A DNA stretch of 64,000 bases from Arthrobacter gandavensis. Its GTDB lineage: Bacteria > Actinomycetota > Actinomycetes > Actinomycetales > Micrococcaceae. Where the stretch lies: NCBI RefSeq assembly GCF_009192735.1, contig NZ_VTFU01000002.1, positions 434,001 to 498,000 on the forward strand, written 5' to 3'. Numbering within the stretch: the first letter of the stretch is position 1; every line of letters starts with the position of its first letter. The notes beneath the pieces were generated by a model, which did no database searches, was not told the origin of the DNA, and saw only the letters and a list, made by a program, of their open reading frames with translations. The translations under genes and the position numbers were made by a program. Below are positions 1-64,000 of the stretch, piece after piece.

Positions 1-2132
1 GCCACTGAGTGGTCGTGTTCCTCTTCCTCCTCGTGGGCGCGCAGCACCACCATGGACTTGGCAGCCACGGTGATTTGGCCGTCAGCGGGAATGGGCGCTG
101 AGTCGGCGTACTCCCCCGCAGTATCGATGACCTCGTCCCACATCGGCGCGTATTCCTTCGACGGAATCGTCACCTTGACGGATTCGTCGTGGGCGTTGAA
201 GTAGAGCAGGAAGTTCAGGTCGGTGATCCGCTGTCCGCGGGCGTCCTTGCCGGAAATGCCCTGGCCGTTCAGGAAAACGCCCAGTGAGCGGCTGACCGGG
301 GTGTCCCAGTCGTCCGGGGTCATCGGCGTGCCGTCCTCGGTCAACCAGACGATGTCCGGCAGCGCCTCGCCCTCGCCCCGGCGCACCGGGCGGCCGTCGA
401 AGAAGCGGCGGCGCCGGAAGGTCGGGTGTTCGGCCCGCAACGTGTTCACCGCTGCGGTGAATTCCATCAGCGGGGCGTCCATGTGCTCCCAGTTGATCCA
501 GCTGAGTTCCGAGTCCTGGGCATAGGTGTTGTTGTTGCCCTGCTGGGTTCGGCCCAGTTCGTCGCCGTGCGCGATCATCGGCACGCCCTGCGAGAGCAGC
601 AGAGTGGCCAGGAAGTTCCGCTGCTGCCGGGCACGAAGGGAGAGCACCGTCGGATCGTCCGTGGGGCCCTCCACACCGCAGTTCCAGGAGCGGTTGTGGG
701 ATTCGCCGTCGTTATTGTCTTCGCCGTTGGCTTCGTTGTGCTTCTCGTTGTAGGACACCAGGTCATGCAGCGTGAAGCCGTCATGGGCGGTGACAAAGTT
801 GATCGAGGCCACCGGACGGCGGGCCGAGGACTCGTACAGGTCTGCCGATCCCGTAATGCGCGACGCAAACTCGCCCAGGGTCGACGGCTCTCCGCGCCAG
901 AAGTCGCGCACCGTGTCGCGGTACTTGCCGTTCCATTCGGTCCACTGCGGCGGGAAATTGCCCACCTGGTAACCGCCCGGGCCAATGTCCCAGGGCTCGG
1001 CGATCAGTTTTACCTGGGAGACTACGGGGTCCTGCTGCACCAGTTCGAAGAAGGTGGACAGGCGGTCGACGTCGTAGAACTCGCGGGCCAGCGTGGAGGC
1101 AAGGTCGAACCGAAATCCGTCCACATGCATTTCGGTGACCCAGTAACGCAGCGAGTCCATCAGCAGCTGCAGCGAGTGCGGGTTCCCGACGTTCAGTGAG
1201 TTTCCGGTCCCCGTGTAGTCCATGTAGTACCGCTTGTCGTCATCCATGAGCCGGTAGTAGGCCTGGTTGTCGATGCCGCGGAAGGAGAGCGTGGGGCCCA
1301 GGTGGTTGCCTTCGGCCGTGTGGTTGTAAACCACGTCAAGGATCACTTCGATCCCCGCCAGGTGCAGGGTGCGCACCATGGCTTTGAATTCCTGGACCTG
1401 CTGGCCCTCGTCACCGGTGGCGCTGTAGGTGTTCTGGGGCGCGAAGAAACCGATGGTGTTATAGCCCCAGTAGTTGGAAAGCCCCTTGTCCTGCAGCGTG
1501 GAGTCGTTGACGAACTGATGCACCGGCATCAGCTCGATCGCGGTAATCCCCAGCTTTTGCAGGTGAGCAATCACGGCTGGGTGGGCGACGCCGGCATACG
1601 TGCCGCGCTGTTCCTCAGGGACTTCCGGGTGCAGCTGTGTCAGGCCCTTGACGTGGGCCTCGTAAATGACGGAGCGGTGGTAAGGCACCTTGGGCTTGCG
1701 GTCGCCGTCCCAGTCGAAGAAGGGGTTGATGACAACGCCCATCATCATGTGAGACGCGGAATCCTCGTCATTGCGGGAGTTCTCGTCGCCGAAGTTGTAG
1801 CCAAACAGGGACTGATCCCAGTCGATTTCGCCGGCCACGGCCTTGGCGTAGGGATCCAGCAGGAGCTTGTTGGGGTTGCAGCGGTTGCCGTTCTCCGGAT
1901 CGTACGGCCCGTCCACCCGGTAACCGTACTTCTGTCCGGGCTGAACATGGGGCAGATAGCAGTGCCATACGTAGCCGTCCACCTCAGTGAGGCGGATGCA
2001 CTCCTCGGCTCCGTCGTCGTCGAACAGGCACAGCGTGACCGAATCGGCCACCTCGCTGTACAGTGCGAAATTGGTGCCGTTTCCGTCGTAGGTCGCGCCC
2101 AGCGGATAGGCATCTCCCGGCCAAACTTCCAT
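1..2132 (-). CDS. glgX: Glycogen debranching enzyme GlgX (3' end outside window)
   Basis: It hydrolyses alpha-1,6 branches of glycogen and maltodextrin in the cytoplasm. About 710 residues are visible, and the stop lies beyond base 1. An N-terminal CBM48-like region (about residues 10-100) precedes a GH13 barrel. All four conserved GH13 blocks are readable: DVVYNHT near 267, GFRFDLAS near 342 (nucleophile Asp), IAEPWD near 380 (acid Glu) and TAHDGFT near 450. The ATG at 2132 is chosen because AGGAG lies about 7 bases upstream and the protein opens MEVWPGDAYPLGA, typical for the family. GlgX proteins are usually near 700 residues, so very little should be missing. No classical promoter was found in the 77 bp before it, which is AT-rich. 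Confidence 0.95.
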   Translation of the reverse strand, partial: MEVWPGDAYPLGATYDGNGTNFALYSEVADSVTLCLFDDDGAEECIRLTEVDGYVWHCYLPHVQPGQKYGYRVDGPYDPENGNRCNPNKLLLDPYAKAVAGEIDWDQSLFGYNFGDENSRNDEDSASHMMMGVVINPFFDWDGDRKPKVPYHRSVIYEAHVKGLTQLHPEVPEEQRGTYAGVAHPAVIAHLQKLGITAIELMPVHQFVNDSTLQDKGLSNYWGYNTIGFFAPQNTYSATGDEGQQVQEFKAMVRTLHLAGIEVILDVVYNHTAEGNHLGPTLSFRGIDNQAYYRLMDDDKRYYMDYTGTGNSLNVGNPHSLQLLMDSLRYWVTEMHVDGFRFDLASTLAREFYDVDRLSTFFELVQQDPVVSQVKLIAEPWDIGPGGYQVGNFPPQWTEWNGKYRDTVRDFWRGEPSTLGEFASRITGSADLYESSARRPVASINFVTAHDGFTLHDLVSYNEKHNEANGEDNNDGESHNRSWNCGVEGPTDDPTVLSLRARQQRNFLATLLLSQGVPMIAHGDELGRTQQGNNNTYAQDSELSWINWEHMDAPLMEFTAAVNTLRAEHPTFRRRRFFDGRPVRRGEGEALPDIVWLTEDGTPMTPDDWDTPVSRSLGVFLNGQGISGKDARGQRITDLNFLLYFNAHDESVKVTIPSKEYAPMWDEVIDTAGEYADSAPIPADGQITVAAKSMVVLRAHEEEEEHDHSV

Positions 2133-2209
2133 GTAGAGCTCCTGACTAGTCCAGATGACAACAAAGAATAGTATGTCTACTTTCTTTCTACCTCAGACTG
2201 GGCCCAGCA

Positions 2210-3739
2210 TTAAACGGCGCCCGTTGCCACCTTCCCGGACACGAGGTCCCTGATGACGGTCCGCACGGACTCCGGCAGGGCTGAGGGCTCCACCGGCCCG
2301 GTTTTCGCGGCCCATCTTCCCGCCAGTCCGTGAATCGTGGCGGCGGCGGCCGCCAGCGCTGCGTAGTGCCCCGGAGGGGGCGGCGCTTCCGGATCCCGGC
2401 CCCGGCGGTCAGTGGCCAGCAGCGCTCCCAGGATGCCGGAGAGCGTGTCGCCGCTGCCCGCGGCGGCGAGCCAGGGTGTCGCCTCGGCCTGGCTGTAGGT
2501 TTCCCCGGAAGGCGCCGCAGTGATCGTGGCCCAGCCCTTCAGCAGGACCGTGGCCCCGGTCAGCTCGGCTGCACGGCGGGCGTGGCGCAGCGGATCGGCT
2601 TCCACGAGGTCCCGGGTGATGTCCTCCGCGCCGAGCCTGGCCAGGAGGGCGGTGAGCTCGCCGGCGTGCGGAGTGAGAATGACCTGCGGTCCCAGCCCGG
2701 GCTCCGCATAGCCCACGGCATCGGCGTCGACGACAACCGGCAGTCCCGATGCCATGGCGTCCAGGGCACGCCGGCGCTGGTCCTCGTCCGCTCCGGCTCC
2801 GGGGCCCGCAAGCCAGGCCTGGACGTGGGTGCCCGGAACGGCGGCGGTTGCGCAGACCGCTTCGGGATGCGTGGAGTTGATCAGCCGGCATACCGATTCG
2901 GGGCCCAGATAGCGGACCATGCCGACGCCGGTGGCCAGCGCTGCCCCCGTGGCCAGGACCGCCGCGCCCGGGTAGGTCGATGATCCCGCGGCGATGCCCA
3001 GGACTCCGCGGCTGTATTTGTGGTCAGTCTTCCGGGGAACCGATACCAGGGCCGCCACGTCGGCGGTCCCGAGCCTGCGCACATCGGGTTCCGGCGGCAG
3101 CTCCAGTCCAATGTCCACGTAGTGGATCCGCCCGGCGGCCAGCGCCCCGGGGCCGGCCAGCAGGCCGGTCTTGACGGCACCGAAGGTAACGGTGACGTCC
3201 GCGGGGATGTAGTCAGCCCCGGCCGCTCCCGTGTCCGCGTCGATTCCGCTGGGCAGGTCGCAGGCGACGATCAGCGGCGGGCGGGCGGACGTCAGGTGCT
3301 GCGACAGTTGTGCGGCGTCTCCGCGCAGCCCTCCCCTGCCGCCGGTGCCGAGGATTCCGTCGATGAGCAGGTCAGCGGCCGAGCAACGGGCCGCGGCCTG
3401 CGGCACTCCGGCGGACAGCGCCAGCACTCGGCCGCCCTGCCGCCGGAATTCCGCCAGCGCTTCAGGGTGGGCCGCCGGCGCCGTCAGGACAGCCGTGATG
3501 CCCGCACCACGCCGCGCCAGCCGCGCGGCGGCATAGAGGGCATCACCGCCGTTGTTGCCTGCGCCGGCCAGAACCGTCACACGGGACCCGTAGAGGGAAC
3601 CGCGGGTCTCCAGCAGTTCCCGGACACAGGCGGCATACAGTCCGTAGGCGGCCCTCTGCATCAGTGCGGGTCCATGCCCGGCGTCGAGCAACGGCTTTTC
3701 AGCGGCCCGCACAGCGGTGCCGGAGTACGCACTGATCAT
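2210..3739 (-). CDS. nnr: Bifunctional NAD(P)H-hydrate epimerase / ADP-dependent dehydratase
   Basis: This repair enzyme converts damaged hydrated NAD(P)H back to NAD(P)H. The 509-residue protein joins an epimerase domain (YjeF_N, about 1-225, with GAGNNGGDAL at 59-68) to a ribokinase-like dehydratase domain (about 235-500). The dehydratase part shows VVVDADAV, LTPHAGE and the anion-hole motif GSGDTLSG near 430. The ATG start lies only 9 bp from the acpS stop, so it is the last gene of a glmS-acpS-nnr unit. Linkage of nnr to acpS is common in bacteria. Length and motifs match the fused form, and nothing is missing. Confidence 0.95.
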   Translation of the reverse strand: MISAYSGTAVRAAEKPLLDAGHGPALMQRAAYGLYAACVRELLETRGSLYGSRVTVLAGAGNNGGDALYAAARLARRGAGITAVLTAPAAHPEALAEFRRQGGRVLALSAGVPQAAARCSAADLLIDGILGTGGRGGLRGDAAQLSQHLTSARPPLIVACDLPSGIDADTGAAGADYIPADVTVTFGAVKTGLLAGPGALAAGRIHYVDIGLELPPEPDVRRLGTADVAALVSVPRKTDHKYSRGVLGIAAGSSTYPGAAVLATGAALATGVGMVRYLGPESVCRLINSTHPEAVCATAAVPGTHVQAWLAGPGAGADEDQRRRALDAMASGLPVVVDADAVGYAEPGLGPQVILTPHAGELTALLARLGAEDITRDLVEADPLRHARRAAELTGATVLLKGWATITAAPSGETYSQAEATPWLAAAGSGDTLSGILGALLATDRRGRDPEAPPPPGHYAALAAAAATIHGLAGRWAAKTGPVEPSALPESVRTVIRDLVSGKVATGAV

Positions 3740-3748
3740 GGGTCCAGA

Positions 3749-4099
3749 CTAGCCCTCGGCTACCACCATTGCCGTGGCAACATCGCCGTCATGGCTCAGC
3801 GAAAGGTGCCAGGTGCGGACACCCTTGGCTTCCGCAGCCGCTGCCACGGTGCCCCGAACATTGACGCTGGGGGCGCCGGCGGCGTCCAGGTCCACCTGGC
3901 AGTCCTGCCAGTTCATGCCCGCCGGCGCGCCGAGTGCCTTGGCCACCGCTTCCTTTGCCGCGAAGCGGGCGGCGAGGGACCGCAGGTTCAGTTCCCGTTC
4001 GGCCGGAACGAACAGCCGCGCCCGGAGGCCGGGTGTCCGTTCCAGCTGGCGTCCGAAACGCGGCACGTCCACCACATCCACGCCAATGCCGATGATCAC
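3749..4099 (-). CDS. acpS: Holo-[acyl-carrier-protein] synthase
   Basis: It transfers 4'-phosphopantetheine from CoA to a serine of acyl carrier protein, activating fatty-acid synthesis. The 116-residue length is normal for trimeric Acp[13 protein letters not shown] contains the metal-binding Asp8, and [13 protein letters not shown] contains Glu50. The C-terminal HLSLSHDG motif is also present. The start is GTG at 4099, three bases after the glmS stop, so translation is probably coupled. The substrate link to coaA (CoA synthesis), which starts divergently just beyond glmS, is noteworthy. Confidence 0.95.
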
Positions 4100-4102
4100 C
4101 GG

Positions 4103-5998
4103 TTATTCGACCGTAACTGACTTGGCGAGGTTCCTCGGCTGGTCCACATCGAACCCCTTGGCGGTTGCCAGGGCACACGCGAAGATCTGCAGCGGAACAG
4201 TGGTCAGCAGCGGCGCGAGCAGCGTGGGCGTCTCGGGAACGTAGAAGACGTGCTCGGCATAGGCCTTGACCGCGTCGTCGCCCTCTTCGGCAATCACGAT
4301 GGTCTTGGCGCCGCGGGCACGGATTTCCTGGATGTTGGAAACCACCTTGGCGTGCAGCGAATCGCGGCCGCGGGGAGAGGGAACCACCACGAATACGGGC
4401 TGGCCTTCCTCAATGAGCGCAATCGGTCCGTGCTTGAGCTCGCCGGCGGCGAAGCCCTCCGCATGGATGTAGGCCAGCTCCTTCAGCTTGAGGGCGCCCT
4501 CCATCGCAACGGGGAACCCGACGTGGCGGCCCAGGAAGAGCACGGACTTGGCATCAGCCATCAGTTCCGCGAGTTCCTTGATCTGTCCTGAGTTGTCCAG
4601 CACCTGCTGGATCTTGGCGGGAACCTTGCCGAGGTCCGTCAGCATGTCCTTGATTTCGCCCTGGAACTTGTCCCCGCGAAGCTGGGCAAGGTACAGGCCC
4701 AGCAGGTAAGCGGCGGTGATCTGCGCCAGGAAGGCCTTGGTGGAAGCCACAGCGATTTCGGGGCCGGCGTGGGTGTACAGCACGGCGTCGGACTCGCGCG
4801 GGATGGTGGAGCCGTTGGTGTTACAGATGGCGAGCACCTTGGCGCCCTGCTCCTTGGCGTAACGGACCGCCATGAGCGTGTCCATGGTTTCGCCGGACTG
4901 GGAAATGGCAACGATCAGCGTGTGGCCGTCAACAATCGGGTCGCGGTAGCGGAACTCGTGGCTGAGCTCGACCTCCACCGGGATGCGGCACCAGTGCTCG
5001 ATGGCGTACTTGGCGACCTGGCCGGCGTAGGCGGACGTTCCGCACGCCAGGACCATGATCTTGTTGATGCCCTTGAGCTCTTCGGGATCGATGCGCAGTT
5101 CGTCCAGGGTCAGGCGCCCGTCAGCGTCGGAACGGCCCAGCAGGGTGTCGCCCACAGCCTGCGGCTGGTCGTTGATTTCCTTCTCCATGAAGGACGGGTA
5201 ACCGCCCTTTTCCGCTGCGGCGGCGTCCCAGTTAACCTCGAACTCGGTGCCGGAGGCGGGCTCGCCGTAGAAGTCTGTGATCTCCACCAGTTCGGGGGTG
5301 ATGCTGACGATCTGGTCCTGTCCAAGCTCCACGGCGCGGCGCGTGAAGTCGATAAAGCCTGAAACGTCTGATCCGAGGAAGTTCTCACCGTCGCCCAGCC
5401 CGACGACGAGCGGGGAGTTGCGGCGCGCGGCCACTACCAGGTCCGGTGAGTCCGCGTGGATTGCCAGCAGCGTGAAGGCACCCTCCAGTCGGCGGCAGGC
5501 CAGCTGCATTGACAGGGCCAGGTCCCCGGCGCCTTCGCCGCGGTACACGGACGCCAGCAGCGCCGCGGCAACCTCGGTGTCGGTTTCGGAAATGAATTCG
5601 GCGCCGGCTTCGAGCAGCTCGGCCTTGAGCTCGGCGAAATTCTCGATGATGCCGTTGTGGATGACTGCCAGGCGGCCATCGTCCGCCAGGTGCGGGTGGG
5701 CGTTTTCATCCGTGGGTCCGCCGTGGGTTGCCCAGCGGGTGTGGCCGATGCCGGTGGTTGCCTCAGGCAGCGGGGCGGCAGCGAGTTCGGCCGTCAGGTT
5801 GGCCAACTTGCCCGACTTCTTGCGGGAGTCAATCCCGGCGTCGGTCAGGACGGCTACGCCGGCCGAATCGTACCCGCGGTATTCCAGCCGGCGCAGGCCC
5901 TCCATGACGACGTCGAGCGCGCCATGGTCATGGCTCTTGAGCTCACCTGCGGCGGCGGCACTGGGGCGGCGGCCGGCATATCCAACAATTCCACACAT
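4103..5998 (-). CDS. glmS: Glutamine--fructose-6-phosphate aminotransferase (isomerizing)
   Basis: It makes glucosamine-6-phosphate from fructose-6-phosphate and glutamine, the first step to UDP-GlcNAc and peptidoglycan. The protein has 631 residues. The class II glutaminase domain begins MCGIVGY, so Cys2 becomes the N-terminal nucleophile after Met removal; [20 protein letters not shown] and HNGIIEN follow. Two SIS domains fill the C-terminal half, and the protein ends NLAKSVTVE, the expected C-terminal loop. The frame is open far upstream, but the catalytic Cys fixes the start at 5998. There is no Shine-Dalgarno sequence, while a TAGTCT box ends 7 bases before the ATG, suggesting a leaderless mRNA. 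No glmS ribozyme could fit in the 124 bp before coaA. Confidence 0.97.
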
Positions 5999-6005
5999 AC
6001 GCCTA

Positions 6006-6011
6006 AGACTA
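6006..6011 (-). promoter_or_regulatory. Candidate -10 box of leaderless glmS promoter
   Basis: Read on the minus strand, TAGTCT (matching TANNNT) ends 7 bases before the glmS ATG. A TTGGTG sequence lies about 19 bases further upstream. No ribosome-binding site is present. This spacing is typical of actinobacterial leaderless transcripts starting at the A of ATG. Confidence 0.45.
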
Positions 6012-6088
6012 CCGGCAGGAGTGCCTACATCACCAAAATACCTGTGCCACCGGCGCACCCCCGCTGCCGGGACCGCGGCACGGCCGTT

Positions 6089-6116
6089 TTGGAATGGCTG
6101 CACGGCAGGGCAGAAT
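6089..6116 (+). promoter_or_regulatory. Candidate leaderless coaA promoter
   Basis: TTGGAA, a 16-base spacer and CAGAAT are followed by 6 bases and then the GTG start of coaA. No Shine-Dalgarno sequence is placed properly before the GTG. The arrangement mirrors the divergent glmS promoter, with about 77 bases between the two -10 boxes and -35 regions. Confidence 0.4.
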
Positions 6117-6122
6117 CGTAAA

Positions 6123-7118
6123 GTGACAGACCGTACAAAGGCAGCCCCCACTCCAGCCAAAGCCTCCGGGAATGCAACGGACAGCGGCTTTTCCCCGTTC
6201 GTGGAACTGGACCGGCAGACATGGTCGCGGCTTTCCAACGAGATACGGTCCCCCCTGAACCAGGACGATATCCTGCGCCTGAGGGGTCTGGGCGAACGCC
6301 TGAGCCTGGACGAGGTCCGGGAGGTCTATCTGCCTCTCTCGCGCCTGCTCAACCTTTACGTTGCGGCGGCAGGGAGGCTGCACAGCGCAACCACCACCTT
6401 CTTGGGCGAGAAGACCACCCGGACACCGTTCGTGATCGGTGTGGCGGGTTCGGTGGCCGTGGGAAAGTCGACGACGGCGCGCGTGCTGCGGGAGATGCTG
6501 CGCCGCTGGCCGGATACGCCAAACGTGGAACTGATCACCACCGACGGATTCCTCTATCCGAACGCCGAGCTGAAGCGCCGGGGCCTGATGGACCGGAAGG
6601 GTTTCCCGGAGTCCTACGACCGCCGGGCCCTGCTGCGCTTTGTCAGCGCCGTCAAGAGCGGAGCGGAGGAAGTGCGCGCGCCGCGTTACTCGCACCTGAC
6701 CTACGACATCGTGCCGGATGAGGAAATTGTCGTACACCGGCCCGACGTGCTGATCGTCGAAGGCCTCAACGTCCTTGCTCCCGCCCGCACCCGTGCAGAT
6801 GGCAGGGCAGGACTGGCCCTGAGCGACTTCTTCGACTTTTCCATTTACGTGGACGCCCGCACCTCCTACATCGAGGAATGGTACGTCCAGCGCTTCATGT
6901 CACTGCGCGGCGGTGCCTTCGCCGATCCGGAATCCTATTTCCACCGCTATGCCGGGCTGACCGACACGGAGGCCCGTGCCACCGCGCTGGACATTTGGAA
7001 GCGCATCAATGAACCGAATCTGGTCACCAATGTGCTGCCGACGCGCGGACGGGCACAGCTGGTGCTGACTAAGGATGCCGACCACTCGGTCACCAGGATG
7101 CTGCTGCGCAAGACATAG
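6123..7118 (+). CDS. coaA: Pantothenate kinase (type I)
   Basis: It phosphorylates pantothenate with ATP, the first and regulated step of CoA synthesis. The protein has 331 residues. Walker [13 protein letters not shown] is at 106-117, followed by [12 protein letters not shown] and [15 protein letters not shown], all typical of type I CoaA. The first in-frame start consistent with family length is GTG at 6123. The frame is open further upstream, but that region overlaps glmS on the other strand. It is the only plus-strand gene in the left 45 kb, divergent from glmS and convergent with glmM. Confidence 0.96.
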
Positions 7119-7146
7119 GCCCGGGCCATGTCCTGCTTCCCGGGCC
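7118..7146. terminator. Shared hairpin between convergent coaA and glmM
   Basis: An 8-bp perfect stem (GGCCCGGG with CCCGGGCC) and a 13-base loop begin at the coaA stop codon and end before the glmM stop. There is no clear T-run, so this is a possible bidirectional, non-canonical terminator. Confidence 0.4.
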
Positions 7147-7163
7147 CTCGTCCAGACGAAGTA

Positions 7164-8525
7164 TCAGGCTTCCGTCGGCTCCAGCGCGAGGTTGTTTTCC
7201 ACGGTCTCGGCGAGCTTCGCGGCTACTGATGCAGCGGTGTCCATGTCTTCCGCTTCGACCATGACCCGGACGAGGGCCTCGGTGCCCGAGGGACGGAGCA
7301 GGACACGGCCGGTTTCGCCAAGGGTCGTCCGGGCATCGGCCACGGCACGGAGGACCTCTTCGTTACTGCTGACCGCGGACTTGTCGACGCCCTTGACGTT
7401 GATCAGCACCTGCGGGAGCTTGTTCATGATCTGGGCCAGATCCTTGAGTGTGCGGCCGGTGCGCTTCACCTGTGCGGCAAGCTGCAGCCCGGTGAGGACG
7501 CCGTCGCCGGTGGTGGCGTACTCGGAGAAAATGACATGCCCGGACTGCTCGCCTCCCAGGCTGTAGCCGCCCTCGCGCATGCCCTCCAGCACATAGCGGT
7601 CTCCGACGCCGGTCTCGCGCAGGCTGATGCCCGCTTCACGCAGTGCAAGCTTCAAGCCCAGATTGCTCATCACCGTGGCCACGAGCGTGTCGTCCTTTAG
7701 CTTGCCCGCGGACTTCAGGGCCACGGCCATGATCGCCATGATCTGGTCGCCGTCCACGACGGTTCCCTCATGGTCCACGGCGAGGCAGCGGTCAGCGTCT
7801 CCGTCGTGCGCCACTCCGAGGTCCGCTCCGTGTTCCAGCACTGCGGCCTGCAGCTTTTCCAGATGGGTGGATCCGCAGCCTTCGTTGATGTTTACGCCGT
7901 CGGGATCCGCACCGATGACCGTGACTTCGGCTCCTGCGTCGGCGAAGACCTGGGGCGAGCAGCCGCTCGCGGCACCGTTGGCGCAGTCCAGAACGACCTT
8001 CAGGCCGTCCAGGCGGTTCGGAAGTGTCTGGAGCAGGTGGACGACATAGCGGTCCTCAGCATCCGCAAAGCGGTGGATACGCCCGACGTCGGCACCGGTC
8101 GGACGAAGGTTGGGCCTGCTCATTTCGAGTTCGATATCGTCTTCAGCCGAGTCGTCGAGCTTCTGGCCGCCCCGGGCCAGGAACTTGATGCCGTTGTCCG
8201 GGGCCGCATTATGCGAAGCGGAGATCATGACGCCGAAGTCCGCGTCGAGGTCAGCGACGAGGAAGGCCGCTGCGGGGGTCGGCAGGACGCCGGCGTCGAA
8301 GACGTCAACGCCGGAGCTTGCGAGTCCTGCTTCCACTGCCGCCGAGATGAAGTGTCCGCTGATGCGCGGGTCGCGTGCAACTACTGCAACAGGCCGCCGG
8401 CCGCCTTCCACGCGCCGGTGTCCCAGAACCACGGCAGCCGCCTGCGCCAGGCCCATGGCCACCTCGGCGGTAATCAGGCCATTGGCCAATCCACGGACGC
8501 CGTCAGTTCCAAACAATCTAGTCAT
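7164..8525 (-). CDS. glmM: Phosphoglucosamine mutase
   Basis: It interconverts glucosamine-6-phosphate and glucosamine-1-phosphate, the step after GlmS toward UDP-GlcNAc. The protein has 453 residues. The N-terminus reads [12 protein letters not shown]. The catalytic phosphoserine loop is [12 protein letters not shown] with Ser104, where the usual SASHNP has Ala in place of Pro. The metal loop DGDADR and the C-terminal phosphate-binding [12 protein letters not shown] are intact. The ATG at 8525 has GAGGAAAA upstream at good spacing. It is separated from rpsI by about 340 bp holding a terminator, so it is probably transcribed separately. Confidence 0.96.
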
Positions 8526-8710
8526 CGCACATTTTCCTCAAACAGGGGGCAGGGCTAAAGGCAGCCCCAGGGGCAACCCACTGGGCTATTGTGCCACTTC
8601 GATGCAGCACCCGACGAAGCGCCGGCAGGTAGACAGGTGATTAGCGTGTCCAAGAACACATGACGGACAGCGCCGGGAGACCGTCGCGTGATGGCCGTAA
8701 AACGCAGAAA

Positions 8711-8738
8711 GTGCGCCTTCCAAAGCTGGAAGACGCAC
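8711..8738. repeat. Inverted repeat upstream of glmM
   Basis: A 12-bp inverted repeat (GTGCGCCTTCCA paired with TGGAAGACGCAC) has one mismatch and a 4-base loop. It lies in the 339-bp interval between glmM and rpsI (8526-8864). No coding sequence is convincing in that interval, and a glmM promoter could not be fixed by eye. Confidence 0.55.
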
Positions 8739-8775
8739 GTTCTGCTGTCTCGATCGCCGAACACATGGCCCCAAC

Positions 8776-8877
8776 CGCTTTTTAGCGCGTGGAGCCAAGC
8801 GCCAAAAAGCGCCGAGGGCCCCAAAGGCCATCCGCTCTGCGGATGGCCTTTGGGTAGGCGCTTTTTAGCGCTTGGAG
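8776..8877. repeat. Imperfect direct repeat of the rpsI 3' end
   Basis: The 19 bases at 8859-8877, which cover the rpsI stop codon and last residues, recur at 8776-8794 with one mismatch, beyond the terminator. The second copy also pairs with 8801-8813 as an inverted repeat. Confidence 0.55.
8804..8866. terminator. Two-tier intrinsic terminator after rpsI
   Basis: An inner 15-bp perfect stem (8820-8834 with 8840-8854, 5-base loop) is enclosed by a 10-bp outer stem ending in five A/T pairs (8804-8813 with 8857-8866). On the minus strand the hairpin finishes with GGCGCTTTTT. The outer stem begins inside the rpsI stop codon. The symmetry means it could also stop plus-strand transcription. Confidence 0.85.
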
Positions 8878-9362
8878 TACTGAGGTGCCTTGCGTGCCTT
8901 CTTGAGACCAGCCTTCTTGCGCTCGATGACGCGGGCGTCACGAGTCAGGTAGCCGGCCTTCTTCAGCGTCGGGCGGTTGTTCTCGCGGTCGATCTCGTTC
9001 AGCGAGCGGGCAACACCAAGACGCAGCGCACCGGCCTGGCCGGAGGGGCCACCGCCGTGGATGCGGGCGATGACGTCGTAGGCGCCATCAAGGTCGAGGA
9101 CCTTGAACGGCTCGTTGACGTCCTGCTGGTGCAGCTTGTTCGGGAAGTAAGCAGCCAGGTCGCGGCCGTTTACCAGCCACTTGCCGGTGCCCGGAACAAC
9201 GCGCACGCGGGCGATGGCCTGCTTGCGGCGGCCAACGGCGGAGCCGGAGACGGTCAGGGCCGGGCGTTCCTTGACAGCTGCTTCTGCTGCGTCAGGGGTT
9301 TCCGAGGTGTAGCTCGAAAGCTCCTCGGTTGTTTCATTGAGCTCTTCAGTGTTCTGAGCCAC
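8865..9362 (-). CDS. rpsI: 30S ribosomal protein S9
   Basis: S9 sits in the head of the small subunit, and its C-terminal tail contacts the P-site tRNA. The protein has 165 residues: a variable acidic N-terminus of about 35 residues, then the core ([14 protein letters not shown]) and the conserved tail KAPQYSKR. The start is GTG at 9362, selected by a strong AAGGAG 6 bases upstream. It follows rplM by 40 bp, the usual L13-S9 operon. The stop codon is built into the terminator stem. Confidence 0.97.
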
Positions 9363-9402
9363 GATTCTCCTTGAATTAATTCTTTAGTTGGCGGGGCCAG
9401 AA

Positions 9403-9846
9403 CTACTGGGCGACCTGGGTGATTTCGAAGGTCTTGGGCTGCTGGGCTCCATGCGGGTGCTCTGCACCGCGGTAGACCTTGAGCTTGCTGATCTGCTGTG
9501 CAGCCAGGGAATTCTTGGGCAGCATGCCGCGGATGGCCTTCTCAACTGCACGTACCGGATTCGACTCCAGCAGTTCTGCGTAGTTGACGGAGGACAGACC
9601 GCCCGGGTAACCCGAGTGGCGGTAGGCACGCTTCTGTTCGAGCTTGGCGCCGGTGAGGGCAACCTTCTCGGCGTTGATGATGATGACGAAATCGCCCATG
9701 TCCATGTGGGGAGCGAAGGTCGGCTTGTGCTTTCCGCGCAGCAGTGTTGCGGTCTGGCTGGCAAGACGGCCTAGGACAACGTCGGTGGCGTCAATGACGT
9801 GCCACTGGCGGTTGATGTCGCCGGGCTTCGGGGTGTACGTACGCAC
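9403..9846 (-). CDS. rplM: 50S ribosomal protein L13
   Basis: L13 is an early assembly protein of the large subunit. Its 147 residues are the usual length and include [40 protein letters not shown] and the SGYPGG region. The start is GTG at 9846. It is the first gene of the rplM-rpsI operon. Its promoter overlaps the end of truA and leaves a leader of roughly 210 nt. Confidence 0.97.
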
Positions 9847-10063
9847 GGTTTTTGCCTTCGTTTCTTCTTCTTAGGTGGCGCGGCTCATATGGATGCCACA
9901 TGGTCCGCAGCTTCTCTATGCGTTTACCGGATGGTCAGGTGAGGACTGATGTAACCAGTGGTCCTGATGTACTCGGCTATTTCCCCGGGGCCAGGTGGCT
10001 CTGCAACCGAGCCGCTCCCGTGGGCATAGACCTATCGAGGTAGGACACGCACAACGACTATAA

Positions 10064-10092
10064 ACAATAGCCTGCTTGCCGGTCGAGGTCAA
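10064..10092 (-). promoter_or_regulatory. rplM-rpsI promoter with long leader
   Basis: On the minus strand TTGACC, a 17-base spacer and TATTGT form a near-consensus vegetative promoter. The -35 box covers the truA stop codon. The predicted start near 10057 leaves about 210 nt of untranslated leader (9847-10057) with short hairpins such as GGCTC/GAGCC, but no structure I can name. Confidence 0.65.
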
Positions 10093-11030
10093 AAGAAGGT
10101 TGGGGAGCGCTTGGCGCGCGTGCTGTCGGCCCGCTGCTGCATTTGCTCATCGGCTGGATACCGCACCTCTTCGAGGATCAGGGGGTGGGGCGCGGCCAGG
10201 AGGGACTTCGAATCGCGGACCCGTGCCTGCAGCCTCTCCCCCAGCCATTCCGGGGTCCGCTCACCTGCTCCGACCAGGATGGCGCCGCCCACGAGTGACC
10301 GAACCATGTTGTGGCAGAAGGCATCCGCCTGCAGGTGTGCTTCGATGACGCCGTCGGGCCGGCGGGTGAACGAGAACTCCTGCAGTTCCCGCACCGTGGT
10401 GGCCCCGGTGCGGGGCTTGCAGTAGGAGAGGAAGTCCCGAACGCCAAGAACGGTGTCGGCGGCCTGGTTCATGCGGTGCACGTCGAGGGCATAGTCGTGC
10501 CACAGGGTGACAGTGCGGGCCAGCGGATCGCGGCTGGCATTCCGGTCCGCAATCCGGTAGCTGTACCGGCGCCACAGGGCGGAGAAGCGCGCGTCAAACC
10601 CCTCGGGAGCCAGGGAGGCCGAGCTGACCGTGATGGCGCCCTCCATGGCGTGAATGGCCCGTTTGGGAGCCTTCGCCTTGCGCAGGGGCATGGTGAGGTC
10701 CTTATTCAGGATGCCCCGCATGCGGCGGATCAGGGCCTCCCCGGGAGTAAGCGCTGCTCCGCGGGCCAGGCCCGCCCACTCATCCGCGGTGAGGTCAAAG
10801 TGAACAACCTGGCCGCGGGCGTGCACACCGGAATCGGTGCGTCCCGCCACGGTCAGCCGGACCGGCCGCCGCACCAGTACCTCAAGGGCGGCTTCCAACG
10901 CGCCCTGGACGGTGGGAAGGCCGTCCTGGACGGCCCAGCCGTAAAATGACGCGCCGTCGTAGGACAGGTCCATCCGGACACGAAAAAGCCCGCCGTCCCT
11001 TGCTGGTGCGGCGGGCCTTTCGATGCTCAT
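10089..11030 (-). CDS. truA: tRNA pseudouridine synthase A
   Basis: It forms pseudouridine at positions 38-40 of the tRNA anticodon arm. The protein has 313 residues from the ATG at 11030. AGRTDSGVHARGQVVHFD holds the catalytic Asp66, and DAFCHNMVRSLVGG is the conserved C-terminal block. The frame is open upstream into rplQ, but residues before MSIERP are not TruA-like. An alternative ATG at 10973 (MDLSYDG) would cut the first beta strand. An intrinsic terminator is embedded in codons 5-16 of the longer form. Linkage behind rplQ is common in Actinobacteria. Confidence 0.9.
   Translation of the reverse strand: MSIERPAAPARDGGLFRVRMDLSYDGASFYGWAVQDGLPTVQGALEAALEVLVRRPVRLTVAGRTDSGVHARGQVVHFDLTADEWAGLARGAALTPGEALIRRMRGILNKDLTMPLRKAKAPKRAIHAMEGAITVSSASLAPEGFDARFSALWRRYSYRIADRNASRDPLARTVTLWHDYALDVHRMNQAADTVLGVRDFLSYCKPRTGATTVRELQEFSFTRRPDGVIEAHLQADAFCHNMVRSLVGGAILVGAGERTPEWLGERLQARVRDSKSLLAAPHPLILEEVRYPADEQMQQRADSTRAKRSPTFF
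10983..11016 (-). terminator. Intrinsic terminator inside the truA 5' end
   Basis: On the minus strand an 8-bp perfect stem (GCCCGCCG with CGGCGGGC, 13-base loop) runs directly into TTTTT. It lies about 50 bases after the rplQ stop and so probably ends the infA-rplQ transcript, yet it falls within the likely truA reading frame. Confidence 0.7.
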
Positions 11031-11067
11031 GCCCTCAATATTAAGGGACACTGTGCCGAAGCGAAAA

Positions 11068-11610
11068 TTACTTCTTCTCTTCGGTCTCCACTGCTTCGTC
11101 TGCGGAATCAGCGGACTCGGCGGAGTCTGCAGACTCTGCGGAATCGGCGGACTCGGCAGATTCAGCGGAATCGGCAGATTCCTCAACCGGTGCCGGAGCA
11201 GCCACGGCTGCTGCGGTTTCGGCCTCGGCCACAACGGCCTGCTTCGCCGAGACGGGCTCGAGAACCAGTTCGATGACAGCCATGGGAGCGTTGTCGCCCT
11301 TGCGGTTGCCGATCTTGGTGATGCGGGTGTAGCCGCCGTCGCGCTTCTCGACTGCCGGAGCAATGTCGGTGAAGAGCTCGTGGACAATACCCTTGTCCGA
11401 GATCAGGCTCAGGACGCGGCGGCGTGAAGACAGGTCTCCGCGCTTTGCGAACGTGATCAGACGCTCAGCGTAAGGACGAAGGCGCTTGGCCTTGGTCACG
11501 GTGGTGGTGATCTGCTTGTGCTCGAACAGCTGGGCAGCCAGGTTCGCCAGCATCAGGCGCTGGTGGGCCGGGCTGCCTCCGAGGCGCTTACCCTTGGTGG
11601 GTGTAGGCAT
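11068..11610 (-). CDS. rplQ: 50S ribosomal protein L17 with acidic tail
   Basis: L17 lies near the polypeptide exit tunnel of the large subunit. The core (residues 1-115) opens [20 protein letters not shown] and is standard. It is followed by an Ala-rich linker and a low-complexity tail of repeated SAES/ADSAE units ending ETEEKK, giving 180 residues against about 120-130 in E. coli. The ATG at 11610 has GAGGAGAA upstream. It is the last gene of the infA-rpmJ-rpsM-rpsK-rpoA-rplQ unit. Confidence 0.96.
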
Positions 11611-11675
11611 TACATTTTCTCCTCAAACGGTGCCGCACGGAACCAACAGGTCCGGACGGCAAAATTTTGCGTGTG

Positions 11676-12686
11676 TTAGAGCTCGTCGTCCGAGTATTCG
11701 GACTCGTCCTCTTCAATAGCTGCGGCACGGGCGGCGAGGTCAAATCCGGGAGGGGAATCCTTCAGGGACAGACCGAGCTCGACCAGCTTTGCCTTTACCT
11801 CATCAATGGACTTTGCACCGAAGTTGCGAATGTCCATCAGGTCAGCCTCGGAGCGGGCAACGAGTTCACCCACAGTGTGGATGCCTTCACGCTTGAGGCA
11901 GTTGTAGGAGCGCACGGTCAGCTCAAGGTCTTCGATCGGCAGGGCCATGTCGGCTGCCAGTGCGGCATCCGTGGGGCTCGGTCCGATTTCAATACCTTCA
12001 GCTGCGCTGTTCAGTTCGCGAGCCAGGCCAAACAGTTCAACCAGGGTGGTGCCGGCAGAGGCGACGGCGTCGCGCGGTGCAATGGCATCCTTGGTTTCAA
12101 CGTCAACGATCAGACGATCGAAGTCGGTGCGCTGTTCAACACGGGTAGCCTCCACGCGGAAGGTTACCTTCAGGACCGGTGAGTAGATGGAGTCGACCGG
12201 AATACGGCCGATTTCCTGGTCACCGGACTTGTTCTGGCTGGCAGAAACGTAGCCGCGTCCGCGTTCGATGGTCAGCTCGAGTTCGAACTTGCCCTTCGAA
12301 TTCAGGGTGGCAATGTGCAGATCCGGGTTGTGGAACTCCACGCCGGCCGGCGGAGCAATGTCCGCAGCCGTCACGACGCCGGGACCCTGCTTGCGCAGGT
12401 AGGCGACAACGGGTTCGTCGTGCTCGGAGGAGACCGACAGGTTCTTGACGTTCAGGATGATCTCGGTGACATCTTCCTTCACGCCCGGAACCGTGGTGAA
12501 CTCGTGCAGCACGCCGTCGATCCGAATGCTGGTTACTGCAGCACCGGGGATCGAGGACAGGAGCGTACGGCGAAGGGAGTTGCCAAGGGTGTAGCCGAAA
12601 CCGGGTTCCAGCGGTTCGATGATGAACCGCGAGCGGTTGTCGGCTACGACTTCTTCAGTGAGGGTAGGGCGCTGTGCAATGAGCAC
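11676..12686 (-). CDS. rpoA: DNA-directed RNA polymerase subunit alpha
   Basis: Alpha dimerises to start RNA polymerase assembly, and its C-terminal domain binds UP elements and activators. The protein has 336 residues. The N-terminal domain includes [19 protein letters not shown]; the C-terminal domain includes [20 protein letters not shown] and an acidic tail. I chose GTG at 12686 ([12 protein letters not shown]) because AAGGA lies 7 bases before it. The ATG two codons upstream would sit one base from that site. Confidence 0.96.
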
Positions 12687-12812
12687 TTGCATTTCCTTTC
12701 AGCGAGCGTCCGCTATATGACGCAACACAAATGGTGGAAACGACGACGACGGGTCTTCCGCGGGCGTCTTGGACGGCTAGCAGCCACGTGCCCGGAGCCG
12801 GAGGCGTCCGAT

Positions 12813-12842
12813 GGGCGGCCCGCCCCGAAGGGTGGACCGCCC
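12813..12842 (-). promoter_or_regulatory. UUCG-capped hairpin between rpsK and rpoA
   Basis: On the minus strand a 6-bp stem, a 2x2 internal loop and a 5-bp stem are capped by TTCG closed by C-G, the extra-stable tetraloop. It lies in the 186-bp rpsK-rpoA spacer. There is no T-run, so RNA processing or stability is likelier than termination. Confidence 0.5.
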
Positions 12843-12872
12843 GCCGGATGAAACCGGTACCGCAAGTGCTGC

Positions 12873-13274
12873 TTATACGCGGCGGCGCTTCGGGGGACGG
12901 CAGCCGTTGTGCGCGCTCGGGGTGACATCCGAAATGGAGCCAACCTCCAGGCCGGTGGCCTGGAGCGAACGGATGGCGGTTTCGCGGCCGGAGCCCGGGC
13001 CCTTTACGAAGACGTCGACCTTGCGGACGCCGTGTTCCTGGGCGCGCTTTGCAGCGGCTTCAGCAGCCATCTGCGCAGCGAACGGGGTGGACTTACGCGA
13101 GCCCTTGAAGCCAACCTCACCGGCGGAAGCCCATGAGATAACAGCACCGGACGGATCCGTGATGGACACGATGGTGTTGTTAAAGGTGCTCTTGATATGC
13201 GCCTGGCCAAGCGCAATATTCTTCTTATCCTTGCGACGCGGTTTGCGGACCGCTCCACGAGTCTTGGGGGGCAT
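12873..13274 (-). CDS. rpsK: 30S ribosomal protein S11
   Basis: S11 forms the platform of the small subunit near the mRNA exit. The protein has 133 residues, with [20 protein letters not shown], the [18 protein letters not shown] block and the conserved C-terminus [12 protein letters not shown]. The ATG is at 13274. It follows rpsM by 64 bp. The S4 gene that follows S11 in E. coli is absent here, and rpoA comes next. Confidence 0.97.
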
Positions 13275-13338
13275 TACTTCTCCTACAAAGAGTTTGGTTT
13301 AGGTGGCCCGCTGACGGGCCTTGGCCTCACACCGCTAT

Positions 13339-13716
13339 TTAGCGGGCGGCCTTCTTCTTACCGGCAACCGTACGCTTCGGGCCCTTGCGGGTACGAGCGT
13401 TGGTCTTCGTGCGCTGGCCGTGTACGGGCATGCCACGACGGTGGCGGATACCCTGGTAGCTGCCGATTTCGACCTTGCGGCGGATGTCAGCGGCCACCTC
13501 GCGGCGGAGGTCACCCTCAACCTTGAAGTTGCCCTCGATGTAGTCACGCAGCTGAACGAGCTCAGCATCCGTGAGGTCCTTGACGCGAGTGTCCGGGCTG
13601 ATGCCGGTCTCTGCCAGGGTCTGGTCTGCACGGGTCTTACCCACGCCGTAGATATAAGTAAGCGCAATCACAACCCGCTTTTCGCGGGGAATGTCAACGC
13701 CAGCGAGACGTGCCAT
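13339..13716 (-). CDS. rpsM: 30S ribosomal protein S13
   Basis: S13 is in the head of the small subunit and bridges to L5. The protein has 125 residues, starts [20 protein letters not shown] and ends in a basic tail after the [22 protein letters not shown] motif. The ATG is at 13716. Upstream is a 157-bp spacer containing a compact four-stem RNA fold, in the position used by the S4-controlled leader in E. coli. Confidence 0.97.
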
Positions 13717-13753
13717 ATCGGCGGTTCTCCTTTTGTGTCACCGGAGGTCTGAA

Positions 13754-13827
13754 GCAGTACATCCCTGTTGCCAGGTCCCCGGCCTCCGGGCCGGGGGTGT
13801 GCGTTACGCGTATCAACGCTGTACTGC
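13754..13827 (-). promoter_or_regulatory. Candidate structured RNA leader of rpsM (four-way junction)
   Basis: The 74-nt minus-strand RNA has an 8-bp closing stem, GCAGTACA (13827-13820) with TGTACTGC (13761-13754). Inside it are three hairpins: GCGTT/AACGC (5 bp, 9-base loop), CCCCGGCC/GGCCGGGG (8 bp, CGGA loop) and CCTG/CAGG capped by the GNRA tetraloop GCAA. The linkers are 0, 4, 1 and 2 bases. It ends 37 bases before the rpsM start codon. I do not recognise it as a known family; a cis-regulatory or RNA-processing role is inferred. Confidence 0.6.
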
Positions 13828-13873
13828 CATATTCAATTACTACTACGCGTGGGCTGTCCCTGAGAGCAGGAAA

Positions 13874-13987
13874 TTAGCCCTGGCGCTGCTTGTGGCGCGG
13901 GTTCTCGCAGATCACCATGACTCGACCGTTACGGCGAATCACCTTGCACTTATCGCAGATCTGCTTGACGCTCGGCTGGACCTTCAT
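13874..13987 (-). CDS. rpmJ: 50S ribosomal protein L36
   Basis: This is a 37-residue zinc-ribbon protein of the large subunit. The sequence [19 protein letters not shown] is followed by the second half of the zinc site (Cys27, His32), so this is the zinc-binding C+ paralogue. It lies between infA and rpsM, its normal actinobacterial place. The ATG is at 13987 and the TAA at 13874. Confidence 0.97.
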
Positions 13988-14073
13988 GGTTATCCTTTGC
14001 GTGGTTGCAGGGTTGGGCCGCATGCAGCCGGCACCCCATGTGTCCGGGACGCTGACTGCCTATGCGGCGGTTC

Positions 14074-14295
14074 TTACTTGTAGCGGTAGACGATACGGCC
14101 CCGAGTGAGGTCGTACGGGCTAAGTTCCACCACAACGCGGTCTCCGGGGAGGATGCGAATGTAGTGTTGACGCATCTTTCCCGAGATGTGTGCGAGCACA
14201 ATGTGGCCGTTGGCCAGCTCAACGCGGAACATCGCGTTGGGCAGGGCTTCGTTGACCGAGCCCTCAATCTCAATGACGCCGTCTTTCTTGGCCAT
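14074..14295 (-). CDS. infA: Translation initiation factor IF-1
   Basis: IF-1 binds the A site of the 30S subunit during initiation. The 73-residue OB-fold protein ([20 protein letters not shown] to GRIVYRYK) is full length. GGAGG lies just before the ATG at 14295. It is the first gene after a hairpin and a good promoter, and so heads the infA-rpmJ-rpsM-rpsK-rpoA-rplQ unit. Confidence 0.97.
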
Positions 14296-14450
14296 ATCCT
14301 CCGCTAACGTCTGTGTCCCCCGTATGCACGAAGGACGGTTTATGTCTTTGGTTCTCCCTGGCGCTTCCTGCGCATCCACCGCGCCGTAGCCGTTTTGACA
14401 CGGCGCACATGCTTGGAAAAGGGCACGAATGTAGAGACAACCAACAGATA

Positions 14451-14479
14451 ACTCTACTCGACAGGCCCGGATAAGTTAA
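14451..14479 (-). promoter_or_regulatory. Candidate infA operon promoter
   Basis: On the minus strand TTAACT, a 17-base spacer and TAGAGT lie just after the map-side hairpin. The predicted start is near 14444, giving a leader of about 150 nt before infA. Confidence 0.5.
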
Positions 14480-14481
14480 AT

Positions 14482-14513
14482 CGGTCCGCTCCCCCGGCGG
14501 GGGCGGCGGTCCG
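14482..14513 (-). terminator. Terminator-like hairpin after map
   Basis: An interrupted GC stem (3, 4 and 5 bp blocks, with one mismatch and a bulge) is followed on the minus strand by ATTTAACTT. It lies 17 bases past the map stop and just before the infA promoter. Confidence 0.45.
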
Positions 14514-14529
14514 ATCCGGATCCGTCGGG

Positions 14530-15360
14530 TCAGTCTTCGGGGATCGGCACCGGGGTTACGCCAAGCGGCGCCAGCCGCGATGCTCCGCCGTCGGGCGAAG
14601 TGAGGACCCAAATGCCCTTCTCATGGACAGCGACCGAGTGTTCCCATTGCGAAGCCCTGGAGCCGTCAGTGGTGACAACCGTCCAGTCATCGTCCAGGGT
14701 CACCGTCTCGATCTTGCCCCGCACCAGCATTGGCTCGATGGCCAGGCACAGTCCCGGCCGCAGCTTGGGCCCGTTGTGCGAAGTCCGGTAGTTGAGGACG
14801 TCGGGTGCCTGGTGCATCTGGGTTCCGATGCCGTGGCCGACGTAGTCTTCCAGAATTCCGAGCGGCTTGCCCGGGACCCCTGAGACGTAGTCGTCAATGG
14901 CGGCACCGATGTCACCGACAAAGCGGCCCTTGGCGGCGGCCGCTATTCCGTGCCACATGGCCTGTTCGGTGACGTCGGACAGGCGCTGGTCCTCAGGGTC
15001 CGCGGTGCCGACGATCACGGTCCGCGCGGAGTCGGAATGCCATCCGTTGACCACGGCACCGCCGTCGATGGAGAGAATGTCCCCGTCCTTGAGGATCCTC
15101 TCCCCCGGGATGCCGTGGACAACTTCCTCATTGACCGACACGCAGACCGTTGCCGGGTATCCGTGGTAGCCGAGGAAGTTCGAGGTTGCCCCCGCCTCCT
15201 TGAGCACCCCGGCAAAGACTGCATCGATGTCCGCGGTGGTTGCCCCCACCACCGCGGACTCCACTGCCGCATCCAGTGCCCGGATCAGCACGAGGCCGGC
15301 CTCGCGCATGGTGCGCATCTGCGCATTGGTTTTGTATTCAATCCTGGGCTGGCCGAACAT
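14530..15360 (-). CDS. map: Methionine aminopeptidase, type I
   Basis: It removes N-terminal Met from nascent proteins with small second residues. The protein has 276 residues in the pita-bread fold. Metal ligands are Asp99 (SIDGG), Asp110 (HSDSART), His176 (GHGIG), Glu209 (AIEPM) and Glu240 (WEHSV), with the accessory His82. All are present. The ATG at 15360 gives MFGQPRIEYKTNAQMRTMRE. It lies 15 bp after adk in the usual secY-adk-map cluster. Confidence 0.97.
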   Translation of the reverse strand: MFGQPRIEYKTNAQMRTMREAGLVLIRALDAAVESAVVGATTADIDAVFAGVLKEAGATSNFLGYHGYPATVCVSVNEEVVHGIPGERILKDGDILSIDGGAVVNGWHSDSARTVIVGTADPEDQRLSDVTEQAMWHGIAAAAKGRFVGDIGAAIDDYVSGVPGKPLGILEDYVGHGIGTQMHQAPDVLNYRTSHNGPKLRPGLCLAIEPMLVRGKIETVTLDDDWTVVTTDGSRASQWEHSVAVHEKGIWVLTSPDGGASRLAPLGVTPVPIPED

Positions 15361-15375
15361 ATCTCTTCTAACTCT

Positions 15376-15948
15376 TTAGCTAATATCCTTGAGGACTTCC
15401 ATGACGCGCTCGGTGACATCATCGATGCCGCCCAGCCCGTCCACGCGCGCCACGATGCCGCGGCTGTCATAGCTGGCGACGACGTCGGCTGTCTGGGCCT
15501 TGTACAGGTCCAGGCGGTGGCGGATGACGTCCTCGTTGTCGTCGGCGCGTCCTTCGATCTCGGCGCGCTTCAGCAGGCGCTGGACGAGTTCCTCGTCGTC
15601 CGCCGTCAGCTGGAGCACGACGTCGAGCTTCTGGCCCTTGCTGGCCAGAATGTCATCGAGTTCCTCCACCTGCGCTGCGGTGCGCGGGTAACCGTCCAGG
15701 AGGAAACCTTCAGCGACGTCGTCTTCCAGCAGCCGCGCCCGGACCATGTCATTGGTGACGCTGTCCGGAACAAAGTTTCCGGCATCGATGTACTTCTTGG
15801 CTTCCAGCCCGAGCGGCGTCTGGTTCTTGACGTTCGCGCGGAAGATGTCGCCGGTGGATATTGCAGTGACGCCAAGCCGGTCCGAGATTCGGGCGGCCTG
15901 TGTACCTTTACCGGCGCCGGGAGGCCCGATAATGAGCATTCTTGTCAT
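15376..15948 (-). CDS. adk: Adenylate kinase (short-lid form)
   Basis: It interconverts AMP plus ATP with two ADP. The protein has 190 residues. The P-loop GPPGAGKGT is at 8-16, followed by TGDIFRA, the AMP-site motif GFLLDGYPRT and a short lid (EGRADDNEDVIRHRL). It lacks the long zinc lid of E. coli-type enzymes, as is usual in this phylum. The ATG overlaps the secY TGA by four bases (ATGA), so translation is probably coupled. Confidence 0.97.
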   Translation of the reverse strand: MTRMLIIGPPGAGKGTQAARISDRLGVTAISTGDIFRANVKNQTPLGLEAKKYIDAGNFVPDSVTNDMVRARLLEDDVAEGFLLDGYPRTAAQVEELDDILASKGQKLDVVLQLTADDEELVQRLLKRAEIEGRADDNEDVIRHRLDLYKAQTADVVASYDSRGIVARVDGLGGIDDVTERVMEVLKDIS

Positions 15949-17255
15949 CGCAATAACCCTTCGTAGTGACGTTGCTGCAGTTGTGCATCAATCTGTTTGA
16001 CTGTTTCGAGTCCCACACCAACCATGATGAGGATCGAGGTTCCGCCGAACGGGAAGTTCGCGTTCGCTCCGACCAGCACCAGAGCGATCAACGGAATGAG
16101 GGCGACAAAGCCCAGGTAGAGGGCGCCGGGCAGGGTAATGCGGGAAAGCACGTACTGCAGGTATTCGGCGGTGGGGCGGCCGGCACGGATGCCGGGAATG
16201 AAGCCGCCGTACTTCTTCATGTTCTCGGAGACTTCCTCCGGGTTGAACGTGATCGACACATAGAAGTACGTGAAGAACACGATCAGCAGGAAGTAGACCG
16301 CCATGTAGAACGGGTGGTCTCCGCTGGTGAGGTAGTTGTTGATCCAGACGACCCACTCCGGCGGATTTCCGTTCGCGGGGGTGTTGAACTGCGCGATCAG
16401 CGACGGCAGGTACAGCATCGACGACGCGAAGATGACGGGGATGACCCCGGCCATGTTCACCTTGATCGGGATGTACGTGTTGGTGCCGCCGACGGTCCGG
16501 CGTCCCACCATGCGCTTGGCGTACTGCACCGGAATGCGCCGCTGCGACTGCTCCACGAAGATCACGAGGGCAACCACCAGGACGCCGATACCGATCACGG
16601 CGAGGAAGACCGTCCAGCCCTGGGCGCTGAGGATAGCGCCGAGCGAGCTGGGGAAACCTGCGGCGATGGAGGTGAAAATCAGCAGGGACATGCCGTTGCC
16701 GACACCCTTTTCGGTGACCAGCTCACCCATCCACATGATGAGGCCGGTGCCGGCGGTCAGGGTGATGATCAGCAGCAGGATCGTGATGATGTTGTCGTCA
16801 GGGATGATCGGCACGGAGCACATGTTGTTGAACAGCGCGCCGGTGCGGGCCAGCGAGACGACGGTGGTGGCGTTGAGCAGGCCAAGGGCGATGGTCAGGT
16901 AACGCGTGTACTGCGTCAGCTTGGACTGGCCCTGTGCGCCTTCCTCGTAGAGTGCCTGGAAGTGGGGAATCACGACGCGCAGCAGCTGAACGATGATGCT
17001 GGCGGTGATGTACGGCATGATGCCCAGGGCAAAGATGGAGACCTGCAGCAGGGCGCCGCCGCTAAAAAGGTTAACGAATTCGTAGAGGCCACCCGAAGTG
17101 GCTCCCAGAGCTAAGCACTGCTGCACATTGCCGTAGTCAACACCCGGGGCCGGGATAAAAGCACCCATGCGGAAGATAGTGATGATTCCCAGCGTAAACA
17201 ACAGCTTGCGTCGCAGGTCTGGCGTCCGGAAAGCCCGGCCAATAGCGCTAAGCAA
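15945..17255 (-). CDS. secY: Protein translocase subunit SecY
   Basis: SecY is the channel of the Sec translocon in the cytoplasmic membrane and partners SecE, which is encoded at 57738-58004. The protein has 436 residues with ten predicted membrane segments. It opens MLSAIGRAFRTPDLRRKLLF and shows the cytoplasmic loop with IPVQYAKRMVGRR. The start is TTG at 17255, fixed by AGGAGG 4-5 bases upstream. A strong terminator separates it from rplO, so secY-adk-map may be its own unit; a TAGACT box near 17319-17324 is a weak promoter candidate. Confidence 0.96.
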   Translation of the reverse strand: MLSAIGRAFRTPDLRRKLLFTLGIITIFRMGAFIPAPGVDYGNVQQCLALGATSGGLYEFVNLFSGGALLQVSIFALGIMPYITASIIVQLLRVVIPHFQALYEEGAQGQSKLTQYTRYLTIALGLLNATTVVSLARTGALFNNMCSVPIIPDDNIITILLLIITLTAGTGLIMWMGELVTEKGVGNGMSLLIFTSIAAGFPSSLGAILSAQGWTVFLAVIGIGVLVVALVIFVEQSQRRIPVQYAKRMVGRRTVGGTNTYIPIKVNMAGVIPVIFASSMLYLPSLIAQFNTPANGNPPEWVVWINNYLTSGDHPFYMAVYFLLIVFFTYFYVSITFNPEEVSENMKKYGGFIPGIRAGRPTAEYLQYVLSRITLPGALYLGFVALIPLIALVLVGANANFPFGGTSILIMVGVGLETVKQIDAQLQQRHYEGLLR

Positions 17256-17379
17256 GCGTCCTCCTGAATGAGATCTGAAGTAGGTGAGTCCGATTGGACT
17301 GGTAACAAAAACAGAGTCTATCCGCTCCGGCCCCGTAGAACGTTAACGAAGCCCGCGGCGTGGTAGTGCCTTAAACAAA

Positions 17380-17424
17380 ACTAAACTCCGGGCGGGCCGA
17401 AGTACGGCCCGCCGAGAGTTTAGT
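17380..17424 (-). terminator. Intrinsic terminator between rplO and secY
   Basis: A 9-bp outer stem (ACTAAACTC with GAGTTTAGT) and a 9-bp GC inner stem (17391-17399 with 17405-17413) are separated by a 2x2 internal loop. On the minus strand the hairpin is followed by TTTTGTTT. It probably ends the spc operon. Confidence 0.8.
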
Positions 17425-17455
17425 GCTGGTCCTGCAGATCGCGCAGCGGCCCTCC

Positions 17456-17477
17456 GGCGGCCGGTTTCCCGGCCGCC
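17456..17477 (-). terminator. Second hairpin after rplO
   Basis: A perfect 9-bp stem (GGCGGCCGG with CCGGCCGCC) has a 4-base loop. There is no T-run. It may pause polymerase or protect the rplO 3' end ahead of the main terminator. Confidence 0.45.
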
Positions 17478-17507
17478 AGGAGTCGTTGCACGAAACGTAC
17501 ACGGTGC

Positions 17508-17972
17508 TTAGAGCGCCGAGGTCGTTCCGCCTGCTGCGGCGATCTTCTCTGCCGCACTGGCGGAGAATGCATCAGCCGTGACGTTCACCTTGACGGTGAT
17601 GTCGCCGGTGCCCAGAACCTTGACGGGCTGGTTCTTGCGAACTGCACCCTTGGCAACCAGGTCGGCAACAGTGATGTCGCCGCCTTCCGGGAAGAGCTCC
17701 GAGATCTTGTCCAGGTTTACAACCTGGAACTCGACCCGGAACGGGTTCTTGAAGCCGCGCAGCTTCGGCAGACGCATGTGCAGCGGCAGCTGCCCGCCTG
17801 CGAAGCCGGCCTTGACCTGGTAACGGGCCTTGGTGCCCTTCATACCGCGGCCTGCGGTCTTACCCTTGGAACCTTCACCGCGGCCAACACGGGTCTTGGC
17901 CGTCTTGGCACCGGGTGCCGGACGCAGGTGGTGAACCTTCAGCGCGTGTTCGTTGTTGTTATCTTCGGCCAT
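17508..17972 (-). CDS. rplO: 50S ribosomal protein L15
   Basis: L15 is a late-assembly large-subunit protein with a long basic extension. The protein has 154 residues, including [40 protein letters not shown] and a C-terminal globular domain. The frame is open six codons upstream, but ATG 17972 ([12 protein letters not shown]) has GGAGGCG at workable spacing and lies one base after the rpmD stop. Confidence 0.96.
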
Positions 17973-17973
17973 G

Positions 17974-18186
17974 TTAATTCGCCTCCTCAACCTTCACGAG
18001 GTGCGGAACCGTGTTGATCATGCCAACGGTCACGGCGTCTGCGGTACGAACGGTGGTAGCACCGATGTGCCGCAGGCCCAATGAGCGCAGCGTGTCCTTC
18101 TGATTCTGCTTACCACCGATGGTGGACTTAATCTGGGTGATCTTGAGCTTTGCCGTGCTGACGGCAACGTTCTTCGGAGTAGTCAT
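17974..18186 (-). CDS. rpmD: 50S ribosomal protein L30
   Basis: This is a small large-subunit protein of 70 residues with the core [20 protein letters not shown] and [10 protein letters not shown]. About ten extra residues flank the usual 58-60 residue core. The ATG shares one base with the rpsE TGA, so it is probably translationally coupled. Confidence 0.96.
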
Positions 18187-18896
18187 CAGGCACCTGCCTT
18201 CTGCATGTTGCGGAGCATCGCAGCAGGCACAACCTCGTCCAGCGGGAGGCCGCGGCGTGCAGCCACTGCCTGAGGCTCTTCGAGGCGCTTCAGCGCATCA
18301 ACCGTGGCGTGCACGATGTTGATGGCGTTGGAGGACCCGAGCGACTTGGACAGAACGTCGTGGATTCCGGCGCATTCGAGAATGGCGCGGACCGGACCAC
18401 CGGCGATAACACCGGTACCCGGGGAAGCCGGACGCAGCAGGACAACGCCTGCGGCAGCTTCACCCTGGACGAGGTGGGGAATGGTTCCACCGATGCGCGG
18501 GACGCGGAAGAAAGTCTTCTTGGCTTCCTCAACGGCCTTCGCAATAGCGGAGGGAACTTCCTTAGCCTTGCCGTAGCCGACACCGACCATGCCGTTGCCG
18601 TCGCCGACAACCACGAGAGCGGTGAAGCTGAAGCGACGACCACCCTTGACCACCTTGGCAACGCGGTTGATGGTCACGACGCGTTCAATGAACTTGTCCT
18701 TCTCATCGTTGCGTCCGCCGTCGCGGCCACCGCGGCCACCGCGTTCGCCGCGGCCTCCACGGTCGGAGCGCTGCTCGCCCTTGCGGCCGCCGCGGCGGTC
18801 GTCAGTGGCGGGAGCTGCGGCGTCCTTGGTTTCAGTTGCCTGCGCAGCTGTAGCTTCAGTCACCTGGTTTTCCTTTTCCTTGTTAACCTCGGTCAC
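18186..18896 (-). CDS. rpsE: 30S ribosomal protein S5 with RGG-rich N-terminus
   Basis: S5 helps form the mRNA entry channel and affects decoding fidelity. The protein has 236 residues. The first 70 or so are low complexity, with acidic/Ala segments and then repeated RGG/RGGRG units. The S5 core follows ([32 protein letters not shown]). E. coli S5 has 167 residues. The start is GTG at 18896, overlapping the rplR stop by four bases. Confidence 0.96.
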
Positions 18897-19276
18897 AGTG
18901 ACAGCCCACCTTCACGTGCGCCGTCGGCAACGGCCGCGATGCGGCCGTGGTAGCGGTTGCCACCGCGGTCGAAGACAACGGCTTCCACGCCGGCAGCCTT
19001 GGCACGCTCTGCAACGAGCTCACCAACGCGCTTGGACTTGGCGGTCTTGTCGCCTTCCAGTGCGCGCAGATCAGCTTCCATGGTGGAAGCCGAAGCAACG
19101 GTTACGCCGCGGGTGTCATCGACAACCTGGACGAATACGTGGCGGGCCGAGCGGTTGACCACCAGGCGCGGACGAGCCGCGGTACCGGAGATCCGCTTGC
19201 GGATACGAAGCTGGCGGCGGCTGCGGGCAGCCGACTTGCTCTTGGAATTACGCTTCTTATTAATGCTGATGGCCAT
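18893..19276 (-). CDS. rplR: 50S ribosomal protein L18
   Basis: L18 binds 5S rRNA with L5 in the central protuberance. The protein has 127 residues with a very basic N-terminus ([20 protein letters not shown]), [20 protein letters not shown] and the C-terminal [20 protein letters not shown]. The ATG is at 19276, two bases after the rplF stop. Confidence 0.97.
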
Positions 19277-19278
19277 GG

Positions 19279-19815
19279 TTACTTACCAGCCTTTCCGACC
19301 TTGCGGCGGACAATCTCGCCGGCATAACGAATACCCTTGCCCTTGTAGGGATCGGGCTTGCGCAGCTTGCGGATGTTGGCCGAAACCTCGCCCACCTGCT
19401 GCTTGTCGATGCCGGACACGGTGACCTTCGTGGGGCCCACGACGGTAAGCGTGATGCCCTCGGGTGCCTTGACGGGAACCGGGTGGCTGTAGCCCAGGGC
19501 GAACTCGAGGTCCGAGCCCTTGGCCTGCACGCGGTAACCGGTGCCGACGATTTCCAGGTCCTTCTTGTAGCCTTCGGTCACACCGGTGATCATGTTGGCG
19601 ATCAGGGTGCGGGTCAGGCCGTGAAGGGCACGGGACTCGCGCTCGTCGTTCGGGCGGGCAACGGTGATGGTGCTGTCGTCGAGCGTGACAGTGATCGGGC
19701 TGGGCACAGTGTGGCTCAGCTCGCCCTTGGCACCCTTGACGGATACGAGGTCACCGTTAACGGTGATATCTACTCCGGCAGGAACCGGGATGGGCAGACG
19801 TCCAATACGTGACAT
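19279..19815 (-). CDS. rplF: 50S ribosomal protein L6
   Basis: L6 lies near the factor-binding centre of the large subunit. The protein has 178 residues in two similar domains, opening [20 protein letters not shown] and including the C-terminal block [19 protein letters not shown]. The ATG is at 19815 and the spacing to rpsH is 18 bp. Confidence 0.97.
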
Positions 19816-19833
19816 TTTTCTTTCCCTTCCCTG

Positions 19834-20232
19834 CTACCAGACGTAGGCGAGGACTTCCCCACCTACACCCTTCTTGGCGGCCTGGCGGTCGGTCAGGAGA
19901 CCTGACGACGTCGACAGGATTGCGATACCCAGACCACCGAGAACGCGCGGCAGGTTGGTGGACTTTGCGTAAACGCGCAGACCGGGCTTGGAGATACGAC
20001 GCACGCCGGCGATGGAACGCTCGCGGTTCGGACCGAATTTGAGATCAAGGGTCAGCTTCTTGCCGACGACGGCCTCTTCTTCCTTCCAGCCGGCGATGTA
20101 GCCCTCGGCCTTCAGGATGTCAGCAACGCGCGCCTTGAGCTTGCTGTAAGGCATGGACACGGTATCGTGATATGCCGAGTTTGCATTGCGCAGACGCGTA
20201 AGCATGTCTGCGACAGGATCTGTCATTGTCAT
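19834..20232 (-). CDS. rpsH: 30S ribosomal protein S8
   Basis: S8 binds 16S rRNA in the central domain; in E. coli it also represses the spc operon. The protein has 132 residues: [40 protein letters not shown] and the C-terminus GGEVLAYVW. Two ATGs lie two codons apart (20232, 20226); the first is kept because many relatives begin MTMTDP. The gene follows rplE directly, so no S14 gene lies between them. Confidence 0.97.
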
Positions 20233-20322
20233 TGGGCTCTTGCCCTCCCTCGTAACGGTTTCCTGCGGAGATCACACCCGGGCGCACCCGGGCGGAAGTC
20301 CGTCGGACCTGTTACGTAGTAA

Positions 20323-20892
20323 TTAATCTTCGGATGTAAACGGGAAGCCGAGCGCCTTGAGCAGCGCGCGTCCCTCGTCATCGGTCTTTGCGGTGGTAAC
20401 CACGGTGATGTCCATGCCGCGAACGCGATCGATCTTATCCTGATCGATTTCGTGGAACATCGACTGCTCGGTCAGACCGAACGTGTAGTTGCCGTTGCCG
20501 TCGAACTGCTTGCCGTTGAGGCCGCGGAAGTCGCGGATACGCGGCAGCGCCAGGGTAACCAGGCGGTCAACGAATTCCCACATGCGGTCTCCACGCAGAG
20601 TTGCGTGGCAGCCGATGGGCATGCCTTCGCGCAGCTTGAACTGTGCGATCGACTTGCGTGCCTTCGTTACCTGCGGCTTCTGACCCGTGATCTGGGTCAG
20701 GTCCTTGACAGCACCGTCAATGAGCTTGGAGTCCTTGGCGGCATCTCCAACACCCATGTTCACAACGACCTTGACAAGGCGGGGAACCTGGTTGACGTTT
20801 GCGTAGTTGAATTCGTCCTGCAGGGTCTTCTTGATCTCCGCTGCGTAGCGGGTCTTCAGACGGGGGACGGTCTTGGTGACGGTCTCAGTCAT
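20323..20892 (-). CDS. rplE: 50S ribosomal protein L5
   Basis: L5 binds 5S rRNA and contacts S13 and the P-site tRNA. The protein has 189 residues and includes [40 protein letters not shown] and [18 protein letters not shown]. The ATG shares one base with the rplX stop (TAATG). The 90-bp spacer to rpsH contains a CCCGGG/CCCGGG hairpin (20279-20294) where S14 is found in many bacteria. Confidence 0.97.
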
Positions 20893-21251
20893 TAGAGGTC
20901 CTTCCCAGAGCCCTTGGCGACGCGGATACGCACAGTGCGCTCACGGCCGTCTTTTTCGACGATTTCAGTGCGGTAGCCAACGCGGGTCGGCTTCTTCGTT
21001 TCCGGGTCAACGATTGCGACGTTGGAAACGTGGAGGGGAGCTTCGACAGTCTCGATGCCACCGGTCTTGGAGCCCTTGGAGGACTGTCCAACCTTGGTGT
21101 GCTTCTTGACGGTGTTGACGCCTTCAACCAAAACGCGGTTCGTGTCGGTGTAGACCTTCAGAACCTTGCCCTGCTTGCCGCGGTCTCCGCCGCGGGCAGC
21201 AGTAGCGCCGCTGATGACCTGAACGAGGTCACCCTTTTTGATTTTTGCCAT
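20892..21251 (-). CDS. rplX: 50S ribosomal protein L24
   Basis: L24 is an assembly initiator at the exit tunnel. The protein has 119 residues with a KOW motif ([32 protein letters not shown]) and [14 protein letters not shown]. The ATG is at 21251, three bases after the rplN stop. Confidence 0.97.
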
Positions 21252-21254
21252 GGA

Positions 21255-21623
21255 CTACAGCACCTCCGGAGCCAGCGAAATGATCTTCATGAACTTCTTG
21301 TCGCGAAGCTCGCGGCCGACCGGGCCGAAGATGCGGGTACCGCGGGGGTCTCCGTCATTCTTCAAGATCACTGCAGCGTTCTCATCGAACTTGATGTAGG
21401 AACCGTCCTGGCGACGGCGTTCCTTCTTTGTGCGAACGATGACGGCCTTGACCACATCGCCCTTCTTGACGTTGCCGCCGGGGATTGCATCCTTGACGGT
21501 GGCAACGATGGTGTCGCCAATGCCTGCGTAGCGACGTCCGGATCCACCGAGAACACGGATGGTCAAGATTTCCTTGGCACCAGTGTTGTCGGCGACCTTA
21601 AGCCGCGACTCCTGCTGAATCAC
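21255..21623 (-). CDS. rplN: 50S ribosomal protein L14
   Basis: L14 forms an intersubunit bridge. The 122-residue, highly conserved protein includes [39 protein letters not shown] and [14 protein letters not shown]. The start is GTG at 21623, with AGGAG eight bases upstream. It is the first gene of the spc operon, downstream of a 359-bp leader region. Confidence 0.97.
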
Positions 21624-21798
21624 TTATAACTCCTGTCGTCGCGCCGGTTCTCAAATTGAGCCTTGCGGAACGGATATGGGTGGACCCCGTAATACTGGTA
21701 CTCAGCACTCCCCCGTTCAGGGGGCAAACCACGGCGGACCGCGGCAAAGTGCCGAACAAGATTATCGGGCTTTTGTCTCATACGGCGGTGAGGATGCC

Positions 21799-21816
21799 GT
21801 GTCCAAAACTGGACAC
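21799..21816. repeat. 18-bp perfect dyad in the rplN leader
   Basis: GTGTCCA and TGGACAC are separated by AAAC. It lies in the 359-bp interval 21624-21982, which carries no convincing gene, and about 20-40 nt after the predicted rplN transcript start. It could be a protein-binding site or a leader hairpin. Confidence 0.55.
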
Positions 21817-21844
21817 ACTTCCGCACCGCACAGACAAGATTTCA

Positions 21845-21874
21845 AGTTTATCGCGAAAGGGCCCCGGATGCGAA
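21845..21874 (-). promoter_or_regulatory. Candidate spc operon promoter
   Basis: On the minus strand TTCGCA, an 18-base spacer and TAAACT give a predicted start near 21838 and a leader of about 215 nt before rplN. It is the best of several weak candidates in the rpsQ-rplN interval. Confidence 0.4.
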
Positions 21875-21918
21875 ATCGGATGATAACGCGGCCGGGGCCC
21901 TGTCGCCGGTGGGCGGAT

Positions 21919-21958
21919 GCCGGCGGGCTTTTCCCCTTGCAGGGATCAGTCCGCCGGC
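21919..21958 (-). terminator. Hairpin after rpsQ
   Basis: An 8-bp perfect stem (GCCGGCGG with CCGCCGGC) has a 24-base loop containing a smaller CCCTTGCAGGG hairpin. It lies 25 bases past the rpsQ stop, without a T-run. It may be a weak S10 operon terminator or an mRNA end structure. Confidence 0.4.
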
Positions 21959-21982
21959 GGCCGGCCGGATGTACTTCTGGTG

Positions 21983-22288
21983 TTACTTAGCCTTCTCGAG
22001 GATCTCGACCAGGCGCCACCGCTTGGTAGCGGAGAGCGGCCGGGTTTCGGCGATCAGCACGAGGTCTCCAACGCCGGCAGCATTCTGCTCGTCGTGGGCC
22101 TTGAGCTTCGAGGTGCGGCGAAGCACCTTTCCGTACAGGGCGTGCTTGACGCGGTCTTCAACCTGAACAACGACGGTCTTATCCATCTTGTCAGAGACCA
22201 CGTAGCCGCGTGCGGTCTTCCGGTACCCGCGGGCATCGGCTCCGTTTGCGTCTGTTGTCACTGCTGCCTCATTCTTGTTTTCACTCAT
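21983..22288 (-). CDS. rpsQ: 30S ribosomal protein S17
   Basis: S17 is an early-binding small-subunit OB-fold protein. The protein has 101 residues: a variable 20-residue N-terminus, then [20 protein letters not shown], the HDEQN loop and [20 protein letters not shown]. The ATG at 22288 overlaps the rpmC stop by four bases. It is the last gene of the S10 operon. Confidence 0.97.
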
Positions 22289-22617
22289 TTGGCATCATCC
22301 TCAGCGACCTCGGCCGGAGCTTCAGACTCGGTAGCCTTCTTCTTGGACTTCTTTGCTGCCTTTTCGGGAGCTGCTTCCTCGACGGGAGCAACGACCTCGG
22401 GACGAATCCCCAGCTCGCGCTCACGCAGCACGGTGTAGATGCGTGCGATGTCGCGCTTCACTACGCGCAGACGGCCGTGGCTTTCCAGCTGGCCGGTGGC
22501 GGACTGGAAGCGGAGGTTGAACAGCTCTTCCTTGGCCTTGCGAAGTTCCTCGACGAGACGGTCCTTATCGAAGCCATCCAGCTGCTTCGGTGCCAGTTCC
22601 TTTGAACCAATTGCCAT
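22285..22617 (-). CDS. rpmC: 50S ribosomal protein L29 with charged tail
   Basis: L29 sits at the peptide exit and helps dock SRP and trigger factor. The helical hairpin core ([39 protein letters not shown]) occupies about residues 15-75. A Lys/Glu/Ala tail ([15 protein letters not shown]) extends it to 110 residues against 63 in E. coli. The ATG is at 22617. Confidence 0.96.
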
Positions 22618-22619
22618 TT

Positions 22620-23036
22620 CTATTCACCACCCTCGCGACGCACAATGCGTGCCTTCAACGGCAGCTTATGGATCGCCAGGCGCAGGGCCTCACGAGCTAC
22701 CTCTTCATTAACACCGGAGATCTCAAAGAGAACCCGACCCGGCTTGACGTTTGCAACCCACCACTCCGGAGAACCCTTACCGGAACCCATGCGGGTTTCG
22801 GCCGGCTTCTTCGTCAGCGGACGGTCCGGGTAAATGTTGATCCAGACCTTTCCGCCGCGCTTGATGTGGCGCGTCATGGCAATACGTGCAGCTTCGATCT
22901 GGCGGTTGGTGACATACGCAGGCGTCAAAGCCTGGATGCCCCACTCGCCGAAGCTGACTGCAGTGCCGCCGGTTGCAGCGCCGGAACGACCCGGGTGGTG
23001 CTGCTTACGGAACTTGACTCGACGTGGGATAAGCAT
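22620..23036 (-). CDS. rplP: 50S ribosomal protein L16
   Basis: L16 organises the A-site tRNA region of the large subunit. The protein has 138 residues, [19 protein letters not shown] to the C-terminal KLPLKARIV, with [20 protein letters not shown] and [14 protein letters not shown]. The ATG at 23036 directly abuts the rpsC stop. Confidence 0.97.
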
Positions 23037-23870
23037 TTAAGCCTGTCCTCCTTCTGCTGCGGGGGCAGCTGCCTCAGCGGCCGGGGCCTCTGCAGCAGCA
23101 GGCGCGGCGGCTTTGTCGCTACGCTCGGGACGACGACGGCGCTCGCCTCCACGGTCGGCCGGGCCGCGGCCCGGACGGTCGCTGGAGCGGCCGCGGGACG
23201 GTGCAGCAGCCTGCTGTGCAGCCAGTTCCTTAGCGGTGACGTCGCCCTTGTAGATCCAAACCTTCACGCCGATGCGGCCGAAGGTGGTCTTGGCTTCGAA
23301 GAAACCGTAGTCGATCTGCGCGCGGAGGGTGTGCAGGGGCACACGGCCTTCGCGGTAGAACTCCGAACGGCTCATTTCAGCGCCGCCCAGACGGCCGGAG
23401 CACTGGATACGGATACCCTTGGCGCCGGCACGCTGTGCGGACTGGATGGCCTTCTTCATGGCACGGCGGAAAGCCACGCGGGAAGAGAGCTGCTCAGCAA
23501 CGCCCTGGGCAACAAGCTGTGCTTCCATCTCGGGGTTCTTGACCTCGAGGATGTTCAGCTGAACCTGCTTGCCCGTGAGCTTCTCCAGCTCGCCGCGGAT
23601 GCGGTCTGCTTCGGCGCCGCGGCGGCCGATAACGATACCCGGGCGGGCCGTGTGGATATCCACGCGGACACGGTCGCGGGTGCGCTCGATCTCAACCTTG
23701 GCGATGCCGGCGCGGTCCATGCCCGTGGACATGAGCTGACGGATCTTGATGTCCTCGCGGACGAAGTCCTTGTAGCGCTGGCCCGGCTTGTTGCTGTCAG
23801 CAAACCAGTGCGACACATGGTCAGTGGTAATGCCGAGTCGGAACCCGTGCGGGTTAACCTTCTGTCCCAC
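23037..23870 (-). CDS. rpsC: 30S ribosomal protein S3 with extended tail
   Basis: S3 lines the mRNA entry site. The protein has 277 residues: [20 protein letters not shown], a KH domain with [18 protein letters not shown], then the S3 C-terminal domain. After residue 215 comes an Arg/Gly segment and an Ala/Glu/Pro tail. E. coli S3 has 233 residues. The start is GTG at 23870, immediately after the rplV stop. Confidence 0.97.
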
Positions 23871-24236
23871 TTAGCGTTCCTCCTCGATTTTGGGGGTTGC
23901 GACAACCACAGTGACGTGGCTGGTCCGCTTGTTGATGCGGTACGCGCGGCCCTGTGCACGGGGCTGGAACCGCTTCATGGTGGGTCCTTCGTCAACGAAT
24001 GCTTCGCTGATGAAGAGGTCACCTTCGTCGAAGGCCACTCCGTCACGGTCCGCGAGGACACGTGCGTTGGCCATGGCCGACTGAACTACCTTAAGTACCG
24101 GCTCCGATGCTGCCTGGGGGGCAAACTTCAGAATTGCCATTGCCTCATTCGCTTGCTTGCCACGAACAAGGTTGACGACGCGCCGGGCCTTCATAGGCGT
24201 TACGCGGATATGACGCGCAATTGCCTTGGCTTCCAT
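23871..24236 (-). CDS. rplV: 50S ribosomal protein L22
   Basis: L22 lines the exit tunnel, and its hairpin loop is a macrolide-resistance site. The protein has 121 residues, with [20 protein letters not shown] and the loop region [20 protein letters not shown]. No insertion or deletion is seen in the loop. The ATG is at 24236. Confidence 0.97.
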
Positions 24237-24274
24237 TGCTTTCCTTCTCTCGTCTTCTGCCGAAAGAGCAGCGC

Positions 24275-24556
24275 CTAGCGGCGCTTGCCCTTGCGGTCGT
24301 CCTTCACATGGCCGCGGAATGTCCGCGTCAGGGCGAATTCGCCGAGCTTGTGCCCGACCATCGACTCCGTGACAAACACCGGAATGTGCTTACGTCCATC
24401 GTGTACGGCGATCGTGTGCCCGAGCATGTCGGGGATGATCATCGAACGACGGGACCACGTCTTGATGACGTTCTTGGTGCCCTTTTCGTTTTCGGCCGCT
24501 ACCTTAAGGAACAGGTGCTGGTCGACGAAGGGGCCTTTCTTCAGGCTGCGTGGCAT
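24275..24556 (-). CDS. rpsS: 30S ribosomal protein S19
   Basis: S19 forms a complex with S13 in the head of the small subunit. The protein has 93 residues, [19 protein letters not shown] to the basic C-terminus, with [20 protein letters not shown] and [17 protein letters not shown]. The ATG is at 24556. Confidence 0.97.
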
Positions 24557-24568
24557 GTTTCCAGGCTC

Positions 24569-25408
24569 CTATCGCTTGTTCTTGCCGGAACGACGGCGAC
24601 GCACAATGAGGTTGTCGCTCTCTTTATTGGGGCGGCGTGTGCGGCCTTCGCGCTTACCGTTCGGGTTGACCGGGTGGCGTCCACCGGAGGTCTTACCTTC
24701 ACCCCCACCGTGCGGGTGGTCGACCGGGTTCATGGCGACACCGCGGACGGTCGGGCGTACGCCCTTCCAGCGCATACGGCCGGCCTTACCCCAGTTGATG
24801 TTGGACTGCTCGGCGTTGCCGACCTCGCCGATGGTGGCGCGGCAGCGCGCATCGACGTTGCGGATTTCGCCGGAAGGCAGACGCAGCTGGGCGAAGCGGC
24901 CTTCCTTGGCAACAAGCTGAACCGAAGCACCGGCGGAGCGGGCCATCTTGGCGCCGCCGCCCGGACGCAGCTCAACTGCGTGGATGGTGGTACCCACGGG
25001 GATGTTGCGCAGGGGCAGGTTGTTGCCGGGCTTGATGTCAGCGCCGGCTCCGGCCTCTACGTGGTCGCCCTGCTTGAGCTTGTTCGGGGCGATGATGTAA
25101 CGCTTGGTGCCATCAACGTAGTGCAGCAGCGCAATGCGGGCGGTACGGTTCGGATCGTATTCGATCTCGGCAACGCGAGCGTCGACGCCGTCCTTGTCGT
25201 GGCGGCGGAAGTCGATCAGACGGTACTGACGCTTGTGCCCACCACCCTTGTGCCTGGTCGTGATCTTACCGGTGTTGTTACGTCCACCCTTTTTGGGCAG
25301 CGGGCGTACCAACGACTTTTCCGGCGTCGACCGCGTGATTTCGGTGAAGTCGGCGACACTCGAGCCGCGACGGCCCGGTGTAGTCGGCTTGTATTTACGG
25401 ATTCCCAT
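24569..25408 (-). CDS. rplB: 50S ribosomal protein L2
   Basis: L2 is needed for subunit association and peptidyl transferase assembly. The protein has 279 residues, with [40 protein letters not shown] and the conserved [18 protein letters not shown], which holds the invariant His. The ATG is at 25408. Confidence 0.97.
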
Positions 25409-25438
25409 TATTTATTCCTCGTTAAAGTGGTCTCCGCC

Positions 25439-25744
25439 CTAGCTGAGCGGACCGCCGAAGATGTCGATTGTGCCGTCCTTCAGGGTGACAATGGCGCGCT
25501 TGGTGTTCTTGCGCTGTCCCCATCCGAACTTGGTCCGCTTACGCTTACCGGCACGGTTGATGGTGTTGATCGAGTCGACCTTGACGGAGAAGATTTTCTC
25601 CACGGCCAGCTTGATCTCGGTCTTGTTGGAGCGGGGGTCGACCAGGAAGGTGTACTTACCTTCGTCGATCAGGCCGTAGCTCTTTTCCGAAACGACGGGT
25701 GCCAGCACCACGTCGCGAGGGTCCTTTGCGGTGGTCGCGCTCAC
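25439..25744 (-). CDS. rplW: 50S ribosomal protein L23
   Basis: L23 is the docking site for trigger factor and SRP at the exit tunnel. The protein has 101 residues, with [20 protein letters not shown], a [17 protein letters not shown] block and VNTI-like loop residues. The start is GTG at 25744, overlapping the rplD stop by four bases. Confidence 0.97.
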
Positions 25745-26355
25745 TTGGCGTCCTCCTTGACAGTGTTCTTGCCGACGAACTCGTCGTAGGCAGCCTTGGT
25801 GAAGACCACGTCATCGGCAACAAGCACGTCGTAGGTGTTCAGCTGATCTACATAGATCACGTGAACAGCAGAGAGGTTTCGCACGGAAAGTGCGGCAACA
25901 TCATTGGCGCGCTCGATGACAACGAGCATGTTCTTGCGGTCGGAAAGTGAACGCAGCGATTCGCGTGCGGCCTTGGTGGACGGCGTCTCGCCGGCTACCA
26001 GGGTTTCCAGCACGTGGATGCGGCCGTTGCGTGCCCGGTCGGAGAGTGCTCCGCGAAGTGCGGCGGCAATCATCTTCTTGGGGGTGCGCTGGCTGTAGTC
26101 GCGGGGCGTCGGTCCGTGGACAACGCCACCACCGGTCATGTGAGGAGCACGGATGGAACCCTGACGGGCGCGGCCGGTACCCTTCTGCTTGAACGGCTTG
26201 CGGCCTGCACCGGAGACCTCTGCGCGGGTCTTCGTCTTGTGCGTACCCTGGCGGGCAGCTGCAAGCTGAGCAACTACCACCTGGTGCAGAAGCGGAACGT
26301 TCGTCTGAACGTCGAAGATCGCTGCGGGGAATTCAACAGTGGTTTCGTTAGCCAT
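25741..26355 (-). CDS. rplD: 50S ribosomal protein L4
   Basis: L4 reaches into the exit tunnel; in E. coli it also represses the S10 operon. The protein has 204 residues, with [20 protein letters not shown] in the extended loop and [18 protein letters not shown]. The ATG is at 26355, four bases after the rplC stop. Confidence 0.97.
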
Positions 26356-26359
26356 GAGA

Positions 26360-27016
26360 CTAAGCTCCCTTCACGGCGGTGCGTACGAGGACGACCTGGC
26401 CGCGGGCGCCGGGAACGGCACCCTTGATCAGCAGGAGCGACTTCTCGGCGTCCACACCGTGAACCGTGAGGTTCATCGTGGTGTGGCGGACGGCGCCCAT
26501 GCGGCCAGCCATCCGAACGCCCTTGAAGACGCGGCCCGGGGTGGATGCGCCACCGATGGAACCGGGCTTACGGTGGTTCTTGTGTGCACCGTGGGAGGCA
26601 CCGACGCCGTGGAAGCCGTGACGCTTCATGACACCGGCAAAGCCCTTGCCCTTGGAGGTTCCGGTGATGTCGACCTTCTGGCCGGCTTCGAAAATCTCGA
26701 CGGAGAGTTCCTGGCCCAGCTCGTAGGTGTCGGCATCTGAGGTGCGCAGTTCAACAACGTGGCGGCGAGGCGTGACGCCTGCCTTTTCAAAGTGACCGGC
26801 CAGGGGCTTGGTCACCTTGCGCGGGTCGATCTGGCCGTAGCCGATCTGAACGGCGGTGTAGCCGTCCTTTTCCGCGTTGCGCAGCTGTGTAACGACGTTC
26901 GAGTCAGCCTGAAGGACGGTGACGGGGATGAGCTTGTTGTTCTCGTCCCAGACCTGGGTCATGCCCAGCTTGGTGCCCAGAAGGCCCTTGACCTGGCGTG
27001 TAAGTGAAGTAGACAT
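26360..27016 (-). CDS. rplC: 50S ribosomal protein L3
   Basis: L3 is an assembly initiator reaching the peptidyl transferase centre. The protein has 218 residues, with [40 protein letters not shown] and [20 protein letters not shown]. The ATG is at 27016, 18 bp after rpsJ. Confidence 0.97.
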
Positions 27017-27034
27017 AAGTATCCGCTCCCCCCC

Positions 27035-27343
27035 CTACAGCTTGATTTCGATGTTCACGTCGGCAGGCAGGTCGAGACGCATCAGCGAGTCAACGGCCTT
27101 GGGCGTGGGGTCAATGATGTCGATCAGACGCTTGTGCGTGCGCATTTCAAAGTGCTCGCGGCTGTCCTTGTACTTGTGCGGCGAACGGATAACGCAGTAC
27201 ACGTTCTTTTCCGTGGGCAGCGGCACGGGGCCTACTACCGTTGCGCCTGCACGCGTGACCGTCTCAACGATCTTCCGTGCTGATACGTCGATGACCTCGT
27301 GGTCATACGACTTCAGCCGGATGCGGATTTTTTGTCCCGCCAT
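27035..27343 (-). CDS. rpsJ: 30S ribosomal protein S10
   Basis: S10 is in the head of the small subunit and, as NusE, takes part in transcription antitermination. The protein has 102 residues, [20 protein letters not shown] to VNIEIKL, with [20 protein letters not shown]. The frame stays open upstream to 27523, but the conserved N-terminus and AAAGAGG before ATG 27343 fix the start. It is the first gene of the S10 operon. Confidence 0.97.
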
Positions 27344-27827
27344 GGCGTCGTGCCTCTTTCTTCGAGTATTGCTCTCTGTACAGTTTTTGTACCTAGCTGC
27401 CTTTACGGCCTGGCACTCCTCCAACAGACTGAATCCGGATAAATCCGGGTTCCTCACCCTGCCGAGGCTCCGACCCCCGCGCTCGGGTGTGTCGCGGATT
27501 CTTGATCTGCGATACCCGTGCAAGATTGGGGGCGGGTTATATATGGGCTTTTACCCTGAAGGATCCGACCCTGCGTCAGGCATTATCCTGACCGGGACGA
27601 CATCTCATCATGCACTACGGGCTGACCGGAACCGGCCAAACGAGCACATGCGGGCACATAAGCGCTTGAACAACTTCTCTAGTCTGCCAGAATCAGGAAG
27701 AATCCGCCAATCCGGCGGCCTCCGGCAGACTACCGCGCGGTAATGCGGTGATTACCGGCAAGTCAACGTTTCCCAGTCTACCGCAGCCCCTGCGGCCGGG
27801 AAAACCGGCCAGCGGCATGAGCCTGGC
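27344..27827 (-). other. S10 operon upstream and leader region
   Basis: This 484-bp gap has no convincing gene. It holds several dyads: GTCAGG/CCTGAC around CATTAT (27575-27592), a CCGGAT/ATCCGG hairpin (about 27435-27448), GTAC/GTAC with a 7-base loop (about 27378-27392), and two hairpins after the upstream miniprotein gene (27781-27795 and about 27794-27810). The best promoter candidate is TTGGCG, 18 bases, CAGACT (27681-27710, minus strand), which is weak. If used, the S10 leader exceeds 300 nt. Confidence 0.45.
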
Positions 27828-27959
27828 CTAGGACTGCCCGTCGCGGTTTGCCCGGCGGATACGCTTGGCCCGGTCGATTTCGCTGCGGAAACTCCGCCTG
27901 CCCCAGGCCACCCCACCCGCAACGGCCACCACCACGGCGAGAACAATCAGTAATTCCAT
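27828..27959 (-). CDS. 43-residue membrane miniprotein
   Basis: A short gene with ATG at 27959, AGGA seven bases upstream and TAG at 27828. The product is one hydrophobic segment (MELLIVLAVVVAVAGGVAWG) followed by a basic, hydrophilic tail (RSFRSEIDRAKRIRRANRD). An N-out, C-in single-span protein is predicted from the positive-inside rule. It lies 32 bp after the large membrane protein gene and could be cotranscribed. I do not recognise a family. The well-placed ribosome-binding site and coherent topology support it being real. Confidence 0.6.
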   Translation of the reverse strand: MELLIVLAVVVAVAGGVAWGRRSFRSEIDRAKRIRRANRDGQS

Positions 27960-27991
27960 GTGTTGATCCTAAACCAGGCCGGCGCCATGCC

Positions 27992-30900
27992 CTAGCGCTC
28001 CGCTTCCGGGACGGTGTCCGGCCGCACGCGGCTCAGGCGCCATACAGCCAGCGCTATGAGCGCCGCTGCAAGGAGGGCCAAGAGCAGGAACGTGTAACCG
28101 CGAAGGTACCAGAGCACTGCCAGCGCGACGCCGGCAGCTCCCCAGACGGTGAACAGCCGGCGGTTGGCCACAACGCCGAAGGCCAGCAGCCCGGAATGGG
28201 CCAGCAGCGCCCACACCTGCTCAGTGGCATCCGCGGTGACGATGGTTCCGAGCCCAGTTGCGGACAGCAGCCCGGCGGAAACGGACAGGACGACGGTCCC
28301 CCGCTGGGCACGTCCGCGCCGGTACTCGTAGGCGGCAAGCGCGGCCAGCACCAGCACCCAGTACTGCAGCACCCAAAACCACCCGGCTCCGTCAAGGGTG
28401 TACAGGATGATGCGCTGGGCGGACAGCGCGGCCACGAGCGCTGCGGCTTCTCCCGCAGCTTCCCGCCAGGCGGGTGGAACCTCCCGCACGGCGGCAGCCA
28501 GTGCCGCCACGAGGACAACGGAGCCATACACCCCGGAGATGTGGTGGTACGGCATGACAGAGACCCCTGCGCCGGCGGCAATGACGGCCGCACCCGAACC
28601 CAGGATCCGCCGGCGCAGCATCATGGTCGCGGTGGACGGCAGTACTGACAGGACATAGCCCGCCGCGTAGAGCAGCAGGGCAGCTGCAAAGCCGGACCAC
28701 AGCCTGGCGGCTCCGCCGTGTGCCGCAGTTGCCAGCACATCCCTGACGACCCAGGACTGGATAAGGAAGGCTGCCACCGGAACCAGCGCCACGGTCACCA
28801 CCGTCAGCCAGGGAAGCCTCCTGGTGAAGGAGACGGTAAGGAAGCCGGCAGCGGGAAGCAGAACAGTGAGTCCCATCAGCAGCGCGCTGCCCTCCGCCCC
28901 TGCCAGTGCCAGTGCCGGGATGCAGTACAGCGCTCCTCCGGCAAGCAGCCGCGTGCGGACAGTTGCCCCAATGGCCCTGCTGGTTTCCAGAGCCAGGAGA
29001 GCCGCTGCAAGGATCAGGTACAGCAGGCAGGCGCCGGCAAGGCTCAGCGGTGCCGGCGGTGCGGACCCGTCACCCGTCACTCCGGCGGATTCGAACCCCA
29101 TCACGCGTGTCAGGACAAGGGGCAGCATGCCCAGCGCGTACAGGGCGGGAAGGAGAAGGGTGGTGTTGCGCTCCGCCACACCCGCCGCGGCGGTCATGGC
29201 CAGGAGCAGTGACAGGGACGTCACGACGACGTGACGGCGAACATCTCCATCGGCTGCAGCGGCGTAGCCCAGGGGCAGCAGCGTCAGCGCCGCCACGCTC
29301 CCCCAGAGCGCGGCGTTGCCCAGCTCCCTCAGGGGTGCTGCGTGATAAACCCGGCCCAGCAGCGCCCGCAGCACCTGCTGCGCTGCCACGGAAACCAGCA
29401 CGGCAGTAAAGGCCGCGTGGATATTCCAGTCCAGATCCATGGCCACCAGGGCTGTGAGCACCGTCAGCAGAACCTGCCCCGCCAACAGGTAACTGCCGCG
29501 GCGGCCGGCCCGCCCGCCGCGGACCACCATAAACAGGCAGTATCCGAGCGCTGCCACAGTCAGAACCTCATAGCCGCGGAGGCCAAGCAGGCCCGTACCG
29601 AGAAGGCCGGCCGCTGCAAACCCCGCCGGTCCGGCCCACTCAAGCCAGGACACCTCGGGGAAAAGCCGGCGCTGGGCCAGTGATGCCAGGACGTTAACTG
29701 CCAGCGACAGGAACAACACCCACATCGTCAGCTCGGTGTCGGGTGCTTCCGCCAGCCGCAGCCAGAGGGTCAGCAGCGCTGCCAGGGCCGCTGCTCCGGC
29801 CAGTGAACCTCCGGGGTAAGGCACCCGGACGCCCGCTGATCTTCGGACAACCACCGAAAGCTGGATGAACAGCGCACTGGCTGCAGCCGTCACCAGGAGC
29901 ACTGACGTCGTCGATGCCAGGGGCTCGAATGCAAGGACTTCGTAGGCCAAAGGCAGGAACACAAGCAATCCGGCGCTCCCCCACTGGGCGGCGGCAGCAA
30001 GCCTGCCCACGCCGGCACCGGCAAACCGGTCCTGCAGAAGCGTCCGCAGCACCTGCTGCAGCAGCACCGAAAGGGCTGTGGCAACAAACAGGTCATGCAC
30101 TGAAAGATCCAAGTCCGCTGCCACCAGTGCCACCAGAACGGTGAGCAGTATCTGCCCCGCCAGCAGATATACGCCCCGGCGGCCGGCCCGGGCACCACGT
30201 GCGGCCATGAAGCCGCAGTAAACCAGCGCGGCGACCGTAAGCACTTCGTATCCCCGCACCCCGAGCACTCCGGCTCCCACCAACGCAGCCGCGGCAAAGC
30301 CGGCTGGGCCAATCCCCTCAAGCCATGACCGTTCTTCGAAGAACCGGCGAAGCAGCAGGGAAGTCGCCACATTCGCCAATAATGCGGAGAACAGGACCCA
30401 CAGGGTCACGACGGCGTCCGGAGACTCCGTCAGCCGCAGGAACAGCGCCAGCAAGGCCGTCACCCCGGCGGCTGCAGCCGCCACGGGGACTTCCAAGCGG
30501 GTTGATGACGGGCGGGTTGATGACGGGCGGGTAAACGGCGCCGCACCGCCCGTGGCCCCGCGGATTAGCAGACACACGGAAACACACTGGTTGATGATGA
30601 CGGCGGCGGCGGTCGTGGAAAGGGACCAGACCAGGGTTTCCCGGGCACCGGCGCCTGCCGTGTCCAGGGCTGCCATCGATGCCACGGCCACCAGTATGAC
30701 TGCCGTTGCCCGCGCCCACAGCCAGTAGTCCTCCCTCGCGGGTCCGGTGCTGGTTGCCGCGCGAAGGATGAAGTGGCAGGCCAGCACCACCAGCAGGAGA
30801 ACCTCCGGCCACAGCGTGCCCGCCCCGCCGTTCAGCCAGGCGGCAAATCCGAGGAGGACGGCACAAGCCGGGACAACATCCGGGATGGACGTGATCCGCC

Positions 30901-32590
30901 AAGCACCGGCGATGCAGGTCAGGAGCACCGCCGCGGCGGTTCCGGTAAACAGAACCGGGCTGGCGCTGCCTCCGGGCATGATGCCGGCTGCGAGCTGGCC
31001 AGCGGCCAGTCCGGCCAGTATCTGCAGCACGATCACCAGCACGTAGTCAGTCACAAAGAACTGGTGGCCGCCCAAGGCGGAATAGCGGCGGCGCAGGACC
31101 AGCAAGCCGGCAGCCTGCACGAGTAGCAACAACGACGCGGCCAGGATCCCAGCTGCGGCGTCATCGGTCGCCTTGGAGGCAAGGACCGCAAAGCCGATGG
31201 TGGCCGTGGCCCGAAAACCGTAGCTGCTGTACAGCTTTTCCCGGTGCCGGCTCTGCAGGAAGAGCACCGCGTAGTAACAGGAGAAGGCCAGGAACAACAG
31301 GGAGAATTGCCAGCCGCCCAGTTCCACAGCCGTCAGAAGAGCCACCCCGGCCGCTGCCGGAACCAGAAAGCGGTGCGACCGGACAAAGGCCGCCGCGTAG
31401 ATGTTCCCCAGCCACGCCGGACGGCGCATCGCCACCAGCGACACGGCGGTTGCCAGGAGAACGGTAAAGAGGAAGTACCAAATGATCCCGGCCCGCATCG
31501 ACGCTCCGGACGCCAGCGCGGTGGACAGCAGGAACGTCATGGACAGGTAGGCCACCACGCGGCTTTCCAACCGCGCCGCGGCAAAGGCAAAGGCGGCGGT
31601 CCCCACTACGGACGTCACCAGCCAGGACAGTGGCGCATCCCGCAGCACGAGGTTATGCAGGGCCAGCCCGACCACCGGGATCAAGGCAAGCCCGGTACCG
31701 GTAAAGGCCACCGCGGCGGGACGCAGCCTGCGGCTCCGGGCGTGGACCACCAGTCCGCCGGCATAGAACAGGCCCGTCACCATGGAAACGCCCGCGAATC
31801 TGGCACCTTCGGGTATTGCCAGGCCGATAAACAGCGATGCCGCCGCGACGAGCAGCAGACAGGCGGCATACAAGGTGATGTTGATGTTGCGCAGGTCGCG
31901 TCGCCGCCGGCGGGCTTCGTCTCCGGCCGCGCGTTTGGCTTGTTCCTCCGCCGAAGGCGGTTGGACCGGACCGGGGCCAGCCGGCTGGAGATCCGGGCCG
32001 GGCTGCCCGGAGTTCCGTGCAAACCACGCAGCATCCCCGGCGGGTCCCGGAAGCCGCGGAGTCGACGGCGGTGGAAGAGGCGGACCCTGGCGCTGCGGAG
32101 AATGGACCGGTGCCGGGGTGCCCGGCGGCACCGGAGGGCCGACCGGGGCTGGATGGCCCGACGGCACCGGAGGGCCGACCGGGGCTGGATGGCCCGACGC
32201 CTCCGGATAGCTGAACGAGGCCGGCGTGCCCGGCGGCACTTGAGGGTTGAATGTCACCGGAGGGCTGAACGGGACCGGAGGGCCAACGGGCGCAGTGGCG
32301 GTAACGGGCGAAGCGTTCACGCCCAAGGGAGCCGGGGAATTCACGCCTGCACTGTTGTACCCTGCCCTGTTGTAGCCTGCCCGAAACCCGTCATCGTAGG
32401 CGCGGGAAGCGGCGTCGGCGGCAGCCGCAGAAAGGGCACCGCCGGCCCTTGCGGATCGTCTCGAAGAAACAATGGTCCTGGCGAACCAGCCAACGGCGAA
32501 ACCGATGCCTGCCAGTAGGAGCACCAGCACCACTGTGAATGCGCCCATTTCTTCGTAAACCCCCCGGTAAAAGAATGCAGCCTGCTCCAT
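27992..32590 (-). CDS. Large polytopic membrane protein with internal duplication
   Basis: A 1532-residue protein of unknown function. One membrane segment near residues 15-40 is followed by a Pro/Gly/Ala-rich linker (about 85-215, with SGHPAPVGPPVP twice in tandem) and a basic stretch (ARRRRRDLR near 230). The rest, about 237-1520, is almost entirely hydrophobic helices with few loops. Residues about 718-852 and 943-1078 are clear copies of one another, sharing WVLF, SWLE, GPAGFAAA, LGVRGYEVLTVAAL or LGLRGYEVLTVAAL, and GRRG-YLLAGQ. The ATG at 32590 has AGGA too close; ATG 32548 (MGAFTVVLVLLLAG) is an alternative start. No catalytic motif was recognised. It sits between the tuf terminator and the S10 operon. 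Confidence 0.85.
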   Translation of the reverse strand: MEQAAFFYRGVYEEMGAFTVVLVLLLAGIGFAVGWFARTIVSSRRSARAGGALSAAAADAASRAYDDGFRAGYNRAGYNSAGVNSPAPLGVNASPVTATAPVGPPVPFSPPVTFNPQVPPGTPASFSYPEASGHPAPVGPPVPSGHPAPVGPPVPPGTPAPVHSPQRQGPPLPPPSTPRLPGPAGDAAWFARNSGQPGPDLQPAGPGPVQPPSAEEQAKRAAGDEARRRRRDLRNINITLYAACLLLVAAASLFIGLAIPEGARFAGVSMVTGLFYAGGLVVHARSRRLRPAAVAFTGTGLALIPVVGLALHNLVLRDAPLSWLVTSVVGTAAFAFAAARLESRVVAYLSMTFLLSTALASGASMRAGIIWYFLFTVLLATAVSLVAMRRPAWLGNIYAAAFVRSHRFLVPAAAGVALLTAVELGGWQFSLLFLAFSCYYAVLFLQSRHREKLYSSYGFRATATIGFAVLASKATDDAAAGILAASLLLLVQAAGLLVLRRRYSALGGHQFFVTDYVLVIVLQILAGLAAGQLAAGIMPGGSASPVLFTGTAAAVLLTCIAGAWRITSIPDVVPACAVLLGFAAWLNGGAGTLWPEVLLLVVLACHFILRAATSTGPAREDYWLWARATAVILVAVASMAALDTAGAGARETLVWSLSTTAAAVIINQCVSVCLLIRGATGGAAPFTRPSSTRPSSTRLEVPVAAAAAGVTALLALFLRLTESPDAVVTLWVLFSALLANVATSLLLRRFFEERSWLEGIGPAGFAAAALVGAGVLGVRGYEVLTVAALVYCGFMAARGARAGRRGVYLLAGQILLTVLVALVAADLDLSVHDLFVATALSVLLQQVLRTLLQDRFAGAGVGRLAAAAQWGSAGLLVFLPLAYEVLAFEPLASTTSVLLVTAAASALFIQLSVVVRRSAGVRVPYPGGSLAGAAALAALLTLWLRLAEAPDTELTMWVLFLSLAVNVLASLAQRRLFPEVSWLEWAGPAGFAAAGLLGTGLLGLRGYEVLTVAALGYCLFMVVRGGRAGRRGSYLLAGQVLLTVLTALVAMDLDWNIHAAFTAVLVSVAAQQVLRALLGRVYHAAPLRELGNAALWGSVAALTLLPLGYAAAADGDVRRHVVVTSLSLLLAMTAAAGVAERNTTLLLPALYALGMLPLVLTRVMGFESAGVTGDGSAPPAPLSLAGACLLYLILAAALLALETSRAIGATVRTRLLAGGALYCIPALALAGAEGSALLMGLTVLLPAAGFLTVSFTRRLPWLTVVTVALVPVAAFLIQSWVVRDVLATAAHGGAARLWSGFAAALLLYAAGYVLSVLPSTATMMLRRRILGSGAAVIAAGAGVSVMPYHHISGVYGSVVLVAALAAAVREVPPAWREAAGEAAALVAALSAQRIILYTLDGAGWFWVLQYWVLVLAALAAYEYRRGRAQRGTVVLSVSAGLLSATGLGTIVTADATEQVWALLAHSGLLAFGVVANRRLFTVWGAAGVALAVLWYLRGYTFLLLALLAAALIALAVWRLSRVRPDTVPEAER
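32126..32197. repeat. Perfect 36-bp tandem duplication
   Basis: Two identical adjacent 36-bp units (32126-32161 and 32162-32197) lie inside the large membrane protein gene and encode the repeated SGHPAPVGPPVP segment. The unit length is a multiple of three, so copy-number change would keep the frame. Confidence 0.9.
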
Positions 32591-32653
32591 ATCCTAGGGG
32601 CGGCTGGGACCTTCAACGGCCACCGGCTCACACTGTGGACAATGTCCCAGCGG

Positions 32654-32689
32654 ACGGTGCTGGGAACGGTGCTGGGAACGGTGCTGTGG
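32654..32689. repeat. 12-bp tandem repeat, three copies
   Basis: The unit ACGGTGCTGGGA occurs twice perfectly and a third time with two or three changes at its end. It lies in the 246-bp spacer between the tuf terminator and the large membrane protein gene, where it may affect that gene's promoter region. Confidence 0.85.
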
Positions 32690-32738
32690 AGGGAGGCCTG
32701 CAGCTGGACAGGTCAGCTGCCGAAAGGGGCGCGAACGC

Positions 32739-32777
32739 AAAGAAGTCCCCGCTGCCTGAGGCAGCGGGGACTTCTTT
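32739..32777. terminator. Bidirectional terminator after tuf
   Basis: A perfect 18-bp stem (AAAGAAGTCCCCGCTGCC with its complement) has a 3-base loop and ends in A/T pairs on both sides. It ends tuf transcription about 60 bases past the stop. Confidence 0.92.
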
Positions 32778-32836
32778 TCAGTTCGTAACCGGCCGCTGGG
32801 ACCGGCAACTCACCGAAGATTCAGCAAGTAAGGAAA

Positions 32837-34027
32837 TTACTTGATGATCTTGGTGACACGGCCTGAACCAACGGTGCGGCCGCCTTCGCGGATAGCGAAG
32901 CCGAGGCCCTCTTCCATGGCGATGGGCTGGATGAGCTCAACGGTCATCTCAGTGTTGTCGCCGGGCATAACCATTTCGGTGCCCTCGGGGAGGGTGATAA
33001 CGCCGGTTACGTCCGTGGTACGGAAGTAGAACTGCGGGCGGTAGTTCGAGTAGAACGGGTTGTGGCGTCCGCCTTCATCCTTGGACAGGATGTAGACGTT
33101 GGCTTCGAAGTCGGTGTGCGGGGTAATGGAACCCGGCTTTACGACAACCTGGCCACGCTCTACGTCTTCGCGCTTGATACCGCGGAGCAGCAGGCCACAG
33201 TTCTCGCCGGCCCATGCTTCGTCAAGCTGCTTGTGGAACATCTCGATACCGGTAACCGTGGTCTTCTGGACCGGACGGATGCCGACGATCTCGACCTCGG
33301 AGTTGATGGCGAGGGTACCGCGCTCGGCGCGGCCCGTGACAACGGTTCCACGACCGGTGATCGTGAAGACGTCCTCGATCGGCATCAGGAACGGCTTGTC
33401 CTTGTCGCGGATCGGGTCCGGCACGTTGTTGTCAACGGCTTCCATCAGCTCTTCGACGGAAGCAACCCACTTGGGGTCGCCTTCCAGAGCCTTGAGGCCG
33501 GAGACGCGCACGACGGGAGCGTTGTCGCCGTCGAATTCCTGGGAGCTCAGCAGTTCGCGAACTTCCATTTCAACGAGGTCCAGAAGTTCCTCGTCATCGA
33601 CCATGTCGGACTTGTTCAGTGCGACCAGCAGGTAGGGAACGCCAACCTGGCGGGCCAGCAGAACGTGCTCGCGGGTCTGGGCCATCGGACCGTCGGTAGC
33701 GGCAACCACGAGGATTGCGCCGTCCATCTGAGCTGCACCAGTGATCATGTTCTTGATGTAGTCAGCGTGACCGGGGGCGTCTACGTGTGCGTAGTGGCGC
33801 TTCTCGGTCTGGTACTCGATGTGCGAGATGTTGATGGTAATACCGCGCTGGCGCTCTTCAGGTGCAGAGTCGATAGCAGCGAAATCGCGCTTTTCATTCA
33901 GATCAGGGTACTTGTCAGCAAGTACCTTCGAAATGGCAGCGGTCAACGTCGTCTTTCCATGGTCAACGTGACCAATGGTGCCGATGTTGACGTGCGGCTT
34001 AGTCCGCTCGAACTTTGCCTTCGCCAC
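32837..34027 (-). CDS. tuf: Elongation factor Tu
   Basis: EF-Tu delivers aminoacyl-tRNA to the ribosome using GTP. The protein has 396 residues. The P-loop GHVDHGKTT begins near 19, followed by [24 protein letters not shown], and beta-barrel domains 2 and 3 ending GRVTKIIK. The start is GTG at 34027 with AGGAGG six bases upstream. It has its own promoter after fusA. Confidence 0.98.
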
Positions 34028-34093
34028 GGGTTCCTCCTAGAAAGGTTGAAGACTCAATCTTCAACAGCGCTTCTCGCTGCTGAAACTGATGTA

Positions 34094-34122
34094 AGTCTAC
34101 TGGGGGCTGTTTATTTGATGAA
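34094..34122 (-). promoter_or_regulatory. Candidate tuf promoter
   Basis: On the minus strand TTCATC, a 17-base spacer and TAGACT give a predicted start near 34087. The leader contains an 8-bp hairpin (GTTGAAGA with TCTTCAAC, 34046-34066) just before the ribosome-binding site. Confidence 0.5.
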
Positions 34123-34170
34123 ATTGCCGTTTTTCCGCAGCAGCCTGGCGAGGCCGCTCAGTTTGGCTAT

Positions 34171-34243
34171 GCAGCGGGCTTCCGGCCGGGGCCATGGCCC
34201 GCTGCACACGGTGCGGTGTTCCGAAGTTTCCCCCGGAACACCG
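34171..34243 (-). terminator. Two hairpins after fusA
   Basis: A 10-bp perfect stem (CGGTGTTCCG with CGGAACACCG, 34214-34243) lies 10 bases after the fusA stop, followed by a 9-bp perfect stem (GCAGCGGGC with GCCCGCTGC, 34171-34205). Neither has a T-run. They may partly terminate or process the message, consistent with a separate tuf promoter. Confidence 0.5.
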
Positions 34244-34253
34244 ACCAGGGTTT

Positions 34254-36368
34254 TTATTCGCCGCGCGTCTTCTGGATGATCTCGTCGGCAACTGCCTTCG
34301 GGACCTCCGCGTAGCTGTTGAACGACATGGAGTACACAGCGCGGCCCTGCGTCTTGGAACGCAGGTCGCCGATGTACCCGAACATGCCGGACAGCGGTAC
34401 GTGAGCACGGATGACCTTCACGCCTGCGGCGTCTTCCATGGACTGCATCTGTCCGCGGCGGGAGTTGATGTCACCGATAACTTCACCCATGTATTCCTCA
34501 GGGGTGCGGACTTCAACATCCATCAGCGGTTCGAGCAGCACAGGGTTCGCGAGACGTGCGGCTTCCTTGAAAGCCTGCCGTCCTGCGATCTTGAACGCCA
34601 TTTCCGAGGAGTCGACGTCGTGGTATGCACCGTCAAGCAGGATTGCCTTGATGCCCACCACGGGGTAGCCGGCGAGCACACCGTCAGTAAGCGCGCTCTG
34701 GATGCCCTGGTCAACCGAGGGGATGTATTCGCGGGGAATACGGCCACCGGTGACCTTATTGTCGAACTCGTAGAAGGTGCCTTCGGAAGTATCCAGCGGC
34801 TCGATCGCGATCTGGACCTTTGCGAACTGGCCCGAACCACCGGTCTGCTTCTTGTGCGTGTAGTCATGCTTGGCCACAGCGCGCTTGATGGTTTCGCGGT
34901 AGGCAACCTGGGGCTTGCCCACGTTGGCCTCGACGCGGAACTCGCGGCGCATACGGTCAACCAGGATGTCCAGGTGCAGCTCGCCCATACCGGCGATGAT
35001 GGTCTGGCCTGTGTCCTCGTCGAGGGAGACCTGGAAGGTCGGGTCCTCTTCGGAGAGCTTCTGGATAGCCGTGGAGAGCTTCTCCTGGTCACCCTTGGTC
35101 TTCGGCTCGATGGCCACGGAAATCACGGGCTCCGGGAAGCTCATGGATTCCAGCACGATCGGGTTCTGAAGGTCGCACAGGGTGTCGCCCGTGGTCGTGT
35201 CCTTCAGGCCGATAGCCGCGTAGATGTGGCCCGTCGTGATTTCCTCGACCGGGTTTTCCTTGTTGGCGTGCATCTGGAAGAGCTTTCCGATGCGCTCCTT
35301 CTTCTGCTTGGTCGCATTCATGACCTGGGCACCGGAAGCAGCGTGACCGGAGTACACGCGGATGTAGGTCAGACGCCCGAAGAACGGGTGGGTGACAACC
35401 TTGAACGCCAGGGCCGAGAACGGGGCGTTGGCATCAGCGGCGCGTTCGAGGACAACCTCTTCGTCGCGGATGTCGTGGCCCTTGATGTTCGGCACGTCAA
35501 GCGGGTTCGGCAGGTAAGCAACGACAGCGTCAAGCATCGGCTGTACGCCGCGGTTCTTGAACGCCGAGCCGCAGAGCACCGGGTAGACCAGCGAGTTGAT
35601 GGTCAGGTGGCGGATGCCGGCCTTGATTTCCTCGGTGGTGAATTCTTCACCTTCGAGGTACTTGTTCATCAGCTCGTCGCTGGCCTCGGCAACAGCCTCG
35701 ATCAGCGCTGCGCGGTACTCTTCGGCCTTTTCCTGCAGGTCTGCCGGAATGGGCTCGATCTCGTACTTGGCGCCCATGGTGACATCACCCTTGGAGTCGC
35801 CGCGCCAGGTCAGGGCACGCATTTCGACGAGGTCGACAACGCCCTCAAACTCGCTCTCAGCACCGATGGGCAGCTGGATAACCAGCGGCTTGGCGCCAAG
35901 GCGGTTGATGATGGTGTCCACGGTGAAGTAGAAGTCAGCGCCGAGCTTGTCCATCTTGTTGACGAAGCAGATGCGCGGAACGTTGTACTTGTCAGCCTGG
36001 CGCCAAACAGTCTCAGACTGCGGCTCCACGCCTTCCTTGCCGTCGAAGACAGCTACGGCGCCGTCAAGCACGCGCAGGGACCGCTCAACCTCGACAGTGA
36101 AGTCAACGTGACCCGGTGTGTCGATGATGTTGATCTGGTTGTTGTCCCAGTAGCAAGTGGTAGCTGCGGAGGTAATGGTGATACCCCGCTCCTGCTCCTG
36201 TGCCATCCAGTCCATGGTGGACGCACCGTCGTGGGTCTCACCGATCTTGTGGTTGACACCGGTGTAGAACAGGATGCGCTCGGTGGTGGTGGTCTTGCCG
36301 GCATCAATGTGGGCCATGATGCCGATGTTGCGGACCTTTTTCAGGTCGGTAAGCACGTCAAGTGCCAC
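34254..36368 (-). CDS. fusA: Elongation factor G
   Basis: EF-G drives ribosomal translocation with GTP. The protein has 704 residues in five domains: P-loop [15 protein letters not shown] near 20, [27 protein letters not shown], and C-terminal domains with [15 protein letters not shown]. The start is GTG at 36368. It follows rpsG by 114 bp in the standard str operon order. Confidence 0.98.
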
Positions 36369-36482
36369 GGTTTCTCCCTTATTTGGTGTTTGCCGGTTCG
36401 ACTGCGTTTATCTGCTTCCGGCCCTGCACCCCGCCGGAGCGGGATACAGGGCCTGAAGAGCGGCCGCCGTCGGCCAGGCTTT

Positions 36483-36953
36483 TTACCAGCGGTAGTGGGC
36501 GAAGGCCTTGTTGGATTCGGCCATCTTGTGGGTGTCCTCGCGGCGCTTCACTGCGGCACCGAGACCGTTGGACGCATCCAGGATCTCGTTGCGCAGACGC
36601 TCGGTCATGGTCTTCTCGCGGCGGGCCTTGGAGTACCCAACCAGCCAGCGCAGTGCCAGTGCAGTTGCACGGCCCGGCTTGACCTCGACGGGAACCTGGT
36701 AGGTGGCACCGCCAACGCGGCGGGACTTAACCTCAAGGCTCGGCTTGATGTTGTCCATAGCCTTCTTCAGGGCTGCAACGGGGTCTCCCCCGGTCTTTTC
36801 CTGAGCGCCGGCAAGTGCACCGTAAACGATGCGCTCTGCGGTGGACTTCTTACCGTCAACGAGAACCTTGTTGATCAGCTGAGTGACCAGAGGGGAACCG
36901 TAGACGGGATCCAGAACTAGCGGCCGCTTGGGGGCCGGACCCTTGCGGGGCAT
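36483..36953 (-). CDS. rpsG: 30S ribosomal protein S7
   Basis: S7 nucleates assembly of the head of the small subunit. The protein has 156 residues, [20 protein letters not shown] to NKAFAHYRW. The frame runs open upstream, but the MPRKG start at 36953 matches the family and sits one base after the rpsL stop. Confidence 0.97.
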
Positions 36954-36954
36954 A

Positions 36955-37329
36955 TTACTTCTTCTCCATCTTCGCGCCGTAACGGCTGCGAGCCTGCTTG
37001 CGGTTCTTGACACCCTGGGTGTCCAGTGCGCCGCGAACGATCTTGTAACGAACACCGGGCAGGTCCTTCACTCGACCGCCGCGAACGAGGACGATGGAGT
37101 GTTCCTGCAGGTTGTGGCCAACACCGGGGATGTAAGCGGTTACTTCGATGCCGCCATTGAGGCGCACGCGGGCAACCTTACGGAGCGCAGAGTTCGGCTT
37201 CTTCGGGGTGGTGGTGTAAACGCGGGTGCAAACACCACGGCGCATGGGGCTTCCCTGAAGGGCGGGAGCCTTGGTCTTGGAGACCTTGGGTGACCGGCCC
37301 TTGCGGACCAGCTGCTGAATCGTAGGCAC
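36955..37329 (-). CDS. rpsL: 30S ribosomal protein S12
   Basis: S12 monitors decoding. The protein has 124 residues, [20 protein letters not shown] to the basic C-terminus. Lys43 ([12 protein letters not shown]) and Lys88 ([10 protein letters not shown]), the classic streptomycin-resistance sites, are wild type. The start is GTG at 37329. It is the first gene of the str operon. Confidence 0.97.
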
Positions 37330-37829
37330 TTTCGTGTTCTCCGTTTTTTCTCGAGATAAGTTCTCTTGGTTGCATCGCCCCGCTGTCAGCTGTCGGAACA
37401 GCCGAGGCGACGCGCTTTAAGTCGTCGTTGCCGCAGTGCCCTCGATAAGTTCCGAAACTCTCGCCGAAAGCGACCGTAGGCGTGCAAAAGTGTGGCATTC
37501 GTTGCACAGGAACCCTGCAACCCGGAAACAGGCCCGCTCCACGAAGCTCCCGAGGGATTTCGTGAACGTCCTTCATCCACTGCCACACAAACAATTAGTA
37601 CCTAGTCTATCAGACTTAAGCCGGACATCCCGCCGGTGCGCCCGAAGTCACATTCCGCCCGGCAGCACTCCTGCAACGGCTTCTTCCAGAGTACTCTCAC
37701 CGGAGCCGGGAGTTGCCCGCCTGCAGGGATCTATTGCTGCAATCACCCCTCCCCCGGGTCCTGGCGGGCCGGAAACACCCCGGACTGTGGAAGCGGCACC
37801 AGTGTGGCCGGATATGGGCGTTAAGGCAC
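37330..37829 (-). other. str operon upstream region and leader
   Basis: No convincing gene lies in this 500-bp stretch. A TAGACT box (37604-37609, minus strand) within the dyad AGTCTATCAGACT is a possible -10 element, with no good -35. It would leave a leader of about 270 nt. That leader includes a hairpin GCTGT/ACAGC with a four-base loop (37389-37402). The rest, toward rpoC, shows nothing I can name. Confidence 0.4.
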
Positions 37830-37863
37830 GGAAGGCCCCGCACCAAACGGTGCGGAGCCTTCC
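37830..37863 (-). terminator. Terminator hairpin after rpoC
   Basis: A 15-bp stem with one G-T pair (37830-37844 with 37849-37863) has a 4-base loop. A smaller 7-bp hairpin (37873-37893) lies between it and the rpoC stop. The T-run is poor (GTGCCTTAA). Confidence 0.65.
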
Positions 37864-37907
37864 CTTACTTCGGCCGGCTCAAGACAAGCCGGCTGAAGCG
37901 TTGGAGG

Positions 37908-41798
<3,891 letters not shown>

Positions 41799-41894
41799 GG
41801 GTCCCTGTTCTCTCTTGTTCTCTAAATCTGAATGTCTCGGGTACGGGAAGGGGCTGCCGGAGGCCGGCCCGCGTCAGCGGACCGGCCGGCTCGG

Positions 41895-44800
41895 CTAAAC
41901 CTCTTCTACGGAGCTGGGCTCTGCGCGGGACAGATCGATACCCAGTTCTTCCGCGGCCCGGAAGACTTCTTCATCCGAGTCACGCATTTCAATCGTGTTG
42001 CCCTCGGTGGAGAGTACTTCCACATTCAGGCAGAGCGACTGCATTTCCTTGATGAGCACCTTGAAGGACTCCGGAACACCGGGCTCCGGGATGTTCTCGC
42101 CCTTGACGATGGCCTCGTAGACCTTCACGCGGCCGTGGATGTCATCCGACTTGATGGTCAGCAGTTCCTGCAGCGTGTAGGCGGCGCCGTACGCTTCCAG
42201 GGCCCAAACTTCCATTTCACCGAAGCGCTGGCCACCGAACTGTGCCTTACCACCCAGCGGCTGCTGGGTGATCATGGAGTACGGACCGGTGGAGCGTGCA
42301 TGGATCTTGTCATCAACAAGGTGGTGCAGCTTCAGGATGTACATGTAACCCACGGAGATGGGCTCCGGGAACGGCTGGCCCGAGCGGCCGTCGAACATCC
42401 GGGCCTTACCGGAAGCGCCGATCAGGCGGTTGCCGTCACGGGTCACGTTGGTGGAATCGAGCAGGCCGGTGATTTCGTCTTCACTGGCACCGTCGAACAC
42501 CGGGGTGGCGACCGTGGTGGGGCCGGATTCGCGCGGCAGTTCCGGAAGGTTCTTGACCCAGTCGGGGTTGCCGTCGATCTTCCAGCCCTGCTTGGCAGCC
42601 CAGCCAAGGTGGATTTCCAGGACCTGGCCGACGTTCATGCGGCCCGGAACACCCAGCGGGTTCAGGACGATGTCGACGGGGGTTCCGTCTTCCATGAACG
42701 GCATGTCTTCGATCGGGAGGATCTTGGAGATGACGCCCTTGTTGCCGTGGCGGCCGGCCAGCTTGTCGCCGTCCGTGATCTTGCGCTTGTGGGCGACGTA
42801 GACGCGCACCAGCTGGTTCACGCCCGGGGGCAGCTCGTCGTCGTTGTCGCGGTCGAAGATGCGGACACCGATGACCGTGCCGGACTCGCCGTGGGGCACC
42901 TTCAGGGAGGTGTCGCGGACTTCGCGGCTCTTCTCGCCGAAGATGGCGCGCAGCAGGCGCTCTTCCGGAGTCAGTTCCGTCTCACCCTTGGGGGTGACGC
43001 GGCCAACCAGGATGTCGCCGGCTTCAACCTCGGCACCAATGTGGATGATGCCGCGCTCGTCCAGCTGGGAGAGCACTTCCTCGGACACGTTGGGGATGTC
43101 ACGGGTGATTTCCTCGGCACCAAGCTTGGTGTCGCGGGCATCAACTTCGTGCTCCTCGATGTGGATGGAGGTGAGGACGTCGTCGGAGACCATGCGCTGG
43201 GAGAGGATGATCGCATCCTCGTAGTTGTGGCCTTCCCATGACATGAATGCCACGAGCAGGTTCTTACCCAGTGCCAGCTCGCCCTGGTCCGTGGACGGAC
43301 CGTCGGCGATGATGCTGTTGACCTCGACGCGTGCGCCTTCGGAAACCAGGACCCGCTGGTTGTACGCGTTGCCCTGGTTGGAGCGCGCGAACTTCATGAT
43401 CGGGTAGTTGGACTCGGTGCCGTCGTCGTTCATGACGGTAACGAGCTCAGCGGAGACCTCGGTCACGACGCCGGGCTTGACGGCGGTGACTGAGTCGCCG
43501 GCGTCAACAGCTGCGTACTTCTCCATGCCGGTGCCCACGACGGGGCGCTCGGAACGGAGCAGCGGCACGGCCTGGCGCTGCATGTTCGCACCCATGAGGG
43601 CGCGGTTGGCGTCATCGTGCTCCAGGAACGGAATCAGGGCGGTGGCCACCGACACCATCTGGCGCGGGGAGACGTCCATGTATTCCACGCCTTCGGGCTC
43701 GACGAGCACGGGCTCGCCGGAACCGCCGCGGGCACGCACGAGGACGAGGTCCTCGGCGAAGTGCTGGTCTTCGCGCAGCGGAGCGTTTGCCTGGGCAATG
43801 GTGCGCTCCACTTCGTCGTCGGCCGTCAGGTAATCAACCTGGTCGGTGACGACGCCGTTGATAACCTTGCGGTACGGCGTTTCGATGAAGCCGAAAGCGT
43901 TGATCCGGGCGTAGGACGCCAGCGAACCGATCAGGCCAATGTTCGGACCTTCAGGGGTTTCGATGGGGCACATGCGGCCGTAGTGCGAGGGGTGGACGTC
44001 TCGGACTTCCATGCCTGCGCGGTCACGGGACAGACCACCCGGGCCCAGCGCGGACAGGCGGCGCTTGTGCGTCAGTCCGGCGAGCGGGTTGTTCTGGTCC
44101 ATGAACTGCGAGAGCTGGGATGTTCCGAAGAACTCCTTGATCGCTGCCACGACGGGGCGGATGTTGATCAGCGTCTGCGGCGTGATGGCCTCGACGTCCT
44201 GAGTGGTCATGCGCTCGCGCACAACACGCTCCATGCGGGACAGACCAGTGCGGATCTGGTTCTCGATGAGCTCACCGACGGCGCGGATGCGGCGGTTGCC
44301 GAAGTGGTCGATGTCGTCGACCTCCACGCGGATGTCGACGTCTTCGCCGTTGCGCTTGCCCGGAACGGTCTTCTCGCCGGCGTGCAGGGCAACCAGGAAC
44401 TTGATCATGGCAACGATGTCATCGTTGTTCAGGACCGAAGCATCGGAGTCCGTCAGCGGCTTGTCGATGCCGAGCTTGCGGTTGATCTTGTAACGGCCAA
44501 CCTTGGCCAGGTCGTAGCGCTTCGGGTTGAAGTACAGGTTGTCCAGCAGGGTCTGGGCAGCCTCGACCGTGGGCGGCTCGCCCGGACGGAGCTTGCGGTA
44601 GATGTCCAGCAGGGCATCCTCGCGGGTTTCCGTCGGGTCCTTCTCGAGGGTGGCGCGGATGGAATCGTATTCGCCGAAGGTCTCGAGGATCTGGCCTTCG
44701 GTCCAGCCGAGTGCCTTGAGCAGGACGGTGACGGACTGCTTGCGCTTGCGGTCGAGGCGGACGCCAACCTGGTCGCGCTTGTCGATTTCGAGTTCGAACC

Positions 44801-45395
44801 ATGCACCGCGGGAAGGAATGATCTTCGCGGTGTAGATGTCCTTGTCGCTGGTCTTGTCCGCGGTGCGCTCGAAGTATGCGCCCGGCGAACGGACCAGCTG
44901 GGAAACAACGACACGCTCGGTGCCGTTGATGACGAACGTTCCCTTGTCTGTCATCAGCGGGAAGTCGCCCATGAACACGGTCTGCTGCTTGATTTCGCCC
45001 GTGTTGTTGTTCATGAATTCGGCTTTAACGTACAGCGGGGCCGAGTACGTGGCGTCCCGATCCTTGCACTCAGCCATGGTGTACTTCGGGTCGGCAAACT
45101 CCGGCTCGGTGAAACTCAGGGACATCGTGCCCTGGAAGTCCTCGATCGGGGAGATTTCCTCGAAGATGTCGGCGAGGCCGGAGGTGGTGGCTATGCCCTG
45201 TTCCCCGGTCTGCTTCGCCTTTTCCACGCGCGCTTTCCAGCGTTCGTTGCCGACGAGCCAGTCAAAGCTCTCGGTCTGCAGGGCAAGAAGATTGGGAACG
45301 TCAAGAGGTTCGTGAATCTTTGCGAATGAAATCCGGGGAGCGATGTTCTCCGGGATGTTAGCGGTTGCATTATTAGAGGTGCTCGAGGCGACCAA
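41895..45395 (-). CDS. rpoB: DNA-directed RNA polymerase subunit beta
   Basis: Beta forms the polymerase cleft and the rifampicin pocket. The protein has 1166 residues. The rifampicin region (about 425-455) reads [20 protein letters not shown] followed by [11 protein letters not shown], which is wild type at the usual Asp, His and Ser positions. The start is taken as TTG at 45395 ([13 protein letters not shown]) because AAGGA lies six bases upstream. A GTG five codons earlier is a weaker choice. It probably forms one unit with rpoC. Confidence 0.97.
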
Positions 45396-45424
45396 GAGGG
45401 ATCCTTCCACAGACCTTCAGGCGT

Positions 45425-45498
45425 GTTTCGCGCCTCCTTCTCTGCACAGAACGGACCTGGTCCGCGTGCGTCCTTGCATCCTGCCGGGCGCGCGAAAC
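45425..45498 (-). promoter_or_regulatory. Structured leader of rpoB
   Basis: GTTTCGCGC (45425-45433) and GCGCGAAAC (45490-45498) pair in a perfect 9-bp stem. The enclosed 56 bases contain CGGAC/GTCCG with a 3-base loop (45452-45464). The fold lies 30 bases before the rpoB start. A regulatory role is inferred from position and pairing. Confidence 0.5.
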
Positions 45499-45924
45499 GC
45501 TGCCTGGCACAGGACAAAGCCCACCGCTATATGAAGGCTGAAGGTTAAGAGAGGGAAGCAAATATTAACTATAGGGCATTATGGGCAGACAAGTCTACCC
45601 GGCGCCGCAACCCTGCGTGGCTCGACCCGCCGGTCCGGTCGATGTGATTGTCGATTGGATTCGACCATCGGGACCGTGGAACGGGGAGCTACAGGCAACA
45701 CCGGCGCACCGCTGACGCATCGGATAGCAATATCTTACCGCACGATCCGCGGATTGTGCGTGCCGCCGGTGTGCGGGGCCTCATTCCGGCGTGACGTGGC
45801 TCTCCCCCGCCCCGGCCATTGGCGTACCCTTGTTCCAGCGCCGCTGCATCCGGGCATACTGCTCCAGGCCCTTGAGCTGCACCCCGGCACTGACTATTTC
45901 AACGACGAAAGTGGATTTCCCGCC
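45499..45924. other. Divergent rpoB / thiolase intergenic region
   Basis: No convincing gene is seen. On the minus strand -10-like boxes TAGACT (45592-45597) and TATAGT (45568-45573) may serve rpoB, but no matching -35 was found. The thiolase frame stays open to the left as far as 45655, but that stretch has no thiolase-like sequence. Confidence 0.35.
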
Positions 45925-47154
45925 ATGAGCAACCGCCCAGACCAGGCCGCAGGCCAAGAAGCAACCGCCGCCGAAGTGGTGATCGTTGGCGGAGCACGCA
46001 CTCCGCAGGGCCGGCTCAACGGCCAGCTCGCATCCTTCACCGCGGTTGAGCTCGGCGCCTTCGCCATCGCCGGCGCCCTGGAAAAGTCACGCGTACCGGC
46101 CGCCGACGTCAACGCCGTCATCATGGGACATGTGGTCCAGGCAGGCTGTGGGCAGAACCCGGCGCGGCAGGCCTCCATCAAGGCCGGGATCGGATGGAAC
46201 GTCCCCACGGTCACCCTTAACAAGGTGTGCCTTTCGGGCCTCGCCGCCGTCATTGACGCGGCCCGCCTGATCCGCGGCGGAGAAGCAACGGTGGTTGTGG
46301 CCGGCGGCCAGGAGTCCATGTCGCGCGGCCCGCATCTGCTGCCCGGTTCACGCCAGGGCTGGAACTACGGCAACATTTCCGCGCTCGACGCCGTGGCCCA
46401 CGACGGTCTCACCGACGCTTTCGACAACGATTCCATGGGCATCTCCACCGAGCGCGGCAACACTAAGCTGGCCATCAAACGCCTGGAACAGGACGAAGTT
46501 GCCGCGGCGTCCCACCGCAGGGCAGCCGCCGCCATGGCATCCGGTGTCTTCGACGCGGAGATTGTTCCCGTCACGGTTCCCCAGCGACGGGGCGAGCCCC
46601 TCGTGCTCACGGCCGACGAGGGCGTCCGTCCCAACACCACCCCGGAGACACTTGCCGGCCTGCGCCCGGCTTTTGATCCCGAAGGCACCATCACGGCCGG
46701 GAACTCGTCACCGCTGTCCGACGGCGCGGCTGCCCTGGTCCTGACGACCCGTGCCTATGCCGATGAAAACGGACTCGAGGTCCTCGCCGTCGTCGGCCTT
46801 CCCGGTCAGGTGGCGGGACCGGACAACACGCTGCATTCCCAGCCGTCCAACGCCGTCTTCGCCGCCCTGGACCGCGCCGGCTGGAGCACCTCGGATCTGG
46901 ACTTCATCGAAATCAATGAAGCGTTTGGCGCCGTTGCCGTCCAGTCGTTGAATGAGCTGGGAATGGATCTGGACCAGTGCAACCTGAACGGCGGCGCCAT
47001 CGCCCTGGGCCATCCGATTGGCGCTTCGGGCGCCAGGCTTGCCCTGACCGCCGCCCACGAACTCCTGAGGCGCGGGTCCGGACGGGCTGCCGTTGCACTG
47101 TGCGGCGGCGGTGGCCAGGGCGAGGCCCTGCTGCTGTACCGCGAAGAGGCCTAA
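45925..47154 (+). CDS. Acetyl-CoA C-acetyltransferase (thiolase)
   Basis: It condenses two acetyl-CoA molecules, or cleaves acetoacetyl-CoA, in fatty-acid or polyhydroxybutyrate-type metabolism. The protein has 409 residues. Nucleophilic Cys102 is in NKVCLSG, the NEAFGAVAV block and the GGAIALGHPIGASG His (about 364) follow, and the second Cys (about 393) is in CGGGGQGEA. ATG 45925 is chosen because the thiolase fold starts soon after (VVIVGGARTPQGR). It is isolated on the plus strand between divergent rpoB and convergent rplJL. Which chain length it prefers cannot be told from sequence alone. Confidence 0.92.
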   Translation: MSNRPDQAAGQEATAAEVVIVGGARTPQGRLNGQLASFTAVELGAFAIAGALEKSRVPAADVNAVIMGHVVQAGCGQNPARQASIKAGIGWNVPTVTLNKVCLSGLAAVIDAARLIRGGEATVVVAGGQESMSRGPHLLPGSRQGWNYGNISALDAVAHDGLTDAFDNDSMGISTERGNTKLAIKRLEQDEVAAASHRRAAAAMASGVFDAEIVPVTVPQRRGEPLVLTADEGVRPNTTPETLAGLRPAFDPEGTITAGNSSPLSDGAAALVLTTRAYADENGLEVLAVVGLPGQVAGPDNTLHSQPSNAVFAALDRAGWSTSDLDFIEINEAFGAVAVQSLNELGMDLDQCNLNGGAIALGHPIGASGARLALTAAHELLRRGSGRAAVALCGGGGQGEALLLYREEA

Positions 47155-47197
47155 GACAGAAAGACCCCGTTCCACAAGGAACGGGGTCTTTCTGTCT
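47154..47197. terminator. Bidirectional terminator between thiolase and rplL
   Basis: A perfect 20-bp stem (47154-47173 with 47178-47197) has a 4-base loop and AGA/TCT-rich ends. It begins on the last base of the thiolase stop codon and serves both convergent transcripts. Confidence 0.9.
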
Positions 47198-47227
47198 GCG
47201 CGGCCGAAGCCGCGAAGGGAAAAACTA

Positions 47228-47602
47228 CTACTTGACGGTAACCGTGGCGCCGGCAGCTTCGAGAGCTTCCTTTGCCTTGTCTGCGGCTTCCTTCGTAGCG
47301 CCTTCCAGGACAGCCTTCGGGGCGCTGTCTACAACGTCCTTGGCTTCCTTCAGGCCCAGGGAAGTCAGGGCACGAACTTCCTTGATGACTGCGATCTTCT
47401 TGTCACCGGCGGATTCGAGGATGACGTCGAATTCGGTCTTCTCGTCCTCGGCCTCGGCAGCACCGGCGGCGGGACCGGCAACTGCAACAGCAGCAGCGGT
47501 AACGTCGAAGGTCTCTTCGAAGAGCTTCACGAAGTCGGAAAGCTCGATGATGGACAGTTCCTTGAAGGCTTCAATGAGCTCTTCGTTGGTCAGCTTCGCC
47601 AT
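47228..47602 (-). CDS. rplL: 50S ribosomal protein L7/L12
   Basis: L7/L12 forms the flexible stalk that recruits translation factors. The protein has 124 residues: an N-terminal dimerisation region ([20 protein letters not shown]), an Ala/Gly hinge and the C-terminal domain ([30 protein letters not shown]). The ATG is at 47602. It follows rplJ by 77 bp. Confidence 0.97.
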
Positions 47603-47679
47603 GGTGTGGCGTCCTTCCTATAAGTGGTGCGCGGGCACCATATGGTGCATCGGCACCGGAGTGTGGATTGGAAGAGCGA

Positions 47680-48240
47680 TTACTCTTCGGTGGCTGCTTC
47701 TGCGGCCGGAGCTTCCTCAGCGGCCGGAGCCTCTTCGGCGGCGGGAGCAGAATCGCTTCCCTCTTCGAGCTTCAGGCGCAGTGCATCGACCGAGCGTGCC
47801 AGCATGGACATCGGTGCCTTGAGGACACCGGCGACGCGTGCAAGCTGGAGCTCACGTGATTCAAGGGCAGCCAGGGCAACAACACCGGAAGCGTCAAGGG
47901 CGTTGCCCTCGAATACACCGGTCTTGATGATCAGCTGCGGGTTGGTCTTGGCAAAATCCGTCAGGCTCTTTGCAGCTGCAACTGCGTCACCCTTGATGAA
48001 GGCGATTGCAGTGGGACCGGAGAGCTGGCCGTCGAACGCGTCGATGCCGGCTTCCTTGGCTGCAATGCCAGTCAGGGTGTTCTTGACGACCGAGTACTTG
48101 GTGTCCTGGCCGAGCGAACGACGCAGCTCCTTGAGCTGTGCAACGGTGAGCCCGCGGTATTCGGTTAGTACGGCAGCAGTTGAATCCTTGAAATCTGTGA
48201 CGATCTCTTCAACAGCCGATACCTTTGTTGGCGTTGCCAT
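47680..48240 (-). CDS. rplJ: 50S ribosomal protein L10
   Basis: L10 anchors L7/L12 dimers to the ribosome and usually represses its own operon. The protein has 186 residues, with LTEYRGLTVAQLKELRRSLG, the C-terminal L12-binding helix and an EEAPAAEE-type tail. The ATG is at 48240 with GGAAGGAGG upstream. A long leader with an attenuator precedes it. Confidence 0.97.
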   Translation of the reverse strand: MATPTKVSAVEEIVTDFKDSTAAVLTEYRGLTVAQLKELRRSLGQDTKYSVVKNTLTGIAAKEAGIDAFDGQLSGPTAIAFIKGDAVAAAKSLTDFAKTNPQLIIKTGVFEGNALDASGVVALAALESRELQLARVAGVLKAPMSMLARSVDALRLKLEEGSDSAPAAEEAPAAEEAPAAEAATEE

Positions 48241-48484
48241 CTAACCCTCCTTCCGGGGAAATAGTGCCGGTGGATCGGGTCCCGAACATAAAAAACGCCC
48301 CGGGCAGATGCACGGGGCTGAGCAGCGGAACACGCGAAAGCGTTCCATTGGCTGAGTTCGTTCACCTGCGCAGGCCGCCCCATGCTGGGGACTTTCGGAT
48401 GTCCGATCAACCAGGTTCCATCCATAATCCTGGAGATCCAGGATGCGGGTGGGATTGAAAGCACATCGACCGACGGTCTTTGGT
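48241..48484 (-). promoter_or_regulatory. L10-type leader RNA of rplJ-rplL
   Basis: About 240 nt lie between the predicted transcript start and rplJ. The leader contains GCGCAGGTGAACGAACTCAG, resembling the L10-binding region of known L10 leaders, and ends in an attenuator-like hairpin. Autoregulation by the L10-L12 complex is established for this operon in other bacteria and is inferred here. Confidence 0.65.
48290..48318 (-). terminator. Attenuator in the rplJ leader
   Basis: On the minus strand a 6-bp GC stem (GCCCCG with CGGGGC, 10-base loop) is followed by G and six Ts. It sits about 50 bases before the rplJ start codon, so it can only act as a leader terminator. Confidence 0.75.
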
Positions 48485-48490
48485 AGTTCA

Positions 48491-48519
48491 AGAGTACGGG
48501 AGAATTACCGCCGGGCCAA
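48491..48519 (-). promoter_or_regulatory. Candidate rplJ-rplL promoter
   Basis: On the minus strand TTGGCC, a 17-base spacer and TACTCT place the transcript start near 48484. The -35 box lies inside the hairpin that follows the upstream aldolase gene. Confidence 0.5.
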
Positions 48520-48546
48520 ATCCCGCAGGCTTGCTGGATTTGGCCC
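48513..48546 (-). terminator. Hairpin after the aldolase gene
   Basis: An 11-bp perfect stem (GGGCCAAATCC with GGATTTGGCCC) has a 12-base loop and starts 10 bases past the aldolase stop. It probably insulates the catabolic operon from rplJ. It has no T-run. Confidence 0.5.
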
Positions 48547-48555
48547 GGCTTCGGC

Positions 48556-49416
48556 TCAGCCCGCGGGGCTGAGCAGTTGCAGGGTTTGGGCCGCCGTGGC
48601 ACCGGCGGCGCGGGACCACACCTGCAGCAGGGAGAGCATATTGGCGCCTGAACTCCTCGCCTCCGGCAGCGCGCCAGCCACGGCGTCAAGGGTTGCGGTG
48701 CGCAGCTCGGTGTTGATGTTGACCTTGCCTATCCCCGCGGACGGTGCCCGTTCCAGGTCTGCCTGCGGCAGGCCCGAGGCGCCGTGAAGGACCAGCGGCA
48801 CGGTCCCGGCTGCGGCCCGGATCCGGGATATGCGGTCCCAGTCGAGTTTCGGTTCCCCGGAATAGTTGCCGTGAACGTTGCCCACGGCGACTGCCAGGAG
48901 ATCGGCGGTGGAAGCCTCGAGGAACCCGGCAACCGCTGCGGGGTCCGTCATTCCGGACGCCGGATCGTGCTCCCCGGCGCCGCGGGAATCGTCTTCGTCG
49001 CCACCGAGGGCACCCAGTTCGGCTTCGAGAACGACACCGGACCCGGCGAGCAGGGAAGCAACCGACGCCACGAACTCGGCATTGTGATCCGGGGGCAGCC
49101 GTGATCCGTCAGCGAGGACGGCGTCTGCTCCGGCCGCTGCGGCGGCCTGGATGAGCCCGGCGTCGGCTGCGTGGTCCAGCTGGACCACAACCGGCACCCC
49201 GGCGTCATCAGCCAGCACCCGAAGGGCCCTGATGAGCCGGAGTCCTCCGGGTCCGGCGGCGGTCTTCGGTGCCACCAGCAGGATGGCGGGCAGCCGGGCC
49301 TCCTCTGCGGCGGACACCACGGCCAGTGCGGTGGTGAAGTCGTAGCAGGTGAACGCGGGGATGGCCGCGCCGGCTGCCAGGCGCTCCGCTACGACTTCGT
49401 CCAGTCTGACTCTCAT
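48556..49416 (-). CDS. Class II (zinc) fructose-bisphosphate/ketose aldolase family protein
   Basis: A 286-residue protein of the FbaA/GatY/KbaY family, which cleaves phosphorylated ketoses at a zinc site. QLDHA holds Asp81 and His82; EAELGALGG (131-139), AVGNVHGNY (His182), LVLHGASG (His211) and GKVNINTELR are all present. It is last in an acid-sugar operon, one base after the GntP gene. The substrate is unknown; it is probably the phosphorylated product of the operon's DUF1537 kinase rather than a glycolytic sugar. Stand-alone glycolytic FBA is less likely in this context. Confidence 0.85.
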   Translation of the reverse strand: MRVRLDEVVAERLAAGAAIPAFTCYDFTTALAVVSAAEEARLPAILLVAPKTAAGPGGLRLIRALRVLADDAGVPVVVQLDHAADAGLIQAAAAAGADAVLADGSRLPPDHNAEFVASVASLLAGSGVVLEAELGALGGDEDDSRGAGEHDPASGMTDPAAVAGFLEASTADLLAVAVGNVHGNYSGEPKLDWDRISRIRAAAGTVPLVLHGASGLPQADLERAPSAGIGKVNINTELRTATLDAVAGALPEARSSGANMLSLLQVWSRAAGATAAQTLQLLSPAG

Positions 49417-49417
49417 G

Positions 49418-50830
49418 TCAGCCTGCCAGCGGGCTGAGGACGAGCCACAGGCCGCAGGTCAGGAGGAAGCCGCAGATGCCCAGGAGGGTGGTCAGGACAG
49501 TCCAGGTCTTCAGTCCGTCCGCCACCGAGAGGCCCAGGTACCGCGTCACAATCCAGAAACCGGAGTCGTTGACATGCGAGAAGCCAAACGCGCCGAATCC
49601 AACGGCCATGGTGATGAGCGCCATCTGCAGTGCGGAGAAGTCGCCGCCGGATACCGACGCGGCCAGCAGGCCCGCGGTGGTCACGATGGCCACGGTTGCG
49701 GACCCCTGTGCGGCACGCAGCACTGCGGCCAGCACATAGGCCATGAGGAGGATGGGCAGGCCGGCCGACGACAGCGTGTCGGCCAGTGCGGTGCCGATGC
49801 CTGATTCGGTCAGCACCTTGCCGAAGGCGCCTCCGGCACCGGTGACCAAAATGACGATGGCGGTGGGGGCCAGCGCGGCATCCATCACTTCGCCGGTGGT
49901 CGCCGAGCTCCAGCCCCGCCGGATGCCGAGGAAGAAGAACGCCAGGAATACCGTCACCAGCAGGGCGATCACGGGTGAGCCGATGAGGCTCAGGACAGGC
50001 AGCGCAGCTGCGTCCTCGGGAAGGACGACGGCGCCGACGGTGCCGGTCATGATCATGAGGATGGGCAGGACAATGAGGGTGATAATCATCGCCGGGGACG
50101 GCGGCGCCTGCACCGAGGTCTTGACGGCGGTGCCGCCGGCACCGGATTCAACCTCCACATCGGACTTTCCGCTGCCGAAGAGCCGGAACTGTTCAGCGGT
50201 GGCGGACAGCATCGGGTAGTCCCGGCGGTTCATCCACTGGGCCACAAAGTAGGCAGGGAAAGCCAGCACGGCGCACACCGAAAGAGCAAGGATGGTGATC
50301 CAGCCGATGTCGGCGCCGATGACGCCGGCGCCGCCCACGATGCCGGGGTGCGGCGGAACCACGACATGGATCGCGAGCATGATGGCCGCCACGGGCAGGC
50401 CGACCTTGAGCGGGTTGACGCCCGCGGCCTTGGCGAAGCCATAGATGATCGGCACCAGGATGATGAATCCGACGTCAAAGAAGACGGGAATGGCCAGCAG
50501 GAACGCAGCACCGGTCAGCGCCGCCGTCACCCGCTTGGGGCCAAGGATCTTCGTGAACTTCCCGGCCAGGGCCTCGGCCCCTCCGGACAGCTCGATCATT
50601 TTCCCGAGCATGGCGCCCAGGCCAACCAGGATGGCAACGGAACCCAGGGTGCCGCCCATGCCCGCCTGGACGGCTGCGACAACCTCGTTCAGCGGTATGC
50701 CGGCGGCAACCGCCACCAGCACACTGACGGTCAGCAGGGCCAGGAAGGCCGGGATCTTGAACTTGATCACGGCCAGCAGCAGCACGGCGACGCCGGCCAC
50801 AGCGATGATCAGGAGCGTCAGTGCGCTCAT
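49418..50830 (-). CDS. GntP-family gluconate / acid-sugar permease
   Basis: A 470-residue polytopic transporter of the GntP family, which imports gluconate and related sugar acids by proton symport. About 12-14 hydrophobic segments are visible. Family blocks include ILVGLGAMLGKMIELSGGAE, IPVFFDVGFIILVPIIYG and VPPHPGIVGGAGVIGADIG. The ATG is at 50830. It lies between the dehydrogenase (48 bp) and the aldolase (1 bp). The same family (YgbN) accompanies DUF1537 kinases in E. coli. Confidence 0.93.
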   Translation of the reverse strand: MSALTLLIIAVAGVAVLLLAVIKFKIPAFLALLTVSVLVAVAAGIPLNEVVAAVQAGMGGTLGSVAILVGLGAMLGKMIELSGGAEALAGKFTKILGPKRVTAALTGAAFLLAIPVFFDVGFIILVPIIYGFAKAAGVNPLKVGLPVAAIMLAIHVVVPPHPGIVGGAGVIGADIGWITILALSVCAVLAFPAYFVAQWMNRRDYPMLSATAEQFRLFGSGKSDVEVESGAGGTAVKTSVQAPPSPAMIITLIVLPILMIMTGTVGAVVLPEDAAALPVLSLIGSPVIALLVTVFLAFFFLGIRRGWSSATTGEVMDAALAPTAIVILVTGAGGAFGKVLTESGIGTALADTLSSAGLPILLMAYVLAAVLRAAQGSATVAIVTTAGLLAASVSGGDFSALQMALITMAVGFGAFGFSHVNDSGFWIVTRYLGLSVADGLKTWTVLTTLLGICGFLLTCGLWLVLSPLAG

Positions 50831-50878
50831 TGTGTGTCTCCTTTGACAGGGATGAAAGGTGCTGCAGGTGGGGGGTGG

Positions 50879-51775
50879 TTAGTTTTCGGGGGCCAGGACC
50901 TTGATGACCGCGGAATCGTCCGCGGCGCCCAGGCCGGCCGCTTGGCCCAGCAGGTAGAGCTGTTCGGCGGCTGAGGCCACCGGTGTCGGCAGGGCCACCT
51001 CGCGGGCCGCCTTGGTGACGATCCCCATGTCCTTGACGAAGATGTCCAGGCGGCTCAGGACTTCAGCGCCGCCTTCCTCGTAGGCCTCGAGCATGCGCGG
51101 GCCGCGGTTGCCCAGCATGAAGGATGCAGCGGCGCCGGCCTGCAGGGCATCCAGCGTCTTTGCCTCGTCCAGTCCGAGAGACTTCGCCAGGGCCAGTGCC
51201 TCGGCAGCGGCGGCAATGTGCACTCCGCAAAGCAACTGGTTCACGGTCTTCAGCGCCTGGCCGTCGCCGGCCTTGCCGCCGACAACACTCAGCGTCGATG
51301 CCAGCAGGTCCAGCACGGGCTGGGCGCGGTCCCGGGCGGCTTCGGATGCTCCGACAACGATCAGCAGATCGCCCGTTCCCGCCCGGACCGGGCCGCCGGA
51401 CAACGGGGCATCCACGAGGTCGACGCTGAGCTCCGCCAGCTTTTCGGCCACTTCGGTGACTGCGGCGACGCCCACGGTGGAGGTCATGATGACGACGGCG
51501 CCCGGCTTCAGGGCACCGGCGATCCCGTTTTCGCCAAAGAGGACGTCGTTGAGCTGGGCGCCGTTGCGGACGGCCAGCAGCACCGCGTCGGCACCGGCAG
51601 CCGCCTCCGCTCCGGAGGTGAAGGTGCGGATGCCGGCGGCGGCGGCCAGCTGGAGGCGGGCGTCGGCGATGTCGAAGCCGTTCACCTGCAGGCTCGTGGC
51701 CAGGCGGGTGGCCATGGGCAGCCCCATGGCCCCGAGGCCCAGGACGGCGACTGTGTAATCGGAAGATGCGTTCAT
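50879..51775 (-). CDS. 3-hydroxyisobutyrate-type dehydrogenase (LtnD/YgbJ-like)
   Basis: An NAD(P)-dependent beta-hydroxyacid dehydrogenase of 298 residues. The Rossmann motif GLGAMG is at 13-18, the substrate-binding stretch DAPLSGGPVRAGTGDLLIVV at 122-141, and catalytic Lys176 in GDGQALKTVNQLL. The frame is open upstream, but AAAGGA eight bases before ATG 51775 and the dinucleotide fold fix the start. By analogy with L-threonate or D-erythronate pathways it would oxidise a four-carbon or similar acid sugar before phosphorylation. The exact substrate is not readable from the sequence. Confidence 0.88.
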   Translation of the reverse strand: MNASSDYTVAVLGLGAMGLPMATRLATSLQVNGFDIADARLQLAAAAGIRTFTSGAEAAAGADAVLLAVRNGAQLNDVLFGENGIAGALKPGAVVIMTSTVGVAAVTEVAEKLAELSVDLVDAPLSGGPVRAGTGDLLIVVGASEAARDRAQPVLDLLASTLSVVGGKAGDGQALKTVNQLLCGVHIAAAAEALALAKSLGLDEAKTLDALQAGAAASFMLGNRGPRMLEAYEEGGAEVLSRLDIFVKDMGIVTKAAREVALPTPVASAAEQLYLLGQAAGLGAADDSAVIKVLAPEN

Positions 51776-51795
51776 CGGTTTGATCCTTTGATCTG

Positions 51796-51840
51796 TGCTG
51801 TAAGGCGGTGTGCTGTAGGGCGGTGTGCTGTCAGGCGGTG
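51796..51840. repeat. 15-bp tandem repeat, three copies
   Basis: The unit TGCTGTAAGGCGGTG occurs three times in a row with one or two variable positions. It lies between the kinase stop and the dehydrogenase ribosome-binding site, within the operon transcript. Confidence 0.9.
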
Positions 51841-51884
51841 TATGCGCAGCCGGGCCGGGCGGGCAGCGCGGACAAGGGCTTGTA

Positions 51885-53327
51885 TCAGGACTCGGACAGG
51901 GTTTCCACGACGGCGGCCAGCGAGGAATCGTCGCCGACGTTGCCCGCGAAGACCACGTACGGGATGCCCTGCGCCGGCCCGTCCACGGGCTCCCAAAGCG
52001 ACACGATGCCCGGCAGCATGGGACCGCGGACAATGGCGCGGCGGATCTGGAGGCCTTTGGCTGCCACGTCGGAGGAGGTGATGCCGCCCTTGGCAATGAC
52101 GAACCGGGGCGGGTTGGCGGCAAGGACACGGCGGACAACATCCACTACGGCGGCTGACACACGACGGGAAATGTCCAGTGACTCGTCCCCCGTCCCCGCT
52201 GTGACCAGCAGCCGGCTGGTGTGCAGGACGACGTCGCCGTTCGTCAGCGCCGAAGCCACCGCATCAGCCACGTCTGAAAGGTGAGCGGTCCGCGCCGTGT
52301 CGTCCAGGATAAGTTCGACATTGATTTCGGCGGTGAAGGCCGGCGGCCGGGTGTCCTGCAGGTGGTTGAGCTGCCGCGTGGTCAGGCCCACATGGGATCC
52401 GACGACAATCAGGCCGCCCTTACGGGAATGGCTTTCCGCACCGCTTCCCGGTTCCTCCTGCTGGCCGTAGATGTCTTTTGCGGTGAGGGGAGCATGCTGC
52501 TCCTGGCCGATGGCAGCCCGGACAAACGGAGGGCCCACCCGGTACAGGAAGCGCCGGCCGGCGGCTTCTGCCTGCTGCAGTCCCAGCGCCAGCAGGCGCA
52601 GGTCGTCTTCGGTCACCGCGTCTGCCACCACAGGGGTGCCGCCGGTCACCGTGGCGAGGACCGCGGCAACGGCTGCCGGTCCGCTGCGGATGACGTCGAG
52701 GGTCAGGGGTACGACGTCGGCTGCGGCAACGCGGCCCCGGGTTTTTTCCTCGACGTAGTTCCTGAGGTTGGAGTTGGCGTAGCCAAAGGTTGCGTCACGG
52801 GCGAACTCCGTTTCGGAGACCGGCTGGAGCTCCCCCGCACTGCGCATGTAATGCACCGAACCAAGGGTTATCCGGTTTGCTTCCGGGAAAGCGGGAACCA
52901 TGATCACGGCGTCGGGCGCCGGGAACCCGGCTGTGACGAGCGCTTCGCCCAGGACGTCCGTCTCCAGCGGGAAATGGCCGCGGAGGGTGGAATCGCTGCG
53001 GGAAACGAAGGAGAGGCGGATGTCCCGGCCCGTTGCCGCGGCAAGCGCTCCTGCGACAATTTCGCGGTTGATCCGCGCGGCATCCTGCTCCGAAAGGCTG
53101 CGGGAATTCGTCAGCACGTAGAGGGCCGGGCTGCCGGTGTTGAAGGCCCACTCAAAATCGGTCGTCTCCCACGATGTCAGGACGGGCAGCCCGGCTACGG
53201 ACTGGGTGCCGGTGGGGTCATCGTCGAGGACAACAAAAACGCTGCCGGCTGTTCCGGCCGCCACGTCGGCTGCCGGCACATGCACGGCTGCCGGGTAGCC
53301 CGCGAGGAGCGTGTCCAGATCTTCCAT
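51885..53327 (-). CDS. Four-carbon acid sugar kinase family (DUF1537)
   Basis: A 480-residue kinase of the DUF1537 family, which phosphorylates acid sugars such as 3-oxo-tetronate or D-threonate. The N-terminal domain has LDDDPTGTQ (34-42) and SRSDSTLRGHFP (about 109-120). The C-terminal nucleotide-binding domain has VIAKGGITSSDVA (about 415). The ATG at 53327 has AGGAG upstream. It is the first catabolic gene of the operon, 75 bp after the regulator gene; that gap carries a palindromic operator candidate. Confidence 0.92.
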   Translation of the reverse strand: MEDLDTLLAGYPAAVHVPAADVAAGTAGSVFVVLDDDPTGTQSVAGLPVLTSWETTDFEWAFNTGSPALYVLTNSRSLSEQDAARINREIVAGALAAATGRDIRLSFVSRSDSTLRGHFPLETDVLGEALVTAGFPAPDAVIMVPAFPEANRITLGSVHYMRSAGELQPVSETEFARDATFGYANSNLRNYVEEKTRGRVAAADVVPLTLDVIRSGPAAVAAVLATVTGGTPVVADAVTEDDLRLLALGLQQAEAAGRRFLYRVGPPFVRAAIGQEQHAPLTAKDIYGQQEEPGSGAESHSRKGGLIVVGSHVGLTTRQLNHLQDTRPPAFTAEINVELILDDTARTAHLSDVADAVASALTNGDVVLHTSRLLVTAGTGDESLDISRRVSAAVVDVVRRVLAANPPRFVIAKGGITSSDVAAKGLQIRRAIVRGPMLPGIVSLWEPVDGPAQGIPYVVFAGNVGDDSSLAAVVETLSES

Positions 53328-53345
53328 GAAAACTCCTATGTAGTC

Positions 53346-53360
53346 AGATGTCAGACATCT
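53346..53360. promoter_or_regulatory. Palindromic operator candidate before the kinase gene
   Basis: AGATGT and ACATCT flank CAG in a perfect 15-bp dyad, overlapping a TAAGAT -10-like box on the minus strand (53357-53362). Its core GATGTCAGAC recurs before the regulator gene. It lies 18 bases upstream of the kinase ATG, a position suited to repression. Confidence 0.6.
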
Positions 53361-53402
53361 TACTCATAAGTGTGTCGGAAAATACAAGGCGGGTGCCTGA
53401 AC

Positions 53403-54128
53403 CTAGGGAGCGGCCGGGGCCACGGCGTCGTCGTCGAGCACGAAGTGCACCAAATCCTCGTGGGTCTGGTTCATGTGGTTGTCCATGGCCACCCGGGCAT
53501 CCTCGGCGTTGCCGGAGGCCAGCGCATCGCAGATGGCGCGGTGCATCAGGATCGCGTGTGCCTGGATCTCGGGCACGGCTGAAGTTTCCCTGCGGCCTGC
53601 GCTGAGCAGGCGGCCCAGCGGGAGATACATGGCCGGCACCAGGATGTTCCCCGAAGCCCTGAGGATCACGTCGTGGAAGGCGATATCGGCAGCGACGAAC
53701 CGGTCCACGTCGCCCGCCTGCGACGCCTGGACCATCCGTTCCAGATGGGCCCGCAGCTGCGAGAGGTCGTCCTCGGTGTGGCGCACTGCGGCGAGGGCCG
53801 CCGCACCGGTTTCGATCATCCTGCGCACCTCAAGAAGCTGGATCGAGGTGTTGTTCCGCCCCTTGCCGAAGGCGGCCGCACGGATCATGGCATCAAGGGA
53901 GGTCCACTCTTCGGGCGCGTTGACGTAGGTGCCGCGTCCGCGCTGGACACTGACCACGTTCTGCGCCCGGAGCGCCTTCAGCGCTTCCCGGACCGTCAGC
54001 CGGCTGACGCTGGACTCCGCCGCGATGTCCGCTTCGGAGGGCAGGGCCGAGCCGGGCCGAATCTCCCCCGCAATGATCCGGTCCAGCAGCAGGTCGGCGA
54101 CAGTGTCCACCAAGGTCTTTCGCATCAT
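53403..54128 (-). CDS. FadR-subfamily GntR transcriptional regulator (FCD domain)
   Basis: A 241-residue regulator. The winged helix (about 5-75) has GSALPSEADIAAESSVSRLT and VQRGRGTYV. The FCD ligand domain (about 90-225) keeps the likely metal ligands in DIAFHDVIL, HRAICDAL and DNHMNQTHEDL. It leads the acid-sugar operon in the same direction, so it is probably its local repressor, with an acid sugar or derivative as effector. Two adjacent ATGs (54128, 54125) are possible starts. A palindrome sharing the operon operator core lies 23 bp upstream. Confidence 0.9.
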   Translation of the reverse strand: MMRKTLVDTVADLLLDRIIAGEIRPGSALPSEADIAAESSVSRLTVREALKALRAQNVVSVQRGRGTYVNAPEEWTSLDAMIRAAAFGKGRNNTSIQLLEVRRMIETGAAALAAVRHTEDDLSQLRAHLERMVQASQAGDVDRFVAADIAFHDVILRASGNILVPAMYLPLGRLLSAGRRETSAVPEIQAHAILMHRAICDALASGNAEDARVAMDNHMNQTHEDLVHFVLDDDAVAPAAP

Positions 54129-54150
54129 GATGCCTCTCGGTAAACATTGG

Positions 54151-54164
54151 GTCTGATGTCAGAC
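54151..54164. promoter_or_regulatory. Palindromic operator candidate before the regulator gene
   Basis: GTCTGA and TCAGAC flank TG in a perfect 14-bp dyad. The 10-mer GATGTCAGAC is shared with the site at 53346-53360. Autoregulation by the FadR-type protein is inferred. Confidence 0.6.
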
Positions 54165-54185
54165 GACGAGCTTACCAAGGACGCG

Positions 54186-55283
54186 TCACCGGGCAGGCCG
54201 CAGCTTCTGCCATTCGCCCGAATAACCCACGGGCTCAAAACCGAGCTGGTCGTTGATGGTGAGCATGTGCTCGTTTTCGGCTGCATTCCAGGTCCAGATG
54301 CGGAGTGCATCGGACAACTCACTGCGCAGCCTCACCACATTGGCCGTCTTCAGCAGCATGCCCAGCCGGTGGCCGCGGTGCTCCCGGAGCACCAAAGTGT
54401 CATCTTGGAACGCGACGGCGGGATTGCTGTTGAACACCATCAGCATGGTGTGTCCGGCAAGCTGTCCGCTGGGAACATGCCTCACCGCGCTGACCAGGAC
54501 CTCCGCGTCCATATCCCGTGCCTTCCGCTCGGTTTCCCGGACCCGCGCCGCGTCCCACTGTTCCTCCTCGAGATCCAGCCCGGCCATGGGGGCGTCGGTG
54601 CTCATCTTCTGCCGGAGCACGGCGTAGGCATCCACGAGGTGCTCCGGGCAGGAACCGTGCCAGAATTCGAGCTCATAGTCTCCGCCGGACATCTCAGCCG
54701 CTGCCTCAAGGGCATCCGCTCCAACGGCGGTGTCCATCAGGTTCAGCAAGCTGATCCGTTCCACCTGCTCCAGGGTGAATCCCATCTTCTCCGCAAAACC
54801 TGCGGCGGGGTCGGCGGGGATGACACCCGTGCCGCTCTGTGGTGCGAGCGTGCCTCCGGCGCGGCCGGGCCGCGCCGGGTGGTCTGTCTCCCCCAGTATC
54901 GTGGTCCTGCCGCCGGCAGCCGCAGCCTCCTCCGCTGCCGCGTACAGGCGTGTTCCCAGCCCTGCTCCCCGTGCCTGCGGTGCCACCACTACGTGAACCA
55001 ACGCTGAATGGGTGTTGTCCGCCAGCGGCAGGCTCAGCGTGGCCAGCCCGAGGATCTGGTCACCGGACCGCGCAGCCAGAAGCACCCGCCGCCGGACGGG
55101 CGTGGGGCGGCAGCCGGCCAGTTGGGTCTGCGGAGTGTCGTGGAAATCGGTGTTTCCCCACACCTCGAGCATGTGCCCGTTGAGCAGGCGCCCGGCCGCG
55201 ATAAAGTCCGCCGCCGCTGGATCCGAGGGGTCGAGGGTCTCGGGAATGGCCAGCGGCGCGATCACTGCGGATGTTTGCGTCAT
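54186..55283 (-). CDS. Tandem GNAT-family N-acetyltransferase
   Basis: A 365-residue protein with two GNAT folds. The first acetyl-CoA-binding motif is VHVVVAPQARGAGLGTRLY (about 94-112); the second is LVLREHRGHRLGMLLKTANV (about 301-320). Double-GNAT proteins of this size are common in Actinobacteria; some acetylate antibiotics or mycothiol precursors, but no substrate can be assigned here. It lies 34 bp after the rplA terminator, so it may depend on read-through or a promoter I cannot see. Confidence 0.85.
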   Translation of the reverse strand: MTQTSAVIAPLAIPETLDPSDPAAADFIAAGRLLNGHMLEVWGNTDFHDTPQTQLAGCRPTPVRRRVLLAARSGDQILGLATLSLPLADNTHSALVHVVVAPQARGAGLGTRLYAAAEEAAAAGGRTTILGETDHPARPGRAGGTLAPQSGTGVIPADPAAGFAEKMGFTLEQVERISLLNLMDTAVGADALEAAAEMSGGDYELEFWHGSCPEHLVDAYAVLRQKMSTDAPMAGLDLEEEQWDAARVRETERKARDMDAEVLVSAVRHVPSGQLAGHTMLMVFNSNPAVAFQDDTLVLREHRGHRLGMLLKTANVVRLRSELSDALRIWTWNAAENEHMLTINDQLGFEPVGYSGEWQKLRPAR

Positions 55284-55317
55284 GGCTCACATCCTGCCGG
55301 AACGGGGCGCGGACAGC

Positions 55318-55355
55318 AAAAAGGCGGCCGCAGTAAAAACTGCGGCCGCCTTTTT
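55318..55355. terminator. Bidirectional terminator after rplA
   Basis: A perfect 17-bp stem of five A/T pairs and GGCGGCCGCAGT with its complement has an AAAA loop. It ends the rplK-rplA transcript. Confidence 0.92.
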
Positions 55356-55410
55356 GGCGGATCTCAGGGGACGGCGGGCATCCCTGCGGGCGGTGAAGCC
55401 CTACATCCAA

Positions 55411-56118
55411 TTACGCGTCGGCAAGAACCTTCGTCACGGCCGGGTCCACGGAGATGCCCGGGCCGAACGTGGTGGAGACGGTTGCCTTCTGGATGTAACG
55501 GCCCTTGGAAGCGGACGGCTTCAGGCGCAGAACTTCTTCGAGGGCTGCGGCGTAGTTCTCGGCCAGCTTCTGCTGGTCGAAGGACACCTTGCCGATGATG
55601 AAGTGAAGGTTGGAGTGCTTGTCGACACGGAAGTCGATCTTTCCGCCCTTGATGTCGGTGACAGCCTTGGCGACGTTCGGGGTAACCGTGCCGGTCTTCG
55701 GGTTCGGCATGAGGTTACGCGGGCCCAGGACGCGGCCCAGGCGGCCGACCTTGCCCATCATGTCGGGGGTTGCGACGGCGGCGTCGAAGTCGGTCCAGCC
55801 TGCTGCAACCTTTTCGATCATGTCATCGGAACCAACGAAGTCAGCGCCGGCTGCAATAGCCTGCTCTGCCTTCTCGCCCGTTGCGAAAACCAGGACGCGG
55901 GCGGTCTTACCCGTACCGTGGGGCAGGTTGACCGTGCCGCGGACCATCTGGTCAGCCTTGCGGGGATCGACGCCCAGGCGGAATGCGACCTCTACGGTTG
56001 CATCGAACTTGGACGGGTTGGTTTCCTTAGCCAGCTCTACAGCCTCAACCGGTGCGTACAGCTTGTCCGCATCGATCTTGGCTACAGCTGCTTCATATGC
56101 TTTGCTGCGCTTTGCCAT
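55411..56118 (-). CDS. rplA: 50S ribosomal protein L1
   Basis: L1 forms the mobile stalk that helps release E-site tRNA and represses translation of the L11 operon in E. coli. The protein has 235 residues, with [39 protein letters not shown] and [20 protein letters not shown] 56118 follows AAGGAG. The 143-bp spacer to rplK has hairpins TCGCGCC/GGCGCGA (about 56182-56199) and CGCGGGC/GCCCGCG (about 56227-56242). Confidence 0.97.
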
Positions 56119-56261
56119 CTGCTTTTTCTCCTTGTGCAGTTGTGGTCTGTCGGACCGCGCTCGGCCCTGCCACACGCCGTCGCGCCTTTTGGCGCGATCA
56201 GCTCTTTATGAGTGTAAAAAGTTGTTCCGCGGGCTGGCCCGCGTCACAGGGTGAAGGCTAA

Positions 56262-56693
56262 TTAGCCTTCTACCGTGATGCCCATGGAACGGGCGGTGCC
56301 GGCGATGATCTTGGCGGCAGCCTGCACGTCGTTGGCGTTGAGGTCTTCCATCTTCATGGTGGCGATCTCTTCGACCTGGGCCTGCGTCAGGTTGGCAACC
56401 TTGGCGGTGTGCGGGGTTGCGGAACCCTTGGCGACACCGGCAGCCTTCTTGATCAGCTGGGCAGCCGGAGGCGTCTTGGTGATGAAGGTGAAGGAACGGT
56501 CTTCGTAGACCGTGATCTCCACGGGGATGACGTTGCCGCGCTGGGATTCCGTTGCAGCGTTGTACGCCTTGCAGAATTCCATGATGTTGACACCGTGCTG
56601 GCCAAGTGCCGGACCAATCGGAGGAGCCGGGTTAGCGGCACCTGCGTTGATCTGCAGCTTGATGAGGCCGGTGACCTTTTTCTTGGGGGCCAT
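56262..56693 (-). CDS. rplK: 50S ribosomal protein L11
   Basis: L11 binds the GTPase-associated centre, the thiostrepton site, and is needed for RelA activation. The protein has 143 residues: [40 protein letters not shown] and the C-terminal [15 protein letters not shown] 56693 is the family start; the frame is open further upstream. Confidence 0.97.
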
Positions 56694-56823
56694 GAAAGGG
56701 TCCTTCTCTAAATTATGTTCCCGGGGAACAGGAGCGTCCGTCCGGGTTGGTGGCCGCCATGGCGTGGCGGCCGGACGCTGCCGGCAGGGTAAAGCGGACC
56801 TGCAGACAACGAAGTCTTTGGTG

Positions 56824-57642
56824 CTACGCCAGCTTGGTGACCTGGCCGAAGCCAAGCGTCACCGGAGTCTCGCGCTCGAAGATGGTCACCAGGACCACCA
56901 GCTGCTGGGATTCGGGCTTGATCTCGGAGATCGTTGCCTGGAGCGTCTCGAACGGTCCTTCGTTGACCGTTACGGGCTCGCCGACCTCGAAGTCAACGGC
57001 GTAGTTCGAGGATTCCTGCGCGGGCTTGCCGGCTTCGATCTTCGGTGAAACCACGGTGTGCTCCAGCATGGAGTAAACCTCTTTGAGGCTCAGCGGCACC
57101 GGGTTGTGGGCGTTGCCGACAAACCCCGTCACGCCGGGAGTGTGGCGCACGACGCCCCACGAGGCGTCGGTGAGTTCCATGCGCACCAGCACGTAGCCCG
57201 GGATGCGGACCCGGTTGACGATCTTGCGGGTGGTGTTCTTGATCTCGACGACTTCCTCCATCGGAACCTGGATTTCGAAGATGTTATCTTCCATGTCCAG
57301 AGTCTGGATGCGGGTCTCGAGGTTTGCCTTGACGCGGTTTTCGTAGCCGGCGTAGGAGTGGATGACGTACCAGTCACCCTCCTGGCGGCGCAGTTTGGCC
57401 TTGAAGGCTTCTGCCGGATCTTCCTCGGGCTCTTCTGCGGAGTCTTCCGACGCAGCTGAGTCTTCGGAATCGTCGTCGGAGTCTGCGGAATCAGAGTTCA
57501 CGGCCTCATCGGCGTCGTCGGCAGCTGCCGGCGCACCGTCTTCAGCGGGCGCCTCGGCGACGTCTGCTGCGGTCGTTTCATCCTCGGCATCCAGATCAGC
57601 GGTTTCGTCATTGATCTGTGATTCGAGTTCTTGCTCGGACAC
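56824..57642 (-). CDS. nusG: Transcription factor NusG with acidic N-terminal extension
   Basis: NusG binds RNA polymerase to control pausing, and bridges to Rho or S10. The protein has 272 residues. About 90 low-complexity acidic residues (Asp/Glu/Ser/Ala) precede the NGN domain ([20 protein letters not shown]) and the C-terminal KOW domain ([20 protein letters not shown]). E. coli NusG has 181 residues. The start is GTG at 57642. A GGCCGCCA/TGGCGGCC hairpin lies between it and rplK. Confidence 0.97.
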
Positions 57643-57737
57643 GTAGATTCCTGCTTTCTTCTTCAGAGCTCTATGGGGTTTGTCACTAGCTCAAAGGCCT
57701 GCGGTTCCTGCCCTTGGGGCGGAACACAGGCAGGGCG

Positions 57738-58004
57738 CTAGCTCTCGCCGCTGCCGTCACCGAAGATCCACAGTGCTCCTGCACCAAAGACAAAATCCAA
57801 AACTGTCACGATAACGATCATCACGACCACAAAGGCCAGAACCACGATGGTGTATCTCAGCAGTTCCTTGCGGGTGGGGGTGACCACCTTCTTCAGTTCA
57901 GCAATAACCTGACGAAGGAAGAGCGCAATGGCCGCGAAGAAGCCGCGCTTCTTGGGCCCGCTGGAGGGGTGTCCCTTGGAGCTGCTGGCAGCTGTCTCGG
58001 TCAC
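57738..58004 (-). CDS. secE: Preprotein translocase subunit SecE
   Basis: SecE is the essential clamp of the SecYEG channel. The protein has 88 residues with a Ser/Lys-rich N-terminus, the amphipathic helix FLRQVIAELKKVVTPTRKEL and one membrane span (TIVVLAFVVVMIVIVTVLDF). GTG 58004 (MTETAASSS) is preferred because GAGG lies six bases upstream. A GTG four codons earlier has no ribosome-binding site. secE-nusG-rplK-rplA order is typical. Confidence 0.95.
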   Translation of the reverse strand: MTETAASSSKGHPSSGPKKRGFFAAIALFLRQVIAELKKVVTPTRKELLRYTIVVLAFVVVMIVIVTVLDFVFGAGALWIFGDGSGES

Positions 58005-58101
58005 CTTTCGCCTCACTCATCTGTTAGGTTCACAGCCGCAGCGCGTGCTGGGACTGCTGCTTCATGAAGGACTGCTGAGCTGTCGTGATGACAGCCGTGC
58101 G

Positions 58102-58174
58102 CAGGGCAGACAGGACTCGAACCTGCAACCTGCGGTTTTGGAGACCGCTGCGCTACCAATTGCGCCACTACCCT
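58102..58174 (-). tRNA. trpT: tRNA-Trp (CCA anticodon)
   Basis: A 73-nt cloverleaf can be folded by eye: acceptor AGGGTAG/CTGCCCT, D arm GCGC/GCGC, anticodon arm GCGGT-CTCCAAA-ACCGC with CCA, and T arm GCAGG-TTCGAGT-CCTGT. The discriminator is G, as expected for Trp. The 3' CCA is not encoded. It lies 97 bp before secE, a conserved tRNA-Trp-secE linkage in bacteria. The 288 bp between it and aspC hold weak promoter-like boxes (TAGAGT at 58195-58200, minus strand). Confidence 0.96.
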
Positions 58175-58417
58175 ATGGAGGAAACCACTCTACCGGTAAT
58201 GCCCCTCGTCAGCGAACCGGCGACAGGCACAGACCAGTGTCAGGACTTCAACACCGAAGGTCTACTCTACTCAAAGTTTGCGGTTCCGTCGAACCGGGCC
58301 GCCGCAGGCCTGCGGCGGCGTTGCTTTGGGCACTGTTTCCGGCCTTCTCCGGTGCCTTCCGGTCTGTTCCGGATAGCCCCCGCGTCGTAAGAAACGGCAC
58401 TCGGGAGGACCTGCACC

Positions 58418-58423
58418 TAAACT
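58418..58423 (+). promoter_or_regulatory. Candidate -10 box of aspC
   Basis: TAAACT lies 39 bases before the aspC ATG, placing the transcript start near 58430. No good -35 is visible. Confidence 0.3.
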
Positions 58424-58462
58424 GGGGTTAACCACCGCAAAGCAACCACAGACGGGAACGTC

Positions 58463-59683
58463 ATGCCTTCCACCGGCCGAATCTCAGAGCGAATCGCCTC
58501 CATCGCCGAATCCGCCACTCTTGCCGTAGACGCCAAGGCGAAGGCGCTGAAGGCGGCCGGCCGCCCGGTGATTGGCTTCGGCGCCGGCGAGCCGGACTTC
58601 CCGACCCCTGATTACATTGTCGATGCCGCCGTCGAGGCGGCCCGGAACCCCCGTTTTCACCGCTACTCCCCCGCCGGCGGCCTGCCGGAGCTGAAAAAGG
58701 CCATCGCCGAGAAGACCCGGCGGGACTCGGGCTGGGTGGTGGAACCGTCACAGGTCCTGGTGACGAACGGCGGCAAGCAGGCCGTTTACGAAGCTTTCGC
58801 CACCCTGCTGAATCCCGGCGACGAGGTCCTGCTGCCCGCACCGTACTGGACCACTTATCCCGAGGCCATCCGCCTGGCCGGCGGCGTTCCGGTGGAGGTT
58901 TTCGCCGGCCCGGAACAGGGCTACATGGTCACCGTCGAGCAGCTCGAAGCTGCCTGCACCGACAAGACCAAGCTGCTGCTCTTCTGCTCCCCGTCCAACC
59001 CGACGGGCGCCGTCTACCCGGCAGAGCAGGTTGCCGCGATCGGCCGCTGGGCCGCCGCCCGGGGACTGTGGGTGGTCACCGACGAGATTTATGAGCACCT
59101 GACGTACGACGGCGTGGAGTTCACGTCGATCGCCACCGCGGCTCCGGAGCTGGGAGACAAAGTGGTGGTGCTTAACGGTGTGGCCAAGACCTATGCCATG
59201 ACCGGCTGGCGGGTGGGCTGGATGATCGCCGCCCCCGACGTCATCAAGGCTGCCACCAACCTGCAGTCGCATCTGTCCTCCAATGTCGCCAACGTTTCCC
59301 AGATGGCCGCCCTGGCCGCAGTTTCCGGGCCCCTGACAGCCGTGGAGGAGATGAAGACAGCCTTCGACCGCCGCCGCCGGGCCATGGTGTCCGCGCTCAA
59401 CTCCATCGACGGCGTCGAATGCCCCATGCCTGAGGGTGCCTTCTACGCCTATGCCGATGTCCGCGGCCTGCTGGGCAAGGAGTTCCCGGGCGCCGAGGGA
59501 CCGGTCCGCCCGCAGACTTCAGCGGAACTGGCCGCACTGATCCTGGAGACCGTGGAAGTGGCAGTGGTGCCCGGGGAAGCGTTTGGACCATCCGGCTTCC
59601 TCCGCCTGTCCTACGCACTCGGTGACGAGGACCTGGCCGCAGGCATGGCCCGGCTGCAGGAATTCCTCAGCCGCGCCAAGTAG
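58463..59683 (+). CDS. aspC: Aspartate aminotransferase-like class I PLP enzyme
   Basis: It transfers amino groups between aspartate and 2-oxoglutarate, or related pairs. The protein has 406 residues with the fold-type I layout: [48 protein letters not shown] and the PLP Lys242 in [12 protein letters not shown]; the carboxylate-binding Arg lies in GFLRLSYAL. The ATG is at 58463. Divergent linkage to tRNA-Trp-secE is shared with other Actinobacteria. The substrate range could be wider than aspartate, as often in this 1-gamma subgroup. Confidence 0.9.
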
Positions 59684-59694
59684 CGCCAAGCAGG

Positions 59695-59730
59695 TTCCCC
59701 GGGGTCCACTGCTTCCCCGGGGTCCACTGC
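59695..59730. repeat. Perfect 18-bp tandem duplication after aspC
   Basis: Two identical 18-bp units (59695-59712 and 59713-59730), each containing CCCCGGGG, lie between convergent aspC and the response regulator gene. Confidence 0.9.
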
Positions 59731-59761
59731 GCCGGTTCGGCGCCGCCGGCCACATGCTGCC

Positions 59762-60436
59762 TTAGAGCAGCCTGCGGTCGGCGGCCCACCGGCTGAGCTC
59801 ATGCCGGCTGGAGAGCTGGAGCTTGCGCAGGACCGCCGAGACGTGGGTTTCGACCGTCTTGACTGAGATAAAGAGTTCCCGCGCCACTTCTTTGTAGCTG
59901 TAGCCGCGGGCGATCAGCCGCATGACTTCCAGTTCGCGGGCCGAGAGCCGGTCCAGCTCATCATCGACTGCCGCCACGGTGGCGGTGCCAAAGGCGTCAA
60001 GGACAAATCCGGCCAGCCGGGGCGAGAACACCGCGTCCCCACCGGCAACCCGAACCACGGCGTCGGAAATCTCAGCTCCCGAAATGGTTTTGGTGACGTA
60101 GCCGCGGGCTCCGGCGCGGATTACCGTCACCACGTCTTCCGCCGAGTCCGAGACGCTGAGCGCCAGGAAGCGGGTGCCGGCCAGCAGGTCCCGGCAGCCG
60201 GCGATCACTTCCGCTCCGCCGCCGCCCACTCCGCCCGGCAGGTGCACGTCCAGCAGGACGACGGCGGGACGGTGGGCCCGGATAACGGCTACGGCTGATT
60301 CCACGGTGTCGGCCTCGGCAACCACCCGCAGCCGGCCGTCCAGATCCGCTTTCAGCCCGGACCGGAAAATGGCGTGGTCATCCACGACCACGACATTGAT
60401 GCACTCGCTGGTGGTGTTGGTGGTGCCGCTGGTCAT
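59762..60436 (-). CDS. LuxR/NarL-family response regulator
   Basis: A 224-residue response regulator. The receiver domain (about 14-135) has VVVDDHAIFR and the phospho-acceptor Asp63 in LLDVHLPGG. The C-terminal LuxR helix-turn-helix has LSARELEVMRLIARGYSYKE and VKTVETHVSAVLRKLQLSSR. Its ATG overlaps the kinase stop by four bases (ATGA), so the pair is translated together. The likely target is the repeat array in the divergent promoter at 61796-61823. Confidence 0.95.
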   Translation of the reverse strand: MTSGTTNTTSECINVVVVDDHAIFRSGLKADLDGRLRVVAEADTVESAVAVIRAHRPAVVLLDVHLPGGVGGGGAEVIAGCRDLLAGTRFLALSVSDSAEDVVTVIRAGARGYVTKTISGAEISDAVVRVAGGDAVFSPRLAGFVLDAFGTATVAAVDDELDRLSARELEVMRLIARGYSYKEVARELFISVKTVETHVSAVLRKLQLSSRHELSRWAADRRLL

Positions 60437-61734
60437 TGGTGCTCCGATGCATGGTTGGTGTTTGGTGCCGTCTCGGCATTGGACCGGGACAGCGGCAGGG
60501 CAAGCCGCACTTCAGTCCCGTCCGGTCCGCTGCGGATGACGGCGGTTCCGCCGTTGCGCCGCATGCGCCCCACAATCGATTCACGGACGCCGAGCCGGTC
60601 CGGCGGCACCGAATCCGGCTCAAAACCTGTTCCGCGGTCACGGATGAAGACCTCGGCGCGGTCCGCCGTGCACTCCACATATACGGAGACCGGTCCGCCG
60701 GCGTGCTGGGCCGCATTGACGAGCGCGGCCCGCGTGGCATGGGTCAGGGCTTCCGTCGCAGCGTCCAGCGGCGCATCTCCCACAGTCACCACCTCCACCG
60801 GGTACCCGTATTCGTCCTCGACCTGGGCGGCCACAGCGGTGATGGATTCGGAGAGCTGCCCGGCCGTGCGGGGGTCGTCGGCGTAGAGCCAGCGCCGCAG
60901 CTCCCGTTCCTGTGCACGCGCAAGGCGCACCACGTCCTGCTCGGAGCCGGCGCGGTTTTGGATCAGGGCAAGGGTCTGCAGCACGGAATCATGCAGGTGG
61001 GCGGCAATCTCCGCACGCTCGCGCTCGCGGATCCGGCCGGCCCGTTCCGTCTCCAGCTCGCGCCAGTACTTGACGGCCCAGGGGGCGAACACCAGGGCAA
61101 CGCCGGCCAGGACCGCGGTCGCGGCAAGCAGCCCGGCAATCAGGACATCCCAGGTGAAGGCGCCGGAGACCATCAGCAGCACCCCAATGACCACGAGCAG
61201 CAATCCCGCCGCCAGGCGCAGGAGGCCGGTGCGGCGGTCGGCGCCGGCACGGCTGAGCAGTCCTGCCCGGCGGGCTTCATCGAGCTGGGACCAGGCCAGG
61301 ACGGCACCGGCCACAATCGCGCCGAGGGGGAACAGTGCCCGCCAGTTAATGTCGGCGCCGAACCGCTGGGCGATGACTACCGCGGCGACGGCCAGCAGCG
61401 CCAGCCCCGCCAGGACGTTCCTGCCGGCCGCGGCTTCGATCCAGCCCCGCTTGGCGGACGGGCTGCCCGGGGCGGGCGCCCCGGAAAGGTGGCCGGCAAA
61501 GTTCTGTGCCACGCTCCGGGGGTTGCGCCCGGCTTCGGCGCTGTCCGCCGCTTCCCCCGCCGTCGGGACCAGGATCCACAGCCAGGCGTAGAGCACCAGT
61601 CCCGCACCGCCGGACGCTGCCAGCAGCACCATCAAGGCGCGGACCAGATTGACGGACCAGCCCAGGTGCCCGGCGAGCCCGGCACACACGCCCGCAACCA
61701 AGCGTGTTTCGGGTCGGAGCAGTGGTGCCTTCAT
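60433..61734 (-). CDS. PspC-domain sensor histidine kinase
   Basis: A 433-residue membrane kinase. An N-terminal PspC domain (about 5-60, LVAGVCAGLAGHLGWSVNLV) is followed by four or five more membrane segments to about 222. A HisKA_3 helix has the phospho-acceptor His248 in AAHLHDSVLQT, and the ATPase domain has ALVNAAQHAGGP and RDRGTGFE. This is the NarL/LiaS-DesK class paired with LuxR-type regulators. ATG 61734 is chosen; upstream open frame is not conserved-looking. The fused PspC domain points to envelope-stress sensing. Confidence 0.93.
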   Translation of the reverse strand: MKAPLLRPETRLVAGVCAGLAGHLGWSVNLVRALMVLLAASGGAGLVLYAWLWILVPTAGEAADSAEAGRNPRSVAQNFAGHLSGAPAPGSPSAKRGWIEAAAGRNVLAGLALLAVAAVVIAQRFGADINWRALFPLGAIVAGAVLAWSQLDEARRAGLLSRAGADRRTGLLRLAAGLLLVVIGVLLMVSGAFTWDVLIAGLLAATAVLAGVALVFAPWAVKYWRELETERAGRIRERERAEIAAHLHDSVLQTLALIQNRAGSEQDVVRLARAQERELRRWLYADDPRTAGQLSESITAVAAQVEDEYGYPVEVVTVGDAPLDAATEALTHATRAALVNAAQHAGGPVSVYVECTADRAEVFIRDRGTGFEPDSVPPDRLGVRESIVGRMRRNGGTAVIRSGPDGTEVRLALPLSRSNAETAPNTNHASEHQ

Positions 61735-61795
61735 GCCTTTATCCAAGCACGTTCCGGCGGGTCCCGGCGGCCGGGACCGGCATCCGGACGCCTTT

Positions 61796-61823
61796 TCAGG
61801 GCTCACTCAGGGTTCGCTCAGGG
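61796..61823. promoter_or_regulatory. Three TCAGGG direct repeats at 11-bp spacing
   Basis: TCAGGG starts at 61796, 61807 and 61818, exactly one helical turn apart. The array lies between the divergent kinase and PspC genes, about 30 bp upstream of a possible CAAAAT -10 box (61856-61861). It is a likely binding array for the neighbouring response regulator; that link is inferred. Confidence 0.6.
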
Positions 61824-61867
61824 AAGTCCCCGATTCTTTCCCGCCGGTTCGCCGACAAAATGGACTT

Positions 61868-63367
61868 ATGACCCCGCTCCCTTCAGAACCCAACCCGGCC
61901 GGAGATGACCGGCTGCCACCCGCTGGAACGTCCGGCGGCGCACCCACCGAACCGCTGCCCCCTCATGGTCCCCCCACGCGGCCCCTGCCGCCGCACGCCG
62001 GCGCGGCCGGATCGCACCGGATGCCGGGACCGGATGGCGATTCAGCCCCCGGCACCGGGCCGGATCAGCGCCCCAACGGGTTTTTCACGTGGGTCCGCTC
62101 GCTGGGCATCGTCCGCGGCGGTGACCGCTGGATCGGCGGAGTGGCTTCCGGCACGGCCACCCGCATCGGGCTCGACCCCGTCCTGGTCCGCGGCCTGTTT
62201 GTGGTCCTTGCCCTGTTCGGAGTCGGACTGCTGCTGTACGGGCTGGCATGGGCGTTCCTGCCGGAACCTGACGGCCGCATCCACGCTGAGGAGGCACTGC
62301 GCGGAACCTGGACTTCGGGTACAACCGGAGCCCTGACGGCCACCATCCTGGGCACCGGACCGAGCATTTGGTGGGCCGACGACGGATGGTTCGGCGGTTT
62401 CTTCTGGCCCCTCTTCTGGGTGGCGGGCGTTGGCCTGCTGATCTATTGGCTGTCGACCCGTTCCGGCAGCAGCGGTGCAGCCGGTTCGCCCCGCGGCGGC
62501 GGGTCCGGCGCCACCTTCCCTGCTGCCGGCGCCTATCCGGCGCCGTCAGGATCCGTCCCGTCGAATCCAGCCTCCACTGGCGCTCCCGGCGCTGCGGGTG
62601 GTCCCGCCTCCGCGGGCATTCCCAGCACCCATGGCGCTGCCGGCGCTGCCGCATCAACCGGAGGGTATGAGTGGACTGGTCCGGGCACTGCGCCGCATCC
62701 CGCCCCGGCTCCCCGGCGGACGAGCCCCGGAGGTGCCGAAGTTGCCCTCGTTCTTGGCGCGGTCCTGCTCACCGCGGGAATTATCCTGACCCTGGATTAC
62801 ACCGCAGTGATCGATGTGGAATCACCCGTCGCCGTGGCATTGGCGGCAGCAGCTGTGGTCAACGGCCTGGCCATTGTGGTGCTTGGCGCCCTCGGCCGCT
62901 CCTCGGGCGTCCTGGGCCTGACCGCCGCGGCGGCAGTGGTGTCGGCGGCAGCGACCGGGAGCGGCATCGGCAACTATGCCAACGTCGTCGTCGCCAATCA
63001 GGCGGACTGGAGTCCGGACAGTGCCCATCCGGCGAGCGGCGGCTACGCTCTCGCCGCCGTTGACGGAGAACTTGACCTGCGCTATCTCTCCGACGAAGAC
63101 CGGTCCTCAGTGGAAGTGCCGGTGAGTGTCGCGGCGAGCGATCTCACCATTCTGGTGCCCGACGATATTCCGGTCCTGGTCAAAACCGACATGTTCGCCG
63201 GCAACGTGGTGATCAACGACGGTGACTCCGTCACTGAGTCCGGCAGTATCTGGCGCAGCTCGGAGCGGAAACTCAATGGCACGGGCGCCGACCCGCTTGT
63301 GGTGCATGTGAAGGGAGTCGCCAGCAACGTGCTGGTGACCGTGGATGAAAGCGATCTCGAACGATGA
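61868..63367 (+). CDS. PspC-domain membrane protein with adhesin-like C-terminal region
   Basis: A 499-residue protein. A Pro-rich N-terminal tail (1-75) precedes a PspC domain (about 78-135, GGDRWIGGVASGTATRIGLD), a further membrane segment, a Gly/Ala/Pro-rich linker (about 200-285), three membrane segments (about 295-370) and a C-terminal domain rich in beta strands (LTILVPDDIPVLVKTDMFAG). The C-terminal part resembles the LiaF/DUF4097-type putative sensor region. ATG 61868 lacks a ribosome-binding site and has CAAAAT six bases upstream, so it may be leaderless. It is divergent from the kinase. Confidence 0.85.
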   Translation: MTPLPSEPNPAGDDRLPPAGTSGGAPTEPLPPHGPPTRPLPPHAGAAGSHRMPGPDGDSAPGTGPDQRPNGFFTWVRSLGIVRGGDRWIGGVASGTATRIGLDPVLVRGLFVVLALFGVGLLLYGLAWAFLPEPDGRIHAEEALRGTWTSGTTGALTATILGTGPSIWWADDGWFGGFFWPLFWVAGVGLLIYWLSTRSGSSGAAGSPRGGGSGATFPAAGAYPAPSGSVPSNPASTGAPGAAGGPASAGIPSTHGAAGAAASTGGYEWTGPGTAPHPAPAPRRTSPGGAEVALVLGAVLLTAGIILTLDYTAVIDVESPVAVALAAAAVVNGLAIVVLGALGRSSGVLGLTAAAAVVSAAATGSGIGNYANVVVANQADWSPDSAHPASGGYALAAVDGELDLRYLSDEDRSSVEVPVSVAASDLTILVPDDIPVLVKTDMFAGNVVINDGDSVTESGSIWRSSERKLNGTGADPLVVHVKGVASNVLVTVDESDLER

Positions 63368-63615
63368 ACACCTCACCCGCTTCCGATGGCCGCTTCGACG
63401 CTGAGGAAGATCAGCGCCGGCCGGCCCGGACCAGCACCATTGTGTGGGGCCTGCTCCTCACCGCAGCCGGCGTCCTGATCCTGGTCTGGCTGCTGACCGA
63501 TATCGTGTTTGATCCGCTGGTGGTCCTGCTCGGGCTGACGCTCGGCGCCGGAGCCGCCCTCCTCATCGGGGGCGCGGTTTCCGCCCTGGGCGCACGAAAG
63601 GGGAAGCGCAGCTGA
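63364..63615 (+). CDS. Small two-span membrane protein
   Basis: An 83-residue protein with a charged N-terminus (about 25 residues), two hydrophobic segments (IVWGLLLTAAGVLILVWLL and PLVVLLGLTLGAGAALLIGG) and a basic end. Its ATG overlaps the stop of the PspC gene (ATGA), indicating coupling and a shared role. It is not assigned to a named family. Confidence 0.8.
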   Translation: MNTSPASDGRFDAEEDQRRPARTSTIVWGLLLTAAGVLILVWLLTDIVFDPLVVLLGLTLGAGAALLIGGAVSALGARKGKRS

Positions 63616-63702
63616 CGCACCGCAAAGCAGCACCGCCGGAACTCATTTCACCCGGGGCTGAACCGCTCCGAAACCCAAGCATTGAAGAGGCAAGCTAAGA
63701 CC

Positions 63703-63942
63703 ATGAACCGATTTTTCAGTATTCTGCGATCCTCCCCCATCCGCAGGTCCAAGGGCTGGGCAGGAGGCGTCTGCGCCGGCATCGCGCAGCACTTCGGCTG
63801 GGATGTCTCGGTGGTCCGCATCGCCGTCCTGCTGAGCTTCCTCCTGCCGTTTGTTGGCGTATGGACCTATCTCACGGCATGGTTGCTGCTCCCGAAGACC
63901 GATGGAAGCATCGTCCTGGAACGGTTGATCGGCAACCGCTAG
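63703..63942 (+). CDS. Short PspC-domain protein
   Basis: A 79-residue protein consisting almost only of a PspC domain: RRSKGWAGGVCAGIAQHFGW, then DVSVVRIAVLLSFLLPF and a second span ending LLLPKTDGS. ATG 63703 is preferred over an in-frame TTG at 63682; GAGG lies 12 bases before the ATG, a rather long spacing. It is the third PspC domain encoded in 3.5 kb and probably part of the same stress operon. Confidence 0.88.
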   Translation: MNRFFSILRSSPIRRSKGWAGGVCAGIAQHFGWDVSVVRIAVLLSFLLPFVGVWTYLTAWLLLPKTDGSIVLERLIGNR

Positions 63943-63975
63943 CCTTCGTGACGCCGATTGTTACCGCCCGGTTCC

Positions 63976-63993
63976 GGGGCCAATCAAGGCCCC
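63976..63993. terminator. Hairpin after the short PspC gene
   Basis: GGGGCC and GGCCCC flank AATCAA. It lies 33 bases past the stop and the window ends soon after, so a T-run cannot be checked. Confidence 0.45.
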
Positions 63994-64000
63994 GCAGCAT

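Follow-up and report, generated by a model that had tools for sequence, protein, structure and literature searches.

A pseudoknotted four-way junction in front of rpsM: a probable ribosomal-protein leader in actinobacteria

In the 64,000-nt stretch of Arthrobacter gandavensis DNA analysed here (the window), infA, rpmJ, a 157-nt spacer, rpsM, rpsK, rpoA and rplQ follow one another on the minus strand, with map and adk (names read from M24 peptidase and ADK matches) upstream of infA. A first-pass annotation had placed a compact four-way-junction RNA in the spacer, which raises the question of what such a fold does in front of rpsM, and which ribosomal protein, S4, S13 or S11, might read it. The annotation also had S4 encoded outside this operon, and correctly so, as rpsD is found on contig C4 and rpsM on contig C5.

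Fold of the leader and its pseudoknot

The leader lies on the minus strand, as do rpmJ and rpsM; the first-pass annotation had named no strand. The fold it proposed was recovered, with P1 (8 bp), P2 (5-6 bp), P3 (8 bp) and P4 (4 bp) joined by linkers of 0-4 nt. Its minimum free energy (MFE) is -40.9 kcal/mol for 13827-13754 (minus); shuffles average -24.9, which gives z -5.17, and none of 200 is as good (Table 1). The plus strand of the same interval also folds well (z -4.12), which palindromic stems lead one to expect. When the whole spacer was folded the junction was kept in the MFE structure, but with a z of only -2.28 (5 of 200 shuffles as good). The 8-bp stem described for P3 exists in this genome, whereas class-wide 6 bp are conserved and the two extra pairs are local. 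Similarly, the GNRA loop ascribed to P4 is present in the seven Arthrobacter leaders inspected (GCAA, GAAA, GUAA, GCGA), whereas two leaders of another Micrococcaceae genus have longer loops.

Table 1. Positions of the rpsM leader, its elements and the neighbouring genes in the window.
Feature	Positions	Strand	Basis or remark
Leader RNA, four-way junction P1-P2-P3-P4	13754..13827	-	MFE -40.9, z -5.17; covariation
P1 5' arm GCAGUACA, 8-bp closing stem	13820..13827	-	Both-side changes in all 7 modelled pairs
P2 hairpin, of variable length and sequence	13801..13819	-	Fold; shuffle comparison
P3 hairpin CCCCGG/CCGGGG, 6 bp conserved; loop holds pseudoknot 5' strand	13777..13796	-	
Pseudoknot 5' strand CCGGAGG, in P3 loop	13783..13789	-	Complementarity, covariation
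P4 hairpin CCUG-GCAA-CAGG	13764..13775	-	Fold; both-side changes in 4/4 pairs
P1 3' arm UGUACUGC	13754..13761	-	Covariation
Linker UUCAGA	13748..13753	-	Between closing stem and pseudoknot 3' strand
Pseudoknot 3' strand CCUCCGG	13741..13747	-	Complementarity, covariation
rpsM Shine-Dalgarno sequence AGGAG	13727..13731	-	Sequence
rpmJ (L36), maximal ORF, upstream of leader	13874..14023	-	PF00444
rpsM (S13), gene behind leader	13339..13716	-	PF00416, E 7.6e-33
rpsK (S11)	12873..13274	-	PF00411
rpoA	11676..12692	-	Pfam
rplQ (L17)	11068..11610	-	PF01196

The most informative feature of the leader is a pseudoknot, which was missed at first because its 3' strand lies outside the 3' boundary originally drawn. 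The P3 loop (13789-13783) is complementary to 13747-13741, six bases past the closing stem on the minus strand. Most leaders have no linker at all between the 3' end of the pseudoknot strand and the 3' arm of P3, so the pseudoknot helix could stack on P3. Diverged members of the family carry whole-strand replacements with pairing restored on both strands, for example CCGAAGG/CCUUCGG (L030), CCAGAGG/CCUCUGG (L031), GCAGUGG/CCACUGC (L037), CACCGGG/CCCGGUG (L217), UCCGACAGG/CCUGUCGGA (L223) and UCAAAGG/CCUUUGA (L231). The pseudoknot core, CGGAGG/CCUCCG, is identical in 139 of 189 spacers, which were picked by complementarity, and because of this identity the independent changes are fewer than the cell counts given below suggest.

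A few positions outside the helices also stand out. Of the unpaired 'AC' before P3 (13798-13797, minus), the A is found in 97 and the C in 100 of 100 sequences. At 13748 (minus), adjoining the pseudoknot 3' strand, 95 of 98 in the alignment have A; judged by conservation, these near-invariant bases are candidate protein or tertiary contacts. Upstream of P1, the motif AAYUGAA, at 13838-13832 (minus) in the window, occurs in 37 of 189 spacers, split into 18 AACTGAA and 19 AATTGAA (expectation ~0.65 in single-base shuffles), the AATTGAA cases inspected being close relatives of the window. A role in promoter activity or in cleavage is possible for this motif.

Covariation and distribution across the class

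Covariation was gauged by pair counts and slide controls, in place of the R-scape statistic, for P1, P3, P4 and the pseudoknot. The first leader model (R1) was built from nine segments and includes P1, P3 and P4; the pseudoknot was left out, and the alignment of 100 loci made with it (A2) hence holds no pseudoknot information. One of these loci was L001, and the other 99 were a random draw from the remainder of 134 spacers, the 134 being 138 non-redundant spacers minus four. With structure and pseudoknot taken together, 94.8% of 2323 cells form standard pairs, 21 of 24 pairs show both-side changes, and the covariation score is 0.431 against 0.139 for shuffles, which ignore relatedness, so that shuffle figures here are not probabilities; sliding the alignment by 1-3 columns gave at most 0.074. 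P3 has 99.5% of its cells paired and both-side changes in 5 of 6 pairs. For the pseudoknot by itself, 95.7% of 656 cells pair, 5 of 7 pairs show both-side changes, and the score is 0.141 (shuffles 0.055, slid ≤0.071).

A further alignment (A4), with 67 matches from 71 loci, included leaders missed by R1 and one row, L217, that is a wrong-strand match; another (A3) was set aside for its spurious low-scoring rows. The whole structure in A4 is 93.9% paired with a score of 0.521, and the pseudoknot alone 92.7% of 422 cells with a score of 0.220 against 0.101 for shuffles. Two of five pseudoknot-only measures in A4, the pairs with both-side change and the further pair types, do not exceed shuffles (164/500 and 110/500 as high). 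Compensatory changes, proposed at the outset as support if found in all four stems, were thus seen in P1, P3 and P4. P2 lies outside the alignment and counts by its presence: its segment beats its own shuffles on average, with a mean z of -2.3 and values below -1 in 88% of 163 spacers (mean z of P4 in the same spacers, -2.5). A single-sequence descriptor was weak alone and was therefore not used as proof. Its first form gave a median real score of 55 against a shuffle 99th percentile of 55.1; its second, at a score of at least 50, accepted 144 of 177 spacers that the model had found and 23 of 40 that it had missed, against 2.7% of shuffles, and some of the best fits were in a wrong register.

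At E ≤0.1, R1 had matches in 141 of the 198 genomes sampled from the order and in 109 of the 197 from the class. Some R1 matches above E 0.01 are false: the eight loci without an rpsM start among the 193 first gathered, all with R1 E >0.01, are probably chance matches and not leader copies elsewhere. A second model (R2), built from A2, has matches at E ≤0.01 in 151 of 197 class genomes, and the fold is therefore not limited to this genome. Among the 125 of these matches that could be placed, i.e. those with a listed S13 position, 124 lie directly before rpsM, 22-64 nt ahead of the S13 match and on the same strand; the sole exception is a weak match elsewhere in G385.

The rpmJ-rpsM spacer was also read in 40 of the 88 class genomes in which R1 found no match. 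R2 recovers 35 of them in the correct orientation (E ≤0.5), and by reading, P3 and a complementary downstream strand are present in 38, five of which (L194, L199, L201, L221, L222) have one mismatch or bulge. The leader is absent from the other two of these 40 spacers, L225 (G229, 84 nt) and L229 (G259, 12 nt); both genomes are multi-contig assemblies. When named genomes were scanned with a DNA pattern, at least 119 loci matched, and in all 119 listed the rpsM start is 20-29 nt downstream. The named subset among the listed loci numbers 80 (L285-L364) and includes Arthrobacter, Glutamicibacter, Kocuria, Cellulomonas, Demequina, Kineococcus, Nocardia, Tsukamurella, Streptomyces, Kitasatospora, Micromonospora, Actinoplanes, Actinomadura and Nocardiopsis. 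One locus, L322, is a typical actinobacterial rpsM leader on a contig labelled as an Opitutaceae MAG, which is probably misbinned.

Beyond the class, no leader was found before rpsM in the genomes analysed. In a phylum sample of 246 genomes that included class members, nine outside-class genomes gave weak R2 matches (E 0.004-0.1); none of the nine loci fetched from these has rpsM, and two of the nine genomes have another four weak matches between them, on contigs other than that of S13. In 29 outside-class genomes, the nine among them, 26 of the 28 readable rpmJ-rpsM spacers are only 0-47 nt long, and for the two longer ones (L265, 129 nt; L261, 347 nt) the entire locus was checked with a pattern and showed no P3-like core. 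Chance or base composition as the cause of the fold is ruled out by the shuffles, the covariation and the distribution together.

Link to rpsM translation and the protein that may bind

The end of the pseudoknot is 18-27 nt from the start codon (5th-95th percentile; median 23, range 16-72, 183 spacers), and the Shine-Dalgarno sequence falls within this gap. A structured RNA with covariation directly upstream of a ribosomal-protein gene, the mark of a ribosomal-protein leader (r-leader), is thus present, and we consider it probable that the element is an unreported r-leader acting on rpsM translation, whichever protein binds. The original suggestion of a leader bound by a ribosomal protein is supported in its structural part, by a structured leader with compensatory changes that is outside Rfam; binding itself, the identity of the protein and repression at the leader remain predictions. 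In the mechanism we propose, the four helices would form the junction, and P3 and the pseudoknot helix could stack into one rod. Operon-encoded ribosomal protein in excess of its rRNA sites (S13 first, S11 second) would bind the junction or the P3-pseudoknot rod and hinder 30S initiation on rpsM, and translational coupling would then lower the following cistrons.

The main competing ligand is S4, acting in trans as in E. coli by binding the pseudoknot and trapping the 30S subunit; rpsD would ancestrally have been in the operon, and the leader would still answer to S4 after rpsD moved. In position the leader corresponds to the S4 operator of E. coli, which likewise forms a pseudoknot (PMC10931766). 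Of 105 leader-bearing class genomes with both rpsM and rpsD placed, 94 have the two genes no more than 2.5 kb apart and 11 have them unlinked, figures that do not give a prevalence because the 11 were looked up on purpose. The first-pass argument from a missing rpsD therefore holds for this genome and fails as a rule for the class. A tblastn search with four S4 queries near the 80 named loci found rpsD downstream in 38 and none within 2.2 kb in 28, the remaining 14 being too short, which leaves 66 informative loci.

Against S4, the leader is retained, and is of the same kind, where rpsD is unlinked, and it is retained where S4 is a low-scoring, divergent form; it also matches no Rfam family. 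Moreover, 13 of 13 unlinked rpsD loci lack a leader copy at E ≤0.1 (best 0.93), the sole strong match in that search being the rpsM leader of an in-operon locus, and S4 could therefore not regulate itself through the leader there. Retention of the leader without linked rpsD, and the lack of a copy at rpsD, favour S13 or S11 over S4 autoregulation. The case for S4 autoregulation is thus weakened for these genomes, and S13 or S11, which are never out of the operon, are better candidates. Within the r-leader reading, of which S4 binding is itself one form, our tentative choice of ligand is S13 or S11, and S4, acting in trans, is less likely. That S13 or S11 reads the pseudoknotted four-way junction as a class-wide, ancestral actinobacterial r-leader with a non-S4 ligand is likewise a possibility put forward with reserve.

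Two further observations concern these proteins. Of the two S4 genes in one genome, G306 (loci L404 and L417), the first is in the rpsM operon (E 1.5e-30), whereas the second stands alone and scores low (E 5e-17); the other sampled genomes of its genus have just one S4 match, also low-scoring. Counting against the r-leader reading with S13 or S11 as ligand, neither protein is a primary binder of 16S rRNA. Mimicry of a 16S binding site was dropped as a candidate, the leader model finding no match in the 16S rRNA locus of the window genome.

The leader might instead be a protein-free or ligand-tuned switch, in which the formed pseudoknot locks CCUCC and leaves the Shine-Dalgarno sequence free, and the broken pseudoknot releases CCUCC to pair with it and turn rpsM off. 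If the pseudoknot is ignored, 67% of 176 spacers show pairing of the Shine-Dalgarno sequence with the CCUCC of the 3' strand at a probability above 0.3 (seven further spacers without a recognisable Shine-Dalgarno sequence were left out). Holding out the pseudoknot strands raises the median probability that the Shine-Dalgarno sequence is unpaired from 0.31 to 0.67. The competing pairing is, however, weak in the window leader (0.24), and replaced strands (CCACUG, CCGCUG, CCCGGUG, CCUGG) lack the CUCC for GGAG although the pseudoknot is kept. Shine-Dalgarno sequestration was accordingly rejected as a general mechanism, since the strand-swapped lineages do not conserve that complementarity, and a switch of this kind is improbable.

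A shade more doubtful still is a processing or stability element that divides infA-rpmJ from rpsM-rpsK in a longer transcript. Such a role would suit the intercistronic position of the leader and the lack of a sigma-70-like promoter in 13600-14500 (the scan covers actinobacterial promoters poorly), but the near-constant start-codon spacing and the covarying pseudoknot better suit translation initiation, and processing alone has no need of fixed spacing. Transcriptional attenuation or pausing in the leader, to which strong stems upstream of a ribosomal operon might point, is very improbable, as a terminator scan of 13600-14500 gave two candidates, 13688-13674 (minus, within rpsM) and 14054-14072 (plus), neither of them inside the leader.

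Novelty and comparison with known leaders

The rpsM leader probably represents an r-leader family that Rfam 15 does not contain and that occurs in the actinobacterial class of the window organism, and the first-pass statement that no named family matches it stands. At the gathering score, Rfam 15 gives only a tRNA elsewhere in the window and no match in 20 related loci; up to E 10, 13700-13900 has four sub-threshold matches, none of which is Alpha_RBS (RF00140), which we take to be the S4 operator of the E. coli alpha operon. We know of no r-leader that responds to S13 or S11, and a leader read by either would, if true, be the first known for that protein. No actinobacterial rpsM leader was found in the literature searched, although supplements and papers outside that search may list one: the main texts of three papers (PMC6429828, PMC11109978, PMC8632094) contain neither rpsM nor rpmJ, and rpmJ does not occur in PMC2864571, for which the search counted no rpsM either.

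The preferred reading, an r-leader read by an operon-encoded protein, gives the alpha operon, whose products include the RNA polymerase alpha subunit, one concrete and testable control point that spans Arthrobacter, Streptomyces, Nocardia, Cellulomonas, Kineococcus and others. The leader probably lets the cell adjust its output of ribosomal proteins. The occurrence of the same leader with rpsD inside or outside the operon is a natural experiment that can separate S4 from S13 or S11.

Like the leader described here, the E. coli S4 operator precedes rpsM of the same operon, contains a pseudoknot and has translation initiation as its likely target. The E. coli pseudoknot, however, comprises the rpsM ribosome binding site (PMC10931766), whereas the one found here ends ahead of the start codon, at the spacing given above, and is joined to a four-way junction; the leader does not match the Alpha_RBS model. 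In E. coli, moreover, rpsD in the operon provides feedback, in contrast to the separate contig of rpsD in the window genome. The S4 r-leaders of Clostridia and Fusobacteriales sit on the same rpsM operon genes and are described as regulating rpsM, rpsK, rpsD, rpoA and rplQ (Eckert and Weinberg 2020, PMC7247131). In the part of that paper available to us, rpsM-operon S4 leaders are given only for these two groups, and of the 20 motifs tabulated the L17 and L31 leaders are the only ones assigned to actinobacterial lineages. The same text gives a conserved GAAA in Clostridia and GUAA in Fusobacteria; the consensus of 100 leaders has no invariant GUAA or GAAA, a comparison made with motifs known here by description and not as alignments. 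The mycobacterial rpsO leader controls another gene and answers to another protein, S15, and is likened to the present one by description, not base by base. It nevertheless offers a precedent: this r-leader too is actinobacterial and has a pseudoknot ahead of the initiation site, and the pseudoknot is needed for repression by S15 (PMC10931766, PMC8470358).
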